Source: Shimia isoporae
GTDB lineage: Bacteria > Pseudomonadota > Alphaproteobacteria > Rhodobacterales > Rhodobacteraceae
DNA length: 64,000 nucleotides
Direction of reading: 5' to 3'
Assembly: GCF_004346865.1 (NCBI RefSeq)
Contig: NZ_SMGR01000001.1
Span: forward strand, 930,001-994,000
The notes under the pieces were generated by a model, which was given only the letters and a program-made list of their open reading frames with translations, was not told the DNA's origin and did no database searches. Positions 1 through 64,000 of this stretch are shown here, one piece after another (the stretch's first letter is position 1; each line of letters begins with the position of its first letter). The translations under genes and the position numbers were made by a program.

Positions 1-65
1 GCATATGTGGTGATATTTTTCGGAGGCGGGTTTCTCTTGATACATTTGAAGGGGGCGGAAGCGCT

Positions 66-995
66 GTGAAAGACCAGAGCCAGACAGAGGGCGTTTTGTC
101 CATTGAGCGCACCGGCCGGATTGGTGGATTTGAGGCCGGAAGGCTGGCCTACGGGTGCTGGCGTTTTGCGGGCTCGACGGTCTCCGAGGCGACAAGGAAA
201 ATTGAGGCGGCGCTGGAGATCGGAGCAAATTTGCTTGATACAGCAGCCATTTATGGCTTCGGAGATCAGGGATTTGGTGCGGCCGAGGCTGTGCTGGGTG
301 ACGTCTATGCAGCGCAAAGTGGCCTGCGCGACCGCACGGTTCTGGTCACCAAGGCGGGCATTCATCCTCCGGTGCCCTACGACAGCCGCGCGTCAAATCT
401 GATTGAGAGTTGCGAGGCGTCGCTCGCGCGGCTCAGAACCGATGCGATCGACGTTTTCCTGATCCATAGACCGGACCTCCTTGCATCCTTTGAAGAGGTT
501 GCGGCAGCTTTGACGAAATTGCGCGCTGACGGCAAAGTCCGCGCAGCGGGGGTCAGCAATTTTACTCATACCCAGGTACGGGCGCTGCAGAGTAAACTGG
601 ATTTCCCACTGGTGGCCACGCAGCCGGAGTTTTCGCCATTGGCTATCGCGCCTCTGGAAGACGGCACGCTCGATGTGGCGCAGGAATTTGACATGGCCAC
701 CATGGCGTGGTCACCGCTTGGCGGTGGACGGCTGACCGGTGCGCATCACCCCGACGCTGGCACACAGGAAGCGCGGGTTCTGGCTGTGCTGGATGGCATT
801 GCAACACGTGAAGGCGTCGGCGTGGATCACGTGGCTTTGGCTTGGGTGTTGGCACACCCGGCGAATGTTTTTGCGCTGATCGGGACCCAAAACGTGGGCA
901 GAATAAGGGAGTCGGCAAAGGCTTTTGACGTCTCGCTCAGCCGGCAGGACTGGTACGATGTTCTGGTTGCGGCCCGTGGGGCGCCGATGCCGTGA
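66..995 (+). CDS. aldo/keto reductase
   Basis: Cytoplasmic NAD(P)H-dependent oxidoreductase of the aldo/keto reductase superfamily, 309 residues, a (beta/alpha)8 barrel. The catalytic tetrad is readable: Asp58 and Tyr63 (LDTAAIYG), Lys96 (VLVTKAG) and His134 (DVFLIHRPD). The GVSNF motif of the family follows near residue 158, and the C-terminal part carries the WSPLGGGRL and IGTQN segments typical of the YdhF-like branch. The start is a GTG with a GAAGGGGG-type ribosome site about 10 bases upstream; no ATG fits better. It stands alone, tail to tail with the DUF4174 gene. The substrate cannot be read from sequence. Confidence 0.9.
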   Translation: MKDQSQTEGVLSIERTGRIGGFEAGRLAYGCWRFAGSTVSEATRKIEAALEIGANLLDTAAIYGFGDQGFGAAEAVLGDVYAAQSGLRDRTVLVTKAGIHPPVPYDSRASNLIESCEASLARLRTDAIDVFLIHRPDLLASFEEVAAALTKLRADGKVRAAGVSNFTHTQVRALQSKLDFPLVATQPEFSPLAIAPLEDGTLDVAQEFDMATMAWSPLGGGRLTGAHHPDAGTQEARVLAVLDGIATREGVGVDHVALAWVLAHPANVFALIGTQNVGRIRESAKAFDVSLSRQDWYDVLVAARGAPMP

Positions 996-1020
996 GGCGA
1001 TCGTGTGCTCATATCACGCC

Positions 1021-1464
1021 TCAGTTGCGGCGGTCGCGGATTTCCTGCTGGCGCATCGGCATTTTGTCGATGGATGCAGAGATCTCCCGAACGTCCCACG
1101 GAAACGGTTTGCGCAGGTACGGGATACCGTCTTTCCCGATTAACACGAGCATGAAGCCGCGAGGACGGAGCCGTTCGCGGACAGCGGAGGGCGTGTCGGT
1201 GTCGGTATCCACAATCACGACAACATCGCGTTCGGCAAGGTCCGCCGCCCTCGCTTCGATCAGCGCCATTTGCTCGACGAAGCGTGGATCGCGGTCTGTA
1301 TCGGCAAAAACAACGAGGGGTCTGTTGAGCCAAAGGAAATCGTCGAGAACAACCTCTGAAGCCGGGCGTATTAGCGTTTCCGTAGGCGTTTCCTCAGCGG
1401 CCAGAACCGGTGCGGTCAGAAAGGCCAGAAAGCTCGTCATAACAAAGGCTAAGCGGTGTTTCAT
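1021..1464 (-). CDS. DUF4174 domain secreted protein
   Basis: 147-residue exported protein. The N-terminus (MKHRLAFVMTSFLAFLTAPVLA) is a clear signal peptide, so it is predicted periplasmic. The mature part resembles the DUF4174 family: a thioredoxin-like alpha/beta stretch with DFLWLNRPLVVFADTDRD, an alternating strand VVVIVDTDTD, and GFMLVLIGKDG near the end. I see no CxxC pair, so it is not a redox thioredoxin. The ATG at 1464 is chosen over an upstream in-frame start because AGGAG lies 5 bases before it and the signal peptide begins there. Function unknown. It is divergent from the sulfotransferase-like gene. Confidence 0.75.
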   Translation of the reverse strand: MKHRLAFVMTSFLAFLTAPVLAAEETPTETLIRPASEVVLDDFLWLNRPLVVFADTDRDPRFVEQMALIEARAADLAERDVVVIVDTDTDTPSAVRERLRPRGFMLVLIGKDGIPYLRKPFPWDVREISASIDKMPMRQQEIRDRRN

Positions 1465-1644
1465 GATGTCTCCTGTTAGAGGCAATATAAGCGCTTTTAC
1501 TGGCAATACGACCACCTTTGGCGAGCAGGTCAGCAAAATTCATGTGATTAACCCGAAATGCACAGGTGCGGCGGCATGATGCACGTAAGTGATATCCGGC
1601 CGGTAACGCCCGCGTTGGCGGCCTCTGAAGGGGTGCATGGCAAC

Positions 1645-2535
1645 ATGGACGTTATTTTGCATGTGGGCGCGCATATGACCGGCGTGACCTCGTTGACGTA
1701 TTATCTGGATCGGAATCGACGCGCGTTGCGCAACCGTGGCCTTGCGTTGTGGACAATGACGGACACGCGAAAAGGGCTTTTTGACGGGCTGACCCTGCGT
1801 TCGGGCCTTTACGGCGTCGAGCGGCGTCGGATGCGGGGCGCGGGACGTGTGCGGCTGCGTTGCGCCAGTCTTGAACGGGCGCGTGCAAAGGAATTGCTTG
1901 TCTGTGATCCGGGGATGCTCGGCGGCGTCTGTGACAACGTGGCCACCGAGCGGCTTTATCCTGCAGCCGGCGAGCGGTTGGCGCGGATGGCGCATGCGTT
2001 TGATGGTCGGGTGAAACGTGTGATCATCAATATTCGGGCGCTGGAAGATTACTGGGCTGCAGCGTTGGCCCATGCGGTACAGAACGGGTTTCCGTTGCCG
2101 CTGCAATCCGAACTGGACCGCTTGGTGACGCAGCCGCGCAGTTGGCGTCGGGTGATCACCGACATTGCCGCTGCGGCTCCGGAGGCGGACATACTTGTGG
2201 CGCCATTCGAGCGCATTGGCGAGAAACCGGATGATGTTGTCGAATTCGCCGTTCAGGGCCGGTTTGACGCTCCTACGCCTTTGCGTGTCGGCATAACGCC
2301 GCAAGTGCCGCATCTGGATGCGTTGCGCGAGGCGTTGCTGGACCGGTTCGAGGATGAGGAAAGCCTGCCGGAGGGCAATGGACGGTGGCAGCCGTTCAAT
2401 TCGGTGCAGGTTGAGACTTTGCGGGCAATCTATGCGTCGGACCTGGCTTGGTTGCGGTCGGGCGCGGAAGGGCTCGCATATTTGATTGAGGAGAAGGATC
2501 CGTTGCGGTTGAGGAAACCGTTGGTCGGGACCTGA
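1645..2535 (+). CDS. sulfotransferase-like P-loop protein
   Basis: About 296 residues from this start. The first strand-loop, [20 protein letters not shown], matches the PAPS 5'-phosphosulfate loop of small sulfotransferases (usual form HIGxHKTGTTxLQ), but the Lys is Met and the GTT is GVT, so PAPS binding is doubtful. A second block, [20 protein letters not shown], resembles the 3'-phosphate-binding segment with its R...S region degenerate. The open frame extends upstream to ATGs at 1558, 1576 and 1579. I prefer 1645 because family members start just before the loop and GAAGGGG precedes it. It ends 28 bases before scpA, so the two may be co-transcribed. Active sulfotransferase or a derived non-catalytic homologue cannot be decided here. 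Confidence 0.55.
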
Positions 2536-2563
2536 CCGAGGGACAAGAAAGAGGGACATTGCG

Positions 2564-4690
2564 ATGAGCGATACCAAGAAGTGGGAAGAGTTGGCCGAGA
2601 AGGAACTGCGCGGTCGGCCGTTGGAAGACCTTACGTGGAAGACGTTGGAAGGCATTGACGTCAAACCGCTTTATACCGAGGCGGACACACAAGGGCTGGA
2701 CCACATGGGATCGCTGCCCGGTTTCGGCCCGTTTACGCGCGGACCAAAAGCAACGATGTATGCGGGGCGTCCGTGGACCATCCGCCAATACGCCGGGTTC
2801 TCGACAGCGGAGGAATCCAATGCCTTTTACCGCCGCAACCTCGCAGCCGGTCAGCAGGGTGTTTCGGTGGCCTTCGATCTCGCCACGCACCGTGGCTATG
2901 ACAGCGATCACGAGCGGGTGGTTGGTGACGTTGGCAAGGCAGGGGTAGCGATCGACTCTGTCGAGGACATGAAAATCCTGTTTGACGGCATACCGTTAGA
3001 CAAGGTGTCGGTATCGATGACCATGAACGGTGCCGTTGTTCCGATCCTGGCAAACTTTATTGTCGCTGGCGAAGAGCAGGGGCATGACAAGGCGCTTTTG
3101 GCCGGGACCATTCAGAACGACATTCTGAAAGAGTTCATGGTGCGAAACACATATATCTATCCGCCAGAGCCGAGCATGCGGATTATTTCCGATATCATCG
3201 AATACACGTCCAACGAGATGCCGAAATTCAATTCGATCTCGATCTCCGGCTATCACATGCAGGAAGCCGGCGCGAACCTTGTGCAGGAGCTGGCCTATAC
3301 GCTGGCGGACGGGCGTGAATATGTACGCGCCGCGATGAACGCGGGTATGGATGTAGACAAGTTTGCGGGGCGTCTGAGTTTCTTCTTTGCAATTGGCATG
3401 AACTTTTTCATGGAAGCGGCGAAGCTGCGGGCGGCGCGTTTCCTCTGGCACAAGGTGATGACCGAGTTTGGCGCGAAGAATGAACGCTCGAAAATGCTGC
3501 GCACCCACTGTCAGACGTCGGGCGTAAGCCTTCAGGAACAAGACCCGTATAACAACGTGATCCGCACTGCTTACGAGGCGCTGTCGGCTGTTTTGGGTGG
3601 CACGCAGTCCTTGCACACAAACGCGCTGGATGAGGCCATTGCGCTGCCGACGGACTTTTCGGCACGCATCGCACGCAACACACAGCTGGTGTTGCAGGAA
3701 GAGACTGGCGTGACGAACGTGGTCGATCCGCTGGCGGGTTCTTATTACGTTGAGGCGCTGACAGATGACCTGATCCAGAAAGCCTGGGCGCTTATGGAAG
3801 AGGTCGAGGAAATGGGCGGCATGACCAAGGCGGTGGCGTCCGGCATGCCGAAGCTCCGGATCGAGGAAAGCGCTGCGACCCGCCAAGCAATGATCGACAA
3901 GGGTGACGAGGTCATCGTGGGCGTGAACAAGTACCGCAAGGAGCAGGAAGACCCGATCGACATCCTCGACGTGGACAACGTCGCGGTTCGGGAAAGTCAA
4001 ATTGCGCGGCTTGAGACCATCCGCGCCGAGCGCGACAGCGAGGCTTGTGAAGCGGCACTGGACAACCTGACCAAAGTGGCAAAAGAGGGCGGCAACTTGT
4101 TGGCCGCGGCAGTGGAGGCAGCGCGGGCACGTGCGTCCGTGGGAGAGATCAGCATGGCGATGGAGAAAGAGTTCGGACGCCACCGCGCGGAAGTGAAAAC
4201 TTTGGCAGGTGTGTATGGCGCAGCTTATGAAGGCGACGAAGGCTTTGCAGCCATCCAGAAGTCCATCGAAGAATTCGCGGAAGAAGAGGGGCGCCGTCCG
4301 CGTTTGCTCGTGGTGAAGATGGGACAGGACGGGCATGACCGTGGCGCCAAAGTGATCGCGACAGCCTTTGCCGACATTGGCTTTGACGTCGACGTGGGTC
4401 CTCTGTTCCAGACGCCGGACGAAGCCGCACAGGATGCAGTCGACAATGATGTGCATGTGGTGGGGATTTCCTCTCAGGCGGCCGGTCACAAGACTCTGGC
4501 GCCGCAGCTAATTGAGGCCCTGAAGACCAAGGATGCCGAAGACATTATCGTCATTTGCGGCGGCGTCATTCCGCAGCAGGATTATGAGTTCCTGCAGAAA
4601 GCTGGTGTGAAGGCGATCTTTGGTCCGGGCACCAATATTCCCGAGGCAGCGCAGGATATCCTGAAGTTGATCCGCGAAGCGCGAGGGTAA
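2564..4690 (+). CDS. scpA: methylmalonyl-CoA mutase
   Basis: Adenosylcobalamin-dependent isomerisation of methylmalonyl-CoA to succinyl-CoA, the last step of propionate, odd-chain fatty acid and branched amino acid breakdown. 708 residues, the usual size of the single-chain homodimeric form. The N-terminal two thirds is the substrate-binding TIM barrel ([34 protein letters not shown]). The C-terminal cobalamin domain carries the DxHxxG motif as GQDGHDRG, with the cobalt-ligand His591, followed by [10 protein letters not shown] and the GG loop ICGGVIP. GAGGG sits about 6 bases before the ATG. A strong terminator follows. The propionyl-CoA carboxylase genes that often sit nearby are not in this window. 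Confidence 0.97.
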
Positions 4691-4716
4691 ACTCCGCTTT
4701 GAACGGGTTTTGGGAA

Positions 4717-4741
4717 GGGGCGCTGAGGCGCCCCTTTTTTT
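4717..4741 (+). terminator. Rho-independent terminator after scpA
   Basis: A 7-bp perfect stem (GGGGCGC at 4717-4723 with GCGCCCC at 4728-4734), TGAG loop, then seven T. It starts 26 bases after the scpA stop and should separate scpA from the VOC gene. Confidence 0.9.
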
Positions 4742-4825
4742 GTTGGCGCGCATTGAAAGGAAATTGCCGTTGTAGAGGTCGAGTCTTTGGGGTTTGCTGA
4801 AGCGCGGATTGAAGGGGAATCGCAG

Positions 4826-5434
4826 ATGTTGGAACTGGATCATCTGGCGGTCGCGGGCGAGAGCCTAGAGGCGGCTGTGGCGCATGTTGAGGACGCGTTA
4901 GGTGTGAAAATGTTGCCCGGAGGGCAACACGCGCGATATGGCACGCACAACCAGCTTTTGGGCCTGGGCGACGGGCTGTATCTGGAGGCGATCGCGACAG
5001 ACCCCTCAGTCGGGTCTTTGCCCCACGCACGGTGGTTTGATCTGGACCGGTTCGAAGGCTCGCCACGGCTGGGCAACTGGATTTGCCGCAGCGATGATCT
5101 TGAGGCGGATGTGGCCTCGATCCCTCTAGATGTGGGTTTGCCGGTGGCTTTGACGCGTGGGGATTTGCGCTGGCGGATGGCGGTGCCGGACAGTGGCGTG
5201 TTGCCCTATGGAGATTGCTTTCCGGCGTTGATGCAGTGGGATGTATCGCCCACGCCTGCAAGTTTGCTGGCGGGATCGGGTTGCACCTTGCTTCGGCTGG
5301 AGGTCGCGCATCCTGATGCAGGAGACCTGCAGGCCGCAGTGCCGTTAATTGATCCGAGGATTGTTTATGTCGAAGGAACAACCGCACTGCGCGCAAGTTT
5401 CGACACACCGCACGGAAAGAGGGTTTTGCAATGA
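4826..5434 (+). CDS. VOC/glyoxalase_3-like protein
   Basis: 202-residue vicinal-oxygen-chelate fold protein of the Glyoxalase_3-like kind (one long chain, not the short two-module glyoxalase I). It opens MLELDHLAVAG with the His that begins the first beta-alpha-beta-beta-beta unit; GTHNQLLGLGDGLYLEAIATDP is the family hallmark segment. The ATG at 4826 has GAAGGGG 9 bases upstream; the frame continues to a TTG at 4787 without a ribosome site. It overlaps the next gene by 4 bases (ATGA), so the two are translationally coupled. The substrate is unknown. It follows scpA but is too long and of the wrong subfamily to be methylmalonyl-CoA epimerase. Confidence 0.8.
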   Translation: MLELDHLAVAGESLEAAVAHVEDALGVKMLPGGQHARYGTHNQLLGLGDGLYLEAIATDPSVGSLPHARWFDLDRFEGSPRLGNWICRSDDLEADVASIPLDVGLPVALTRGDLRWRMAVPDSGVLPYGDCFPALMQWDVSPTPASLLAGSGCTLLRLEVAHPDAGDLQAAVPLIDPRIVYVEGTTALRASFDTPHGKRVLQ

Positions 5435-5910
5435 TCATTCGCACGGCGCGGATCGGTGATGCTGCCGGTGTCGCGGTGATCTGGAATCATGAAATACGCG
5501 AAGGCGTGACTACATTTACGACGGCTGAAAAGACCGAAATGGGGCTGGATGCCGATATCGCTGACCGCGGGGATGCATTTCTTGTGGCCGAAGAAGCGGG
5601 CGAGTTGCTTGGTTTCGCCACTTTTTTTCAGTTTCGTGGCGGTCCGGGCTATGCGCACACGATGGAATATACCATCCATCTTGCGCCCCGTGCGCGGGGC
5701 AAGGGCGCCGGGCGGCAGTTGCTCTCTGCGCTTGAGGACAGGGCGCGGGCGGCGGATGTGCACATACTTGTGGCCGGTATCAGCGGTGAGAATGCCGCCG
5801 GAGTAGCGTTCCATGAGCGAATGGGATTCGAACACGTCGGGCGGATGCCTGAGGTTGGACGCAAGTTCGATCGGTGGATGGATCTCGTACTGATGCAGAA
5901 AGTCCTGTAA
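5431..5910 (+). CDS. GNAT N-acetyltransferase (Pat-like)
   Basis: 159-residue acetyl-CoA-dependent N-acetyltransferase closest in layout to phosphinothricin acetyltransferase/YncA-like enzymes. Visible motifs: IRTARIGDAAGVAVIWNHEIREG at the N-terminus, the motif A pyrophosphate loop RARGKGAGRQLLSAL (about residues 88-102), and motif B ISGENAAGVAFHERMGFEHVG, ending WMDLVLMQKVL. The start overlaps the VOC stop by 4 bases. The natural substrate cannot be told; this family acetylates methionine sulfoximine, phosphinothricin-like compounds or other amines. Confidence 0.85.
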   Translation: MIIRTARIGDAAGVAVIWNHEIREGVTTFTTAEKTEMGLDADIADRGDAFLVAEEAGELLGFATFFQFRGGPGYAHTMEYTIHLAPRARGKGAGRQLLSALEDRARAADVHILVAGISGENAAGVAFHERMGFEHVGRMPEVGRKFDRWMDLVLMQKVL

Positions 5911-5951
5911 GCCACAATTGATTCTGCGCCTGCAAAAGTTAAGGTGGTTCC

Positions 5952-6629
5952 ATGTCGATCTGGACCCGAATTTCCCAAGCATTGGCGGCCCTTAGTCAAG
6001 GAGAGCCGCTGTCTACCGTTTTTGAACATCTGCGCGCGCCGCCCGAGCGATCGGTGGCGTTTACGATTGCCGTAATCGCGCTTGGAGCGAAAATGGCCAA
6101 AGCGGATGGGTTGGTTACACGAGATGAGGTTACGGCCTTTCGCGAAGTGTTCCAAATTGCGCCCGAAGACGAAGCGAATGCCGCCAGGGTTTTTAACATG
6201 GCGCGGCAGGACGTGGCAGGTTTCGAGGAGTATGCGTCGCGTATTTCCGGGTTGTTTGGCGCCAATAAAACAGCGCCGGATGACCTTATGGAGGGGCTTT
6301 TTCATATCGCGGTGGCGGACGGCGAGTACCATCCGAATGAGGATGCATTCTTATTACGGGTGGCGGAAATTCTCGGCGTTGAGGAACGCAGTTTCGTTGC
6401 AATGCGAGCGCGTTTTGTACCTGATGCGGAAGCGGACCCCTACACGGTGCTGGGTGTGACCCCAGACATGGACAAAGCTGATATCCGCAAGGCGTGGCGT
6501 AAGCTGGTAAGGGAAACACACCCGGATGCGATGATTGCAAGGGGTGTGCCGGAAGAGGCGATCAAGCTGGCCGAAAAGCGGATGATTGATGTGAACCGCG
6601 CCTGGGAACAGATCAACGAGGCCGCCTGA
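5952..6629 (+). CDS. TerB-J domain protein (DjlA-like)
   Basis: 225 residues in two parts. Residues about 35-150 form a TerB-like helical domain (ALGAKMAKADGLVTRDEVTAF and HIAVADGEYHPNEDAFLLRVAEILG, acidic EF-hand-like repeats found in DjlA/TerB). Residues about 160-225 form a J domain (DPYTVLGVTPDMDKADIRKAWRKLVRETHPD) with the HPD tripeptide needed to stimulate DnaK ATPase. Unlike E. coli DjlA there is no N-terminal membrane anchor, so it should be cytosolic. AAGGTGG precedes the ATG. The stop overlaps the next ATG (TGATG). It is likely a DnaK co-chaperone; its client is unknown. Confidence 0.85.
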   Translation: MSIWTRISQALAALSQGEPLSTVFEHLRAPPERSVAFTIAVIALGAKMAKADGLVTRDEVTAFREVFQIAPEDEANAARVFNMARQDVAGFEEYASRISGLFGANKTAPDDLMEGLFHIAVADGEYHPNEDAFLLRVAEILGVEERSFVAMRARFVPDAEADPYTVLGVTPDMDKADIRKAWRKLVRETHPDAMIARGVPEEAIKLAEKRMIDVNRAWEQINEAA

Positions 6630-7642
6630 TGCGGATCGCCGCATATAACGTGGAATGGTTTTCTTCGCTTTTTGACGATGACAACAAGCTGGTCATGGAT
6701 GACGGATGGTCAAGCCGTCGTGGCGTAACGCGGGCCCAGCAGGCTGAAGCGCTGGGGGTGGTCTTTACGGCACTGGATGCGGATGCCGTGATGGTGATCG
6801 AAGCACCGGATCAGGGGCGGGTGCGCCGGACGGTTGAGGCGCTAGAGCATTTTGCACAAGTTTTCGGGTTGCGGGCGCGGGAAGCCGTAATGGGGTTTTC
6901 CAATGATACGCAGCAAGAGATTGCGTTGATGTATGATCCGGATGTTCTTGAGGCGCGGCATGACCCTGTGGGGCACAACACGACAACTGAAGCGCCAAGG
7001 TTTGACGGCGTGTTCAGCATTGATCTGGACGTGGATGCAACCAAGGATCAGGTGGTTTTTTCAAAACCGCCTCTGGAGCTGGCTTTGCAGACAAAGTCGG
7101 GGCGTCACTTGAGGATGATTGGTGCGCACCTGAAATCCAAGGCGCCCCATGGCGCGAAGACGCGGGACGAGGTCATGCGGGTGTCGATTGCCAACCGGCG
7201 CAAGCAGTTGGCGCAGGCAATCTGGTTACGACGGCGGATCGAGCGACACCTGTCAAAGGGTGAGGACCTGATTGTTTTGGGCGACTTGAACGATGGTCCC
7301 GGACTAGATGAATACGAAGACCTATTCGGCCGTTCATCCGTAGAGATCGTCATGGGCACTGGCAACGAGCCGCGTTTGTATGATCCGCATGCGCAAATGG
7401 CGCTGCGCCAAAAAATCGGGGCGCAGCCCTCGTCGGCGAGGTTCTTTATCTCGGATGAAAACCGCTATTTGCAGGCCCTTCTGGACTATGTGTTCATTTC
7501 AGAGGGACTGAGGTCGGCCAATCCGAAATGGCGGATATGGCATCCGTTTGAGGATCACGGATGTTACGCAGTGTCAGAATTACGCGAGGCCTTGTTGCTT
7601 GCCAGTGACCATTTTCCTGTGGTTCTGGATATCGATATTTGA
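6629..7642 (+). CDS. endonuclease/exonuclease/phosphatase family protein
   Basis: 337-residue EEP-superfamily metal-dependent phosphodiesterase. Seen in order: MRIAAYNVEWF (metal/substrate Asn), AVMVIEAPDQG (the catalytic Glu), IGAHLKSKAP (His), VLGDLNDGPG (the GDxND motif) and LASDHFPVVLDI (the SDH motif with the general-base His). No signal peptide, so cytoplasmic. The start overlaps the J-domain stop by one base, showing translational coupling. Members cleave DNA, RNA, phosphoinositides or nucleotides; nothing here picks one. Whether it works with the co-chaperone is unknown. Confidence 0.88.
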   Translation: MRIAAYNVEWFSSLFDDDNKLVMDDGWSSRRGVTRAQQAEALGVVFTALDADAVMVIEAPDQGRVRRTVEALEHFAQVFGLRAREAVMGFSNDTQQEIALMYDPDVLEARHDPVGHNTTTEAPRFDGVFSIDLDVDATKDQVVFSKPPLELALQTKSGRHLRMIGAHLKSKAPHGAKTRDEVMRVSIANRRKQLAQAIWLRRRIERHLSKGEDLIVLGDLNDGPGLDEYEDLFGRSSVEIVMGTGNEPRLYDPHAQMALRQKIGAQPSSARFFISDENRYLQALLDYVFISEGLRSANPKWRIWHPFEDHGCYAVSELREALLLASDHFPVVLDIDI

Positions 7643-7673
7643 CCTGATCAGGGCGGGGGCCCATATCGGTGCT

Positions 7674-8054
7674 ATGAGACATGTTTTGATTTTGTGTGCC
7701 GCGCTGGCGGCAGGCCCTGTGTGGGCTGAAGAGGCGACACCGACAGAGGAGCCGGATACGGGCACGAGCTTGATGGAAGAAGGTGCGCGCCTGTTTTTCA
7801 AAGGCCTACAAGAAGAAATGGCCCCGGCGTTGGAAGGCATGCGCGGTCTGGCTGAACAAGTCGGCCCCAAAATGCAGGAGTTCATGCTTGAGATGGGGCC
7901 TGCAATGGCTGAGATCGTCAACAAGGTTGAGGACTGGAGCAGTTACCACGCGCCAGAGGTGCTGCCCAACGGTGACATAATTCTGCGCAAGAAGACCCCT
8001 GAAGAGATGGTAGATCCGGAGGTGGAGACCGGCGAAGGCGCCATAGATCTTTGA
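7674..8054 (+). CDS. small secreted protein, function unknown
   Basis: 126 residues starting with a signal peptide (MRHVLILCAALAAGPVWA), then an acidic linker and a Met-rich amphipathic helical region (residues about 35-85: EEGARLFFKGLQEEMAPALEGMRGLAEQVGPKMQEFMLEMGPAMAEIV). The end has LPNGDIILRKKTP. Close homologues in Rhodobacterales are, as I recall, labelled AAA+ family ATPase, but no Walker motif is present and that name should not be used. ATG 7674 is chosen because the signal peptide begins there; the frame is open to 7548 inside the previous gene. Probably periplasmic. Confidence 0.7.
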   Translation: MRHVLILCAALAAGPVWAEEATPTEEPDTGTSLMEEGARLFFKGLQEEMAPALEGMRGLAEQVGPKMQEFMLEMGPAMAEIVNKVEDWSSYHAPEVLPNGDIILRKKTPEEMVDPEVETGEGAIDL

Positions 8055-8085
8055 GGCTTAACAATCAGCGTGCTCCGGCGCGTGG

Positions 8086-9636
8086 CTACGTCCCGATCTT
8101 GATCACGGGCTCCGCGTCGAGTGCGCGGCAAAGGGAATGAAAACGGGCTTCGGCGACTTCGCCAAAAAGTGCGCCCGTTGCGGGAGGCAAGCTCAGGTGT
8201 AGCTCTCGTTTCTTGGGGCGCCAGCGCAGAGAGCCCATGTCCTCGCGGTTTTGCATCCAGAGCATAGCGCCGAAACGCATCGCCTTTCCAAGGACTTCAG
8301 CTTCTTTTTTTGCTTTGTCGTCAATGAGTTCGTAGATGTCCTCAAAACGTGTGCCTTCACGGCGATTGCGGTAGCGATAGAGCAAGGCGAGACCGATGTA
8401 GACACGTTCAGAGTGCTTCAAACCGCCAAGGTTGGCTTGCGTGATCGCGTCGAAACAGGTTTCAGCGCGATAGTCCGGGTGGGCTCTCCAGCTCACGTCA
8501 TGCAGCAGTGAAGCAGCTCTGAGCAGGCGTTGGCGCTCGTAGCTTTTGGCGTGCGGAAAGAGCGGCAGAATGAATTTGTACAGCGAGCGGCCAAATCCCG
8601 GCATGCGTGCGTCCTTAGCTTCCTGAAAGCGGCAAGCCTCGATTAACGGATCGCGTTCCCGCACATGGTCAGGCATTTGCTCATAGAGCATGCCTTCGCG
8701 TATGCCGTAGGAACTTATGGCGACATCACGCGGCTTGAAGCGGCGCAAGACCCCTTTAAGCACTTCGATGGCGAGTGGCACGAGGTCCATCCGGGACGCG
8801 GATATACCGCACTCCTGGCGCAGTTCGTTCAGATCGCTGTTTGCTATGTACTTTGCCGTCTTTTGAACCGCAGAAGTGGACATGCGGTACTCGTGCAGGA
8901 CATGCAGCGGATAGCCGCGTCGGTGCATGTCGACACGGGCAATGGCACGCCACGAACCGCCGACAAGAAACAGGCGGTTTTTTTGTTTGCCCATTTCGGC
9001 GTGCAGTTTGTCCAATGTTTCGTTGATGTAAGCCTTCCGGCCTTTTTTGCCGCCTTTGACATCGCGCAGCTTGAGCGGGCCGAGGGACGATGTGACGCGG
9101 CGGCCGACTTTTCCGTCCTCAATTTCGGCAAGTTCCATAGAAGACCCACCAATGTCGCAGACGAGTCCATAGGCACCGGGCCAGCCGAGCAGAACGCCTT
9201 GTGCCGAAAGGCGCGCCTCCTCCTGACCGTCAATGACGTGGATGTGGACACCAGTTTCGCGGCGGACTTCTTCGCAGAAGTCGGGTCCGTCTTCGGCTTC
9301 GCGCACGGCAGCTGTGGCGACTGCGGTAAGCCCGTAAAGCCGCATTCCGTCAGCCAGACGCTGGAAGCGGGCAATGGCTGCAAGCGCGCGCTTGCGACCC
9401 TCGGGGTTCAGCTTGCCGGACTGAGCCAAACCCGCGCCAAGGGCGCACATGATCTTTTCATTGTAGAAATAGGCCGGACTGCGGGCAGCCCCATCAAAAA
9501 CGACTAGGCGGACGGAGTTCGATCCGACATCCACGACACCTACACGCGACAACGCGCGGGCCTCTGGGTCCTCGAAAATCGGGAGGTCAAACAACCCGCT
9601 TTCCTGTGCGATTGGGTCGGTGAGGTCGGTCGTCAT
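8086..9636 (-). CDS. ppx: exopolyphosphatase (Ppx/GppA)
   Basis: Hydrolyses terminal phosphate from polyphosphate, and possibly pppGpp. About 516 residues: an actin-like ASKHA domain (VGVVDVGSNSVRLVVFDG; DIGGSSMELAEIEDGK, the two phosphate loops) followed by a C-terminal HD-type helical domain (LLRAASLLHDVSWRAHPDYR). Starts at 9648 (TTG), 9642 and 9636 (both ATG) are in frame; 9636 has a GGGG at good distance. Downstream of ppk1 on the same strand with a 63-base gap holding a hairpin, so the polyphosphate-making and -degrading enzymes are probably co-transcribed. Its 3' end faces the small secreted protein gene. Confidence 0.93.
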   Translation of the reverse strand: MTTDLTDPIAQESGLFDLPIFEDPEARALSRVGVVDVGSNSVRLVVFDGAARSPAYFYNEKIMCALGAGLAQSGKLNPEGRKRALAAIARFQRLADGMRLYGLTAVATAAVREAEDGPDFCEEVRRETGVHIHVIDGQEEARLSAQGVLLGWPGAYGLVCDIGGSSMELAEIEDGKVGRRVTSSLGPLKLRDVKGGKKGRKAYINETLDKLHAEMGKQKNRLFLVGGSWRAIARVDMHRRGYPLHVLHEYRMSTSAVQKTAKYIANSDLNELRQECGISASRMDLVPLAIEVLKGVLRRFKPRDVAISSYGIREGMLYEQMPDHVRERDPLIEACRFQEAKDARMPGFGRSLYKFILPLFPHAKSYERQRLLRAASLLHDVSWRAHPDYRAETCFDAITQANLGGLKHSERVYIGLALLYRYRNRREGTRFEDIYELIDDKAKKEAEVLGKAMRFGAMLWMQNREDMGSLRWRPKKRELHLSLPPATGALFGEVAEARFHSLCRALDAEPVIKIGT

Positions 9637-9666
9637 AGTCATCCCCAAAAGACGTCCCCAAGGCGG

Positions 9667-9687
9667 GGTGCCTCAATGTGAGGCACC
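9667..9687 (-). other. hairpin between ppk1 and ppx
   Basis: Perfect 8-bp stem (GGTGCCTC 9667-9674 with GAGGCACC 9680-9687), 5-base loop, inside a larger imperfect pairing between CCAAAAG-type and CTTTTGG-type tracts on either side. No T run follows in either direction, so it is more likely an mRNA-stability or processing element than a terminator. Confidence 0.5.
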
Positions 9688-9699
9688 GCGGCTTTTGGG

Positions 9700-11874
9700 T
9701 CAATCTTCGGTGTGAGTCAATTTGGGAACATCTGATGCGCCGGCAGAGCCCCGGCCCGACAGAGAGGGGTTTTCCATGAAGAACCTATGGCAGTTGAAGG
9801 CAAAGGCCCCTTCAGGGACCGGCAGCCGGTCAAAGGTGCCATCGGGTTTCATCACCCAGCTTTGCGCAACGTCCGCAAGGTTTGCCGCCATGACCTGCGA
9901 TACGATCTGTGCCTTGACGGTGTTATTCCGGACCTCGACCAGTGTTTCAATGCGACGGTTTAGGTTGCGACCCATCCAGTCGGCTGAGGAAATAAAGACG
10001 CGGGATTTCTTGGATGGCAGCCCGCCACCGTTGCCGAAACAGACAATGCGAGAATGCTCCAGAAAGCGGCCGACGATGGATTTTACGCGGATGTTCTCAG
10101 ACAGGCCCTTGATGCCCGGGCGGAGGCCGCAGATGCCTCGGATCACAAGGCTGATTTTCACGCCGGCCTGACTGGCGCGATAGAGCGCGTCGATGACTTC
10201 GGGCTCGATCAGCGAGTTCATCTTGGCCCAGATTTCCGCTGGTTTGCCGGCCTTGGCGTGTTCGATTTCGCCGTCGATCCGTTCTATCAGCGTCGATTTC
10301 AGGGAATGCGGCGAAATCGCAAGGTTCACGAGCGTTTCCGGCTTCACGTAGCCTGAGAGGTAGTTGAAAACCTTAGTGGCGTCGCGACCGAGATCCGCGT
10401 CACAGGTGAAGAAACTGAGATCGGTGTAAATCTTGGCGGTGATAGGGTGGTAGTTGCCCGTGCCGTAATGTGTGTAAGTCACAAGCTGTTCGCCTTCGCG
10501 GCGCACCACCGTCGAAATTTTTGCGTGGGTTTTCCAGTCGGTAAACCCGTAGACCACATGCGCCCCCGCTCGTTCGAGGCGCCGCGATTGGCGAATGTTG
10601 GCGGCCTCGTCAAATCGGGCTTTGAGTTCCACGAGTGCAGTCACGGATTTGCCGTCTTCGGCGGCTTCGCAAAGCGCTTCCACGATCGGTGATTTCTTGG
10701 AGGTACGATAAAGCGTCTGCTTGATCGCCACTACGTTGGGATCGCGTGCGGCTTGTTGTAGGAAGCGCACGACCATGTCGAAGGTTTCGTAGGGATGGTG
10801 CAGCAACATGTCTTTTTGACGGATGGCTGCAAACATGTCGCCGTCGAAGTCTTGCACGCGTTCCGGAACACGGGGTGCGAAGGTTGGCCAAAGCAAGTCA
10901 TGCCGCTCGTCCAGAACCAGTTCCGACAAATCCGCGAGGCCAATCATGCCATCGATTTCGACCACTTCGTCTTCGGTAACCTCAAGCTCTTCCATGATAA
11001 GGCTACGCAATGCAGTCGGCGCATCGGTGGAGATCTTCATGCGCACAACTTCGCCGCGGCGGCGCCGTTTGAGCGCAACTTCAAACTCGCGCACGAGGTC
11101 TTCGGCCTCGTCCTCTACTTCGAGGTCGCTGTCGCGCAGCACCCGAAACGCACAATGACCTTTTTCCTTGTAGCCAGGGAACAGGCTGTCCAGATGCAGA
11201 AGAAGCAGCTCCTCGAGAGGCAGTGCGCGATACGAGCCATCTTCCGAGGGTAAAAACACGAAGCGGTCGATCTGATGCGGGATCGGGAGCAGGGCGAGCA
11301 GGGCGCGTTTGGATTTGGTGCGTTCCAGTTGCAGCGCAAGGGAGTAGCCAAGGTTCGGAATGAACGGGAAAGGGTGTGCGGGGTCGATCGCGAGCGGCGA
11401 AAGAACAGGAAATACGCGGTTCAGGAAGACATCAGCAAGGAAGGCGCGATCCTCTTCGGAGAGCGCGTGGCGGTCCAGAATGTGGATGTTGGCCTCTTCG
11501 AGTTCGCCACGCAGCACGTTGAACATGCGTTGCTGTTCCTGAAGCAGGTTTCGGGCATCATCGTTGATCAGGACAAGTTGCTCAGCAGGTGTAAGGCCGT
11601 CTTGAGCTGGGGTCATATTACCTTCGCGGGCGAGTTCGCGCAGACCCGCAACCCGGACGGTGTAGAATTCGTCAAGGTTGGTTGCGGAGATGGACAAGAA
11701 CCGCAACCGTTCCAGCAGAGGAACACGCGTGTTTTCGGCTTCTTCCAGAACCCGCCAGTTAAAGCCTAGCCACGAGAGTTCGCGATTATAGAAGCGATCG
11801 GGGCCGGTGAGGTCCAGATGCGGCATCTCTTTGGGGGTAGGGAAGTCGGATTTCAAAAAGTCAGCTTGGGTCAT
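9700..11874 (-). CDS. ppk1: polyphosphate kinase 1
   Basis: Reversible synthesis of inorganic polyphosphate from ATP. 724 residues, the normal length, with the four Ppk1 domains: N-terminal (FYNRELSWLGFNWRVLEEA), head (NLDEFYTVRVAGL), and two phospholipase-D-like catalytic domains. The autophosphorylated His is in YTHYGTGNYHP (His469), and ISSADWMGRNLNRRIE is the second PLD-like motif. The start ATG at 11874 lies before MTQADFLKSDFPTPKE. Hda is upstream on the same strand but 374 bases away, so ppk1 likely has its own promoter, and ppx follows. Confidence 0.96.
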   Translation of the reverse strand: MTQADFLKSDFPTPKEMPHLDLTGPDRFYNRELSWLGFNWRVLEEAENTRVPLLERLRFLSISATNLDEFYTVRVAGLRELAREGNMTPAQDGLTPAEQLVLINDDARNLLQEQQRMFNVLRGELEEANIHILDRHALSEEDRAFLADVFLNRVFPVLSPLAIDPAHPFPFIPNLGYSLALQLERTKSKRALLALLPIPHQIDRFVFLPSEDGSYRALPLEELLLLHLDSLFPGYKEKGHCAFRVLRDSDLEVEDEAEDLVREFEVALKRRRRGEVVRMKISTDAPTALRSLIMEELEVTEDEVVEIDGMIGLADLSELVLDERHDLLWPTFAPRVPERVQDFDGDMFAAIRQKDMLLHHPYETFDMVVRFLQQAARDPNVVAIKQTLYRTSKKSPIVEALCEAAEDGKSVTALVELKARFDEAANIRQSRRLERAGAHVVYGFTDWKTHAKISTVVRREGEQLVTYTHYGTGNYHPITAKIYTDLSFFTCDADLGRDATKVFNYLSGYVKPETLVNLAISPHSLKSTLIERIDGEIEHAKAGKPAEIWAKMNSLIEPEVIDALYRASQAGVKISLVIRGICGLRPGIKGLSENIRVKSIVGRFLEHSRIVCFGNGGGLPSKKSRVFISSADWMGRNLNRRIETLVEVRNNTVKAQIVSQVMAANLADVAQSWVMKPDGTFDRLPVPEGAFAFNCHRFFMENPSLSGRGSAGASDVPKLTHTED

Positions 11875-12248
11875 ATCGGTCTCATGCCATTGGCAGGTAA
11901 CGAGAAGATGACTTTAGGGCGCTTTGGCAGGAGGGTCCAGAGAACGGGGTGTCGCGGGGAGGCGGACGAGCTGCGGTTGGCGAAATTCTGCGCGGTTGCC
12001 CGATGCGATAGCACCAAAATTTCTGAAGATGAGGACGGGTGCCAACTCGGACAGCAAGCCGCGCGTGAAAGCTCTATGTTCCCCGATGAGAAGCGGATTT
12101 CGTTGGACGGGTTTTCGAGGGTTGAATAACGAATCTGATAGTCATTTTGACGAGGCTGACCAAAGACCCACGCCGCTTTTCGGACTCCTACTGCCGGAGG
12201 CAATGACCATTCATAAACACCCCAAAAGGTCCTTGGGTTGTTTTGGGA
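11875..12248. other. intergenic region hda-ppk1
   Basis: 374 bases between the hda stop and the ppk1 start. I see no convincing gene: the one antisense-like frame has no family resemblance and poor codon character. Next to the hda stop (about 12215-12250) lies an imperfect complementarity (AACCCAA with TTGGGGT on the minus strand) followed by GTTTAT that could be a weak terminator. The rest presumably holds the ppk1 promoter, which I cannot pinpoint. Confidence 0.4.
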
Positions 12249-12914
12249 TTATGGTTCGAGAACCCTTTTCGCGAGAACTTTGGTTATCGGTCGTTTTTCG
12301 CTGAGGCTGAGTGAGTCCAGCTCTTGTACGACACGGGCGACATCGGCAAACGACCGCTCCATGTGCTTGACCAGATAGCTCAAGGTGTCCGGGTTGGGCA
12401 TGAGTTGGCGATCCCCGAATTGTTTCGCCATCACTGCCATCAGCAACATGTCGTCGGGGTCTTCCATTACGGCAACTGTTGCGCCTTGCATGCGGCTAAG
12501 CAGGTCGGGCAGGTCAAGGCCCCATTGTGGTGGCGCACCGATGCCTGTCAGAAGCAGTGTATTGCCCTCTGCCAGAGTGAGATTGTGGAGGTGAAAGAGC
12601 GCGGTCTGCGCATCGGGAACTCCGGCGATCCGATGAACGTCTTCGACAGCAACGGGATGTTTGGCTAGGTGTGGAACGTTGGCTTCGGTCAGATCGGCGG
12701 CAGCGACGACCTGTGCACCGGACATATGAGCCCACACCTGAACGAGATGCGATTTGCCGGAACCTGACGGACCGGAAATTACAAGTTTGCCACCAGACCA
12801 GTTAGGCCAACTCTCCACCAGACCGAGGGCCATAGCGTTCGCGGGGCTGACGAAGAAGTCTTCACGCCCCAAGGCTGCCCGGACGGGCAGGTCAAAGTTC
12901 AGTTGTTCCGCCAT
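12249..12914 (-). CDS. hda: DnaA-related regulator Hda/HdaA
   Basis: 221-residue AAA+ protein related to DnaA domain III, without the DnaA DNA-binding domain IV. It starts MAEQLNFDLPVRAALGREDFF; the QLNFDLP segment is the clamp (DnaN)-binding motif of Hda proteins. Walker A is GPSGSGKS (residues 48-55); the Walker B position reads HPVAVEDVHRI, and the arginine-finger region is ERSFADVARVVQELD. Its role is regulatory inactivation of DnaA after clamp loading, limiting re-initiation of replication. Starts 3 bases after the AI-2E permease gene ends, so the two form an operon. The linkage to a PerM-type permease and ppk1 is common in alphaproteobacteria. Confidence 0.92.
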   Translation of the reverse strand: MAEQLNFDLPVRAALGREDFFVSPANAMALGLVESWPNWSGGKLVISGPSGSGKSHLVQVWAHMSGAQVVAAADLTEANVPHLAKHPVAVEDVHRIAGVPDAQTALFHLHNLTLAEGNTLLLTGIGAPPQWGLDLPDLLSRMQGATVAVMEDPDDMLLMAVMAKQFGDRQLMPNPDTLSYLVKHMERSFADVARVVQELDSLSLSEKRPITKVLAKRVLEP

Positions 12915-12917
12915 AAA

Positions 12918-14006
12918 TCAGTCGTTTTCGGTCTCTTCCAGCTCTGCTTCGGCGTTGCTGTGGCCGAGGTAGAGTTTGGAGGTGGTGTATTGGGTTGCCA
13001 CGAAGCGCGCAAGCACGCCAATTGCGGCAGCTACGGGCACTGCAACAAGCATTCCGATGAAACCAAATAGGGCTCCAAAGACCGAGAGCGCCAGCAAAAG
13101 CCATACAGGATGAAGGCCGACGGATTTGCCAACGAGTTTGGGGGTGAGCACGTTGCCTTCGACCATTTGGCCGATGGCAAAGATCGCGCCAACAAGCCCG
13201 ATAGAAATCCAGTCACCCCAAAACTGGAACAAGGCAAGTCCGATGGCGAGAACTCCGCCAATGAGAGCACCTAGGTAGGGTATGAAAGTCACGAGCCCAG
13301 CGATGAAGCCTACAACAAGGCCGAATTGCAGACCTACGATCATCAGAGCCACGGCGTAATAGGTGCCGAGGATCAGGCAAACCGTGCCCATGCCGCGCAC
13401 AAACGAAGCCAGCGTGTTGTCCATTTGTTTTGCCAGCATGCGAACGGTTGGCGCATGGTCGCGCGGCAGCAATGAGTCGACCTCTGCGATCATGCGGTCC
13501 CAATCCAGGAGCAAGTAGAAAGCAACGACGGGCACAATCACCAGCAGCATTACAACGTTGAGAAGAGAGGCTGCTGAATGCAACGCGCCCTGAAACAGCT
13601 CCGGTCCTTTGGTTTGAAGAAATTCGCCGGCGGATTTTAAAGCGTCATGCACCACGCCTTCAGGTTGCAGTAGGCTAGGGAAACGTGCGTTTACAAAGGC
13701 TTGTAGGTCTCTCACGAGTTGAGGAAGTGTTTCGATCAGAGAGGCAGCCTGAGCAACCAGTGTCGGTACCACCGCGAGGATCATGACCACAAAAATCAGA
13801 ATGCTGCAAACCGTGATGACAGTTGTTGCGAGGGCGCGGGAAAGACCGGCCTCTTCCAGTCGGTCCGCCACTGGGTCCAGGAAATAGGCGATCGCCCCGC
13901 CCAGAACGAAAGGCAGCAAAACGTCGCCCAAGGCCCAGAGAATGACCGCAAACAGGACCGTAAAAAGGCCCCAGAACTGCATTTGTTTCTGCGGAGAAAG
14001 CGCCAT
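12918..14006 (-). CDS. AI-2E family transporter / PerM-type permease
   Basis: About 362 residues, polytopic inner-membrane protein of the AI-2E exporter (UPF0118/PerM) family. Hydrophobic helices include FWGLFTVLFAVILWALGDVLLPFVLGGAIAYFLDPV at the start, VMLLVIVPVVAFYLLLDWDRMI in the middle, and the family-typical ILGTYYAVALMIVGLQFGLVVGFIAGLVTFIPYLGALIGG. The frame opens at a TTG (14039), but ATG 14006 has a GTGGGG site. Despite the family name there is no evidence for autoinducer transport; some members are Na+/H+ antiporters. It directly precedes hda. Confidence 0.88.
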   Translation of the reverse strand: MALSPQKQMQFWGLFTVLFAVILWALGDVLLPFVLGGAIAYFLDPVADRLEEAGLSRALATTVITVCSILIFVVMILAVVPTLVAQAASLIETLPQLVRDLQAFVNARFPSLLQPEGVVHDALKSAGEFLQTKGPELFQGALHSAASLLNVVMLLVIVPVVAFYLLLDWDRMIAEVDSLLPRDHAPTVRMLAKQMDNTLASFVRGMGTVCLILGTYYAVALMIVGLQFGLVVGFIAGLVTFIPYLGALIGGVLAIGLALFQFWGDWISIGLVGAIFAIGQMVEGNVLTPKLVGKSVGLHPVWLLLALSVFGALFGFIGMLVAVPVAAAIGVLARFVATQYTTSKLYLGHSNAEAELEETEND

Positions 14007-14087
14007 TTGGGCCCCACTGTTGCTCGCGTGTTGGACCAAGTGATCGCTGATAGGGCGAGCGGTTGCAAGCCCTGCTACCGAGAGGAA

Positions 14088-15824
14088 TCAGAACTGGTGC
14101 TGCATGGCCAAGGCGACAAGATCGTCGCGACGTAGCGGCTTACCGAGGCAGGCATCAAATCCGGCGTCCAGATATGATGCGATCTGTTCGGGGAAGACGT
14201 TGGCCGTCACCGCGACAACGCGACAGGGTTTGGCGAGATTGCTCAGGATGCCGGATTCGCGCAAGGCACGGACAACCTGATCGCCGTTCATGTCTGGCAT
14301 GTTGATGTCGATCAGCAGCCAGTCAAATCCGCCCTCCGCTGCGCGTTCCATGGTTTCCTTGCCATTTTCGGCCATGACGACCTCGGCCTGTAGGCCGTTC
14401 AGCAATTTGCCAAGAACAAGTCGGTTGACGGGGCTGTCGTCAGCGACAAGGACGCGTGCACCAATGAAGACGTCTTCTGGAGAGAAGGTCGGAAGGTCTG
14501 GTAGGGGTTCAAACTCATGCACCGGCATTGGAAGCCGCACATCGAAGCGAGTGCCCTTGCCAACTTCTCCGGAAACGGCGATCTGGCCGTCCATGAGTTG
14601 CACGAGGTTGCGCACAATCGACAGGCCGAGACCAGTACCGCCTTTGCGACGCGCTACGGTTTTGTCGGCTTGAGTATAGGCGTCAAAGATCGAGTCCATC
14701 TGAGCCTGCGTCATACCGCAGCCGCTGTCCTTTACCGTCAAAAGGATGTCGTCCTGACCACCGGTGATCGTCACGCGCACGTCGCCTTCGTCAGTGAATT
14801 TAATGGCATTCGAGAGCAGGTTGTTGAGAATTTGGCGCAGGCGGAAGCCGTCTCCAAACCGCATCTCTCCGTCTTCTACATGATCCCAATCACACAGGAG
14901 CCTGATGCCTTTGGATTCCGCGGTCACGGAAAAGAGTTTGGTGACTTCGTTGCCCAGTTCGCACAGATCGAACGGGGTCTCGTCAAGCTCGAGTTTGCCA
15001 GCGTCGATTTTTGCAATGTCCAACGCGTCATTCAGAATGCGCAGAAGACCTTGGGTGGATTGGTCCACTGTTTGGAGCATGCGGGTGAAGTCGCCATTCG
15101 GATCGTCATAGTCTGCCATCGATGCCAGCACATCAACGGAGCCCATAATCCCGTTCAGAGGCGTCCGGATTTCGTGGGCCATGTGAGCAAGAAACTGTTC
15201 GCGCGCGTCGGCAGCTTCCTGCGCGCGTTCTTCGGCTTCTTCGGCTGCGTGCAGCGCTTGCTTGAAGGCGAGCTGATCGTCCACGCAATGGGCAAGCTGC
15301 TCGAGTGTTTTCAGATCAGCGTCCGTCCATTTCCTTGGGCTGTCTTCCATTACAGCGAGGCTGCCTGCCGGAGTGCCATCTGAAAGATAAACCGGAACGC
15401 CAAGATAGGCGGTGACCTCTAGTTCGCAAAGGCTGGAATGGAGTTCCGTATGAATAGCGTCGTTGATGTCGTGGATCATCAAGGGCGCGTTGGTTTCCTG
15501 AACATGGCGGCAAGGGCAGTTTTTTAAACCACCTGCCGCTTTGGCCAGAACGTGCGGTGGCAGGCCGGCGGCGCTCTTGATGTCCAGATCAAGGACGCTT
15601 TCTGGAGTGATGGACAGTACGGCAAACTTTGCGCCGACAACCTGCCTAGCCAGTGCCGTCAGATTGTCGAAGGCTGCCGCCGTGCCGGCGGCGTCAGCTC
15701 GTCCGGAAGGGGGCGTGGATACGTGTTCAATTTCCACCGAAGCGGGTTCTGCCGTGTCCGAATTGGGTTGGGCGTGCATGACCATGTGATACTGCTCTTG
15801 GGTGGCGCTGAGCGGCCGTTTCAT
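14088..15824 (-). CDS. GAF hybrid histidine kinase/response regulator
   Basis: 578 residues. N-terminal GAF domain (about 45-185, FDNLTALARQVVGAKFAVLSI to SLAVMEDSPRKWTDADLKTLEQLAHCVDDQ, containing NCPCRHV), a coiled-coil linker, HisKA with the phospho-acceptor His in MAHEIRTPLNGIMG, HATPase_c (N box NNLLSNAIKFT, G1 DSGCGM, G2 GGTGLGLSI), then a receiver domain (VLVADDSPVNRLVLGKLL) with the phospho-acceptor Asp in DWLLIDINMPDMNGD. No transmembrane segment, so it senses a cytosolic cue. Members of this group feed phosphate to a separate Hpt protein; none is nearby. It sits beside the perM-hda pair, but 81 bases apart. Start chosen at the first ATG; ATGs follow at residues 14 and 16. Confidence 0.92.
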   Translation of the reverse strand: MKRPLSATQEQYHMVMHAQPNSDTAEPASVEIEHVSTPPSGRADAAGTAAAFDNLTALARQVVGAKFAVLSITPESVLDLDIKSAAGLPPHVLAKAAGGLKNCPCRHVQETNAPLMIHDINDAIHTELHSSLCELEVTAYLGVPVYLSDGTPAGSLAVMEDSPRKWTDADLKTLEQLAHCVDDQLAFKQALHAAEEAEERAQEAADAREQFLAHMAHEIRTPLNGIMGSVDVLASMADYDDPNGDFTRMLQTVDQSTQGLLRILNDALDIAKIDAGKLELDETPFDLCELGNEVTKLFSVTAESKGIRLLCDWDHVEDGEMRFGDGFRLRQILNNLLSNAIKFTDEGDVRVTITGGQDDILLTVKDSGCGMTQAQMDSIFDAYTQADKTVARRKGGTGLGLSIVRNLVQLMDGQIAVSGEVGKGTRFDVRLPMPVHEFEPLPDLPTFSPEDVFIGARVLVADDSPVNRLVLGKLLNGLQAEVVMAENGKETMERAAEGGFDWLLIDINMPDMNGDQVVRALRESGILSNLAKPCRVVAVTANVFPEQIASYLDAGFDACLGKPLRRDDLVALAMQHQF

Positions 15825-16120
15825 TTGTGATTCCGAAATACGCCATGCGTTTTCGAGTTGCCGCTAGATGCACTCTTATTTCTTAATCCTGCGTGAAAAC
15901 GCGGTCTTATGTCGGCGTTTGGAGCCTTCAAGTTCCTGACAATTTAAGGCAATCACAAATCGGATTTTGTTGGTCGTGAACTGTCACGTGGTGCGATGAC
16001 GGGTTTTGCATCCGGACGCTCAGTATTGTTGGTTGCTTGCCTCGCGCGACCCTTTGGGCTAGCGAGAGGGCAACATGATATTGCGTCTGTGCGACGCAGC
16101 CACCTGAGAGAGTTTTGCCG
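15825..16120. other. divergent intergenic region with proS leader
   Basis: 296 bases between the hybrid kinase (leftward) and proS (rightward). It should hold both promoters. The proS-proximal part can fold: an imperfect long-range pairing joins GTTGCTTGCCTCGC (about 16031-16045) with GCGAGAGGGCAAC (about 16061-16073), and a small perfect hairpin TGCGTC/GACGCA spans 16082-16098, both ahead of the GAGAG ribosome site. No open frame of note. Confidence 0.4.
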
Positions 16121-17473
16121 ATGCGCCTGAGCCGCTATTTCCTGCCTGTGTTGAAAGAAACGCCTGCCGAGGCACAGATTGTCAGCCACCGTTTGATGTT
16201 GCGGGCTGGCATGATCAAGCAGTCCGCAGCGGGGATCTATTCCTGGCTGCCGCTGGGGTTCAAGGTGCTGCGCAAGATCGAAAACATCGTACATGAGGAA
16301 CAGATCCGCGCCGGTCACATCCCGATGCAAATGCCGACGTTGCAAAGCGCGGACCTTTGGCGCGAAAGCGGCCGTTATGACGCGTATGGCGAGGAAATGC
16401 TGCGCATCACCGACCGCCAGGATCGGGAGATGCTCTACACCCCTACGGCGGAGGAGCTGATCACAGATATTTTCCGCTCCAACGTGTCGTCCTACAAAGA
16501 CCTGCCGCTGACAATGTACCAGATCCAATGGAAATTCCGCGATGAGATCCGTCCGCGTTTCGGCGTTATGCGCGGTCGTGAGTTCTATATGAAGGACGGT
16601 TACAATTTCGACCTGACCAAAGAGGATGCGTTGCACGCTTATAACCGTCACCTGGTCAGTTATCTGCGCACGTACGAGCGTATGGGCCTTCAGGCTATTC
16701 CGATGCGGGCTGACTCCGGCCCGATTGGCGGCGATGACACTCATGAGTTCCTTGTGTTGGCCGATACCGGTGAGAGCGAAGTCTTCTACGACAGCGCTGT
16801 CACTGATCTGACTTTCGGCGACCGTGAGATCGACTACGACAGTGTCGAACAGTGCCAAGGGGTGCTGGAAGAATTCACGTCCAAATATGCGCGGACCGAC
16901 GAGACGCATGACGAAGCGCTGTTTAATGAGATTCCCGAAGAACGTCGCCGTACCGCGCGTGGGATCGAAGTGGGACAGATCTTCTATTTTGGTACGAAGT
17001 ATTCCGAGGCGATGGGGGCAACAGTTCAAACCGCCGACGGGCAAAAGGTTCCTGTTCACATGGGAAGCCACGGGATCGGCGTGAGCCGACTGCTGGGAGC
17101 GATCATCGAAGCGAGCCATGATGAGAATGGCATCATCTGGCCGGAAGGTGTGACGCCGTTCCATGCGGGTATCGTCAACCTCAAACAAGGTGATGAAGAA
17201 GCCGACGCTGCTTGTGAAGCGCTGGAAAAGGCATTGGTCGCCGCCGGTCTTGAACCGCTTTATGATGACCGCAAGGAGCGCGCAGGCGGGAAATTTGCCA
17301 CCATGGACCTCATTGGTTTGCCTTGGCGCATCACCGTCGGCCCACGTGGTTTGAAGAATGGCGTTGTCGAACTAACGTCTCGTCGGACCGGAGAAAGCGA
17401 AGAGTTGGCGCCGGAAGCTGCGGTCGCAAAACTGATCGAAATTTACGCCGATCATCGTGTAATCGGGCTCTGA
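16121..17473 (+). CDS. proS: prolyl-tRNA synthetase
   Basis: Charges tRNA-Pro with proline. 450 residues: the short alphaproteobacterial/eukaryote-like form that lacks the approximately 180-residue editing insertion between motifs 2 and 3 of the E. coli enzyme. Class II motifs are visible: motif 1 [17 protein letters not shown], motif 2 [25 protein letters not shown], motif 3 [17 protein letters not shown]. The C-terminal anticodon-binding domain runs from [10 protein letters not shown] to the end. The ATG at 16121 is preceded by GAGAG; an ATG-less extension to 16115 exists. Without editing in cis, mischarged Ala-tRNA-Pro would need a separate ProXp-type factor. A strong terminator follows. 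Confidence 0.97.
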
Positions 17474-17510
17474 CTTTGGATGCGCCTTTGCGGGCGCGTG
17501 GGTCGAATTG

Positions 17511-17539
17511 AAAACCCCGCCCTTTGCGCGGGGTTTTTT
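17511..17539 (+). terminator. Rho-independent terminator after proS
   Basis: Stem CCCCGC (17515-17520) with GCGGGG (17528-17533), extended by AAAA/TTTT pairs, ending in a run of six T. Because A's precede it, it could also work on the minus strand. Confidence 0.9.
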
Positions 17540-17630
17540 GTTTTAGGGTCCAACAAAATTGAGGCTTGCCTGAACTGGGCAAGGTGACACAGTGTTCTTG
17601 CAAAGACTATTTACAGCGCGGAGGTGCGAG

Positions 17631-17894
17631 ATGCGGATATTGACTGGATTAATTGGCGTGATGTGGGCGACGGGGGCGGTGGCGCAGACGTCACAACCTG
17701 TTCTTATGACACCTACGGCTCCTTCTGGTCCGGCCTGCTACTATGCTGGCTTGGCGTATTCTCCGGCGTCGGTGGTCACGGTCGACGTACCATTTCGCCG
17801 CGAGAGCCCGACGGCGACACAAAAGCAGCTGCTGAAATGCGTAAAGCTCGAGGATGGCGAGACGTGGGGTTGGGAGCCACACACGATGGAATAG
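17631..17894 (+). CDS. small exported DUF1496-like protein
   Basis: 87 residues: a signal peptide (MRILTGLIGVMWATGAVA) followed by a short mature part with two Cys (ACYYAGLAYSPASVVTVD and LLKCVKLEDGETWGWEP). The CYY...AYSPG(A)-V...C...W pattern resembles DUF1496 proteins, which are small periplasmic proteins of unknown function; the two Cys may form a disulfide. GGAGG lies 9 bases before the ATG; the frame is open to 17592. Bounded by terminators on both sides, so it is a single-gene unit. Confidence 0.65.
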   Translation: MRILTGLIGVMWATGAVAQTSQPVLMTPTAPSGPACYYAGLAYSPASVVTVDVPFRRESPTATQKQLLKCVKLEDGETWGWEPHTME

Positions 17895-17916
17895 TCGGCC
17901 TCGGAGGTCGAAAAAG

Positions 17917-17944
17917 AACCCCGGCTTGAGCCGGGGTTTTTTTT
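17917..17944 (+). terminator. Rho-independent terminator after DUF1496-like gene
   Basis: A 7-bp perfect stem (CCCCGGC 17919-17925 with GCCGGGG 17930-17936), TTGA loop, eight T afterwards. An A run on the other side suggests it also serves the converging minus-strand gene that stops at 17947. Confidence 0.9.
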
Positions 17945-17946
17945 GT

Positions 17947-18348
17947 TCAGTCGGTTTGTTGCTCGCGTATGGGAAGCGATTGCAGAACCGCGAAGGCCAG
18001 TTCGATCGCAAGAAATCCCCAAAGTACAGGACTGGCGCCGTTGAGCAGAGCGTTGATCATCCATGCTGAAAATAGCCAGCGGCCGACAGCGTCATAACGT
18101 GCAAGTGCCGGATCGTTTTTGCGCAGTCGCAGAACCGACCAGACCAGAACCACAGTTCCAAAGAAGTTGGCAAAGAGCGTTGCATAGGCGTTGAGATCCG
18201 GAAGTGGCGCGAGGCCAAAAGCTGAGTGCGCGCCGCCAAGGGCGCTCCAGAATAGAGCGAGCGTGATCGGCGTGGCGTAGGGCCATGTCACGACAAGATC
18301 GTAGTAGGCCGAAAACCAGTAGATTTTCTGAAAGGTTGTCGGGGTCAT
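17947..18348 (-). CDS. four-helix membrane protein, MerR-controlled
   Basis: 133 residues with about four hydrophobic helices (YDLVVTWPYATPITLALFWSAL; YATLFANFFGTVVLVWSVL; YDAVGRWLFSAWMINALL; PVLWGFLAIELAFAVLQSL), so an inner-membrane protein. I do not recognise a named family. ATG 18348 has AAGGATG 5 bases upstream; the open frame extends to 18414, but that part runs through the promoter described at 18383-18414. It is divergent from the MerR gene and is the likely regulated target. Function unknown. Confidence 0.75.
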   Translation of the reverse strand: MTPTTFQKIYWFSAYYDLVVTWPYATPITLALFWSALGGAHSAFGLAPLPDLNAYATLFANFFGTVVLVWSVLRLRKNDPALARYDAVGRWLFSAWMINALLNGASPVLWGFLAIELAFAVLQSLPIREQQTD

Positions 18349-18382
18349 GGGTGCATCCTTTGCGTTGTTTTGGATGCCACGA

Positions 18383-18414
18383 TGTGTAAACCTTGGAGTT
18401 AGGTCCAAGGTCAA
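18383..18414 (-). promoter_or_regulatory. MerR-type promoter and operator
   Basis: An inverted repeat with 8-bp arms, ACCTTGGA (18390-18397) and TCCAAGGT (18404-18411), spacer GTTAGG. Read leftward, TTGACC (18414-18409) is a -35 and TTACAC/TACACA (18389-18383) a -10 at a spacing of 19 or 20 bases, with the palindrome filling the spacer. This over-long spacer is the hallmark of promoters activated by MerR proteins through DNA untwisting. It points at the membrane-protein gene starting at 18348. It also lies just before the MerR ATG (18426), allowing autoregulation. Confidence 0.75.
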
Positions 18415-18425
18415 GGAAGGAAATC

Positions 18426-18782
18426 ATGCGCATTGGTGTTTTGGCGGCAAAGACCGGCGTTAGCCGGGATGCGTTGCGGTTCTATGAGCGTGAAGGTTTG
18501 ATTTCTGCAGACAGGCATCAGAATGGTTACAGGGATTATCCGGACGGCGTCGTTGTTCTGGTCGGGTTGATCCGTCAGGCGCAGGCACTCGGATTTTCGC
18601 TGGCCGAAATTGGCGCTTTGTTAAAAGGGCTGGGAAGCGGGCTGTCGCAAACGGAGATCGAAGCGATCTTGCGCGAAAAGCTGGCAGAAATTGACGCGCG
18701 CATGAAGACGCTGGGCGAACTGCGTGCGGTAGTGGAGACGCGGTTGGCGGAGGCCTGTCCGCTTGGGGTGGGGAACCTCTAA
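18426..18782 (+). CDS. MerR family transcriptional regulator
   Basis: 118 residues. N-terminal winged helix-turn-helix (MRIGVLAAKTGVSRDALRFYEREGLI...NGYRDYP) and a dimerising coiled coil (about residues 75-110, LREKLAEIDARMKTLGELRAVVETRL). Only one Cys near the C-terminus (AEACPLG), so it lacks the Cys set of mercury, copper, zinc or SoxR sensors; it is closer to the stress/aldehyde-type branch. AAGGAAGG precedes the ATG. The stop overlaps the stop of the converging MDR oxidoreductase by 4 bases. Its operator is the palindrome at 18390-18411. Confidence 0.88.
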   Translation: MRIGVLAAKTGVSRDALRFYEREGLISADRHQNGYRDYPDGVVVLVGLIRQAQALGFSLAEIGALLKGLGSGLSQTEIEAILREKLAEIDARMKTLGELRAVVETRLAEACPLGVGNL

Positions 18783-19756
18783 GGCTCCAACACGAATTTC
18801 GCGGACGGACGACCGGTGCGTATTTCAGATAAACGTGCCGGCATGTCCTCGAAGGCGACGGTCCGGAACGACGGCACTGTAAGGTCTCCGCGCGTGAATG
18901 CCGCGTTGAAGTCATGACCTGCGCGCAAGAGCGTCATCTCGCCTTGAGGGCCATTGCGGTGGCCGGAACCGAGGGACAACTGGTGAAAGCTCAGGCCTTG
19001 CATGAACGGCTCCGGGTAAGAGGACGGGCGAACTTCATCCACGAGTGCAAGCATTTCGCCTTCGTAGCCAAGGCACTGAGCCGCGAGGATATCTCCCCCC
19101 ATGCCAACTGTATCAAATGCCCGAGCGACGCCGTCGGGGCAAATGGCGCGTACGGCTTCGGGAATGTTTGGCGTTGTGCGGTAGTTTATTGTGTGGGTCG
19201 CGCCGGATGCTCGCGCGGCAGAATCTGTGTTTTCCGAACAGGTTGCGATGATTGGATGTGCACCAACCATGCGCGCAATTTGAATCGCGAAAAGGCCGAC
19301 GGCACCCGCGCCATTGATAAAAATGGGCATGTCTTTGGCGACGCGCAGCTTATCTAGCATGGCACGCCAGGCAGTCCATCCCGTACAAGGTGTTGCCGCG
19401 GCAGTTGCCGAAGGCAAATCCGGATGCGCAACCAGCGTTGCAGCCTTGTGGGTGGCAAACTCGGCAAAACCGCCATTCGGGCGAAACATGTTGCCGTGGT
19501 AAAGAACGCGGTCTCCGACTCGCCATTCGGTGACGCCTGCGCCGACGGCATCGATCGTGCCAGAAACATCGAGCCCGCCAACCCAAGTGTCGGACATATC
19601 CACGGCAGCGTCTTTCCATAGGTCAATCTTGGCATCCACGGGATTAAGACCGCAGGCAGCGACTTTGACACGTACTTCGCCGTCAGACACGGCGGGAACA
19701 GGGAGATCGCGAAGGGAAAAGCGGTCGCTGGAAGGATCAAATGCGATGGCGCGCAT
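18779..19756 (-). CDS. MDR-family NADPH:quinone reductase-like oxidoreductase
   Basis: 325 residues, medium-chain dehydrogenase/reductase fold without the structural-zinc Cys cluster. Seen: GroES-like N-terminal domain (AACGLNPVDAKIDLWK, GLDVSGTIDAVGAGVTEWRVGDRVLYHG), then a Rossmann domain with the nucleotide loop INGAGAVGLFAIQIARMVGAHPIIAT. The catalytic zinc ligands of alcohol dehydrogenases are not in place, which fits quinone oxidoreductase/zeta-crystallin relatives. ATG 19756 starts MRAIAFDPSSDRF; the frame is open a further 49 codons upstream without a ribosome site. Convergent with merR, so possibly part of the same stress response, though no shared promoter is visible. Confidence 0.85.
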   Translation of the reverse strand: MRAIAFDPSSDRFSLRDLPVPAVSDGEVRVKVAACGLNPVDAKIDLWKDAAVDMSDTWVGGLDVSGTIDAVGAGVTEWRVGDRVLYHGNMFRPNGGFAEFATHKAATLVAHPDLPSATAAATPCTGWTAWRAMLDKLRVAKDMPIFINGAGAVGLFAIQIARMVGAHPIIATCSENTDSAARASGATHTINYRTTPNIPEAVRAICPDGVARAFDTVGMGGDILAAQCLGYEGEMLALVDEVRPSSYPEPFMQGLSFHQLSLGSGHRNGPQGEMTLLRAGHDFNAAFTRGDLTVPSFRTVAFEDMPARLSEIRTGRPSAKFVLEP

Positions 19757-19918
19757 GCTGGGCCTCGTAAATCTATAACTCAAATCACCCGTTTTATTTA
19801 GCACTGCAAGATCGCGAAACCCAAGAACAACCAACGGTCGACCGCCGCACCTCAGGGAGGTAATTGGCCTTTTGATCCGGTGGGTGTATATCGGTGCAAA
19901 CAAAAGGCCGGAGCAGAC

Positions 19919-21208
19919 ATGGCAGGCACGACAGCGCCGTTTTCACGTTTTGAATGGATGATCGCCTGGCGGTATTTGCGTGCGCGCAAAGCTGAAGGCG
20001 GGGTCAGCACAATGACCTGGATCAGCCTGATTGGCATCACTCTTGCGGTGTTTGCATTGATCGCGACCTTGGCTGTCAGGGCCGGGTTTCGGGCAGAGTT
20101 TGTTGACACCATTCTGGGCGCAAATGCCCATGTGACGGTGTATCAGACCGGCGAAGTGAGCGAAGCGACGGGACGGATAGATCGCTCGATTTCCGAATAT
20201 GAAGCGATGGCTGAGCGGTTGCGTAATGTCGAAGGAGTTACGCGGGCCGCGCCTTTGGTGAAGGGGCAGGTCATGGCGAACCTGCGCCAGAGAAATGCGG
20301 GTGTTGAGGTCTTTGGCATTCGGGCAGAGAACCTTGCGGAGTTGCCAAGGATTGCCGATCCGGAGACCAGTGACGGCGATATCGCACGATTCGAAGAGGG
20401 GATTGCGATTGGCAGTGGCGTGGCGAGAGAATTGGGCGTCATGGTCGGGGACAAAATTAAGATCATCTCTCCGAACGGTGTAAAGACGGCTTTTGGAACT
20501 TCGCCACGGATCAATGCTTACGAGGTGGTCTATATCTTCAGCGCGGGGCGCTATGACATTGATCGCACACGGGTCTATTTGCCTTTTGCCGAAGCTCAGG
20601 CGTTTTTCAACCGCGAAGGGGTTGCTGACGAGATCGAGGTGATGATCACCGCACCGGAAGAGGTGGAGAAGATGCTTGTACCGTTGATGCAGGCGGGTGG
20701 CGATCGCGCGCTGGTGTGGACTTGGAAAGATGCATCGGGCGGGTTTCTGCGAGCTCTTGAAGTGGAAGACAACGTGATGTTCATCATTCTGTCGATCCTC
20801 GTTCTGATCGCGACAATGAACATTGTGTCGGGATTGATTATGCTTGTGAAAAACAAGGGGCGCGATATCGGAATTTTGCGCACGGTTGGTTTGACCGAAG
20901 GTTCGGTGTTGCGCGTATTTTTCATCTGTGGCGCCTTCACCGGCACTCTCGGAACAATACTGGGCGTACTGCTTGGATGCCTGTTTGCGCTCTATATCGA
21001 TCCGATTTTCTCATTTGTGAATGCAATGATGGGCGGCGGCGTCTGGGACCCAACCATACGCGGGATCTATCATTTGCCGGCCAAGTTGGAGATGGGGGAC
21101 GTCGTGACAGCCATGACGTTGTCATTAGGGTTGTCATTTGTGGTGACAATTTTCCCAGCGCGCCGTGCGGCGCGGATGAACCCGGTAGAGGCGCTGCGTT
21201 ATGAGTGA
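19919..21208 (+). CDS. lolC: lipoprotein-releasing ABC permease LolC/E
   Basis: 429 residues, inner-membrane subunit of the Lol lipoprotein-sorting exporter. One N-terminal helix ([24 protein letters not shown]), a large periplasmic MacB-like domain (about 60-260, with [22 protein letters not shown]), then three C-terminal helices ([85 protein letters not shown]). The FtsX/DUF214 C-terminal motif is complete. GGAG precedes ATG 19919. It overlaps lolD by 8 bases. There is one permease gene rather than separate lolC and lolE, so the permease probably forms a homodimer. Confidence 0.93.
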
Positions 21209-21884
21209 TGTCACGTTGCGCCTCAATGGCGTCGAGAAATTTTATAACAAGGGCTTGGCCAACGAAGTGCATGTGCTGCGCGGTGTTGATCTGGCGCTGA
21301 ATGCGGGCGAGATGGTCGCACTGGTTGCACCTTCCGGCGCAGGTAAATCCACCTTGTTGCACATTGCCGGACTGCTGGACACGCCAGACGCGGGGGAGGT
21401 CTCGGTTGGCGGTGACGTGTTGAGCGGCCGGACGGACCGTCGGCGCACAAACGCACGACGTCGCGACATCGGCTTCGTCTATCAATTTCATCATTTGTTG
21501 CCTGAATTCAGCGCCTTGGAAAACATAGCCTTGCCGCAGATGGCCAATGGAGTTGCAAAGGCAGCAGCCGAGATCCGTGGCTTGGAGTTGCTTGGCAAAG
21601 TCGGGGTCGACCATCGCGCGGGACATCGACCCGCAGCGTTGTCGGGCGGAGAACAGCAGCGGGTGGCCTTTTGTCGGGCTTTGGCAAACGCGCCGCGCGT
21701 GATGTTGGCGGACGAGCCCACGGGTAACCTTGATCCCGGGACATCGGATCAGGTGTTTGAGGCGCTAATGGAGCTGGTGCGTGGCACCGGTTTGTCAGCG
21801 CTCGTAGCGACACACAATCTTGATCTGGCAGCACGGATGGATCGGGTTGTGCGGCTTGAGGACGGGGTTTTGGTGCAAGGGTGA
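21201..21884 (+). CDS. lolD: lipoprotein-releasing ABC ATPase LolD
   Basis: 227-residue ABC ATPase. Walker [10 protein letters not shown] (residues 43-51, with Ala where Gly is usual), Q loop [16 protein letters not shown] (the LolD-characteristic FHHLLPEF), signature [15 protein letters not shown], Walker [14 protein letters not shown] loop VATHNLD. It powers extraction of outer-membrane lipoproteins toward LolA. Its ATG lies inside the last codons of lolC (8-base overlap), so the pair is translationally coupled. Confidence 0.95.
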
Positions 21885-21943
21885 ACAGCGCGTCTGCGTG
21901 ACCGTAGGATTGCCTTGTAGCCTCTGGCGTGGAAGCCTGAGGC

Positions 21944-22963
21944 ATGACCAATGAATTATCCACTCAGGAAGATCAGTCCGGCGCGGCGAAGCGGCGCGCA
22001 AAAGGCGAGTTTGTGCGCGGTGTGAGCGGTTTCCGGCATGCCATCGGTGATCCGGAATTCCCGCCGGAACCGGGACGTTATCATCTTTTCGTTTCCCTGA
22101 ATTGCCCATGGTGCCATCGCGTTACCTTGGCGCGCTCGGTCCTCGGTTTGCAAAACAGCATTTCCATGGACGTCGCTTTTCCAAACAGGACAGGCGAAGA
22201 TGATCCGGTAGGGCCAAACCTTTGGGAGTTCAATCCGGACCGGGTGGCGACTTTGACGGGGCAAGGGCTACCGGAATGTACGTGGGAAACCGGTACCGGT
22301 GAATGCCTTCGGCTGGCCAAGCAGATATACCAGCGGGAAGGGTCACATGAGCAATCCGTGCCGATCCTTTACGACAAGGTTGCGGGGCGCATTGTGAACA
22401 ACGAAAGCGCCGAAATATTGAGGATGCTCGATCGGCATGCGGCGGCGCTTGGTGGAAACCAAGCTGAACGAACAAAGCTTTTGCCGGAGTCAATTGAGGC
22501 TGAAATCGATGCGCTCAATGAGCGGGTTTATGTTGCGATCAACAACGGAGCCTACAAGGCGGGTTTTTCCTCGGATCAAGCAGTCTATGCCAAGGCTTAC
22601 GACGCCTATTTCGAAACGCTGGCGTTCCTTGAAGACCTGTTGGCGGACGGACGTCAGTTTCTGACGGGCGCGAAATTCACCGAAGCAGACCTGCGCTTGT
22701 TTCCGACCCTCTTCCGGCATGATCCGGTGTATTATGTGAGGATGAAATTGAATGGGGCGCGTATCCTAGATTACCCACATTTGTGGCGGTGGCTGTGCCG
22801 CGTTTATGCTATCGAGGGGGTCGCGGAAGCGAGTTCTCTTGTCCATTGCCGGCAAGGGTATTTCGGGCGGTCATGGAACGGGGTGGTGCCACTAGGACCT
22901 CTAAAGCCGATGTCTTATCCAGAGGCTTATTTGCATCCCGAACTTTCGGATCAAGGCACGTAG
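21944..22963 (+). CDS. glutathionyl-hydroquinone reductase (xi-class GST)
   Basis: 339 residues with a thioredoxin-like N-terminal domain and a helical C-terminal domain. The catalytic CPWC (Cys54 and Cys57 in LFVSLNCPWCHRVTLARSVLGL) is the mark of xi/omega-like GSTs (YqjG/EcmB, PcpF) that reduce glutathionyl-hydroquinones. DLWEFN-type and VPILYDKVAGRIVNNESAEILRML glutathione-site segments and the LRLFPTLFRHDPVYYVRMKLN block are present. It would salvage glutathionylated quinones in the cytosol. The 3' end overlaps the convergent thioesterase by 13 bases. Confidence 0.92.
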   Translation: MTNELSTQEDQSGAAKRRAKGEFVRGVSGFRHAIGDPEFPPEPGRYHLFVSLNCPWCHRVTLARSVLGLQNSISMDVAFPNRTGEDDPVGPNLWEFNPDRVATLTGQGLPECTWETGTGECLRLAKQIYQREGSHEQSVPILYDKVAGRIVNNESAEILRMLDRHAAALGGNQAERTKLLPESIEAEIDALNERVYVAINNGAYKAGFSSDQAVYAKAYDAYFETLAFLEDLLADGRQFLTGAKFTEADLRLFPTLFRHDPVYYVRMKLNGARILDYPHLWRWLCRVYAIEGVAEASSLVHCRQGYFGRSWNGVVPLGPLKPMSYPEAYLHPELSDQGT

Positions 22964-23361
22964 AATGTCGCAGTGGCGGTTGCGACGGCTTTGTCCGAAG
23001 GCAGGGCAACCATCGTGGCACGAGCAAAGATCAGGGCCTTGCCTGCGCGGATGATTTCGGCCTCGCAACGAATTGTGTCACCAGTGCCCGGTCGCAGAAA
23101 CTGTGTGTCCAGATTGGTGGTCGCGACCGGTTTGAAACCGTCCATGTGACCAAAGCAGGCGAAGACCATAGCGGTGTCCGCCATGGCGGCCAGTGCTTGT
23201 CCAGAAATGATGCCCCCCATACGGGCGAGGTCTTCGGTAATGGGCATGGTCAGCGTGGCGCCAGCGGTCGAGATATCGGTGATCGTCAAATTCAGAGCTC
23301 TAACCCACGGCGCGAAACCCGTGGGTAGAAACGCTTGGGCGTCGGCTGCGGTGAGGGGCAT
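22951..23361 (-). CDS. PaaI-type hotdog thioesterase
   Basis: 136-residue single hotdog-fold acyl-CoA thioesterase. The conserved stretch GGIISGQALAAMADTAMVFACFGH carries the helix with the catalytic Asp position typical of PaaI/4-hydroxybenzoyl-CoA thioesterase relatives, followed by TTNLDTQFLRPG and ALIFARATMVA. It ends inside the converging reductase gene (13-base overlap of coding ends). The substrate is not evident. Confidence 0.85.
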   Translation of the reverse strand: MPLTAADAQAFLPTGFAPWVRALNLTITDISTAGATLTMPITEDLARMGGIISGQALAAMADTAMVFACFGHMDGFKPVATTNLDTQFLRPGTGDTIRCEAEIIRAGKALIFARATMVALPSDKAVATATATFYVP

Positions 23362-23513
23362 GGAATAGCTCCGGAAATCATTGCGTCAAAATGCCTAAGA
23401 TGCCGGAACAGCAAGTGACTGTCACCACTTTTGCTGTCCGTTCTCAACGGGTGGTCCCAGTATGGCAGGAGTGTTCGGGTTTTTTCTGCTCTGGCCTGAT
23501 GCCAGTTTCGCAA

Positions 23514-23544
23514 CAAAAAAAACGCGGCCCAAAGGGACCGCGTT
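23514..23544 (-). terminator. Rho-independent terminator after cold-shock gene
   Basis: On the minus strand: arm AACGCGG + ACC-side bulge pairing with its complement (23521-23530 against 23534-23544, one bulged base), 3-base loop, then seven T's (A's at 23514-23520). It lies 24 bases past the stop of the cold-shock gene. Confidence 0.88.
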
Positions 23545-23567
23545 CGAGCAAATCTTTTGAGATCAGC

Positions 23568-23774
23568 TTATGCCAGGGCGAGATTGGTCGCGGATTCGCG
23601 TCCGTCGCGGCCTGCCTCGATGTCGAAAGTGACTTTCTGGTTGTCAGCCAGACCGGTGAGACCGGAGCGCTCAACTGCGGAAATGTGTACGAACACATCT
23701 TTGCTGCCGCCGTCGGGTGCGATGAAGCCAAAACCTTTGGTTGAGTTGAACCATTTTACGGTGCCAGTAGCCAT
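23568..23774 (-). CDS. CspA-family cold-shock protein
   Basis: 68-residue single cold-shock domain. RNP1 KGFGFI and RNP2 VFVHI are intact, starting MATGTVKWFNSTKG, so it should bind single-stranded RNA/DNA and melt mRNA structure. The region upstream (23775-23992) has no gene and is long enough for the extended 5' leader typical of csp genes; I cannot confirm a cold-responsive fold. Whether it is cold-induced or constitutive is unknown. Confidence 0.95.
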   Translation of the reverse strand: MATGTVKWFNSTKGFGFIAPDGGSKDVFVHISAVERSGLTGLADNQKVTFDIEAGRDGRESATNLALA

Positions 23775-23992
23775 TCCGTATTCTCCTATATGTGTCCTGT
23801 CCGCGGTATGCGACAGCTCGGCGTGGTCGGTCTGAATCGAAAGACTGAACGCCGTTTAAAGGGAGACAGTGGTCGACAAGAAAAACGTCTGCGAGCGGCA
23901 CTTAAGCCCGACAACAGGGAGATTCAAGTGCCTTTACGGCTTCTGATTTTAGATTTGGCAACAGATTGTTCCGCAACATATGTTATTTCGCC

Positions 23993-24655
23993 TCAAAGGC
24001 TCGTCGCCAGCACACGGCTGATTTCGGTGAGGGAACGGCCGGATTGGTCCATCCAGATATTGAAGGCTTCCTGAACCTTTTTCATGGCGCTTTTGGAGGT
24101 CGGTTGCTTGTCGATTACCCCCTCGGCGATCAGGCGGGCGACCACATCGCGTGACAAGATAAAGCTGTCTTTGCCGAGAAAGCGCAGGCTGTATTGACCC
24201 GTGTTGCCGCCGATCCTTGAGCCGCCTTTCTTCATAAATTCCAATAGTCCGACGTAGTCTGTGGAGGGCCAGCCCCCGAGCACCCGACCGGCGCCGCCGT
24301 CGTCGCGCAGGGATTGCAGAAAATGGGCGTTGTCCATCACCGTGCGGATCTTTGGCCCATTGCGGACAATGCCCTTGTCGCTCATCAGGCGATCCATGTC
24401 CTCGTCATGCATGAAGGCGCAGCGGTCGACGTCAAAGCCGTGAAAGGCGGCTTCGAAACCTTCCCATTTGTTTTCGATAACCTTCCAATTGAAGCCCGCT
24501 TGAAACACGCCTTTGGTGAATTGCGCGAGCCAGCGGTCCTCGGGGATTTGGGCGAGGTCTTCGGCGGACTTGGGTTTGTCCAACATGGCTTCGAGCGCGT
24601 CGGCACCGCCTTTGCGCTCGGCGGAAATGGCAAAGAGGTCGTCGAAAGTTCGCAT
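23993..24655 (-). CDS. DNA-3-methyladenine glycosylase I family
   Basis: 220 residues, Tag-like helix-hairpin-helix glycosylase fold. Seen: FDDLFAISAERKGG at the start, RWLAQFTKGVFQAGFNWKVIENKWEGFEAAFHGFDVD (the Tag-type substrate pocket region), and MSDKGIVRNGPKIRTVMDNAHF (helix-hairpin-helix-like). The zinc-binding N-terminal Cys and C-terminal His/Cys of classical Tag are not obvious. ATG 24655 has GGAAAAAG upstream; the frame stays open to 24868 without support. Likely removes 3-methyladenine from DNA; it could be a divergent member with another base. Confidence 0.8.
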   Translation of the reverse strand: MRTFDDLFAISAERKGGADALEAMLDKPKSAEDLAQIPEDRWLAQFTKGVFQAGFNWKVIENKWEGFEAAFHGFDVDRCAFMHDEDMDRLMSDKGIVRNGPKIRTVMDNAHFLQSLRDDGGAGRVLGGWPSTDYVGLLEFMKKGGSRIGGNTGQYSLRFLGKDSFILSRDVVARLIAEGVIDKQPTSKSAMKKVQEAFNIWMDQSGRSLTEISRVLATSL

Positions 24656-25026
24656 AGCTTTTTCCAAGTGGTGCGGTCTCCGGCGAGTATGTTTGCATCG
24701 AACCTCAAAAATCCAGTGGAGATGTGGTTTGTATACGATCCACAGTAGGCTCAGAAATGCGACAGTGCCGGTCGAGATCGTTCGTGTGCCGGTCAACGCG
24801 GCTCTAAGGCTATGGAAGAAACGCTTCCAATCTGATGCACCAATGCGACAGACAAGTCCGCAACGCACTTCGTGACCTTACGTGCTCTCGCAGGCTTTAC
24901 CCGTCCTTAACTCAAAAATCATTAGGTGGTCTTGCAGCCCCCAAAGCCCGCTACTAAGACTCTGTGGGAGAGGTTTCGCGTGCGGAACCGCACAGCTGCA
25001 ACCAAAGCGACAACAGGCAGGCGATT
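24656..25026. other. divergent intergenic region before clpP
   Basis: 371 bases between the glycosylase (leftward) and clpP (rightward). No credible gene. The 9-mer GTGCCGGTC occurs twice, at 24765 and 24786, exactly 21 bases apart. Close to clpP the run CTTGCAGCCCCC (about 24929-24940) faintly resembles a heat-shock promoter, but the spacing to a -10 is not right, so I do not call one. Confidence 0.35.
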
Positions 25027-25659
25027 ATGAACGATCCGTTTGAGACCTATATGAACACCCTCGTGCCCATGGTGGTGGAACAGACCAGCCGTGGCGAACG
25101 CGCCTACGATATTTTCTCGCGCCTGCTGAAAGAGCGCATCATTTTCCTCAACGGTCCGGTGCATGACGGTATGTCCTCGCTGATCGTGGCGCAGCTCTTG
25201 CATCTTGAGGCGGAAAACCCGTCCAAAGAGATCAGCATGTATATCAACAGCCCGGGTGGCGTGGTGACTTCTGGTCTGTCGATCTACGACACGATGCAAT
25301 ACATCAAACCGAAGGTGAGCACGCTGGTGATTGGTCAGGCGGCCTCAATGGGCTCCTTGCTGCTGACAGCCGGTGAGGCTGGCATGCGCTTCAGCCTGCC
25401 AAACTCCCGCGTGATGGTGCACCAGCCGTCCGGTGGCTATCAGGGTCAGGCAACCGACATCATGATCCACGCGGAAGAGACGCTCAAATTGAAGAAGCGC
25501 CTGAACGAGATTTACGTGAAGCACACCGGTCGCACCTATGAGGAGGTGGAAGCTGGTCTTGAGCGCGATAACTTCATGAGCCCGGAAGAAGCCAAGGAGT
25601 GGGGTTTGATTGACGAGATTGTCGAGAACCGCGCTAAGGGCGACGACGAAGAAAGTTAA
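25027..25659 (+). CDS. clpP: ATP-dependent Clp protease proteolytic subunit
   Basis: 210 residues, the usual size. Serine peptidase triad in order: Ser107 (GQAASMGS), His132 (VMVHQPSGG) and Asp181 (LERDNFMS). The [16 protein letters not shown] and INSPGGVV handle and strand motifs are present. It forms the double-heptamer protease chamber with ClpX or ClpA in the cytosol. ATG 25027 is chosen; the frame opens at 24964. clpX follows on the same strand after 135 bases that include a hairpin, so the two may be read together with separate control. Confidence 0.97.
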
Positions 25660-25668
25660 GAATTTGGG

Positions 25669-25702
25669 AGTGTCCGTAGGGTCGTAAACCTTGACGGACA
25701 CT
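25669..25702 (+). other. hairpin between clpP and clpX
   Basis: Perfect 9-bp arms AGTGTCCGT (25669-25677) and ACGGACACT (25694-25702), with AGG/CCT able to extend the stem inward. Only TTC follows, so termination should be partial at best. Begins 10 bases after the clpP stop. Confidence 0.55.
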
Positions 25703-25794
25703 TTCGCATTGTACCCGTTTGGCGGCTGACTTAAGCTGACTGAAACGCGGGTTGTCCCAAGGTTGGGACGGGTAGCAGGCCTGAAAGGGAAGAC

Positions 25795-27060
25795 ATGTCG
25801 AATACGTCCGGCTCTGACAGCAAAAATACGCTTTACTGCAGCTTTTGCGGTAAGAGCCAGCATGAGGTGCGCAAGCTTATTGCGGGCCCGACTGTGTTCA
25901 TTTGTGATGAATGCGTCGAACTCTGCATGGACATCATCCGCGAGGAGACCAAGGCCAGTGGTCTGAAATCTTCCGAAGGTGTTCCGGCGCCGCGCGAGAT
26001 TTGCGATGTGCTGGACGACTATGTGATCGGTCAGGCCATGGCGAAGCGGGTTCTTTCTGTTGCTGTGCACAACCACTACAAGCGCTTGAACCACGCCCAG
26101 AAGACGGGTGACATTGAGCTAGCAAAGTCCAATATCTTGCTGATCGGTCCGACGGGTTGCGGCAAGACACTTCTCGCTCAGACTCTTGCTCGGATTCTGG
26201 ATGTTCCTTTCACAATGGCAGACGCCACGACGCTGACTGAAGCGGGCTACGTGGGTGAAGACGTCGAGAATATCATTCTGAAGCTGTTGCAAGCGTCGGA
26301 ATACAATGTGGAGCGTGCACAGCGTGGCATCGTCTATATCGACGAGGTCGACAAGATCACGCGTAAGTCCGAGAACCCGTCGATCACGCGCGATGTGTCG
26401 GGCGAAGGCGTGCAGCAAGCGCTCCTGAAGCTGATGGAAGGCACGGTGGCCTCTGTGCCGCCGCAGGGTGGTCGAAAGCATCCGCAGCAGGAATTCCTGC
26501 AGGTGGACACCACCAACATCCTGTTCATCTGCGGCGGGGCCTTTGCCGGATTGGACCGGATTATCGCGCAGCGTGGCAAAGGGTCTGCGATGGGCTTTGG
26601 CGCTGACGTGCGGGACAACGACGAGCGTGGCGTTGGTGAAATTTTCCAGGACCTTGAGCCCGAAGACCTGCTGAAGTTTGGTCTCATTCCGGAATTTGTC
26701 GGGCGCTTGCCGGTTTTGGCAACGCTGGAAGATCTGGACGAAGACGCTTTGGTCACCATTCTGACGCAGCCGAAAAACGCTTTGGTAAAACAGTACCAGC
26801 GTCTGTTCGAGTTGGAAGATGCGCAACTGACCTTTACCGACGACGCCCTGAGCGCAATCGCCAAGCGTGCGATTGAACGCAAGACCGGCGCGCGTGGTTT
26901 GCGGTCCATTCTGGAAGACATCCTTCTGGATACAATGTTCGAACTTCCCGGCATGGATAGTGTGACCGAGGTTGTGGTCAACGAAGAGGCCGTCACCAGT
27001 TCTGCGGCACCGCTTATGATCCACGGCGAAGGCGAAAAAGAGCCTGCTTCCGCAGGGTGA
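25795..27060 (+). CDS. clpX: ATP-dependent Clp protease ATPase subunit ClpX
   Basis: 421-residue AAA+ unfoldase. N-terminal zinc-binding domain with Cys15, Cys18, Cys37 and Cys40 (CSFCGKS...FICDEC), Walker A GPTGCGKT (residues 118-125), Walker [11 protein letters not shown], the pore GYVGEDVE, and the ClpP-docking IGF-type loop region near residues 265-280 ([10 protein letters not shown]). Sensor 2 is [10 protein letters not shown]. Hands substrates to ClpP; in this class it degrades CtrA-type regulators. AAAGGGAAG precedes the ATG. Confidence 0.98.
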
Positions 27061-27081
27061 TACAACAGAAATTCTGATGAG

Positions 27082-27112
27082 AAGGGCGTTCCAATGGGGC
27101 GCCCTTTTGGTT
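27082..27112 (+). terminator. Rho-independent terminator after clpX
   Basis: Stem AAGGGCG (27082-27088) with CGCCCTT (27100-27106), 11-base loop, then TTTTGGTTT. Starts 21 bases after the clpX stop. Confidence 0.8.
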
Positions 27113-27238
27113 TGCGAGCATTGCAGCAGGCGGCGGCAGTCGCACAGGGTAATTGGAGCCGAAATAGCCGGGGGTGGTTGACCTTTTATTGTTGGCGCGA
27201 AAGGGTGCGCGCAAAGAATGATTGAGAAGGAATTCGCC

Positions 27239-27622
27239 ATGTCTGTGCGCCACATTTCGACAGGATCCCCGTTTGAAGAAAAGATTGGCTACAGCCGCGC
27301 CGTGGTCGCAGATGGTTGGGTTTTTGTATCCGGAACAACAGGTTACGACTATGAGACCATGACGTTGCCAGAAGATGTAGTGGACCAGTGCCGCAACACA
27401 TTGCAGACAATCGGCAATGCACTGGAAGAGGCAGGCAGCTCGCTCGATGATGTCGTACGGGTGAACTACATTTTGCCTGATGGCAAAGATTTCGAAAAAT
27501 GCTGGCCGGTCACAAGCGCGGTCTTTGCCAAAGCAAAGCCGGCGGCGACCATGATCATCGCGGACCTCATGGAAGAGGCCATGAAGATTGAGATCGAAGT
27601 TACAGCACGCATTTCCGAGTGA
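27239..27622 (+). CDS. RidA family protein
   Basis: 127 residues of the RidA/YjgF/UK114 family. Seen: PFEEKIGYSRAVVADGWVFVSGTTGYDYETM and the C-terminal PAATMIIADLMEEAMKIEIEVTA. Typical RidA deaminates reactive enamine/imine intermediates; the Arg that anchors the substrate carboxylate in true RidA (usually in CTRATV) is replaced here by AATM, so imine deaminase activity is uncertain and it fits a Rid subfamily other than RidA proper. GAAGGAA lies before ATG 27239; the frame opens at 27218. Confidence 0.85.
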   Translation: MSVRHISTGSPFEEKIGYSRAVVADGWVFVSGTTGYDYETMTLPEDVVDQCRNTLQTIGNALEEAGSSLDDVVRVNYILPDGKDFEKCWPVTSAVFAKAKPAATMIIADLMEEAMKIEIEVTARISE

Positions 27623-27653
27623 GATATTGAGTCGTTCCACATCTCCTGAGCCA

Positions 27654-28529
27654 ATGACACATACGCATGCCAACCTCGTTGGCAGCTTGTGGATGGTCGC
27701 GGGCATGGCCTTGTTTGCGATAGAGGATGCGCTCATCAAGGCTGCTGCGCAGGGTCTGCCGATGAGCCAAATTCTGGTGATCTTTGGGGCGGGAGGTGCA
27801 ACGATTTTTGCCGGGCTCGCGAAGGCGCAAGGGCTGGCTCTGTTTCCTGAAGAAGCGAAGGCACCCGCAGTGCGGGTGCGTGTGTTCTTCGAGGTGTTCG
27901 GGCGGCTATTTTATTTTCTCGCTCTGGCGCTGACACCACTGTCGTCCGCGACCGTTATCTTGCAAGCCACGCCTTTGGTGGTCGTGGGGGCTGCGGCGTT
28001 GGTGTTTGGCGAAACCGTTGGTTGGCGCCGATGGGTTGCGATCGGCATCGGTCTGGCAGGCGTTGTAGTTATCGTGCGTCCAGGCGGAGACAGCTTCTCC
28101 GTGCTGTCGTTGCTGGCCGTGGCCGGGATGTTGGGATTCGCCGGCCGTGATCTGGCCAGTCGGGCAGCACCGGCCGGGTTGAGCACAATTTTGCTGGGAC
28201 TCTACGGATTCTTGACGGTTATCGCGGCGGGCGGGTTTTACGCAATCTATGAACAACGTGCCTTTGTCTTGCCAGAAGGCAGCAGCGGTCTCGCGCTTGG
28301 CGCCGCAATCGTGACGGGGGTCTTTGCCTACACAGCCCTGATGAAGGCGATGCGGACCGGCGAAGTGTCTGCTGTTACGCCGTTCAGATATACGCGTTTG
28401 CTTTTTGGCGTGGCGCTTGGCGTGTTGGCGTTCGGAGAAAGCATCGACGGTGCCACGTGGCTTGGGTGTGGTCTGATCGTTTTGTCAGGGCTTTTTATCA
28501 TGCTGCGCGGCAAGGTTGCGGCGCGCTAG
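27654..28529 (+). CDS. EamA/DMT-family transporter
   Basis: 291 residues, ten predicted helices in two EamA repeats. The first begins NLVGSLWMVAGMALFAIEDALIKAAAQ; the second repeat starts near SFSVLSLLAVAGMLGFAGRDLASRAAP. Inner-membrane metabolite exporter of the drug/metabolite superfamily, substrate unknown. The start is taken as ATG 27654; the ribosome site is weak, and TTG 27629 or ATG 27588 remain possible. It follows the RidA gene by 31 bases, so the two may be co-transcribed. Confidence 0.85.
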   Translation: MTHTHANLVGSLWMVAGMALFAIEDALIKAAAQGLPMSQILVIFGAGGATIFAGLAKAQGLALFPEEAKAPAVRVRVFFEVFGRLFYFLALALTPLSSATVILQATPLVVVGAAALVFGETVGWRRWVAIGIGLAGVVVIVRPGGDSFSVLSLLAVAGMLGFAGRDLASRAAPAGLSTILLGLYGFLTVIAAGGFYAIYEQRAFVLPEGSSGLALGAAIVTGVFAYTALMKAMRTGEVSAVTPFRYTRLLFGVALGVLAFGESIDGATWLGCGLIVLSGLFIMLRGKVAAR

Positions 28530-28851
28530 GCCTTTGGCGGATCGCCTGAAACGCTGCGGGTAGAGATTGCCTACACACCGATGCGGGTTGCTGCGGCGAG
28601 GCCGCCAACAACCCTGTCGGAATGGGTCATACGTCCGGTTTTACACCGGGCCACGGGCCGTGCCGTAAGCTGTGCGCGCACAAATTCTCGCACGGAAGAG
28701 GCCGTCGCTTGCGTCACCTTGAGGCTGCATTTGGATTGCCACAGTTTCGGGGGCACGGATGAGAATTCTCAAGGCGATTTCGATGAAGCTGCGAGACTGG
28801 ACCTTTGGCAGCAAATGGTCCATTAGAGGGAGGAACTTTGCGGAGGCACTC
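28530..28851. other. gap upstream of NDUFA12 gene
   Basis: 322 bases between the EamA stop and the NDUFA12 start. Several short frames cross it on both strands, none with a recognisable product. It most likely carries the promoter of the NDUFA12-mlaD-DUF2155 unit and possibly the remains of an old gene. No tRNA-like or terminator-like structure stood out. Confidence 0.35.
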
Positions 28852-29238
28852 ATGGGCATTCTGAACACCATCAACAGCGTACTGACCTGGTGGAACGGGG
28901 GAACCCTGAATACCATGCTTTACACCCGTCGTAAGGGTGTGAAAGTGGGAGAAGACGCCGCGGGGAATGTCTATTATCGCAATGCAGATGACAGCAAGCG
29001 ATGGGTGATGTTCAACGGTGAGGTCGAAGCGAGTCGAATCGACGCGGACTGGCACGGTTGGCTGCATCACACTTTTAAGGATGTTCCCTCTGAGAAAACC
29101 TTGCCACACAAAGAATGGGAAAAGCCGCATCAGGAGAACCTGACAGGGTCGGCGGCTGCCTATGCGCCGGTAGGGTCTATTCGTGCTGCGGGCGCGCCAG
29201 AAGACCGGCGTGACTACGAGGCATGGAGCCCCGAGTAA
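28852..29238 (+). CDS. NADH:ubiquinone oxidoreductase subunit NDUFA12
   Basis: 128-residue homologue of the mitochondrial complex I accessory subunit B17.2/NDUFA12, found in alphaproteobacterial complex I. Core: WWNGGTLNTMLYTRRKGVKVGEDAAGNVYYRN...KRWVMFNGEVEASRIDADWHGWLHHTFKD and the Pro-rich end. CGGAGG before ATG 28852 decides the start (the frame is open to 28759). A peripheral-arm/membrane-junction protein. Four bases separate its stop from mlaD. Confidence 0.93.
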   Translation: MGILNTINSVLTWWNGGTLNTMLYTRRKGVKVGEDAAGNVYYRNADDSKRWVMFNGEVEASRIDADWHGWLHHTFKDVPSEKTLPHKEWEKPHQENLTGSAAAYAPVGSIRAAGAPEDRRDYEAWSPE

Positions 29239-29242
29239 ACTT

Positions 29243-29689
29243 ATGTCAGCGGTGCGCACAGAGGCTCTGGTCGGCGCGGCTGTTTTGGCTGCCGCGGCGA
29301 GTTTTTTGATCTATGCCAGCCAATTCGCAGGTAAGGGTTCTCGAGATGCCGGATACGCTCTGAGTGCGTCTTTCCGCTCGGTTGAGGGTGTCAGCGTAGG
29401 TACGGACGTTCGCTTGGCCGGTGTGAAAATCGGAACAGTGACCGACATCACGCTAGACCCGACGACGTTTCGCGCTTTGACTGAGTTCACCGTCGCCGGC
29501 GGTATTGATCTTCCGGATGACAGCGCAGTTGTTATCAGTTCAGAAGGGCTCTTGGGGGGCAATTTCGTTGAGATTCTACCCGGCGGATCGCCTTTCAACT
29601 TCGAGGAAGGCGACGAGATTGAGGACACGCAAAGCTCTGTAAGCCTTGTGTCGCTGTTGCTGAAATTTGTTAGTGGTGGGGACGAATGA
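29243..29689 (+). CDS. mlaD: Mla pathway MlaD (MCE domain)
   Basis: 148 residues: a single N-terminal helix (TEALVGAAVLAAAASFLIYASQF) anchoring it in the inner membrane, then one MCE domain (ALSASFRSVEGVSVGTDVRLAGVKIGTVTDITLD) and a short C-terminal helix. MlaD hexamers form the phospholipid channel of the MlaFEDB importer that keeps the outer membrane asymmetric. The other mla genes are not in this window. The stop overlaps the DUF2155 start by 4 bases. Confidence 0.92.
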   Translation: MSAVRTEALVGAAVLAAAASFLIYASQFAGKGSRDAGYALSASFRSVEGVSVGTDVRLAGVKIGTVTDITLDPTTFRALTEFTVAGGIDLPDDSAVVISSEGLLGGNFVEILPGGSPFNFEEGDEIEDTQSSVSLVSLLLKFVSGGDE

Positions 29690-30189
29690 TGCGGGCACTG
29701 GTTTTTGCTCTGGCAATGATACCTGCGTCCGTTGCTGCGCAGGACGTGGTGATCGAAACACTGCCAATTGCGCCTTTGGAGTTTGAAACGCTGTCTCCGA
29801 CACCGGAAGTTCTGGGAGATGTGTCCTCGGAGTCTGTTGTGGCCGCGACAGTTGCAGAAGGCGCGATGCTGCGGGGGCTGGATAAATTGACCGGTGAACG
29901 GGTCGATTTCGAATTGCAGAACGGGTATTCGACGTTTCTGGGCCCTTTAAGGGTGGACATGGCGCAATGCCGCCACCCGGCCGATAACGCCACTGGTGAG
30001 GCTTATGCCTATTTGACCGTGCTTGATCAGCGCGGTGAAGGAGACACGCTGTTTCAAGGCTGGATGATTGCCTCAAGTCCCGCGCTGATGGCCTTGGACC
30101 ATGCCAGGTATGACGTCTGGGTTTTGCGCTGCAAGGTGTCCGCTAAGCCTCAGGATGAAAGCACTTCCGATGGGGAAGGGAGCGACTGA
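29686..30189 (+). CDS. DUF2155 exported protein
   Basis: 167 residues with a signal peptide (MMRALVFALAMIPASVAA). The mature part holds the DUF2155 block: MLRGLDKLTGERVDFELQNGYSTFLGPLRVDMAQCRHPADN...EAYAYLTV...GWMIASSPALMALDHARYDVWVLRC. Two Cys may form a disulfide. Exclusive to alphaproteobacteria as far as I know, and usually linked as here to NDUFA12/mlaD and aat. Function unknown. Its coding end overlaps the converging aat gene by 40 bases. Confidence 0.9.
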   Translation: MMRALVFALAMIPASVAAQDVVIETLPIAPLEFETLSPTPEVLGDVSSESVVAATVAEGAMLRGLDKLTGERVDFELQNGYSTFLGPLRVDMAQCRHPADNATGEAYAYLTVLDQRGEGDTLFQGWMIASSPALMALDHARYDVWVLRCKVSAKPQDESTSDGEGSD

Positions 30190-30770
30190 GCGGTGATGTC
30201 TGCGTTTTGTCGTACCGCCCACGTCAGCAGTTTGTGATAGTCCGCTCGAGGAATTTCTATCGCACCGAGTGAGGCCAGGTGGTCAGTGATGAACTGTGTG
30301 TCAAACAACGTGAAGCCGGATAGACGCAGGTGAGCTATCAAATAGGCCAGCGCTATCTTGGATCCATTGGTGCGGTTGGAAAACATGCTTTCGCCGAAAA
30401 ATGCCCCACCCAGAACGACGCCGTAAACACCTCCAGCAAGGGTGTTGTCTTGCCAAACCTCTAGTGAGTGGGCCTTTCCCGTGGTGTGCAACGCCATGTA
30501 AAGGCTGTGGATTTCGCCACTGATCCATGTTTCTTCGCGATCCGCGCAGGCGTTCAAGACCCCTTCGAAATCCGCATCAAGCGTGATTGAGTAATCGGCG
30601 CGCCGGATGGCGCGGGCAAGGCTGCGGGAAATGTGGAAGGAGTCGAGTGGAAAGATGCCGCGCCGGATTGGATCAACCCAAAAAATATCTGGATCGTCTC
30701 GATGTTCCGACATGGGGAAGACCCCCATTGAATAGGCGCGCATCAACAGTTCGGGTGTCAGATCACCCAT
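30150..30770 (-). CDS. aat: leucyl/phenylalanyl-tRNA-protein transferase
   Basis: Adds Leu or Phe from charged tRNA to proteins with N-terminal Arg or Lys, marking them for ClpAPS (N-end rule). 206 residues; core motifs LLMRAYSMGVFPMSE, FWVDPIRRGIFPLDSFHISRSL, CADREETWISGEI, HSLEVWQDNTLAGGVYGVVLGGAFFGESMFS and LFDTQFITDHLASLGAIEI are all present. ATG 30770 starts MGDLTPELLMRAY; the frame is open to 30911 inside accC. Overlaps the DUF2155 gene tail to tail by 40 bases. Last gene of the accB-accC-aat run. Confidence 0.95.
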   Translation of the reverse strand: MGDLTPELLMRAYSMGVFPMSEHRDDPDIFWVDPIRRGIFPLDSFHISRSLARAIRRADYSITLDADFEGVLNACADREETWISGEIHSLYMALHTTGKAHSLEVWQDNTLAGGVYGVVLGGAFFGESMFSNRTNGSKIALAYLIAHLRLSGFTLFDTQFITDHLASLGAIEIPRADYHKLLTWAVRQNADITAQSLPSPSEVLSS

Positions 30771-30789
30771 GACGCGCGCCCATTTATGC

Positions 30790-32142
30790 TTAGCCCTCGG
30801 CCATATTGGATTCGAGCCACTTCTCCAACCAGTGGATATTGTAATCCCCGGAGTGGATGTCGTCCTCTGCCAAAAGCGCTTCAAAGAGAGGCGTGGTTGT
30901 GTCGATGCCATCGATGATCAGCTCGCCCAATGCACGGTTCAGGCGGGCAAGAGCTTCTGCACGGTCCCGGCCATGAACGATGAGCTTGCCGATCAGGCTG
31001 TCATAGTAGGGTGGGATATTATACCCGTCATAAAGAGCACTATCCATTCGCACTCCCAAGCCGCCGGGAGCATGATAGTGTGTGATTTTGCCGGGACGGG
31101 GCGAGAAATCGGGCAGTTTCTCCGCGTTGATCCGTACTTCGATCGCGTGCCCGTTGATTTCCAAGTCATCCTGTCCGAATGACATCGGAAGGCCTTCTGA
31201 GACGCGGATTTGCTCGCGGACGAGATCCACACCAAAGATGGCTTCGGTAACTGGGTGTTCCACTTGTAGGCGGGTGTTCATTTCGATGAAGTAGAACTCG
31301 CCGTTCTCATAAAGGAACTCGATGGTACCCGCGCCGATGTAGTTGATCTTGGCGACCGCGTCCGCACACACTTTACCGATCTTGGCACGCTCTTCAGGCG
31401 TGATTGAGGGGCCTGGGGCTTCCTCGAAAACCTTCTGGTGGCGGCGCTGCAAAGAGCAGTCGCGTTCACCGAGGTGTACGGCTTTGCCTTTGCCGTCACC
31501 GAAGACCTGAATCTCGATATGGCGTGGCGTGGTGAGGTATTTCTCGATGTAGACCTCGTCGTTGCCAAAGGCAGCTTTGCCTTCGGCGCGCGCGGTCATG
31601 AATGCGCTTTCCATGTCGGCAGCCGTCGCCGCGACTTTCATTCCACGACCACCACCGCCGGCGGTTGCCTTGATGATGACCGGGTAGCCCATTTCTGCGC
31701 CCAGTTTCTTTGCCGCGTCGAGATCTGGCACCCCGCCGTCAGAGCCGGGCACACAGGGCACGCCTAGCTTGATCATGGTGTCCTTGGCCGTGATCTTGTC
31801 GCCCATGATGCGGATGTGTTCCGCTGTGGGGCCAATGAATGTCAGGCCATGGTCTTCGACCATTTGCACGAATTCGGCATTTTCACTGAGAAAGCCGTAG
31901 CCGGGGTGAATCGCTTGCGCGCCGGTGACTTCGCAGGCCGCGATGATTGCAGCCTTGTTCAGATAGCTTTCGGTGCCCGGTGCCGGTCCAATGCAGATAG
32001 CCTCGTCAGCCATGCGCACGTGCATGGCGTCTGAATCCGCAGTGGAGTGGACTGCAACCGTGGCAATGCCCATTTCGCGGGCCGCGCGGATCACGCGCAG
32101 CGCGATCTCTCCGCGGTTTGCGATCAGGATTTTCTCAAACAT
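30790..32142 (-). CDS. accC: acetyl-CoA carboxylase, biotin carboxylase
   Basis: ATP-dependent carboxylation of biotin on BCCP, first half-reaction of acetyl-CoA carboxylase (fatty acid synthesis). 450 residues: N-terminal biotin-carboxylase domain ([26 protein letters not shown]), ATP-grasp with [12 protein letters not shown], catalytic [15 protein letters not shown]-terminal domain ending [14 protein letters not shown] precedes the ATG; it starts 9 bases after accB ends, so they form one operon with aat following after 19 bases. Confidence 0.97.
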
Positions 32143-32151
32143 TGCAGGCCC

Positions 32152-32658
32152 TTATTCGATGATAACCAGCGGTGCGCCGTATTCAACGGTGTCGCCATCG
32201 CCAACCAGAATGCGAGTTACGGTGCCGGATTTCGGCGCCGGGATGTGGTTCATGGTTTTCATGGCCTCGACGATCAGCAGGGTGTCGCCTTCGGAGACAG
32301 ACTGGCCGGCGGACACAAAGGTCGGGGCGCCGGGTTCGGCCTGAAGGTAAACAGTACCTACCATTGGCGACGTCACAGCGCCTGGGTGGCTGGCGGGATC
32401 TGCTTCCGCGGCGGGTGCCGCCGTGGCTTCCGCCGGTGCTGCAGCAGGCGCAGCCGGTGCTGGTGCGGCTGCAACGGGCGCTGCTGCTACGGCTACAGGC
32501 GCGGCCGCGACTTGGGTTTGGCGGCTGACGCGCACGTTCAGGCTGTCATCTTCGCCGTATTCACGCATGACCTCGAGTTCGGTCAGGTCGTTTTCGCGAA
32601 GCAGCTCTGCCAGAGCCTGAATGAAGGCGACGTCGGAATCGTGGTTTTTCTTGCTCAT
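32152..32658 (-). CDS. accB: acetyl-CoA carboxylase biotin carrier protein
   Basis: 168 residues: an N-terminal domain (about 1-45), a long Ala/Pro-rich flexible linker (about 50-95, almost entirely Ala, Pro and Val), and the biotinyl domain with the biotin-accepting Lys134 in the EAMKTM motif. Carries carboxyl groups from AccC to AccAD, which are not in the window. Begins the accB-accC-aat unit. Confidence 0.96.
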   Translation of the reverse strand: MSKKNHDSDVAFIQALAELLRENDLTELEVMREYGEDDSLNVRVSRQTQVAAAPVAVAAAPVAAAPAPAAPAAAPAEATAAPAAEADPASHPGAVTSPMVGTVYLQAEPGAPTFVSAGQSVSEGDTLLIVEAMKTMNHIPAPKSGTVTRILVGDGDTVEYGAPLVIIE

Positions 32659-32806
32659 TGTCCGTTTTCTATCCTCTGCACGCGGTGCGCGGTTGAGTCT
32701 TTTTTGGTTTCCCCTAACGGGGCCTTATAGGTGAAAAGCTGCCCTTAGGAAAGCCGAACCGTCATGAGAAGTGCGAGCGGTAACGGCGTTCCGGCAGGCG
32801 TTAGGG

Positions 32807-33358
32807 CTAGAGCGGCATTCCGGAGAGTTTGGCAACGAGTTCCGCCAGTTTACGAGCCCCGAACTTTCGCAGAAGGCGGGCGCGATACTCTTCAACGGTG
32901 CGGTAACTCAGTTCGAGTTCCAGCCCGATTTCCTTCGATGTCAGACCTCGACACGTCAGTATCGCCACTTCGCGTTCGCGTTGCGTAAGCGAAACGATTG
33001 GCCGGTCCTCCGACAGGTCTGCAAACGACCATACTGACGTGCTGAACGGGTTTTCTGGGGTATCGGTGGTGGCCGCCTGACCGCGCACACGGCACCAGAA
33101 TAACGAACCGTCGGCGCGCTTCATGACACGTTCGTCAGAATAGCGGCCGGTCTCTCGGATCGCGGTATATACCTTGGCTCCGATGGTCTGGAAATCTTCT
33201 TCGGAGGCATAGATTTCCGCGATTGGCAGGCCTTCGCAATCGGAAGGCGTGAGACCGAACATTTCGCCAAACCGTGGATTGGCGCGTCGAATAACACGGT
33301 TTTCCAAAAGAATCAGCCCAACTGGGGCATGTTCAAAGGCGAGGGTATTTTGGTCCAT
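32807..33358 (-). CDS. PAS-LuxR transcriptional regulator
   Basis: 183 residues: a PAS domain (about 5-110, HAPVGLILLENRVIRRANPRFGEMFGLTPSDCEGLPIAEIY...DGSLFWCRVRGQA) and a C-terminal LuxR/GerE helix-turn-helix (VSLTQREREVAILTCRGLTSKEIGLELELSYRTVEEYRARLLRKFGAR). No receiver domain or autoinducer-binding domain, so it likely senses a small molecule, redox or light cue through PAS. Start taken at ATG 33358; the open frame reaches 33523 through the scoB terminator, which argues against a longer protein. Monocistronic between accB and scoB. Confidence 0.88.
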   Translation of the reverse strand: MDQNTLAFEHAPVGLILLENRVIRRANPRFGEMFGLTPSDCEGLPIAEIYASEEDFQTIGAKVYTAIRETGRYSDERVMKRADGSLFWCRVRGQAATTDTPENPFSTSVWSFADLSEDRPIVSLTQREREVAILTCRGLTSKEIGLELELSYRTVEEYRARLLRKFGARKLAELVAKLSGMPL

Positions 33359-33410
33359 GAGGCCAGTTTTTGGCACAGGATTGCGCAGAGGGGAAGTTTT
33401 GTTGTGAGTC

Positions 33411-33440
33411 ACAAAAAAGCCCGGCGCGGTGGCCGGGCTT
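33411..33440 (-). terminator. Rho-independent terminator after scoB
   Basis: 8-bp stem AAGCCCGG (33417-33424) with CCGGGCTT (33433-33440), 8-base loop; on the minus strand it ends in six T's (A's at 33413-33418). It begins 22 bases after the scoB stop. Confidence 0.9.
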
Positions 33441-33461
33441 CTGGATTCGCTTTGGCGAGAC

Positions 33462-34091
<630 letters not shown>

Positions 34092-34093
34092 TG

Positions 34094-34813
34094 TTACGCC
34101 TCCTTCTGGCGCACAGTGCGCTGTTCGATACGTTTTTCGTGTTCACCCTGAACAAGGCGATGCACATAGATACCGGGCAAATGGATACTGTCGGGGTCCA
34201 AAGAGCCTGTGGGCACAATTTCCTCGACCTCTGCGATACAGATTTTGCCGCATGTAGCCGCCGGTGCGTTGAAGTTCCGCGCGGTCTTGCGGAATACGAG
34301 GTTGCCGGTTTCGTCGGCTTTCCACGCCTTAACGATGGCCAGATCGGCAAAGATACCTTCTTCCATGATGTAGTCTTCCATCGCGCCGTCAGGGCCAGTC
34401 GGGAATTGCTTCTCCATTTTGCCGTCGGCGATCACGGTGCCGACACCAGTTTTGGTGAAGAAGCCGGGTATACCGGCGCCGCCGGCGCGCATGCGTTCAG
34501 CCAACGTGCCTTGCGGGTTGAACTCAAGCTCGAGTTCGCCAGAGAGATACTGACGCATGAACTCCGCGTTCTCACCCACATAGGAGCTGATCATCTTTTT
34601 GACCTGCTTGGTCTGCAAAAGGATGCCGATCCCAAAGTCGTCAACGCCCGCATTGTTAGAGGCAAACGTTAAGTCTTTTACACCGCTGTCTTTGATGGCG
34701 TCGAGCAATAGCTCGGGAATGCCGCAGAGGCCGAAGCCGCCTGAGGCAATGAACATGCCGTCGCTCAGAACGCCCTCGAGCGCATCGGCGGCATTTGCAT
34801 ATACCTTTTTCAT
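34094..34813 (-). CDS. scoA: 3-oxoacid CoA-transferase subunit A
   Basis: 239 residues, alpha subunit of the same enzyme. [22 protein letters not shown] holds the conserved Gly-rich GGFGLCG loop; [16 protein letters not shown] and [16 protein letters not shown] follow. GGGGAGAC precedes the ATG. First gene of the scoA-scoB pair. A link to propionate metabolism (scpA at 2564) is plausible metabolically but they are 30 kb apart. Confidence 0.95.
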
Positions 34814-34909
34814 GGATGTCTCCCCTTATTCGGAATTGCGGACGTTGTGACGGCGCGTCACCGGGGAGTCAACGTTTGGAAGGGGTATCGCGTATTACTA
34901 CGGGGCGCA

Positions 34910-35479
34910 TCAAATGATGCGCACTTGAGTGCCGACGGGGCTTATTTCAAAGAGTTCTGCGATCGATGGGTTGTACAACCCAATACAGCCGTCAGAGCTG
35001 CGACGACCGATCTTGCGTGTGTCATGAGTGCCATGGATGAGGTAGGCTGGCCATTCCAGATACATGGCGTGGGTTCCCAGCGGATTGTCTGGACCCGGAG
35101 GCATATACTTCAGTTCCGGATTGCGCTCGACCATGCTGGGCGTCGGCGTCCAGTCCGGACCCACGCGTTTGCGCACGATTTTTGTATAACCGCGTTTGGT
35201 GAGGTCTTCTGTCATCGGAACAGAGGTGGGGTAGACGCGATAATCGCTTCCATCTGCGCTCCAATAATGCAACGCGCGCGAAGTTGTGTCCGCAACAATG
35301 GTGGCCTTGCCCAGAGTGTCAAAGTGATCGCGCCAGTTCTGTTGCGAGAAGCTTGAGATGTTTCGGACGGCTGTCACCGGTGCTTCCACTTCTTCTTGAG
35401 CGAGCCCGGCGCGAGCAGTGAGTGCAAGCGTGGGCATCGCCAAAAGGAAAGCACGGCGGGGCATTCGGGAAGGGTTCAT
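34910..35479 (-). CDS. L,D-transpeptidase (YkuD)
   Basis: 189 residues with a Tat- or Sec-type leader (MNPSRMPRRAFLLAMPTLALTARAGLAQ; the RR is suggestive of Tat but lacks the full motif). YkuD catalytic domain: LEWPAYLIHGTHDTRKIGRRSSDGCIGLYN, with the His-x-Thr and the nucleophile Cys in SSDGCIGL. Forms 3-3 peptidoglycan cross-links or attaches proteins to peptidoglycan in the periplasm. ATG 35479 has AGGG nearby; the frame extends to 35605 across the topA hairpin. Confidence 0.9.
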   Translation of the reverse strand: MNPSRMPRRAFLLAMPTLALTARAGLAQEEVEAPVTAVRNISSFSQQNWRDHFDTLGKATIVADTTSRALHYWSADGSDYRVYPTSVPMTEDLTKRGYTKIVRKRVGPDWTPTPSMVERNPELKYMPPGPDNPLGTHAMYLEWPAYLIHGTHDTRKIGRRSSDGCIGLYNPSIAELFEISPVGTQVRII

Positions 35480-35576
35480 GGTGCGGACCTGCTCTGTTTT
35501 GTGATTGATGTGCAGGCACACATCAAAAAACGCAATTCCGCGGTTTCTAAAACTTTCGTGAGCAAGGCGTGTCATG

Positions 35577-35608
35577 AGGATGATGGGCGGAGAACCGCCC
35601 ATCATCCT
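35577..35608 (-). other. 14-bp hairpin after topA
   Basis: Perfect 14-bp arms (35577-35590 and 35595-35608) with a 4-base AGAA loop, 8 bases past the topA stop. No T run follows on the minus strand, so it is a strong 3'-end stabiliser or a Rho-associated/atypical terminator rather than a canonical one. Confidence 0.75.
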
Positions 35609-35615
35609 GCAATGA

Positions 35616-38189
35616 TTATTTGGAAGAGGCTTTCTTTGCGGCGGTTTTTTTCTTTGCCGGCGCTTTCTTACGGGTGGCCTTCTTTTTCCCCGCCTTTTCT
35701 GAAATCCATTCGAGAGCCTGTTCCATGGTCACGTCCTTGACCTCGACCTCTTTCGGGATCGTTGCGTTGACCTTTTCCCATTTCACATAGGGTCCGTAAC
35801 GCCCGTCCATGATGTTCACCGGGCCGCCGTCCGGGTGATCGCCAAGTTCACGCAGAGCCTTGGCCGCAGCGCGTCGTCCGCGCCCCGGATTGTTGCGCTT
35901 CTCGGTGATCATTTCCACCGCGCGGTTCATGCCTATTTCAAATACGTCGAGCGTTTCCTTGAGATTGGCATAGACGGGTTTTTCCTCATCCGGCAACTGG
36001 TGCATGATGTAGGGACCAAAGCGTCCCAAGTTGGACGAAATCATGCCGCCGTCGGGGTGCGGGCCGATTTCTCGAGGCAAGGTAAGCAAAGTTACGGCCT
36101 GTTCCAACGTGACTTCGTTGGGCCCCCAGCCCGGAAGGAACTCCTTGCCTTGTTTGGGCAGGGAAGAGCGTGGCGGCTTCTTATTTTCTGGGGTTGCTTC
36201 CCCACGCTGTACATACGGACCGAAGCGACCAGATTTCAGGTGGATCTCGTCTCCATTGTCCTCGCCAAGAACCTTTTCGTAGCCTTCGGCCCCTTCGCCG
36301 GAAATGGGACGGGTGTAGTTGCACTCAGGGTAGTTGCCGCAGCCCACAAAGCCACCAGTTCGGGAGGTTTTGAGGTGTAGCTGGCCATTGCCACACTTAG
36401 GGCAGACACGCGGATCAGAGCCATCTTCACGCGGAGGATACAGCTGTGGCGCGAGCGCTTCGTCGAGAATATCAAGCACTTCGGATATGCGCAGGTCGCT
36501 GGTTTCAGCGATCGCGGTGTTGAAGTCTTTCCAGAAGCGGGCGAGCACATTTTTATAGTTGCGATCACCAGCGGAGACGTCGTCGAGTTCTTCTTCCAGA
36601 TTTGCGGTGAACTCGTAGCCGACGTACTTACGGAAGAAATTTAGCAGGAAGATGGTTACGATCCGGCCTTTGTCTTCAGGGAAAAGGCGGTTTTTTTCCT
36701 TTCGCACATAGTCGCGGTCCTGGATGGTGGTGATCACCGAGGCATAAGTCGATGGACGCCCAATGCCGAGCTCTTCCATGCGTTTGACCAGCGTCGCTTC
36801 TGTGTAGCGGGGCGGGGGCTGCGTGAAATGCTGCTCTGGCGAAACCGAGCGCTTGTCGGTTTTTTCGCCCTGCATGATCTGAGGAAGGCGCTTGTCATCG
36901 TCGCTGTCGACCACCTGATCGTCCCGGCCTTCCTCGTAGACCCGTAGGAAACCGTCAAATAGAACAACCTGTCCAGTGGCGCGCAACTCGACTTGCTTGT
37001 CGTCAGAGGCGATATCGACAGTGGTGCGCTCCAGGCGCGCACCCTCCATCTGACAGGCAAGCGTGCGCTTCCAGATCAAGTCGTACAACTTCCGCTGGTC
37101 GTCTTCGGATACTTTCAGATCTGCCGGCTTGCGCATCATGTCCGTTGGACGGATACACTCGTGCGCCTCTTGAGCATTCTTGGCCTTGTTTTTGTATATG
37201 CGCGGCTTTTCGGGCACGTAGTCGGCGCCGTAGAATTCCTTGATGGCGTCTCGTGTGCCCTGCACCGCTTCGGGTGCCATGTCGATCCCGTCTGTTCGCA
37301 TGTAGGTAATGTAGCCTGCTTCATAGAGGCGCTGGGCTGCGTTCATGCAATGGCGCGCGCCCATGCCGAACTTGCGGCTGGCTTCCTGCTGCAGGGTCGA
37401 TGTCATGAAGGGCGCGGACGGGTTACGCGATGCCGGTTTGGCTTCGACACGGGCAACAGAAAGGTTGCGGCTTTCGATTGCCTGTACGGCCAGTTCGGCA
37501 GCGGTCGAGTTTTCAATCGAGAACTTGTCGAGTTTTTCGCCACCTAAGACTGTAAGGCGGGCCTCGAACTCCTTGCCGCGCGGTGTCGAAAGCAGCGCCT
37601 TGACCGACCAATACTCGCGCGCCTTGAAGGCCTCGATTTCCATCTCTCGTTCAACGATGAGGCGCAAACAGACCGATTGTACGCGACCGGCAGAGCGCGC
37701 GCCGGGAAGTTTTCGCCACAGAACCGGCGACAGATTGAAACCAACAAGATAATCCAATGCGCGACGGGCGAGATATGCATCGACCAGAGGCTGGTCCACC
37801 TGCCGCGGATTTTGCATTGCTTCGGTCACGGCGGATTTGGTGATCGCGTTGAAAACTACGCGTGATACAGGTGTGTCTTTCTTGATGGCACGGCGCTTGC
37901 GCAGTGCTTCTTCCAGATGCCAGCTGATGGCCTCGCCTTCGCGATCGGGGTCGGTCGCGAGGATCAGGTTGTTGTCTTCTTTGAGAGCGTCGGCAATCGC
38001 TTTCACATGTTTTCGGGAGTCGGTGCCGACCTCCCAGAGCATGTCAAAATCGGAGTCCGGATCAACCGAACCGTTCTTCGCCGGCAAGTCGCGGACATGC
38101 CCGTAGGACGCAAGAACGGTGTAGTCGGACCCCAAATATTTGTTGATTGTTTTGGCTTTTGCCGGGGATTCGACAACGACAACTGGCAT
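35616..38189 (-). CDS. topA: DNA topoisomerase I
   Basis: Relaxes negative supercoils. 857 residues: Toprim domain (MPVVVVESPAKAKTINKYLG; TDPDREGEAISWHL), the type IA core with catalytic Tyr296 (GYITYMRTDGIDM), one clear C-terminal zinc finger (CPKCGNGQLHLKTSRTGGFVGCGNYPEC), further topo C-terminal repeats (LKSGRFGPYVQRGE; SNLGRFGPYIMH; IMDGRYGPYVKWEKV) and a Lys/Ala-rich basic tail. Upstream dprA is on the same strand 145 bases away; dprA-topA adjacency is common in alphaproteobacteria. Confidence 0.97.
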   Translation of the reverse strand: MPVVVVESPAKAKTINKYLGSDYTVLASYGHVRDLPAKNGSVDPDSDFDMLWEVGTDSRKHVKAIADALKEDNNLILATDPDREGEAISWHLEEALRKRRAIKKDTPVSRVVFNAITKSAVTEAMQNPRQVDQPLVDAYLARRALDYLVGFNLSPVLWRKLPGARSAGRVQSVCLRLIVEREMEIEAFKAREYWSVKALLSTPRGKEFEARLTVLGGEKLDKFSIENSTAAELAVQAIESRNLSVARVEAKPASRNPSAPFMTSTLQQEASRKFGMGARHCMNAAQRLYEAGYITYMRTDGIDMAPEAVQGTRDAIKEFYGADYVPEKPRIYKNKAKNAQEAHECIRPTDMMRKPADLKVSEDDQRKLYDLIWKRTLACQMEGARLERTTVDIASDDKQVELRATGQVVLFDGFLRVYEEGRDDQVVDSDDDKRLPQIMQGEKTDKRSVSPEQHFTQPPPRYTEATLVKRMEELGIGRPSTYASVITTIQDRDYVRKEKNRLFPEDKGRIVTIFLLNFFRKYVGYEFTANLEEELDDVSAGDRNYKNVLARFWKDFNTAIAETSDLRISEVLDILDEALAPQLYPPREDGSDPRVCPKCGNGQLHLKTSRTGGFVGCGNYPECNYTRPISGEGAEGYEKVLGEDNGDEIHLKSGRFGPYVQRGEATPENKKPPRSSLPKQGKEFLPGWGPNEVTLEQAVTLLTLPREIGPHPDGGMISSNLGRFGPYIMHQLPDEEKPVYANLKETLDVFEIGMNRAVEMITEKRNNPGRGRRAAAKALRELGDHPDGGPVNIMDGRYGPYVKWEKVNATIPKEVEVKDVTMEQALEWISEKAGKKKATRKKAPAKKKTAAKKASSK

Positions 38190-38334
38190 GAAAATTCCTC
38201 TCGACTCGGAGCGAGCTATATGGCGGCGAAAAATGTGGGGCGAAAGGGGGGATTGTCAATGCGTTGCGAAAAATCGCGTAGTTGGATTGCTAAAATTTGA
38301 GTGGATGTCACCGGTTCGCATCGCGTCGGAAACA

Positions 38335-39492
38335 TCAGTTTCTGGACAATAGCCCACCCGACTGGCGGGTTATCTGGCCTTCTAATTCCAACTCAAGCAA
38401 GGCAGGGCTGATGTCTTCAGCATCAGCCTGAATGTCGCGTATCAACTGATCCTCGGCGATCGGGGTTGGACCGAGGCGATTGAGAATTTCCAGATGCAGC
38501 GCATGGGTTTCGCGCAGGTTGCGTTTCTGTGCCGCCGCCGGTTTAACCTCCTCCGTCACTAAGTCGTTCTTGCCGCCTGTAGGTGGGGTGTCCTGTTGCT
38601 GGAGGCTCAAGGCTTCGATGACGTCTTCTGCATTGCGCACAAGGGGCGCTCCGTCTCGGATCAGTAAATTGCACCCTGAGGCGCGGGCATCGAATGGATG
38701 TCCTGGAACAGCAAGAACCTCACGCCCCTGATCAAGAGCGGTGCGGGCCGTGATCAAGCTGCCGGATTTTGCCGCGGCTTCTACCACGACAACCGCGCGA
38801 GCGAGCCCAGAGACTATCCGGTTGCGAGAGGGAAAGTGTCGGGCGCGGGGGGCGAGCCCCGGGGGATGCTCGGATATACAGAGGCCTTGGGCCGCGATGT
38901 CATGGCCCAGCTGGCTGTTTTCGGCTGGATAAATGACGTCAATGCCGCCGGCAAAAACCGCAATTGTCCCGGTTTTCAGAGCGGCGCGGTGGGCGGAGGC
39001 GTCGATACCACGTGCAAGACCGGACACTATGACAAAACCATTTTCGGCCAGTTCTTTGCTGAGCGCGCGCGCCGTCCGGTTTCCAAGCGCCGAAGCGTTG
39101 CGGGCGCCCACAATGGCGATCATCGGTTTTTTGAGCAAAGTACGGTCCCCGCGCAGCCAAAGCATTGGCGGGGCATCAGAAATGGTGGCGAGGTGGGACG
39201 GGTAGTCGGGTTCGTCAAAGAACACTGCGCGCGCTTTGGCAGAGCGGGCTGCTTTTAATTCTTTCGCAGCGACTTCGTGGGGGCAGGGCACATAATCGTC
39301 GACACCTGCCGCCCGCGCCACAGCTGGAAGCGCATCCAACGCAGCTGCGGCAGAACCGTGTTCGTCCAAAAGGCGGTGAAATGTCGTTGGTCCAACGCGA
39401 CGAGAACGCAAGAGGCGAAGCCGCAAAAATCTCTCATCTTCCGTGGTGGGTGGGAGTTGGGGGTGAGTGGAAGAATTGTGATCTTCAGTCAT
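38335..39492 (-). CDS. dprA: DNA-processing protein DprA
   Basis: 385 residues: N-terminal SAM-like region, then the extended Rossmann (LOG/DprA) domain with VGARNASALGNRTARALSKELAENGFVIVSGLARGIDASAHRAALKTGTIAVFAGGID and FPSRNRIVSGL, and a C-terminal winged helix (ILNRLGPTPIAEDQLIRDI). DprA loads RecA on incoming single-stranded DNA during natural transformation. CTAAGG lies just before ATG 39492; the open frame begins at 39519. No other competence genes are in the window. Confidence 0.94.
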   Translation of the reverse strand: MTEDHNSSTHPQLPPTTEDERFLRLRLLRSRRVGPTTFHRLLDEHGSAAAALDALPAVARAAGVDDYVPCPHEVAAKELKAARSAKARAVFFDEPDYPSHLATISDAPPMLWLRGDRTLLKKPMIAIVGARNASALGNRTARALSKELAENGFVIVSGLARGIDASAHRAALKTGTIAVFAGGIDVIYPAENSQLGHDIAAQGLCISEHPPGLAPRARHFPSRNRIVSGLARAVVVVEAAAKSGSLITARTALDQGREVLAVPGHPFDARASGCNLLIRDGAPLVRNAEDVIEALSLQQQDTPPTGGKNDLVTEEVKPAAAQKRNLRETHALHLEILNRLGPTPIAEDQLIRDIQADAEDISPALLELELEGQITRQSGGLLSRN

Positions 39493-39636
39493 CCTTAGCT
39501 CCGCCTCCTTGCTGCACAACGTTAGGGCGAATCTCGTTAACGATCGGTAAACGCTAACGGGATTTTAAGGATGCGTATTCGGTTTGTTCACCATGGCAGG
39601 GCGCGACGCAGATAGTCTGCGCCTCGCCAAGTCGGA

Positions 39637-41058
39637 TTAGGCGGCAGAGCCTCCAACTGTCAAACCTTCCATTAATACAGTGGGTTGACCTACACCCACA
39701 GGAACCCACTGGCCGGCCTTGCCGCAGTTGCCCATTCCCGGATCGAGAGCCATGTCGTTGCCAAGGCCCTTGATCTGCATCATCGCGGTGGCGCCGTCGC
39801 CAATGAGAGTAGCTCCTTTCACCGGAGCGCTGATTTGGCCATTTTGAACCCGATAGGCTTCGGTACAGGAGAAAACGAACTTGCCATTGGTGATGTCGAC
39901 CTGACCACCACCAAACCCAACAGCATAAATGCCGTCCTTCAGGGATGCGACGAGGTCTGCGGGATCAGACGTACCGCCATTCATGTAAGTATTTGTCATG
40001 CGAGGCATTGGAGCGTGCGCATAGCTTTCGCGCCGCCCGTTGCCTGTTGGCGCCACGCCCATGAGGCGCGCGTTTTGGCGGTCCTGCATGTAACCAACGA
40101 GAATGCCATCCTCAATCAGGGTTGTTTTACCGGAGGGCGTCCCTTCGTCATCAACGGTAATAGAGCCACGACGGTCCGGAATGGTTCCGTCATCAATTAC
40201 GGTCACGCCTTTTGATGCCACCTGTTGTCCGATTTGGCCGGCGAACTTGGATGTGCCTTTGCGGTTGAAGTCGCCTTCGAGGCCGTGGCCGACTGCTTCA
40301 TGCAGGAGAATGCCCGGCCAACCTGGGCCCAGCACAACTTCCATAGGGCCCGCAGGCGCGGGTTCAGCGTCAAGGTTGACCAACGCAATGCGTAGCGCTT
40401 CCTTAGCCTTGGACTGCCAGTCAGCCGGATCAAGCAAACCATCAAGGCCGATGCGACCGCCGCCGCCGGCGGTACCGGATTCACGACGCCCGTTTTGTTC
40501 CACGATCACAGAAACGTTTACCCGTGTCATGGGGCGGACGTCAGCGATGCGGGCGCCATCCGGCCGTAAAATGACAACTTCCTGATGGGAGGCCGCCAAG
40601 GTCGCAGATACTTGAACCACTCGGGTATCCAAATCGCGCGCAAAGGCATCAATCTCGCGCAGCGTTTCGATCTTTACGGGAAATGAGACACCGCCGATTG
40701 GGTCGGCGTCTGTATAAAGTTTCCGGTTCGTCGGCTGCGGCGCCTCTGCCAAAACCGCACCGCCTTCGGCCACGGCCAGACGTGTTGTTTCCACTGCCCG
40801 TGCGATGGCGTCTTCTGAGATATCGGAGCTGTGCGCATAACCGGATACCTCGCCGTTTACGGCGCGCAGGCCGAATCCTTGCGCTGCGTCAAAGCTGGAG
40901 GTCTTGAGGCGGCCATCATCGAATACGAGCGCTTCGGAGCTTCGGCGCTCCAGAAAGAGCTCTCCGTCTTCGGCGCCTGCCGTTGCCTGACGCAACAAAC
41001 GTAGGGCTGCGCCCTCATCCAGGGTGGTCTCAAACGGGCGGAAAGGGGTGTTTGTCAT
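39637..41058 (-). CDS. tldD: metalloprotease TldD
   Basis: About 473 residues of the PmbA/TldD family. The metal-binding HEAVGH (with LLHEAVGHGLEGDFNRKGTS) is the active-site region of TldD; the third ligand region is VFSCTEAYRVQNGQ. TldD works with TldE/PmbA as a heterodimer that degrades unfolded peptides (CcdA antitoxin, microcin B17 leader); tldE is not in this window. Start choice: ATG 41058 (or GTG 41073). An FNR-consensus site lies 23 bases upstream of the ATG. Confidence 0.93.
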   Translation of the reverse strand: MTNTPFRPFETTLDEGAALRLLRQATAGAEDGELFLERRSSEALVFDDGRLKTSSFDAAQGFGLRAVNGEVSGYAHSSDISEDAIARAVETTRLAVAEGGAVLAEAPQPTNRKLYTDADPIGGVSFPVKIETLREIDAFARDLDTRVVQVSATLAASHQEVVILRPDGARIADVRPMTRVNVSVIVEQNGRRESGTAGGGGRIGLDGLLDPADWQSKAKEALRIALVNLDAEPAPAGPMEVVLGPGWPGILLHEAVGHGLEGDFNRKGTSKFAGQIGQQVASKGVTVIDDGTIPDRRGSITVDDEGTPSGKTTLIEDGILVGYMQDRQNARLMGVAPTGNGRRESYAHAPMPRMTNTYMNGGTSDPADLVASLKDGIYAVGFGGGQVDITNGKFVFSCTEAYRVQNGQISAPVKGATLIGDGATAMMQIKGLGNDMALDPGMGNCGKAGQWVPVGVGQPTVLMEGLTVGGSAA

Positions 41059-41080
41059 TCGGTCTGTGCTCACTCGGGTT

Positions 41081-41094
41081 TTGATCTAAATCAA
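41081..41094. promoter_or_regulatory. FNR/FnrL box (TTGAT-N4-ATCAA)
   Basis: TTGATCTAAATCAA matches all ten fixed positions of the FNR/CRP-family FNR consensus. It lies between divergent tldD (ATG 41058) and the cytochrome oxidase genes (ctaC ATG 41242). In Rhodobacterales FnrL is the oxygen-sensing regulator, so it is a likely site for oxygen control of the aa3 oxidase, though distance does not exclude tldD. Confidence 0.75.
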
Positions 41095-41241
41095 AAAAGC
41101 GACTGTTCGCCGCAAGCTTCGATCTTTATCTAGGCGCCAGAATATGGTTTCAAGGCGCGAAACAACAGCGGGATTCCGCCTACATGGTGTGAATCGCGCG
41201 AATCTGAACAAAAGAAACACCGCAACCGATCAGGGTGAGAC

Positions 41242-42090
41242 ATGCGAATTCTATCGACATTCCTGGGCCTTATGGCAGCTGTAACCGCCGTTCCGGCGCT
41301 CGCGCAGGAGGCTGAACACATCGGCAAGCCGGTTCCAAACGCGACAGGCTTCCAGCCGGCCGCAACCGAACTTGCACGCCAAATTCAATCTTTGGACACT
41401 CTGCTGCTGTGGATAATTTCCATCATCACGCTTTTTGTGACTCTTCTGCTGGCGTACTGCATCGTGCGCTACAACCGCCGCTCCAACCCGAACCCGTCCA
41501 GCTTTACTCACCACACTACCCTTGAGGTCGCATGGACAGTGATCCCGATTCTGATTTTGCTTTTCATCGGTGCAAACAGCTTGCCGGTTCTGTTCAACCA
41601 GCAAGAAATCCCTGAGGGCGAAATCCACATCAAAGTGACAGGGTATCAGTGGTACTGGGGCTACGAATACACAGACCACGAGTTCGAATTCGAAAGCTTC
41701 CTGCTTCCGAAAGAGGAACTGGCGGCGAATGGCTACAACGACGACGAATATTTGCTGGCGACCGACACCAAAGTTGTCGTGCCGCTTGGCAAGACTGTCG
41801 TGATGGACGTTACCGGTGCCGACGTGATCCACAGCTGGACCATTCCGTCGTTCGGCGTGAAGCAAGATGCAGTGCCCGGCCGCATTGCACAGCTTTGGTT
41901 TGAAGCCGACAAAGAGGGTGTCTACTTCGGTCAGTGCTCTGAGCTGTGCGGCAAGGACCACGCCTATATGCCGATCACTGTCGAAGTTGTTTCCGAGGAG
42001 AAATACAACGAGTGGCTGAAAGGCGCGATCGAGGAGTATGCGGGTAACCCGGCAACTCTTCCGGCCGTCAAAGTGGCCGCAGCCGACTGA
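41242..42090 (+). CDS. ctaC: cytochrome c oxidase subunit II
   Basis: 282 residues. Signal peptide ([21 protein letters not shown]), two membrane helices (about 54-75 and 97-118), then the periplasmic CuA domain. Copper ligands: His197, Cys232, Glu234, Cys236, His240 and Met243 ([12 protein letters not shown]), with the electron-entry Trp segment [10 protein letters not shown]. Accepts electrons from cytochrome c in the aa3-type oxidase. No cytochrome c fusion. First gene of the cluster; subunit I is not in this window. Confidence 0.97.
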
Positions 42091-42105
42091 ACAAATGCAT
42101 CAACT

Positions 42106-42165
42106 GGCGGGGTGAAGTCCCCGCCCTTTGGAGGCGAATGAAGGCGCTTGGAACTGACGCGCCTT
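42106..42165 (+). other. tandem hairpins between ctaC and ctaB
   Basis: First hairpin GGCGGGG/CCCCGCC (42106-42112, 42119-42125) followed by CTTTGG; second hairpin AAGGCGC/GCGCCTT (42141-42147, 42159-42165). Neither has a long T run. They lie 16 bases after the ctaC stop and end 17 bases before the ctaB ATG, so they may set the relative amounts of subunit II and the assembly proteins. Confidence 0.55.
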
Positions 42166-42181
42166 TGCGACAAGGAAGACC

Positions 42182-43120
42182 ATGAGCGACGCAAGCATCA
42201 ATACGCAAGCCAGCACAGGAGAGGCCAGCTTCGGCGACTATTTCGCCCTGTTAAAGCCTCGCGTGATGTCCTTGGTGGTGTTCACAGCTGCCGTTGGCCT
42301 ATTGGCCGCTCCGGGAAGCCTGCACCCTTTCGAGGCGTTTTGTGCAATCTTGTTTATCGCGGTGGGCGGTGGCGCATCGGGCGCCCTGAACATGTGGTTT
42401 GATAGCGACATCGATCAGTTGATGAAGCGTACGCAGGGTCGTCCTATCCCCGCTGGGAAGGTGCAGCGCGACGAGGCGCTGGCAATTGGCGTTGCGCTTT
42501 CCGGGTTCTCGGTAGTGATGTTAGGTCTTGCGACCAACTGGGTAGCTGCAGGACTGCTCGCTTTCACCATCTTCTTCTACGCCGTGATCTACACGATGTG
42601 GCTCAAGCGCTGGACTCCGCAGAACATCGTGATCGGCGGCGCGGCGGGTGCCTTTCCCCCGATGATTGGCTGGGCCGCCGTGACCGGTGGTGTGGCGATT
42701 GAGTCTGTTCTGATGTTCACCCTGACGTTCATGTGGACACCGCCGCACTTCTGGGCGCTATGTTTGTTCATGAAGTCGGACTACAAAGACGCTGGAGTGC
42801 CGATGCTGCATGTGACGCATGGGCGGCGGGTGACCCGCAACCACATTCTTGTCTACACCGTTCTGCTGGCGGTCATTGCCGTTGGAATGGCGTTTACCGG
42901 CGTCGGTGGTCCAATCTATTTGACAACGGCTCTTGTGCTGAACGGCCTGTTCCTGGCGGGTGCTGTTTCGATCTGGCGCCGCGACGAAGCGGTCGCCGAA
43001 GCAGACGGTTACAAACGCGAAAAGGCCTTCTTTGCGCTGTCTTTGCTGTATCTCTTCCTGCATTTCGGCGCGATTTTGGCAGAAGCCCTGTTGGCGCCCT
43101 ACGGTTGGGGAGGCTGGTGA
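42182..43120 (+). CDS. ctaB: protoheme IX farnesyltransferase (heme O synthase)
   Basis: 312-residue UbiA-superfamily prenyltransferase, about nine helices. Carries the Asp-rich motif N-M-W-F-D-S-D-I-D-Q-L-M-K-R-T (with GALNMWFDSDID) for the farnesyl pyrophosphate magnesium site and the VYTMWLKRWTPQNIVIGGAAGAFPPMIGW loop. Adds farnesyl to heme b, giving heme O for the oxidase. AAGGAAGACC precedes the ATG. One base separates its stop from the next start. Confidence 0.96.
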   Translation: MSDASINTQASTGEASFGDYFALLKPRVMSLVVFTAAVGLLAAPGSLHPFEAFCAILFIAVGGGASGALNMWFDSDIDQLMKRTQGRPIPAGKVQRDEALAIGVALSGFSVVMLGLATNWVAAGLLAFTIFFYAVIYTMWLKRWTPQNIVIGGAAGAFPPMIGWAAVTGGVAIESVLMFTLTFMWTPPHFWALCLFMKSDYKDAGVPMLHVTHGRRVTRNHILVYTVLLAVIAVGMAFTGVGGPIYLTTALVLNGLFLAGAVSIWRRDEAVAEADGYKREKAFFALSLLYLFLHFGAILAEALLAPYGWGGW

Positions 43121-43121
43121 C

Positions 43122-43283
43122 ATGAGCTTCAAGGAACCGCATGAACTGCACAAACGCCGGTTTGGCCGTAACCTTGGGGTCGCCTTGGTGCTTGTGAGCT
43201 TTATCTTCATCGTCTTCGGGCTGACCTATGTAAAGGTGACCCGCGGCGACTATGAACCAGCAAACACGAGCGTTGAACGCTGA
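43122..43283 (+). CDS. small single-helix oxidase-associated protein (CoxF-like)
   Basis: 53 residues between ctaB and ctaG: a charged start (MSFKEPHELHKRRFGRN) and one helix (LGVALVLVSFIFIVFGLTYVKVTRG). Position and shape match the small ORF called CoxF in Rhodobacterales oxidase clusters. Its ATG comes 1 base after the ctaB stop and its TGA overlaps the ctaG ATG, so it is translated in the operon. Role presumably in oxidase assembly; not proven. Confidence 0.8.
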   Translation: MSFKEPHELHKRRFGRNLGVALVLVSFIFIVFGLTYVKVTRGDYEPANTSVER

Positions 43284-43858
43284 TGGCAATGGATCCGAAA
43301 CATAAAACTCTGGCCCAGACCGCCGGTGTCGTGCTGCTCATGGGTGGGCTGGCTTGGGCATCAGTGCCCTTTTATGACTGGTTCTGCCGTGTGACTGGCT
43401 TTGGTGGGGTTACAAATACCGCCGACGCTGGAAGCGAAGTGATCCTTGATAAAACCATCAAGATCCGTTTTGACGCCTCTACCGAGCGCGATATGCCATG
43501 GGAGTTCACACCCATGCAGCGCGAGATGGAAGTCCGTATCGGCGAAACAGGTCTCGCTTTCTATGAGGCCTACAACCCCACGGATCGTCCGGTGGCAGGG
43601 AGCGCGAGCTACAACGTGGTGCCTTACGACGCCGGCGGGTTCTTTACCAAAATCGACTGTTTCTGCTTTGAGGAGCAGGTACTGCAACCGGGTGAGCGGG
43701 TAACTATGCCCGTAAGCTTCTATGTTGATCCCGAGATCGTTGAGGACCGTGACGCAAAGTACGTCAAGGTGATCACGCTGGGGTACACATTTTATGAAAT
43801 CGACCTGCCCGAGGAGACTGCCTCCTTGACGCAAGCAACCAACAAAGACGTAAACTAA
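43283..43858 (+). CDS. ctaG: cytochrome c oxidase assembly protein CtaG (Cox11)
   Basis: 191 residues: one N-terminal helix ([30 protein letters not shown]), then a periplasmic immunoglobulin-like domain. The copper-binding CFCF is intact (IDCFCFEEQ, Cys126 and Cys128), with the conserved MPWEFTPMQ stretch. Delivers copper to the CuB site of subunit I. Overlaps the small upstream gene at TGATG. Confidence 0.95.
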
Positions 43859-43887
43859 ATACGCCTTCCAACGAGGGACTAAACACA

Positions 43888-44688
43888 ATGGCGCATGCAA
43901 AAAATCACGATTATCACATTCTAGCGCCGTCGGCGTGGCCGCTTCTTGGCGCGCTCGGTGGTTTCATCATGTTGTTCGGTGCCGTGCTTTGGATGCACGA
44001 CAGCGGTCCTTGGATGTTCCTGATCGGCCTGGTTGGCGTTCTGTACGTCATGTTCGGCTGGTGGGCAGACGTTGTCGCTGAAAGCCAGGTGGGTGATCAT
44101 ACCCCTGTGGTGCAGATCGGTCTGCGCTATGGCGTCATCCTGTTCATTATGTCCGAGGTCATGTTCTTCGCAGCGTGGTTCTGGACTTTCTTCAAGCACG
44201 CGCTCTACCCCATGAGCCCGGAAAGCCCTGCTGTTGATGGTGTATGGCCGCCCGTTGGCATTGAGACGTTCGACCCGTGGCACCTGCCTCTGATCAACAC
44301 GCTTATCCTTCTGCTTTCCGGCTGTGCCGCGACCTGGGCGCACCACGCACTGGCGCATGAAAACAACCGTAAAGACATGAAAAACGGCCTGATCATTGCG
44401 GTTTTGCTGGGCCTGCTGTTCACCTACTTCCAGGCGTATGAGTACAGCCACGCAGCGTTCGGGTTTGCTGGCAATATCTACGGCGCGTCCTTCTTCATGG
44501 CGACTGGTTTCCACGGCTTCCACGTGATCATTGGCACCATCTTCCTGTTGGTCTGCCTGATCCGCCTCATGAAGGGGCATTTCACTCAGGAGAAACACAT
44601 CGGTTTCGAAGCGGCGGCCTGGTACTGGCACTTCGTGGACGTGGTTTGGCTTTTCCTCTTTGCAGCGATCTACATCTGGGGTCAGTAA
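43888..44688 (+). CDS. ctaE: cytochrome c oxidase subunit III
   Basis: 266 residues, seven helices. Family marks: [57 protein letters not shown] and the C-terminal [26 protein letters not shown]. Stabilises proton uptake in aa3-type oxidase. A 29-base gap follows ctaG; a strong terminator follows it. Confidence 0.97.
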
Positions 44689-44749
44689 GCCGCAGAAAAA
44701 TGGCTTTGATGCACGGTTGATCCCGCAAAGCCAATCGGATTTAAAGCAG

Positions 44750-44782
44750 ATCGCGGCAAGGCCACTCCTTGCCGCGATTTTT
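44750..44782 (+). terminator. Rho-independent terminator between ctaE and SURF1
   Basis: Perfect 12-bp stem (44750-44761 with 44767-44778), 5-base loop CCACT, five T's. It ends 20 bases before the SURF1 start, so SURF1 and thrC are read either from a promoter within this gap or by read-through. Confidence 0.9.
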
Positions 44783-44801
44783 CTATCAAGGGACCACTTC
44801 A

Positions 44802-45476
44802 TTGCGCCTTATCCTGCCTCTCTTCTTCGGCATTCTTGGCACCGTTGTGCTGGTGTCGCTTGGAAACTGGCAGGTCCAACGGTTGGCTTGGAAAGAAGAG
44901 GTGCTTGCCGACATCAACGAGCGGATCGTGGCGGAACCTGTTGCATTGCCTGCCGCGCCGGACGAAGACTCTGATCGATATCTGCCTGTTACTGTGTCTG
45001 GGGCATTTACCGGCGAGGAACTGCACTTTCTGGCCTCTACCAAACAGGCGGGTGCAGTTTATCGCGTTGTCGCACGGTTTGAAACGGACGCTGGCCGCGC
45101 GGTTATGGTGGATCGCGGTTGGGTGAAAACCGAAGACAAGAATGTGAACCGCGGGGCCGCTGAGGCGATCATTGTTGGCAACCTGCACTGGCCTGACGAG
45201 CGCGACAACTTTACTCCCGACAATGATGTGGACGGCAATATCTGGTTTGCGCGCGACATCGGGCAAATGGCGGAAGCGTTAATGACCGAGCCTGTACTGG
45301 TTGTGGCGCGGGAGGTGTCGGAAAACAGCGCGGGTGTGACGCCATTGCCCGTCGACACCGCCGGTATTCCCAATGACCATCTGGGCTATGCGGTCACCTG
45401 GTACGGACTTGCGATTGTCTGGGTGGCCATGACCCTGTATTACCTGCGCCGGACGCGCAAAACCAAAAAGGCCTGA
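44802..45476 (+). CDS. SURF1 family oxidase assembly protein
   Basis: 224 residues: helix at each end (ILPLFFGILGTVVLVSLGNWQVQRLAWK; GYAVTWYGLAIVWVAMTLYYL) around a periplasmic domain with VDRGWVK and the ending NDHLGYAVTWYGLA. SURF1 is a heme a-related assembly factor for cytochrome oxidase. The start is a TTG (44802) with AAGGGA 8 bases upstream; the frame runs on to 44769 but those codons lie in the terminator hairpin. thrC begins 5 bases after the stop. Confidence 0.85.
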   Translation: MRLILPLFFGILGTVVLVSLGNWQVQRLAWKEEVLADINERIVAEPVALPAAPDEDSDRYLPVTVSGAFTGEELHFLASTKQAGAVYRVVARFETDAGRAVMVDRGWVKTEDKNVNRGAAEAIIVGNLHWPDERDNFTPDNDVDGNIWFARDIGQMAEALMTEPVLVVAREVSENSAGVTPLPVDTAGIPNDHLGYAVTWYGLAIVWVAMTLYYLRRTRKTKKA

Positions 45477-45481
45477 GAAAC

Positions 45482-46870
45482 GTGAAATACATTTCGACCC
45501 GTGGAAATGCTCCGGAATTGAGCTTTGAAGAAGCTATGTTGACCGGCCTCGCGCGTGATGGCGGCCTATACGTTCCGGAAAGCATTCCGACCCTGTCAGA
45601 AGCTGAAATCGCAGCACTTGCGGGGATGTCATATGAAGAAGCAGCTTTCGTTGTGATGCGTTCGTTTGTGGGCGACGCGTTCACGGACGAAGAGTTCAAA
45701 GGCATCATTGCACGTGCCTATGCCAATTTCCGCCATGATGCGCGCGCGCCATTGGTACAGCTGTCGCCAAACCATTATCTGCTTGAGCTTTTCCACGGCC
45801 CGACGTTGGCGTTCAAAGATTTTGCAATGCAGTTGATCGGCCAGCTGTTCCAGTTCTCGTTAGCCCGGCGCGACGAGCGCGTGACCATTGTGGGCGCGAC
45901 CTCCGGCGACACCGGATCGGCGGCGATAGAAGCCTTTCGCGGTCTGGACAACGTGGACGTCTTTATCCTGTTCCCGCATGGCCGAGTGTCGGACATCCAA
46001 CGAAAGCAGATGACAACGCCAAACGACGCCAATGTGCATGCACTGGCGCTGGATGGTGACTTTGACGACTGCCAAGCGCGGCTGAAAGATATGTTCAACG
46101 ACTTTGACTTCCGCGATGGCGTGAGGTTGGCCGGTGTGAACTCGATCAACTGGGCGCGGGTGCTTGCGCAGGTGGTATATTACTTTACCTCCGCAGTAAG
46201 CCTTGGCGCACCTCACCGTAAAGTCAGCTTTACGGTGCCCACCGGAAATTTCGGAGACATTTTCGCAGGCTACATTGCCAAGAAAATGGGTCTGCCAATC
46301 GACAAGCTGGTGATTGCGACCAACCAGAATGATATCCTGCACCGTACTATGGAAACTGGCGCCTACACCAAGGAAGGTGTGACCCCGTCTATCAGCCCGT
46401 CGATGGACATTCAGGTCAGCTCCAACTTCGAACGTGCACTGTTTGACGCATATGGCAGAGACGGCAGGGCTGTGGCGCAACTGATGGAAGAGCTCAAAAG
46501 CGGATCTTTCGCCATCAGTCAGGGCGCGATGGAAGCGCTGCGCGAGAATTTCGCCAGCGGTCGCGTTTCTGAAGACGAAACCAGCGCCACGATCAAAGCG
46601 GAATTTGCGGCGTGTGGAGAAGTTCTTTGCCCGCATTCAGCGGTTGGGGTAAGGGTTGGCAATGACCATCTTTCGGCAACACCAATGATCACGCTTGCAA
46701 CAGCACATCCGGCGAAATTCCCGGATGCGGTGGAGGCCGCAATGGGCACCCGTCCGGGATTGCCTCCGCATATGGCGGACATGATGGACAAAGACGAACG
46801 CGTGACCCGCGTGCCCAATGATTTGGGCGCGCTGGAGACACTCATCAAGGAACGGATCGCACAGCGTTGA
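45482..46870 (+). CDS. thrC: threonine synthase
   Basis: 462 residues; converts O-phosphohomoserine to threonine. PLP-linked Lys112 in HGPTLAFKDFAMQ; GATSGDTGSAA is the phosphate loop; the N-terminal SFEEAMLTGLARDGGLYVPE and VPTGNFGDIFAGYIAKKMGLPI are typical of the long bacterial/plant-type enzyme. Starts with GTG 5 bases after SURF1 ends. Its TGA overlaps the TTG of the M16 peptidase. Confidence 0.96.
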   Translation: MKYISTRGNAPELSFEEAMLTGLARDGGLYVPESIPTLSEAEIAALAGMSYEEAAFVVMRSFVGDAFTDEEFKGIIARAYANFRHDARAPLVQLSPNHYLLELFHGPTLAFKDFAMQLIGQLFQFSLARRDERVTIVGATSGDTGSAAIEAFRGLDNVDVFILFPHGRVSDIQRKQMTTPNDANVHALALDGDFDDCQARLKDMFNDFDFRDGVRLAGVNSINWARVLAQVVYYFTSAVSLGAPHRKVSFTVPTGNFGDIFAGYIAKKMGLPIDKLVIATNQNDILHRTMETGAYTKEGVTPSISPSMDIQVSSNFERALFDAYGRDGRAVAQLMEELKSGSFAISQGAMEALRENFASGRVSEDETSATIKAEFAACGEVLCPHSAVGVRVGNDHLSATPMITLATAHPAKFPDAVEAAMGTRPGLPPHMADMMDKDERVTRVPNDLGALETLIKERIAQR

Positions 46871-48129
46871 CGGTTAAACTGCACACACTTTCCAACGGCT
46901 TTCGTATTGTAACCGAGCATATGCCCGGCCTGGAGTCCGCGGCTATAGGTATCTGGGTAAATGCGGGAGGACGCCATGAGCGGCCCGAACAGAACGGCAT
47001 AGCCCATTTTCTGGAACATATGGCGTTCAAGGGTACCGAACGGCGCGATGCCTTGGATATAGCCGAGGCGATCGAAGACGTCGGTGGCTACATCAATGCC
47101 TATACCAGCCGAGAGGTGACCGCCTATTATGCGCGGGTTTTGAAAGACGACGTGCCGCTGGCGCTGGATGTCGTGGGCGATATCGTACTGAATCCTGTGT
47201 TTGACCCCGCCGAAATCGAAGTCGAACGCGGTGTGATCCTTCAGGAGATCGGCCAAGCACTGGACACGCCGGATGACGTAATCTTTGACTGGTTGCAGGA
47301 GCGGGCCTATCCGGATCAGCCTTTGGGCCGGACGATCCTGGGTGAAGGCGACTTTGTTCGCGGCTTCGGCCGCGATGATCTCGCCGGTTTTGTGGGTGAA
47401 CACTATGCGCCGGACCGAATGATCCTGTCCGCTGCGGGTGGTATCGACCACGAAGAAATCGTCCGACTTGCCGAAGCGCAGTTTGGGCATCTGACCAAGG
47501 GGCCCGGAGTGTCTCTCGCACCTGCGCGGTTTGCCGGGGGTGAATACCGCACTGAAAAGTCGCTGGAGCAGGCACATTTTGCGCTTGGCCTGGAAAGCCC
47601 CGATTACTGTAGCCCTGATATTTACACAGCGCAGATATATTCCACTGCGCTTGGTGGCGGCATGTCGAGCCGTCTCTTTCAGGAAGTGCGTGAGAAACGC
47701 GGGCTGTGTTACTCGATATACGCCCAGACCGGTGCCTATTCGGACACAGGTATGACCACGATCTATGCGGGCACCAGCGGCAGCCAGATTGAGGAGTTGG
47801 CGCAAATCACCATCGACGAGCTGAAGCGTGCTGCCGAGGACATGTCAGAAGCGGAAATAGCGCGCGCGAGAATCCAGATGAAGGCTGGCCTTTTGATGGG
47901 CCTGGAAAGCCCGTCGAGCCGTGCGGAACGGCAGGCCCGCATGATTGCGATCTGGGACCGTGTGCCGACTCTTGCTGAGACCGTGGAGCGTATCGATGCA
48001 GTTACCGACGAGGATGTGCGCCGGTTTGCCGAGCATATGGCGGTTGCAGCGCGCCCTGCCATGGCTCTGTATGGGCCGGTCGCAGATGCGCCGGCTTTGG
48101 AGGCCTTGCAGGAAAGGCGCGCGGCCTGA
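46867..48129 (+). CDS. M16 family zinc peptidase (processing-peptidase-like)
   Basis: 420 residues, insulinase/mitochondrial processing peptidase-beta family. The inverted zinc site HFLEH (His47, Glu50, His51) is intact with AHFLEHMAFKGTERR, and the distal Glu lies in EIEVERGVILQEI. Single protein of the YmxG type, presumably cytosolic. The TTG start overlaps the thrC stop (TTGA). The peptidase ends at TGATG shared with the GNAT gene, making thrC-peptidase-rimJ-like a coupled run. Confidence 0.93.
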   Translation: MTVKLHTLSNGFRIVTEHMPGLESAAIGIWVNAGGRHERPEQNGIAHFLEHMAFKGTERRDALDIAEAIEDVGGYINAYTSREVTAYYARVLKDDVPLALDVVGDIVLNPVFDPAEIEVERGVILQEIGQALDTPDDVIFDWLQERAYPDQPLGRTILGEGDFVRGFGRDDLAGFVGEHYAPDRMILSAAGGIDHEEIVRLAEAQFGHLTKGPGVSLAPARFAGGEYRTEKSLEQAHFALGLESPDYCSPDIYTAQIYSTALGGGMSSRLFQEVREKRGLCYSIYAQTGAYSDTGMTTIYAGTSGSQIEELAQITIDELKRAAEDMSEAEIARARIQMKAGLLMGLESPSSRAERQARMIAIWDRVPTLAETVERIDAVTDEDVRRFAEHMAVAARPAMALYGPVADAPALEALQERRAA

Positions 48130-48719
48130 TGCTTATCAACCGTCGCAAAGTCAAACTGGACACGGAGCGAATGATATTGCGCGCGCCGGTGCATTCTGAC
48201 TTTCGGGAATGGGCTGAATTGCGGTCGCTGAGCGCGGATTTCCTGATCCCCTGGGAGCCTGTCTGGGCAGCGTCGCACCTGAGCCGCAAGAGTTTTACCA
48301 ATAGAGTTTACTGGGCGCAGCGTTCGATTGCGAATGACACTGCAGTGCCGCTCTTTTTGATCCGTCGCGGTGATGATCGATTGCTGGGCGCGATCACTCT
48401 GGACAACATCCGTCGTGGCCCTGCGCAAGCGGGGACACTAGGGTACTGGATCGGTCAGCCCTATGCCCGTGAGGGATACATGAGCGAGGCCATTGAGGCC
48501 GTTGTACATCACGCGTTTCAACGCATGGATCTCAGCCGGATCGAAGCCGCCTGCCTGCCGGAAAACGTCGCCAGTCGGGGCGTTCTAGAAAAATCCGGTT
48601 TCAAGTACGAAGGCGTCGCCCAGAGTTACTTGCAGATAAATGGACGCTGGCGCACACACGTGCTGTATGCAGCCCTACGCAATGACAGGCGTGGGCGCAC
48701 CTTGGCTGGACAAGTATAA
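48129..48719 (+). CDS. RimJ/RimL-type GNAT acetyltransferase
   Basis: 196-residue acetyltransferase of the ribosomal-protein-alanine N-acetyltransferase group: RMILRAPVHSDFREWAELR at the N-terminus, LLGAITLDNIRRGPAQAGTLGYWIGQPYAREGYMSEAIEAVV (motif A), ENVASRGVLEKSGF (motif B). Probably acetylates N-termini, perhaps of ribosomal protein S5; the protein substrate is not certain. Starts at the TGATG overlap with the M16 peptidase. Confidence 0.88.
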   Translation: MLINRRKVKLDTERMILRAPVHSDFREWAELRSLSADFLIPWEPVWAASHLSRKSFTNRVYWAQRSIANDTAVPLFLIRRGDDRLLGAITLDNIRRGPAQAGTLGYWIGQPYAREGYMSEAIEAVVHHAFQRMDLSRIEAACLPENVASRGVLEKSGFKYEGVAQSYLQINGRWRTHVLYAALRNDRRGRTLAGQV

Positions 48720-48792
48720 CTTTCGATCCCTCACTAGACGTGCATGTCATTCCGCCTCAGGATGAAGCGCAAGCAAACTCTTAGGTGATGAA

Positions 48793-49194
48793 ATGACAGA
48801 TTATCATGTAACCTGTGACTGCGGCGCTGTCGGGATGAGCCTTACCGGCGAGCCGCGTGTTCGGGGACATTGCCATTGTCAGGCATGCCGTACGCTGCTT
48901 AATACCCCGTATCATTCAGTGAATGCCTGGATGCCTGAGCAAGTCAGAATAACGTCAGGTGAAGCTGACCTCATCGATTTTCAGCACCCTTACCTCAAGA
49001 TGCGCAAGATCTACTGCGGCAAATGTGGGGAAGTGATGTTCAACACAAACGCAATGGATTGGCGCGTAGTGTCGCAGCATCTTATGGCGAAGAACAACGA
49101 CGGGATTTTGCCCGATGAACTGAAATCTCTCAGCCATTTTCACTATGGCGGGCGGGTGATCGATGTCGTGGACGACCTACCCAAAAAAGAGTGA
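48793..49194 (+). CDS. GFA family protein
   Basis: 133 residues. Zinc-binding pattern CDCGAV...GHCHCQACRT...CGKCGEVMF (about Cys9-11, Cys29-34 and Cys75-78) of the glutathione-dependent formaldehyde-activating (GFA/CENP-V) family. Despite the name, few members have a proven role in formaldehyde metabolism. AGGTG precedes the ATG. Monocistronic. Confidence 0.88.
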   Translation: MTDYHVTCDCGAVGMSLTGEPRVRGHCHCQACRTLLNTPYHSVNAWMPEQVRITSGEADLIDFQHPYLKMRKIYCGKCGEVMFNTNAMDWRVVSQHLMAKNNDGILPDELKSLSHFHYGGRVIDVVDDLPKKE

Positions 49195-49243
49195 CCACAC
49201 GGTCGCAAAATATCTGCTAGCTTCGAAACAGGAGGGGTAGCAG

Positions 49244-50056
49244 ATGCGTGTTTTCTTGTTTTTCTTCAGTTTGGTGCTTGCAACGGCCGCACATGCCCAA
49301 GATCGCAAGCCGAGCCATTGTATCGCCTTGGCGCAAGTGCCGGGTATTTCCTATGTGCACAAAGCTACCTATCGCGAACCGGTGGAAAAGTATGCGGTAC
49401 GGATCAGCTATCTTGGGCACGCGTCTTTTCTCATTCAATCCGACGACGGTATTGACGTGATTACCGACTATACTGGCTTCATTGGCGTGACCGATCTGGT
49501 GCCTGAGGTGGTCACAATGAACCACGCCCACGACACGCATTGGACTGCGGCACCGGATCCACGCATTCCGCATGTGTTGCCCGGTTGGGGACCGTATGGG
49601 AAAGGAATTCAACATCATCTGGAAGTCGGCAGCATGCTGGTGCGCAATGTGTCGACAGACATCCGAAGTTTTGGTGGCGTTGAGGAAAAGGGAAACTCAA
49701 TATTCATTTTCGAGGTGTCAGGTCTGTGTATCGGTCACCTCGGACACCTGCACCACGAGCCCAACGAAGCCCAGTATGCGGCATTAGGGAGGCTGGATGT
49801 GGTTATGGCGGCCGTGGACGGCGGCATGAGCCTGGACGTGCCGACAATGATGCGGGTTTTAAAGCGGCTGCGCGCGCAGGTGGTGATACCCATGCATTGG
49901 TTTGAAGACTGGACGCTGACAGGTTTTTTGCAAGGAATGTCTGAGGACTATGTTATTGACCGCAGCGAAGGCAACAGTCTTGAGGTTTCCTTGCGAACCT
50001 TGCCATCACAGCCGACGATCAAATTGCTCTATCCAAGATATCTGCAAGACCCCTAG
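49244..50056 (+). CDS. secreted metallo-beta-lactamase fold protein
   Basis: 270 residues with a signal peptide (MRVFLFFFSLVLATAAHA). MBL-fold-like sequence: VRISYLGHASFLIQSDDGIDVITDYTGF at the start (the YLGHASFLI strand), NHAHDTHW (the HxHxDH loop reduced to H-A-H-D-T-H), GHLGHLH and a C-terminal VIPMHWFEDW. This resembles the UlaG/L-ascorbate-6-phosphate lactonase-like or ComA/Beta-lactamase_2 branch. AGGAGG precedes the ATG. Substrate unknown; probably periplasmic. Confidence 0.8.
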   Translation: MRVFLFFFSLVLATAAHAQDRKPSHCIALAQVPGISYVHKATYREPVEKYAVRISYLGHASFLIQSDDGIDVITDYTGFIGVTDLVPEVVTMNHAHDTHWTAAPDPRIPHVLPGWGPYGKGIQHHLEVGSMLVRNVSTDIRSFGGVEEKGNSIFIFEVSGLCIGHLGHLHHEPNEAQYAALGRLDVVMAAVDGGMSLDVPTMMRVLKRLRAQVVIPMHWFEDWTLTGFLQGMSEDYVIDRSEGNSLEVSLRTLPSQPTIKLLYPRYLQDP

Positions 50057-50089
50057 ACCTTTGATGGCGCGCCACTTACCCCTGTTTGC

Positions 50090-51493
50090 ATGACATTGAA
50101 CGACGCCACACCCGACTTTGTTGCCTGTCTCGAGGCACAGTTGCCTGAAAAAACGATAGGAAACGCAAGCTCGGCCTATCTGGAAGAGCCGCGAGGTCGA
50201 TATTTCGGCCAAGGCGGTGTTTTGGCGCGTCCACGATCCGCTGAAGAAGTCTCGACCATCGTCAAGGCTTGCAACTCGGCGCATGTTGCGGTTGTGCCGT
50301 ACGGTGGAGGAACCGGATTGGTTGGGGCACAGGTGATGCCCGGAGACGTCAGGCCGGTTATCCTGTCGCTGGAGCGAATGAATACAATACGAGCGGTTTA
50401 CCCTCTGGAAAACGTGCTGGTGGCTGAGGCCGGTTGTGTATTGGCAGAGGTGCAGTCCGCGGCACAAGAGTCGGATAGGCTGTTTCCCCTGTCGCTTGGT
50501 GCGGAAGGATCGGCGCGCATTGGTGGGAATTTATCGACAAACGCCGGTGGCGTGAATGTCCTCCGGTATGGCAACGCACGTGACCTTTGTCTCGGGCTGG
50601 AGGCGGTTCTGCCAAACGGGGAAATCTGGCATGGGCTGACGCGGCTGCGCAAGGACAATACGGGGTATGATCTGCGCAACCTGATGGTTGGAGCGGAAGG
50701 GACATTAGGAATAATTACCGCCGCTGCTTTGAAACTTTATCCGCGACCGCGGTCTATCGGTACGGCGGTGATGGTTGTGAGCAATCCCCAATCTGCACTG
50801 GAATTGCTGGCTATGAGCCGTGAAATTGCTGGCGAAAGTGTCAGTGCTTTCGAACTGTTGCACGGGCAAGGAATGCGCTTTGTCCAAGAAACGCTTCCGG
50901 ATGTGCGTCTGCCCTTCACAGATATTCCTGAGTGGTCTGTTCTTGTGGAGCTGGGAATGGCCCAGGCTGCAGATGCCGCGCTTGAAGAGATTTTTGGCGC
51001 CGCTGTGGAGATGGGCCTCGTTAGCGATGGTGTGATCGCACGGAGCGATGCACAACGACAGGCGCTTTGGAGCTTGAGGGAGCATATCCCGGTTGCGAAC
51101 AAGGCAATTGGCTCTGTAGCGAGCCACGACATTTCGTTACCGCTTGGGGCGGTTCCCGCGTTTATTTCGGAGGCAGGGGCAAAAGTCGCGCAGCTTGGTC
51201 CCTATCGGATCAACTGCTTTGGGCATCTGGGCGATGGCAATTTGCACTACAATATATTTCCCCCCAAAGGGGAAACTCGTGAGGCATATGACACGCAGCG
51301 CCACCAAGTCAGTGATTTGATATACGAACTGGTCCACGGTTTCGGTGGATCGTTCAGTGCCGAGCATGGGGTTGGGCGCATGAAGGTCGCGGCCTTGCAG
51401 AAATACGCTGATCCCGCACGGTTGGCGGCGATGAAGTCAATCAAGGCCGCTCTTGATCCGAACGGGATAATGAACCCTGGCGCGGTGCTTTGA
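50090..51493 (+). CDS. FAD-linked oxidase (D-lactate/glycolate dehydrogenase-like)
   Basis: 467 residues: N-terminal PCMH/FAD-binding_4 domain (VVPYGGGTGLVGAQVMPGDVRPVILSLERMN; SLGAEGSARIGGNLSTNAGGVNVLRYGNARDLCLGLEAVLP; LMVGAEGTLGIITAA) and a C-terminal FAD-oxidase_C domain ending VEH-type SAEHGVGRMKVAAL...NPGAVL, as in GlcD, D-2-hydroxyglutarate and D-lactate dehydrogenases. The substrate is an alpha-hydroxy acid, which one is not clear. No signal peptide. Confidence 0.9.
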   Translation: MTLNDATPDFVACLEAQLPEKTIGNASSAYLEEPRGRYFGQGGVLARPRSAEEVSTIVKACNSAHVAVVPYGGGTGLVGAQVMPGDVRPVILSLERMNTIRAVYPLENVLVAEAGCVLAEVQSAAQESDRLFPLSLGAEGSARIGGNLSTNAGGVNVLRYGNARDLCLGLEAVLPNGEIWHGLTRLRKDNTGYDLRNLMVGAEGTLGIITAAALKLYPRPRSIGTAVMVVSNPQSALELLAMSREIAGESVSAFELLHGQGMRFVQETLPDVRLPFTDIPEWSVLVELGMAQAADAALEEIFGAAVEMGLVSDGVIARSDAQRQALWSLREHIPVANKAIGSVASHDISLPLGAVPAFISEAGAKVAQLGPYRINCFGHLGDGNLHYNIFPPKGETREAYDTQRHQVSDLIYELVHGFGGSFSAEHGVGRMKVAALQKYADPARLAAMKSIKAALDPNGIMNPGAVL

Positions 51494-51514
51494 CGAGCCG
51501 AGGGTTCCGTTTGA

Positions 51515-52054
51515 TTACAGGCCTTCGAACTCGCACAGGACGTGCACGTCCATACCCATATCTTCGAGTTTCTTGCGCCCGCCGAGTTCCGGCAGGTCAA
51601 TGATAAAGGAACACGAGATGATTTCGCCTCCGAGGCGTTCGATCAGTTTGATACCCGCCTCCGCTGTGCCGCCGGTTGCCAAAAGGTCGTCCACAACCAG
51701 AACTTGTTCACCGGGTTGGATTGCGTCGTCGTGAACTTCGACAATCGCTTCGCCGTATTCAAGTTTGTAGTCTTGACTGATCGTGGTGCCAGGCAGCTTG
51801 CCTTTTTTCCGAATTGGAACAAAACCGACTGAAAGCTGGTGCGCGATGGCGCCGCCGAGGATAAATCCGCGGGCCTCAAGTCCCACGACTTTGTCGATCC
51901 GGGTACCGGCGTAGGGGTGCAGCATCTGGTCGATTGCCATGCGAAAACCACGCGGGTCAGCGAACAGGGTGGTCACATCCCGGAACATGATCCCTTCGTG
52001 AGGAAAGTCCACGATTGTGCGGATATAGTCTTTAACGTTGGCGCTTTTGGGCAT
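51515..52054 (-). CDS. apt: adenine phosphoribosyltransferase
   Basis: Salvages adenine to AMP. 179 residues; PRPP loop [22 protein letters not shown] (about 119-140), the adenine-site [17 protein letters not shown] and [13 protein letters not shown] (flexible loop). Ends convergent with the FAD oxidase. A hairpin overlapping the ribosome site region stands just before its ATG. Confidence 0.95.
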
Positions 52055-52061
52055 GGCTGTT

Positions 52062-52082
52062 CCCCGTAGAAATGTTACGGGG
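52062..52082 (-). promoter_or_regulatory. hairpin over the apt ribosome site
   Basis: On the apt strand: CCCCGTA (52082-52076), 7-base loop, TACGGGG (52068-52062), ending 7 bases before the ATG at 52054. The only Shine-Dalgarno-like run, ACGGGGAA, lies in the 3' arm, so folding would hide it. A second perfect hairpin, GGCTGCGG/CCGCAGCC at 52141-52161, is farther upstream in the same gap. Confidence 0.6.
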
Positions 52083-52307
52083 CAGCTTTGTCAAATGCGC
52101 GTCATTTGCGCAAGTTTTCTGTGGCCAGAGCGAGCTTATTGGCTGCGGAAACGCCGCAGCCTATACATGGTTCTTGTCAGCCATGCGGCGTGCGGCTTGT
52201 GCCAATCCATGCGGTCACGAACCAGAAGGTGTTTTGCTGTCTGCAAATTCATTTTGAAGCCTCTTTAAAACTGCTAGCGTGTATTATTGCTTTGCTTTGT
52301 ATAACTA

Positions 52308-52319
52308 ATGTATATACAT
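52308..52319. promoter_or_regulatory. 12-bp palindrome over a start codon
   Basis: ATGTATATACAT is a perfect palindrome that includes the first two bases of the ATG at 52318. The flank is AT-rich (TATAACT just upstream). It is a candidate operator for the small basic protein encoded here, if that protein autoregulates. Confidence 0.4.
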
Positions 52320-52587
52320 GCGATGTCAAAATCAAGATTATGCAACCGGACGACCAGACTTGGGCAAGAACGATAACGCCGAAACAGATAGAGTGAAGGC
52401 CAAATCCAAACAAAAGGTTAAGGATAAGGCCAAGCGCAAATCCAAGAAGGACAGCCAGTTGGTTTTGCGGCTGGACAAGGAAGAGCGCGATGCATTTGTC
52501 GAGCTTTGCAAGGACCTGGACACCAGCGCTGCACGCGAAATCAGGCGCTTCATCCGCGGTTTCATGAAGGAGCATGAAGAGGAGTAG
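52318..52587 (+). CDS. small basic protein, ribbon-helix-helix-like
   Basis: 89 residues from ATG 52318, or fewer if TTG 52360 or GTG 52393 is used; no start has a good ribosome site. The first half is Lys-rich (about residues 26-45). The second half, SQLVLRLDKEERDAFVELCKDLDTSAAREIRRFIRGFMKEHEEE, has one strand and two helices in the order of ribbon-helix-helix DNA-binding proteins. Downstream is the LysE gene, convergent. Unknown function; perhaps a nucleoid or autoregulatory protein. Confidence 0.6.
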   Translation: MRCQNQDYATGRPDLGKNDNAETDRVKAKSKQKVKDKAKRKSKKDSQLVLRLDKEERDAFVELCKDLDTSAAREIRRFIRGFMKEHEEE

Positions 52588-52596
52588 ACCTCTTGC

Positions 52597-53226
52597 TCAG
52601 GCGGCCCGTCGCAGCGTTGCCGTCAGAAGTCCCATTCCGATCAGAGTACATCCGCCAGCACGTGTCAGCCATTGCATTACCGCAGGACGCGAAATCCGCG
52701 TCCGCAGGCGGTCTGCCAGAAGCGCATAGAGCAGTGCATTGACCGCGGCCAGAGCCACGAAGGTGCTGATAAGAATGGAAAACTGTGGAACCAGAGGCTG
52801 CGAAGGCTGGATAAACTGGGGAACAAAGGCGATGAAGAATCCGATGCTTTTGGGATTAAGCGCTGTGACGGCAGCCGCATGGGTGAAGACGCTCTGCGCG
52901 GGCATCTCTCCTGTAACAGCCAAATCCCCGAGTGTTGCCTTTTTCGCGCTGCGCAACATCTTGAAGCCCAGCCAGATCAGATAGACTGCGCCGACCCATT
53001 TCAATACGGTGAATGCTGTTGCGGAAGCCAGTACAACTGCGCCAAGACCAAGCAGCGAAGCTGTCATCGCGATCAGATCGCCGAGAGCGACGCCTGCGGC
53101 TGTGGCGACGGCCACCTTGCGACCCTGCGTGAGCGCATAACTCAGCACCAGCAGGATGGTTGGACCGGGGATTAGCAAAAGAGCCGTAGAGGCAGCGACG
53201 AACGTCAACCAGAGATCAAGAGACAT
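52597..53226 (-). CDS. LysE/RhtB family amino-acid exporter
   Basis: 209 residues, about six helices, LysE/RhtB family (LTFVAASTALLLIPGPTILLVLSYALTQGRKVAVATAAGVALGDLIAMTASLLGLG is the signature N-terminal half with the PGPxxL motif). Exports amino acids such as homoserine, threonine or lysine; which one is unknown. Follows mtnP on the same strand after a 64-base gap with a hairpin close to its start. Confidence 0.88.
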   Translation of the reverse strand: MSLDLWLTFVAASTALLLIPGPTILLVLSYALTQGRKVAVATAAGVALGDLIAMTASLLGLGAVVLASATAFTVLKWVGAVYLIWLGFKMLRSAKKATLGDLAVTGEMPAQSVFTHAAAVTALNPKSIGFFIAFVPQFIQPSQPLVPQFSILISTFVALAAVNALLYALLADRLRTRISRPAVMQWLTRAGGCTLIGMGLLTATLRRAA

Positions 53227-53232
53227 TTAAGA

Positions 53233-53257
53233 GGGCCTGCGGTTATGGTGCAGGCCC
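53233..53257 (-). other. hairpin at the LysE-type gene start
   Basis: Stem GGGCCTGC (53233-53240) with GCAGGCCC (53250-53257), 9-base loop. On the minus strand it ends 6 bases before the LysE-type ATG (53226), leaving little unpaired ribosome-binding sequence. It is also 33 bases past the mtnP stop. Confidence 0.6.
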
Positions 53258-53290
53258 ATCAAGCATTGGTTTTTTCCGGCTGTCCAGACG

Positions 53291-54178
53291 TTAACCCAGA
53301 ACGCGGCCCGCAATGGCGTCGAGTTTCGCCACCATAGCCGGGTCACGCTTGTCCGGTGCTGTCAGTATTGCGAATTCCAGAGCCCTGTCGCAGCCGTGCT
53401 CACAGGGAGTACGCTCGGCCCCGAGTAGCGCTGGTAGGCGGCGGACCATTTCGCGGCCCTTGTCGGCGTTACCTGTCAAAATCGAAATGATTTCAGACAC
53501 ATCGACCTCACCATGTTCCGGGTGCCAGCTATCGTAGTCAGTGACCATGGCCACAGACGCGTAACAAAGCTCGGCCTCGCGTGCCAGTTTGGCCTCAGGC
53601 ATGTTGGTCATGCCGATGACATCCGCCTTCCAGCTTTCGCGGTACATTTTGGACTCTGCCAAAGTGGAAAACTGCGGACCTTCCATTGCCAGATATGTCC
53701 CACCCTTGTGGATGTTGATACCTGCGTCCTTGGCGGCGGAATAGCAGGCTTCTGACAGTCGGGGGCAGGTAGGATGAGCGACGGAAACATGCGCCACCAG
53801 GCCAGGCCCGAAAAACGATTTTTCACGCGCAAAAGTACGGTCAATGAATTGATCTACAACAACAAAATCGCCAGGCGCCATGTCTTCGCGGAAAGAACCC
53901 GTGGCGGAAACAGAGATCACGTCTGTAGCGCCTAGACGTTTGAGAGCGTCGATGTTGGCGCGGTAGGGTACCGAAGTGGGGGAGTGTACGTGACCGCGGC
54001 CATGACGCGGCAAAAAGGCCATTTTCACGCCGTTCAGGCGGCCGGTGAGAATGTCATCAGACGGTGCCCCGAAAGGGCTTTGAACAGATTGCCATGTAGC
54101 GTCTTCGAGCCCGTCAATATCATAGATGCCGGAGCCTCCGATCACGGCAATCATGGTCTCTTTGGGTGTGTCGTTCAT
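53291..54178 (-). CDS. mtnP: S-methyl-5'-thioadenosine phosphorylase
   Basis: 295 residues; phosphorolysis of methylthioadenosine to adenine and methylthioribose-1-phosphate in methionine salvage. MIAVIGGSGIYDIDGLE at the start, PRHGRGHVHSPTSVPYRANI, GGTYLAMEGPQFSTLAES, GMTNMPEAKLAREAELCYASVAMVTDYDSWH are standard for this family. AGGGAG precedes ATG 54178; the frame opens at 54238. It produces adenine for apt, which lies 1.2 kb away on the same strand but not in the same operon. Confidence 0.95.
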   Translation of the reverse strand: MNDTPKETMIAVIGGSGIYDIDGLEDATWQSVQSPFGAPSDDILTGRLNGVKMAFLPRHGRGHVHSPTSVPYRANIDALKRLGATDVISVSATGSFREDMAPGDFVVVDQFIDRTFAREKSFFGPGLVAHVSVAHPTCPRLSEACYSAAKDAGINIHKGGTYLAMEGPQFSTLAESKMYRESWKADVIGMTNMPEAKLAREAELCYASVAMVTDYDSWHPEHGEVDVSEIISILTGNADKGREMVRRLPALLGAERTPCEHGCDRALEFAILTAPDKRDPAMVAKLDAIAGRVLG

Positions 54179-54295
54179 GGGGGAACTCCCTGTATTTTGT
54201 TTGCCCGCAGTCTTGAGGTCCGGCGCGTTGAAATGCAACAGAAAGGCGGGGCTGCATCACGTCGGTTTTACGTCGGTAAAACGTCGGTGAGGGTT

Positions 54296-54970
54296 TCAGC
54301 GGCAGATACCGCGTGTTTCGGCTTCATCCCAAGGCAGTATGACTTCGCTGGGCTGAGGCAGGTTTTCGATTGGAAAGACTTCGGCGACCAGCTCGGCCAG
54401 GCGGCTGGTGCGTGGGGCGTCGGGATCCAGCAGCGCGCAGCAAAGATACTCTTCGACCACGCTGGCTTGTTGTTCGTAGCCGTAGTTCAGAAAGCTGGCA
54501 TTGTCCGTTACTTCAAAAAGGTACGGATCGTCAGAGTACTGGTGCTCTTCGGCGGCCTTCCATGGCGAATAGCCGGTCATCTCGCGGTTCTGCCATTGCC
54601 AGACGTGTACCATTTCGTGGGCGAAATACATTGCGGCGTTCAGGTGGATCTTTTCCGGATAGGACGGCATGTAGTTTGCCGTCGACCAGTCTTTGGATGT
54701 GTAAAGCTGGTTCCACAAAACAACGCCTGCCGGAGAGGTGGTCACAACCTCTTCTTTTATCGGCGGGAAAATGCGTTCGCGGCAGGCCACACGCGGGCGG
54801 GCTTCTCGTTGAAAGGTGGCCACGCCAAGGGGCGCGTTTTTGGTGATGCGGACGGGTTTGGCCTCGAAGGTTTCGCCCGCGAGGTCTTCCATGAAAGCGC
54901 GTTCGGTTTCCGTCAGCGGGCGGCCACAGGAGATCAGAAACAGACAAATTAGAACGAGTGTCGCGCGCAT
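54296..54970 (-). CDS. lipoprotein with HExxH motif
   Basis: 224 residues. Lipobox at the N-terminus (MRATLVLICLFLISC, Cys15), then a soluble domain with MYFAHEMVHVWQWQNREMTGYSPW: HEMVH is a zincin-type HExxH and the WQWQ following is typical of DUF-type basic-secretory-like or eCIS-associated metalloprotease relatives. Further downstream EEHQYSDDPYLF and YEQQASVVEEYLCC (a Glu that could be the third ligand). Likely an outer-membrane or inner-membrane anchored periplasmic metallopeptidase-like protein. No named family recognised with certainty. Confidence 0.7.
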   Translation of the reverse strand: MRATLVLICLFLISCGRPLTETERAFMEDLAGETFEAKPVRITKNAPLGVATFQREARPRVACRERIFPPIKEEVVTTSPAGVVLWNQLYTSKDWSTANYMPSYPEKIHLNAAMYFAHEMVHVWQWQNREMTGYSPWKAAEEHQYSDDPYLFEVTDNASFLNYGYEQQASVVEEYLCCALLDPDAPRTSRLAELVAEVFPIENLPQPSEVILPWDEAETRGICR

Positions 54971-55013
54971 GGCCTGACCCTAGCATCGGGGGGACAAGGA
55001 GCAAGGTCGGATA

Positions 55014-55757
55014 TCACACAAGTCCGTCAATAGTGCGTCCCAGCCGGAAGGGCGCGGCGAAAGCCACCAGACACAGCGCTATGACTTGCAAGATCAGAAG
55101 CGCCCGTCCGGATTGCAGTTGGGTCCAAGCCATCTGTAACGCCTCGGTTTCGGTGATGAGCGCGTCATAGGTAAGGGCGAGTACACGGTAGTCGGCGGCA
55201 ATGTCGGCGCGCAATGGTTCAAGCGCCTCCAGCGCCATGACTGTCTCCACATCGCGGGTCTCAAAAGCGAGGAATTCGACAGTGAGCTTGTCGGCGGCCT
55301 GCTGCATGGCGACCTGCGCGCGCGGCTGGCCAAAGAGAAGTGATATGCCTTCAAGAGGGGTGCGGCGGTTGGTGATGTCGAGAAACAGGGGAAGGGCGGT
55401 GTTGCCAGCGGAGGAGGCTGAAAGGAATTCGACCTTTTCGCAAAGCGTTTTCACGTCTTGTGTGTCGGGGTTCGCGCAGTAACGCAGGCGGAAACGGGCC
55501 GCGTCGGTGTCAAAGCTGCGCGAGGCGGTGTAGGCGACGGTGATCTGACGATTCAGGGCGGTGCTGTCTTCCTGATAGATGCCTGCAGCGATGGCGACCA
55601 CGGCGCCTACGCCGCCAAGCGCGACCCAGACAATGTCGGCAATTTGCCATGCGCGGGTGTCCTCTGTGCGTTTGAACAGTGTGAAGGCGGCGAGGCAGCC
55701 CAACACAAAGCAACCAAGGATCAGGGGCAGTTGATAAGTTTGCAAAAACGCGGCCAT
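55014..55757 (-). CDS. inner-membrane protein, function unknown
   Basis: About 247 residues: two N-terminal helices (LPLILGCFVLGCLAAFTLF; IADIVWVALGGVGAVVAIAAGIY), a middle predicted periplasmic region (about 80-215, with a Cys pair RYCANPDTQDVKTLC), and one C-terminal helix (ALLILQVIALCLVAFAAPF). I recognise no family. Starts ATG 55757 or GTG 55796 are both possible. The gene is flanked on the minus strand by two other envelope orphans. Confidence 0.6.
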   Translation of the reverse strand: MAAFLQTYQLPLILGCFVLGCLAAFTLFKRTEDTRAWQIADIVWVALGGVGAVVAIAAGIYQEDSTALNRQITVAYTASRSFDTDAARFRLRYCANPDTQDVKTLCEKVEFLSASSAGNTALPLFLDITNRRTPLEGISLLFGQPRAQVAMQQAADKLTVEFLAFETRDVETVMALEALEPLRADIAADYRVLALTYDALITETEALQMAWTQLQSGRALLILQVIALCLVAFAAPFRLGRTIDGLV

Positions 55758-55810
55758 AGGGGCAGCATAGCCTCTGGCGGCTGAAACAAGGTTCACGTGT
55801 CGGTGGGGCG

Positions 55811-56263
55811 TTACCTAGGGGTGGTGGCCAACCGGCCGCCGATCATGCACTCGCCGAAATGGAAATCGTAGAACTTCCGGTCCTGTGCGGCCCCGGCGGA
55901 GGAGCCGATTGCACCGGCAATGGCGGCAGCACCAAGCGCGTCGTAGTGGTCGCGCGTGCCGATGTAGCCCAGCCCGTAACCCAGTTGCGCCCCTGTCTGT
56001 CCGCCTTGCACGCGGCCCCGCATACCCGCAGCAGCGCGGGCGTATTGGTCACAAAAGAGCTGTGTGCGCGGTTGGTCCTGCGGCCATTGCTGGGTGCCTT
56101 TGTTGGTGTTCAAAGACGGCTGATTGGAGCGCTGCTGGCTTTGCGGGGACATGAAGTGGTTCTGATGCCGAGCGCTGTCTTTGCGGGCTTGGGCGAGGGC
56201 GTCCGTTGCAGGGAGCAGCAAGGCGAGTAGGAGGGCGAGGGTCAGGGTGAGGGCAGGGCGCAT
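55811..56263 (-). CDS. exported glycine-rich protein
   Basis: 150 residues. Signal peptide (MRPALTLTLALLLALLLPATDALA), a polar Gln-rich linker, then a C-terminal Gly/Ala-rich segment (GGQTGAQLGYGLGYIGTRDHYDALGAAAIAGAIGSSAGAAQ) like a glycine zipper of outer-membrane lipoprotein-type proteins (no lipobox Cys). A Cys follows (FGECMIGGR). The frame opens at 56347. Function unknown; perhaps an envelope protein. Confidence 0.6.
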   Translation of the reverse strand: MRPALTLTLALLLALLLPATDALAQARKDSARHQNHFMSPQSQQRSNQPSLNTNKGTQQWPQDQPRTQLFCDQYARAAAGMRGRVQGGQTGAQLGYGLGYIGTRDHYDALGAAAIAGAIGSSAGAAQDRKFYDFHFGECMIGGRLATTPR

Positions 56264-56306
56264 GGGGGGGGAGTTTGGCAGGGTGTGGCGTGTTCCACAA
56301 CCTAAT

Positions 56307-56354
56307 GCGGAATGCCTTGCATTCCGCCGCGCCCGACCCTCCCCCATGGGAGGG
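56307..56354. repeat. REP-like two-hairpin palindromic unit
   Basis: Two adjacent perfect palindromes: GCGGAATGC-CTT-GCATTCCGC (56307-56327) and CCCTCCC-CCAT-GGGAGGG (56337-56354), separated by a CG-rich spacer. The second, with CGCGCCCGACCCTCCCCCAT, looks like a widespread intergenic palindrome I recall in Rhodobacteraceae genomes. It borders the AT-rich gene at 56449. Confidence 0.5.
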
Positions 56355-56448
56355 CGCGTTCCGCACCCACCCTCGGGTCAGGCGCTGACACAGGTTGAAG
56401 TTTTGAGAATTGTCAGGATGCTAGGTGCGATCAACGGAGATGTATTTG

Positions 56449-57096
56449 ATGACGAAATCGAAAAGGAAAGATTGGCTCAAAAAATTTACAAAGCTAGAGC
56501 ACCTAGAAGGTACTCCGTCAAACAATGGGCTTTACATGGGCGATCCGTCCTCTTGGCCCGATCGAAATGACGCGTTTGCAATTGATCACGCATATCCAGA
56601 TGGCGCGCGAGTACTTTGCATGAGCCAAGGGCCGGATAGATTTCACATGTGGTCAGACTATGGAGGCAAAGAACTTGGAGTTTGCCTTTGGTTTGACAAA
56701 TCTGAGTTCGTTGGCGGTTTGAATGACCGCCTCGGTATTCAACATGGGGATGTTATCTACTCGACAGCCAAAAACGGAAAGCTGAAATTTTGTGGCAAAC
56801 GCCCAAAAAACGCAGCATTCACTAAGCGAGCTCAGAATAGCGACGAACGAGAGTATCGCATAGTTCAGCCGTCGCGTGACGATCACACGCTGAGCTTCCC
56901 TAAAGCTTCCTTGAAGCGAATTTATTTGAATAGCTGGCTAGAGCCCTGTTGTGTTGAAAGGGAAGCAAAACGGATTAGCGATCTTCTTGTCGAACACGAT
57001 TATTGTAAAAGCGTTGAAGTTCTTCAAAGTCGTTTGCTGGGTTTCCAAAAATGGCAAAATGCGCTGCAAGCAGACTTTCCTAAGGCAGCGCGCTAA
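56449..57096 (+). CDS. DUF2971-like protein, foreign-looking
   Basis: 215 residues. VLCMSQGPDRFHMWSDYGGKELGVCLWFDKSEF (about residues 56-88) has the layout of the DUF2971 core, usually CFS...MWshYa...GvclgFd; the rest resembles none of the families I know. GGAG is 9 bases before ATG 56449 (an ATG at 56440 and GTG at 56425 are also in frame). The gene is AT-rich: by hand count, bases 56701-56820 are 56 of 120 G+C, clearly less than its neighbours. Its stop overlaps the parE stop by 4 bases. DUF2971 genes often lie in mobile or defence-related neighbourhoods, so acquisition by transfer is likely. Confidence 0.65.
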   Translation: MTKSKRKDWLKKFTKLEHLEGTPSNNGLYMGDPSSWPDRNDAFAIDHAYPDGARVLCMSQGPDRFHMWSDYGGKELGVCLWFDKSEFVGGLNDRLGIQHGDVIYSTAKNGKLKFCGKRPKNAAFTKRAQNSDEREYRIVQPSRDDHTLSFPKASLKRIYLNSWLEPCCVEREAKRISDLLVEHDYCKSVEVLQSRLLGFQKWQNALQADFPKAAR

Positions 57097-59051
57097 ACAT
57101 CCAACTCCTCCACAAACCGCGCGTTTTCCTGAATGTACTGGAAGCGCTTCTCGGGCTTTTTGCCCATCAGGTCGCCCACCAGACCATCGGTTTCGCCCGG
57201 TTCGTCCTCATCAATCGTGATGCGGATCAGCTTGCGGCTTTCAGGATCCATCGTGGTTTCTTTCAGGTCTTTGGCGTCCATTTCGCCAAGGCCTTTGAAG
57301 CGGCTCACGTCGATTTTGCCTTTGCCGCCCAGACCTTTTTCAAGCCACACGTCGCGCTCGGCTTCGTCCACGCAGTAAACCCGCTTGGCGCCTTGGGTCA
57401 GGCGGAAGAGGGGCGGGCAGGCCATGTAGAGGTGGCCGGCGTCAATCATCGGGCGCATTTGGGTGTAAAAGAAAGTCATCAGGAGCGCGGCGATATGCGC
57501 GCCGTCGACGTCCGCGTCGGTCATGATGATGACCTTGTCATAGCGCAGGTCGTCGACGTTGAATTTTGTGCCCAAACCGACGCCAAGCGCCTGTGTCAGG
57601 TCGTTGATTTCCTGATTGGAGCCAAGCTTGGAGCTGGCCGCGCCCAGAACGTTCAGGATTTTACCGCGCAGGGGCAGCAGAGCCTGCGTCTTGCGGTTGC
57701 GGGCCATTTTGGCGGAGCCGCCCGCGGAGTCGCCTTCCACGATGAAAAGCTCTGTGCCTTCGCGGTTGGTGGCAGAACAATCCACCAATTTGCCGGGCAG
57801 GCGGAGTTTCTTGGTTGCGGTCTTGCGCGCGGTTTCTTTTTCCTGGCGGCGACGCAAGCGTTCTTCGGCGCGCAGCACGAGGAAGTCGAGAATGGCACCG
57901 GCAGATTTGTTGTCAGACGCCAGCCAGTTGTCAAAGTGGTCGCGCACCGCGTTTTCCACAAGGCGCTGGGCCTCGACCGTGGCAAGTCGATCCTTGGTCT
58001 GGCCGACAAATTCCGGTTCGCGGATAAAGCAGGAGACCAGCGCGCAGCCGCCGGTGATCAGGTCGTCGCGGGTGATCTGGCTGGCTTTCTTGTTGTTCAC
58101 AAGCTCGCCATAAGCCTTGATGCCTTTGAGCACAGCCGCCCAGAAACCGGCGACGTGGGTGCCGCCCTCTGGCGTTGGGACGGTGTTACAGTAAGACTGG
58201 ATGAAACCGTCACGTGAGGGCGTCCAGTTGATCGCCCACTCGACCTTGCCCGGCGTGTTGAAACGTTCCTGGAAGTCCACGGTGCCCGAGAAAGGCTGTT
58301 CGGCGTATGTGGTAGCGCCGTTCATGGTTTCCTTGAGATAGTCAGACAGCCCGCCGGGGAAGTGGAAGGTGGCTTCCTTTGGGGTTTCGCCGTCGTCGAT
58401 GGCGGTTTTCCAGCGGATTTCGACGCCAGAGAAGAGATAGGCCTTGGAACGGATCGATTTGAACAGGCGGGCCGGTTTGAAACGGTGGTGGCCGAAGATT
58501 TGTTCGTCCGCGTGGAAGGTTACGGTGGTGCCGCGTCGGTTCGGTGCTGCGCCGACCTGTTCGACCGGACCCTGCGGGATGCCGCGCGAAAAGCGCTGTT
58601 CAAACAGTTTCTTGTCGCGCGCCACTTGAACGACCATCAGATCGGACAGGGCATTCACAACGGATGCGCCAACGCCGTGCAAACCACCTGACGTCTGATA
58701 GGCTTTGCCGGAAAATTTGCCGCCTGCGTGAAGCGTGCAGAGGATGACCTCCAGCGCGGATTTGTCGGGAAACTTCGGGTGCGGATCGACAGGGATGCCG
58801 CGACCGTTGTCACGAATGGTGATCGAGTAGTCTTCGTGCAGTTCGACCTCGATGCGGTTGGCAAAGCCAGCGACAGCTTCGTCCATCGAGTTGTCGAGCA
58901 CTTCGGCGACCATGTGGTGCAACGCCCGTTCGTCGGTGCCGCCGATATACATGCCCGGACGTTTTCGAACGGGTTCGAGGCCCTCAAGGACTTCGATGGA
59001 GGAGGCGTCGTAATCGGTCGGCTGCGTGTCGGCCAAAAGGTCGTTGGGCAT
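57093..59051 (-). CDS. parE: DNA topoisomerase IV subunit B
   Basis: 652 residues, too short for GyrB and with the ParE layout. GHKL ATPase: EVLDNSMDEAVAG (Asn that binds Mg-ATP), RDNGRGIPVD, SGGLHGVGASVVNALS; toprim with EGDSAGGSA (Glu439) and MTDADVDGAHIAALL (DxD). C-terminal GRKP-like YPE-type helicoid FQYIQENARFVEEL. Decatenates daughter chromosomes with ParC, which is not in the window. ATG at 59051. Its stop meets the DUF2971-like stop. Confidence 0.95.
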   Translation of the reverse strand: MPNDLLADTQPTDYDASSIEVLEGLEPVRKRPGMYIGGTDERALHHMVAEVLDNSMDEAVAGFANRIEVELHEDYSITIRDNGRGIPVDPHPKFPDKSALEVILCTLHAGGKFSGKAYQTSGGLHGVGASVVNALSDLMVVQVARDKKLFEQRFSRGIPQGPVEQVGAAPNRRGTTVTFHADEQIFGHHRFKPARLFKSIRSKAYLFSGVEIRWKTAIDDGETPKEATFHFPGGLSDYLKETMNGATTYAEQPFSGTVDFQERFNTPGKVEWAINWTPSRDGFIQSYCNTVPTPEGGTHVAGFWAAVLKGIKAYGELVNNKKASQITRDDLITGGCALVSCFIREPEFVGQTKDRLATVEAQRLVENAVRDHFDNWLASDNKSAGAILDFLVLRAEERLRRRQEKETARKTATKKLRLPGKLVDCSATNREGTELFIVEGDSAGGSAKMARNRKTQALLPLRGKILNVLGAASSKLGSNQEINDLTQALGVGLGTKFNVDDLRYDKVIIMTDADVDGAHIAALLMTFFYTQMRPMIDAGHLYMACPPLFRLTQGAKRVYCVDEAERDVWLEKGLGGKGKIDVSRFKGLGEMDAKDLKETTMDPESRKLIRITIDEDEPGETDGLVGDLMGKKPEKRFQYIQENARFVEELDV

Positions 59052-59307
59052 TCGCGGGCTGCTCTTGTTGGTGTTGCTTGGCGCGTATTATGGCAGGGAG
59101 TTCCGAGAGGGGAAAGTGGGAAGCGCGCAAATGACTGGAAAGGACTATGCGGCCGGTCGCTTGCTTTCCTGCCACGACTTTTGTCCAACTCCTGAACGGT
59201 CAAGGACCTCAGGCGCTATATTTCTAACCCCCAAAACAGTATTTTGTTGCGTTTCGCGCCACGCTTCGACAGCTTGCAAGTAAGTGAATGCTGATGGGGG
59301 AATTTCA

Positions 59308-60378
59308 ATGGCTCGGGACGTTTCAGTGCCCCAGCGCGTTGCGTTGGTTGGTGGCTCCGGCTTTGTGGGCAGCAATCTTGCACTGGCCTTGGCGCAAAGC
59401 AGCGACTTTGACCCGTTTGTACTGGATACGACTGACGAGAAACTGGCTTTGCGGTTTGCGTCTGAAGCGCCCTGCGCGTTTCGGCGCTGCGACGTCTTGC
59501 AGGACACAGATGTTCTGGAAGAGGCCGTTCAAGAGGCGGACATTGTCGTCAATCTCGTGTCGCATGTTTTGCCCAAAACCTTTCTGGACAACCCGTTGGG
59601 TGTGATCGATGTGACGCTGCATGGGTCTATGAACGTGATCAACGCAGCGGTCCGGAACAAGACACGCCTGATCCATTTTTCCACCAGCGAAGTGTATGGA
59701 AAGACAGGTGGAAGCGAGGCACCTTTTTCGGAAGACCATAGCGATTGTACATTGGGTCCGATCGACAATCACCGCTGGATTTACAGTACATCCAAGCAGT
59801 TGCTTGATCGTATCATCCATGCGCATGGGCTTGCGGGCGATTTGGACTACGCAATTGTGCGTCCGTTCAACTTTGTGGGCCCTTTGATGGACTGGCTCGG
59901 CGATGATGCGGATGACGTGCCCCGTGTGTTTGCCAGCTTTTTGAACGCGCTTTTACAGGAACGCCCGATGCAGCTTGTCGACGGCGGAAAAAGCCGGCGT
60001 TGTTTCACCTATATCGAAGACGCGACGTCGGCGCTGGTCCACATCATGCGGGAGCCTGAACGTGCGAGGAACCAAATCTTCAACATCGGCAATCCAGCGA
60101 ACGAGACCACCATTGCGGAACTGGCAGAACTGATGCGCGGTATTTACCGGCAGGAGACAGGTGCGGGCGCGCAGGTGACAATCGAGCCTGTGGCTTCCGA
60201 GGAATTTTACGGTGCGGGTTATGAGGACTGTGACCGTCGCATGCCGGACATCGGCAAAATACAGTCGTTGGGGTGGACACCGCAGACAGGTTTGCAGGAA
60301 ACCTTCGAACGCTCGATCCGTTATTGCATCGACAACGCGGCGGCGCTCGGTGCGGCGTCGGTAAAGGCACCGGTCTAG
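59308..60378 (+). CDS. NAD-dependent sugar-nucleotide epimerase/dehydratase
   Basis: 356-residue extended short-chain dehydrogenase. Nucleotide loop VALVGGSGFVGSNLALAL, catalytic YxxxK as WIYSTSKQLLDR, and a substrate region with FNFVGPLMDWLGDDADDVPRVFASFLNALL. Layout resembles the UDP-glucuronic acid decarboxylase (ArnA C-terminal) group rather than GalE or RmlB. GGGGGA 7 bases before ATG 59308 decides the start (the frame also opens with GTG 59284). 10 bases separate it from the GT61-like gene, so the two should act together on a surface glycan. Confidence 0.88.
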   Translation: MARDVSVPQRVALVGGSGFVGSNLALALAQSSDFDPFVLDTTDEKLALRFASEAPCAFRRCDVLQDTDVLEEAVQEADIVVNLVSHVLPKTFLDNPLGVIDVTLHGSMNVINAAVRNKTRLIHFSTSEVYGKTGGSEAPFSEDHSDCTLGPIDNHRWIYSTSKQLLDRIIHAHGLAGDLDYAIVRPFNFVGPLMDWLGDDADDVPRVFASFLNALLQERPMQLVDGGKSRRCFTYIEDATSALVHIMREPERARNQIFNIGNPANETTIAELAELMRGIYRQETGAGAQVTIEPVASEEFYGAGYEDCDRRMPDIGKIQSLGWTPQTGLQETFERSIRYCIDNAAALGAASVKAPV

Positions 60379-60388
60379 GGCATCCTAC

Positions 60389-61318
60389 ATGCAGCAGGGG
60401 TTGGATAACCGGCGCACCGTGGTGCTGAACTATGACCGAGGCATCAAATTCGGATCCCACGAACACTATTTCCATTTTTCCTGGGGGTATCTGTTCCCAG
60501 CCCTGTCGCAAATTCTCTCACGCGATCACGCACGGGAGACATATGTTTTCGAAGACTGTGGTCCGAAGATGACGCCGCTGATCCACGAAGTCGGAAGCGC
60601 GCTCGGATTGAGCATTCTCGTCGTCGATGCGGACACCATGCACGGTGAGGTCGACATACGGGTGCCGCGCTGGGATTTGCTTTGTCTGCATAAAAGCTGG
60701 AACGCGCTACCGGAGGGCATCGGTCGGTCTTTCTTGGCTGTGCAGGAATTCGTAAAGGACAACCGTCCGGAACACTGGAATGATTTGTCGGCGCCTGAAT
60801 TGTCTGGAGCATTTCAGCATGATGTTTTGATGGTGCGAAACTGGTTGCTGGCGCATCTGGAGCAATCAGAGTCGGTTCCTTGGGACAGCCATCTGATTTT
60901 GCGGCGGTCCAAGGAATTGCCGTTTTATGCCGAAGATGGCGGCGCTGCGGTCAAGGGATATGGCGAGACGCGTCGGGCGATCAGAAACGTCGACGCCGCG
61001 GTTGAAACGCTTGGCCGAAAAGGACTTTCAGTGCTGCCGTTTGATTGCGGCGTGCATGATCTGGCAGGGCAGGCTTGGGCCTTCCGGCGATGTCGCGGGC
61101 TTGCAATGGTGCGTGGCGCCGAGATTTCCAACTTGATATTTGCACGGCCGGGAACGCGTGTGTTTGTGATAACGCCCGACTACATGAAGGCCACTCCACC
61201 TCCGCACGACGGGATTGTCACGTTATTGGGGCTGAAGTTTCACCAAGTCTATTGGAAAAACAGGTTTCCGCCGCTTGCGCCAAACGAGGTGGCATCTTTC
61301 TGGCGGGAAGACGGTTGA
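60389..61318 (+). CDS. GT61-like glycosyltransferase
   Basis: 309 residues. The last third carries the DUF563/GT61 signature: VPWDSHLILRRSKELP... then a segment with VLPFDCGVHDLAGQAWAFRRCRGLAMVRGAEISNLIFARPGTRVFVITP, matching the conserved fxxqaxxfxxaxvivgxhGAgltNxxFxxPGtxvieixp. The first two thirds is divergent. No membrane helix. Presumably transfers the sugar made by the upstream epimerase, donor and acceptor unknown. It ends ahead of a strong inverted repeat. Confidence 0.72.
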   Translation: MQQGLDNRRTVVLNYDRGIKFGSHEHYFHFSWGYLFPALSQILSRDHARETYVFEDCGPKMTPLIHEVGSALGLSILVVDADTMHGEVDIRVPRWDLLCLHKSWNALPEGIGRSFLAVQEFVKDNRPEHWNDLSAPELSGAFQHDVLMVRNWLLAHLEQSESVPWDSHLILRRSKELPFYAEDGGAAVKGYGETRRAIRNVDAAVETLGRKGLSVLPFDCGVHDLAGQAWAFRRCRGLAMVRGAEISNLIFARPGTRVFVITPDYMKATPPPHDGIVTLLGLKFHQVYWKNRFPPLAPNEVASFWREDG

Positions 61319-61329
61319 CCTGTTGAGAC

Positions 61330-61363
61330 AAAAAAGAAGCTCCCGATTTTTCTCGGGAGCTTC
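61330..61363 (-). terminator. Rho-independent terminator of the hydrolase gene
   Basis: 11-bp perfect stem (61336-61346 with 61353-61363), 6-base loop; on the minus strand the 3' side is followed by six T's (A's at 61330-61335). It lies 9 bases past the hydrolase stop and may also serve the converging glycosyltransferase gene. Confidence 0.9.
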
Positions 61364-61371
61364 GTTTCGGT

Positions 61372-62655
61372 TTATTCGCCTTTGTTCAAGGTCTCGAACT
61401 GCAGGCCGATCGCGGTGCGGGCCGGGAAACCTTTCCAATAGGTGTGATCGTCCTTCAAAGTGCCGTCTTCCTCTGCCGAGAACACGCCGTCCTTGGCATT
61501 CGGGACCAGATCAAGATAAGCCGCTTTGTCTGCATCGGCCTTGAGGTGCAGATCCATGAAGGCCGTCGCAAAGTGCTGTGCGATGTTGTTCATGCGCGTG
61601 TTGTCCCAGACGGCGTCTGCATAGTGCTCAAACGCGGGGAAACCGAGCGCCTCGGACATGGCCCAACCCTCGAGTGGAGAGCCCATGGGCGCGGCGGCAT
61701 TGTGGTTGGCGTTTTCAAAGGTCAGCAGGTGGCGGTCTGTCCCGGTCGCACCGGTGAAAATCTGGCGCATGGCGTCATACACGGACACGTCGTCCACAGA
61801 ACCGGCCATGATCATGGTTGGCTTGCGCAGGCCGGCAAGACCGGCGTCGTCCCAAAGGCCGTAGTTGCGACCCCACGGGCCGATCGCGATCATGGCCTTG
61901 ACGCGCTCGTCCACGAGGGCTTCGTGCGTGTCGGTGCCAGCGACATTGTGGATCAGCGTGCCTTGGGGTGGCGCGAACGGAGATTGCTCGACGCCTGCTA
62001 CAAGGCCAGCGCCGCCGAAGATCAACGCGCCGTAGCCGCCCATGGAATAGCCGATTACGCCAGTGGTAGAGGCGTCGGTGATGGCGCCGATAGGGCCATC
62101 AAGTGCTTCCATGCTGTTGATCACGAACTTCTGGTCGATGGGGCGGTTCAGGAGGGTTGAGCCAAACGCAGCCTGATCGGAATAGGTGCTGTCGGTGTGG
62201 TCGATAGAGGCCACAACATAGCCTTTGGAAGCAAGGTTTTCACCTAGATGGCTGAGCAGGAAACGATTGCCCGGATAGCCGTGGGAAATCACGATCAGCG
62301 GGAAGGTTTCACCGGTGGCCGGTTCTGCGTCACGCGCAGCCATGCCGTGCAATGTCACTTCGACGGACGGATCACGCAGGGGCGCGGTATAAGTGCCGCC
62401 AGGCGCAGTGCCCTCTGCGGCCGGATACCAGATCTCGACAGTCAGATCACGGGTGTAGTTCACCAACGCGTCGGCTGTGGAATTCAGCACATCCAACTGA
62501 TCTGGGTTTGAAAATGTGCGTGTGGTGACGCCCACCACGTGATCGCCATGTGCGGCCAGTTCCGGCGCATCGGGGCGAATCTGGTCTATGCGGTTTTCGG
62601 CCAGAACGGGCGTGGCCAGAGTCAGCGACACCAAAGCAGCTCTCATTGTTATCAT
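61372..62655 (-). CDS. secreted alpha/beta hydrolase
   Basis: 427 residues with a signal peptide (MITMRAALVSLTLATPVLA). Alpha/beta hydrolase of the PAF-acetylhydrolase/dienelactone hydrolase-like type: nucleophile Ser204 in GYSMGGYGA, oxyanion HGYPGNRFLL, acid AGSVDDVS, His in NANHNAAAP. Substrate could be an ester or lipid. AGGAGG 7 bases before ATG 62655 decides the start; the frame extends antisense to ppk2 and is not coding there. Divergent from ppk2. Confidence 0.85.
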   Translation of the reverse strand: MITMRAALVSLTLATPVLAENRIDQIRPDAPELAAHGDHVVGVTTRTFSNPDQLDVLNSTADALVNYTRDLTVEIWYPAAEGTAPGGTYTAPLRDPSVEVTLHGMAARDAEPATGETFPLIVISHGYPGNRFLLSHLGENLASKGYVVASIDHTDSTYSDQAAFGSTLLNRPIDQKFVINSMEALDGPIGAITDASTTGVIGYSMGGYGALIFGGAGLVAGVEQSPFAPPQGTLIHNVAGTDTHEALVDERVKAMIAIGPWGRNYGLWDDAGLAGLRKPTMIMAGSVDDVSVYDAMRQIFTGATGTDRHLLTFENANHNAAAPMGSPLEGWAMSEALGFPAFEHYADAVWDNTRMNNIAQHFATAFMDLHLKADADKAAYLDLVPNAKDGVFSAEEDGTLKDDHTYWKGFPARTAIGLQFETLNKGE

Positions 62656-62762
62656 CAGAAGTCCTCCTGTTGCATGGCGGAAATTAGAAGCGAAAAAAAC
62701 CGAAAAAGCATCTTTGCTATGCGAAAGTGACGCGGGGTTCAAAAGGCACGTTGCCGAATGCG

Positions 62763-62781
62763 GGTAACAATTTGGTAACAA
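62763..62781. promoter_or_regulatory. GGTAACAA direct repeat, Pho-box-like spacing
   Basis: GGTAACAA occurs twice (62763-62770 and 62774-62781), exactly 11 bases apart. Read on the minus strand it is TTGTTAC-CAAA-TTGTTAC, two 7-mers separated by 4 bases, the geometry of PhoB boxes (CTGTCAT-N4-CTGTCAT), with five of seven positions alike in each half. Between the divergent hydrolase and ppk2; either could be controlled. Confidence 0.4.
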
Positions 62782-62865
62782 GGTTTGCGCTGCATCAAAG
62801 CAGAAGTTTGGTAGATGAAGTAGTCTTTTGGGCGAGTTCAGGATGTCAGTAGAAAGGAGACGCAC

Positions 62866-63813
62866 ATGGCCGAAACCACTCAGGAAGCGCAGAAGGTGAA
62901 TGGTGGACTGCAATCGGGGCCGAATGCACCTCCGCTGACCCCGCCCGCCAAAGCCAAAAATCCCTCCAAAGAAGCCATCCGCAAGGCATTCGAGCGCGGC
63001 GAATATCCTTATGATATCAAACTGTCGCGCCGCGTATACGAGCGGCAAAAAGCCGAGATTCAGGCCGAGTTGCTCAAGGTGCAGCTCTGGGCGCAGGAAA
63101 CCGGTCAGAAGTTTGTGATGCTTTTTGAGGGGCGTGATGCGGCCGGCAAGGGTGGGACGATCAAGCGCTTTACCGAACACCTTAACCCTCGGGCGGCCCG
63201 TGTCGTGGCTTTGAACAAGCCAACTGAGGAAGAGCAGGGGCAGTGGTATTTCCAGCGTTATGTGAACCACCTGCCTACCGCTGGCGAAATCGTTTTGTAT
63301 GACCGCAGCTGGTACAATCGTGCAGGTGTCGAGCGCGTCATGGGCTTCTGTGAACCGGCGGAATACCTTGAGTTCATGCGACAGACGCCAGAGTTTGAAC
63401 GCATGCTCGTGCGTTCCGGCATCCGCATGTACAAATATTGGTTCTCTGTCACTCAGGATGAGCAGAAACGTCGTTTTGAAAGCCGCGAGACAGATCCGCT
63501 CAAACAGTGGAAGTTGAGCCCGATCGACAAGGCGTCGCTCGGCAAGTGGGATGACTACACTGAAGCCAAAGAAGCGATGTTCTTTTATACCGATACGGCG
63601 GATGCACCCTGGACGGTGATAAAGTCAGACGACAAGAAGCGTGCGCGCCTGAACTGTATGCTGCACTTCCTGAATTCTCTCGATTATCCGGGCAAGGACG
63701 AAAAGATCGTCAAGGCGCCCGACCCGTTGATCGTGAACGAGGCCAGCCACGTGATCCACAAGGCGGATCATATCCTCGGGACAGCGCTGCACCCTGACAC
63801 GCGAAAGGCATAA
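62866..63813 (+). CDS. ppk2: polyphosphate kinase 2
   Basis: 315 residues, PPK2 family class I length. Uses polyphosphate to phosphorylate nucleoside diphosphates. Walker A LFEGRDAAGKGGTIKRF (Gly89-Lys95 region), Walker B EIVLYDRSWYNRAGVERVMGFC (Asp146-Arg147), lid VTQDEQKRRFESRETDPLKQWKLSPID. Preceded by a Pro/Asn-rich N-terminal stretch. AAAGGAGA before the ATG. Complements ppk1 at 9700, so the cell has both polyphosphate kinases. Confidence 0.96.
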   Translation: MAETTQEAQKVNGGLQSGPNAPPLTPPAKAKNPSKEAIRKAFERGEYPYDIKLSRRVYERQKAEIQAELLKVQLWAQETGQKFVMLFEGRDAAGKGGTIKRFTEHLNPRAARVVALNKPTEEEQGQWYFQRYVNHLPTAGEIVLYDRSWYNRAGVERVMGFCEPAEYLEFMRQTPEFERMLVRSGIRMYKYWFSVTQDEQKRRFESRETDPLKQWKLSPIDKASLGKWDDYTEAKEAMFFYTDTADAPWTVIKSDDKKRARLNCMLHFLNSLDYPGKDEKIVKAPDPLIVNEASHVIHKADHILGTALHPDTRKA

Positions 63814-63845
63814 CGAGGGCCACAAGGCCTGTGGACGGTGAAGAC

Positions 63846-63877
63846 GCCCGTCGCCTCGTTTGGGGCGGCGGGTTTTT
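63846..63877 (+). terminator. Rho-independent terminator after ppk2
   Basis: 9-bp stem CCCGTCGCC/GGCGGCGGG with one G-T pair (63847-63855, 63864-63872), 8-base loop, then TTTTT. Starts 33 bases after the ppk2 stop. Confidence 0.85.
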
Positions 63878-63878
63878 G

Positions 63879-64000
63879 CTCGCACTTTTGTTTGGATATG
63901 AACCGTTCAGGGTTCATTAAAATTTTCAGTTTAAGCGAACCTTTGGCGCGGTTGGTCCACAGTTGTGGATCTCGACCTCGTCGAAATCCCAAGCTTTGTT
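63879..64000. other. window-end intergenic sequence
   Basis: No gene seen. Two small palindromes: TGAACC/GGTTCA (63899-63904, 63911-63916) and TCCACA-GT-TGTGGA (63956-63969). The following gene would lie outside the window. Confidence 0.3.

Follow-up and report, generated by a model that had tools for sequence, protein, structure and literature searches.

A box between tldD and ctaC

The locus studied here raises the question of whether an FNR-type box that lies between tldD and the genes of the aa3-type cytochrome c oxidase is an operator, and, if it is, which protein uses it and in which direction. The window, by which we mean the whole 64,000-nucleotide stretch of Shimia isoporae DNA that was analysed, had originally been predicted to hold at this place a site through which FnrL could either repress or activate the oxidase cluster. 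The box, TTGATCTAAATCAA, occupies positions 41081-41094 and matches 10 of the 10 fixed bases of TTGAT-N4-ATCAA, exactly as had been predicted. Between it and the ATG of ctaC (41242, plus strand) there are 147 bases, the distance also given originally, while its distance from the ATG of tldD (41058-41056, minus strand) comes to 22 bases on recounting and not 23, the earlier count having been one position too high. An alternative start for tldD is an in-frame GTG at 41073; in most relatives, however, the TldD match starts at residue 6 of the GTG-started reading frame, which is the ATG.

The identities proposed for the genes on either side of the box agree with their Pfam domains. The divergent neighbour tldD (39637-41058, minus strand, from its ATG) has PmbA_TldD domains. 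On the plus strand, ctaC (41242-42090; COX2 and COX2_TM), which encodes subunit II of the aa3 oxidase, is followed by ctaB (42182-43120; UbiA family, a haem O synthase by position), the oxidase assembly gene ctaG/cox11 (43283-43858; CtaG_Cox11), ctaE for oxidase subunit III (43888-44688; COX3) and the gene for the SURF1 assembly factor (44769-45476; SURF1), and these five genes, ctaC-ctaB-ctaG-ctaE-surf1, probably form one operon. A 53-amino-acid frame (MSFKEPHELHKRR...) between ctaB and ctaG, at 43122-43283 (ORF 42960-43283), looks as if it encodes a small protein of the membrane or of oxidase assembly. Among the 80 named loci listed in the comparison described below, the nearest CtaC and TldD are those of Shimia marina and a Shimia sp. 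(84% identity for CtaC and 87-88% for TldD).

A palindrome of this kind could arise by chance: the window contains one exact TTGAT-N4-ATCAA, its dinucleotide shuffles average 0.03, and 3 of the 100 shuffled versions also have one. Degenerate matches in the window are uninformative, because sites with at most two mismatches to the FNR pattern number 31 where 22.8 are expected. When the genome (4,229,391 bases) was searched for the FNR consensus, as had been suggested with the original prediction, it gave five exact sites and 0 for the reversed pattern, and the looser TTGAY-N4-RTCAA occurred 22 times compared with 3 for its reversed-pattern control. Boxes of the looser form also precede ctaD and ccoN/usp, and one lies between a hemN-like gene and fnrL. 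The reading that the box is a chance match is refuted by its constant place in the genus and in near genera, and we give it practically no weight.

Conservation of the box

The genus was represented by 25 genomes, that of S. isoporae included, all of which have ctaC; in one of them (G020) the match starts at the first base of a contig, which left 24 regions for examination. In every one of these TTGAY-N4-RTCAA stands 141-151 nt upstream of ctaC, with the strict form of the box in 20 and GTCAA in the remaining four. Mean pairwise identity within the genus is 0.94 for the box, compared with 0.57 and 0.63 for the flanking intergenic DNA at 41059-41080 and 41150-41226. The gene order is equally stable, since tldD adjoins ctaC in 24/24 genus genomes and in 28/28 near genera, making all 52 loci, and lies beside ctaC in 38 of 40 further genera.

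A CtaC match was found in 288 of 295 genomes of the family. The 88 genera compared outside the genus consist of 28, the top-ranking CtaC matches available as loci, and of 60 without the strict composite site described below, taken as 40 and then 20, of which last 20 three were picked for being without RegA; because the 60 were chosen as lacking the strict composite, this is not a random set. The exact TTGAY-N4-RTCAA box is present in 23/28 near genera, where it lies 137-164 nt upstream of ctaC, in 10/40 and in 4/20, giving 37/88 in this selected set. The strict box occurs in 24 of the regions 100-235 nt upstream of ctaC in the 88 genera, and four shuffled palindromes occur in 0 each. The conservation across the Rhodobacteraceae on which the original prediction was to be judged therefore holds for the genus and the near genera and weakens further out: close relatives nearly always have the box, whose distribution beyond them is patchy. 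As several genomes with FnrL are without the box (G137, G165 and G211, for example), regulation of ctaC by FnrL is not obligatory in the family. In nine of the 52 loci (L031-L037, L040 and L041) the start codon of tldD is overlapped by a second FNR-like site (such as TTGATCTGCGTCAT), which is separated from the main box by 34 nt and stands 181-185 nt upstream of ctaC; the window has none.

FnrL and the proposed control of the aa3 genes

FnrL is encoded elsewhere in the genome (L006, G000:C1:94782-95531). A domain search assigns it CRP/FNR domains, an N-terminal CxxCx7C motif and an ExxSR recognition helix can be seen by eye, and its nearest solved relatives are FNR and FixK2. The gene adjoins HemN-like and universal-stress-like genes (by eye) and is near the cbb3 genes.

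An FnrL-like match is found in 272 of the 295 family genomes. The 23 genomes without any FnrL match, three of them identified by elimination, include none of the 66 that have the strict composite (0/66; Fisher p=0.003, uncorrected for kinship). Of the composite genomes, G122, which is 84% complete, shows no more than a weak Crp/Fnr match (1.6e-25), and the FnrL match of G138 is moderate (1.9e-59). In 68 of the genera (28 + 40) we counted FnrL as absent where there was no match or one with E above 1e-50, which was the case for 11. The exact box is present in 0/11 of these FnrL-less genomes and in 33/57 with FnrL (p=0.0004, uncorrected for kinship), and within the 40 further genera alone in 0/10 and 10/30 respectively (p=0.04, likewise uncorrected for kinship). 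The presence of the box follows the presence of FnrL. One genome without FnrL (G080, L055) has a box at ctaC with one change, TAGATCCAAATCAA; the change falls in the left TTG, and this may be a decaying site.

We propose that the box at 41081-41094 is an FnrL operator and that FnrL represses the aa3 operon at low oxygen, and we place the probability of this reading at about 0.82. It is supported because the box is exact and constant in place, because FnrL is present, because similar boxes stand at ctaD, at ccoN/usp and between hemN and fnrL, and because of the data from relatives. The control of the aa3 cluster by FnrL that had been predicted gains support from the conservation of the box and its absence in the 11 FnrL-less genomes, and the sign, which the prediction had left as either repression or activation, is taken as repression from the published ChIP-chip and mutant data on R. 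sphaeroides and D. shibae (PMC2908626, PMC5398030). We infer by analogy with these relatives that FnrL occupies and represses this promoter in S. isoporae as well. FnrL, an oxygen-sensing [4Fe-4S] regulator of the Crp/Fnr family, would dimerise as oxygen falls and bind 41081-41094, where it would lower transcription of the five genes from ctaC to surf1 while activating the high-affinity cbb3 oxidase. Repression may come about by hindrance of RNA polymerase or of a protein at the GCGnC-N5-GnCGC repeat described below, possibly RegA/PrrA.

The core FNR regulon that Dufour et al. (2010, PMC2908626) predict for the alpha-proteobacteria includes coxII as well as RSP1825, a peptidase-U62 gene. For Caulobacterales, Tsoy et al. 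(2016, PMC4999443) list ctaCDBXGE as having FixK sites, and for Rhizobiales the cta operon as having FnrN/FixK sites. Speaking against control by FnrL, ctaDII mRNA is reported to be unchanged by an fnrP mutation in aerobic cultures of Paracoccus, ctaC being outside the measurement (PMC6955949). The accessible text of a paper on R. capsulatus FnrL (PMC4634722) has no match for aa3, ctaC or cox.

The box could instead be used by another member of the Crp/Fnr family, a CrpK- or Dnr-like protein, in place of FnrL or besides it. The genome does encode a second Crp/Fnr protein (L007, G000:C3:519712-522930) with a partial cysteine motif (by eye), beside a ccmF-like gene. In R. sphaeroides, CrpK has 23 of its 38 sites in common with FnrL, and coxI is bound by both proteins (Imam et al. 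2014, PMC4263372). However, the CrpK table of that paper, in its accessible part, has coxI and not coxII, FnrL itself is reported to occupy R. sphaeroides coxII (PMC2908626), and the presence of the box tracks FnrL (0/11 against 33/57). We consider use of the box by such a protein unlikely, and continue to favour FnrL. On its other side the L007 gene is flanked by one that resembles a multihaem cytochrome gene, both neighbours being identified by eye.

It is also conceivable that tldD, and not ctaC, is the gene under control of the box, given that only 22 nt separate it from the tldD ATG and that in 9/52 relatives the start of tldD is covered by the second FNR-like site. We know of no physiological link between FnrL and tldD. 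The RSP1825 (peptidase U62) group is a predicted FNR target, but the accessible text of the same study reports neither an oxygen response nor detected FnrL binding for RSP1825 in R. sphaeroides (PMC2908626). An effect of the box on tldD is unsupported, and we regard tldD as a very unlikely target in place of ctaC.

A second element beside the box

The original prediction missed an inverted repeat, GCGnC-N5-GnCGC (GCGACTGTTCGCCGC), which lies 4 nt downstream of the FNR box at 41099-41113. In alignments this region just downstream stands out more strongly than the box, and the order there is an A-tract, the inverted repeat, CTTTATCT and gAATATGgTTT. The A-tract (41095-41098) is a spacer of 4-5 nt in the genus and, like the box and the repeat, is annotated here without a strand. 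The conserved CTTTATCT block (41124-41131, plus strand) is a candidate part of the ctaC core promoter, and the gAATATGGTTT block (41139-41149, plus strand) may be the -10 or start region of ctaC. A sigma-70 scan returned no promoter. The two blocks (41124-41149) were rejected as a -35/-10 combination, since they do not form a standard sigma-70 pair, and the right arm of the repeat, which reads TTGACG in many relatives, was not adopted as a -35 element; the window has TTCGCC there.

The repeat is more widely kept than the FNR box, being present in 28/28, 24/40 and 12/20 genera, or 64/88 against 37/88. A plain count of the pattern in the same upstream regions gives 68/88, whereas the corresponding counts for six control palindromes of similar composition are 0, 0, 0, 0, 0 and 2 of 88. 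Nine of the 11 FnrL-less genera keep the repeat, if a doubtful GC-rich match in G126 is counted. Chance alone often yields the pattern, which occurs 3 times in the window where 5.4 are expected, so that its constant place, and not the pattern, is the evidence for the repeat. In all 26 of the 88 genera that have both elements, the gap between box and repeat is 2-6 nt.

Instead of being bound by a protein, the repeat and A-tract could act as an intrinsic terminator or attenuator on transcription that runs leftward into tldD. The minus strand reads as a 5-bp stem followed by six T and is reported by a terminator scan, the repeat folds at -7.6 kcal/mol, and its positions 4 and 12 covary, with 53/82 complementary pairs against 35 expected. 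Covariation is also expected of symmetric operators, however, and the fold z-score is only -1.4. The GCGTC..GCCGC variant (17/82) breaks the stem, the A-run before the repeat is only 0-1 in 21/82, and the loop is CGTTT or TGTTT in 45/82, which terminators do not need. A terminator at this place seems improbable to us, and the repeat is treated below as a putative protein site.

Box and repeat as a pair

The strict composite, TTGAT-N4-RTCAA-N0-5-AGCGnC-N5-GnCGC, is found in 66 of the 295 family genomes and its reversed pattern in 0/295. These genomes contain it at 67 places, of which 47 have a listed ctaC position, and all 47, compared by hand, are directly upstream of ctaC. The other 20 comprise 18 that are upstream of ctaC, one (L100) where the contig ends just past the site, beside tldD, and one (L088) that is unrelated. 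When the form of the composite with ATCAA was scanned in a collection of 84,980 species, at least 119 stretches were obtained, 80 of them listed by name. Among the 119 listed, ctaC lies within 400 nt in 98, ctaC or tldD does so in 103, and 16 are elsewhere; the 11 of these 16 that are named have record titles of other classes or phyla (5), of other alpha-proteobacteria (4) or of 'Proteobacteria' only (2). At ctaC the pair is seen in named records of, among others, Ruegeria, Roseovarius, Phaeobacter, Leisingera, Shimia, Sagittula, Pseudooceanicola and Thalassovita. One record titled Enemella evansiae (L181, JAFKDC010000007.1) has a tldD-ctaC region of Rhodobacteraceae type with the composite, and here either the label appears to be wrong or the assembly is mixed.

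The pair of box and repeat is nearly a signature of the ctaC promoter in the Rhodobacteraceae. An FNR site at ctaC is of an already known kind; among the titles, openings of abstracts and accessible text searched, no description was found of an FNR-RegA pair at ctaC.

A possible role for RegA/PrrA

The best candidate for a protein that would bind the repeat is RegA/PrrA. The sequence GCGACTGTTCGCCGC fits GNGNC-N5-GNCGC, a GCG-type inverted repeat that we take to be the form of a RegA/PrrA site. One RegA above the curated cut-off is encoded in the genome (NF033791, 321 bits, cut-off 250), as it is in 275 of the 295 family genomes. The closest published site is GCGACCGTTCGTCGC from R. capsulatus RegA ChIP-seq, at ccoN/usp, which equals the repeat of the window at 13/15 positions; it is, however, the closest of those displayed among 33 RegA peaks with widely differing sequences (PMC5359404). 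Imam et al. could derive no strong PrrA motif, according to the accessible text (PMC4263372), and no usable consensus was found in that of a paper on RegR (PMC4064962). To the RegA/PrrA consensus of Mao et al., (C/T)(G/C)CGG(C/G)-N0-10-G(T/A)C(G/A)(C/A), as quoted in PMC5435760, the window fits at 8/11 positions by eye.

The repeat is kept in 4/8 RegA-less genomes and in 60/80 with RegA (p=0.21); restricted to complete RegA-less genomes the figures are 2/6 against 60/80 (p=0.05, or p=0.007 if G126 is counted as absent). In G126, which is without RegA, the repeat match is GC-rich and stands outside the usual context. G219 keeps a good repeat without RegA, and G102 and G120, both under 85% complete, keep the whole composite without a RegA match, which argues against a strict link between RegA and the repeat.

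A composite operator, in which FnrL and RegA/PrrA on adjacent sites jointly set aa3 expression, would extend the explanation by FnrL and would not exclude repression by FnrL. RegA would hold the repeat and drive basal expression or adjust its level, an effect that FnrL would overrule when oxygen is low. We give such an operator slightly less than an even chance. It is favoured by the spread of the repeat (64/88 genera, with controls in 0-2 of 88 against a plain count of 68/88), by the strict form in 66/295 family genomes against 0 for the reversed control, by the 2-6 nt gap in 26/26, by the likeness to the R. capsulatus site, by the RegA of the genome itself, and by the report that RegA strongly activates the aa3 genes in Brucella suis (PMC5435760). 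Against it stand the diversity of the RegA peaks, the lack of a strong PrrA motif, the imperfect fit to the consensus of Mao et al., the genomes that keep the repeat or the composite without RegA, and the frequency of the repeat pattern by chance.

More tentatively, and with odds that we would put clearly on the lower side of even, the ctaC promoter of the Rhodobacteraceae may rest on an old operator of RegA type, kept by most of the genera viewed, to which an FNR box would have been added at a nearly fixed offset of 2-6 nt and from which it could be lost again. Two oxygen or redox regulators would then jointly set the switch between the aa3 and cbb3 oxidases, with the FNR half disappearing where FnrL is lost and the RegA half staying.

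For the repression by FnrL that we favour, the locus extends a known link of oxygen control, the lowering of the low-affinity oxidase by FnrL, to a bacterial group whose members are mostly marine. The second and more widely kept element could explain how aa3 expression is set without FnrL. Together the box and repeat offer a compact and testable model of two redox regulators sharing one promoter, and of the gain and loss of regulation.

Comparison with known systems

The site most like the present one is that at coxII in R. sphaeroides. In this counterpart promoter, an FnrL ChIP-chip peak with TTGATtcagATCAA lies at the coxII operon RSP1826-9, whose regulation is given as negative ('-') and which is described as 'apparently repressed' (PMC2908626). 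The adjacent locus number, RSP1825, is that of a peptidase U62/gyrase-modulator gene, of the TldD/PmbA family like the tldD found here. The organism and the spacer bases of the box are different, and the accessible text of that study makes no mention of an adjacent repeat. Since the coxII region is also bound by sigma-70 anaerobically in the same data, repression of coxII in R. sphaeroides may be partial.

For the second element, the nearest parallel is the RegA box at ccoN/usp in R. capsulatus, which differs from the repeat of the window at 2/15 positions. It belongs to a different gene, and the accessible text names nothing of aa3 among the targets (PMC5359404). A further parallel is found in D. 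shibae, a marine relative with the same operon, ctaCBGE, in which FnrL is reported to repress the aa3 genes at low oxygen (Ebert et al. 2017, PMC5398030), as we propose for S. isoporae.
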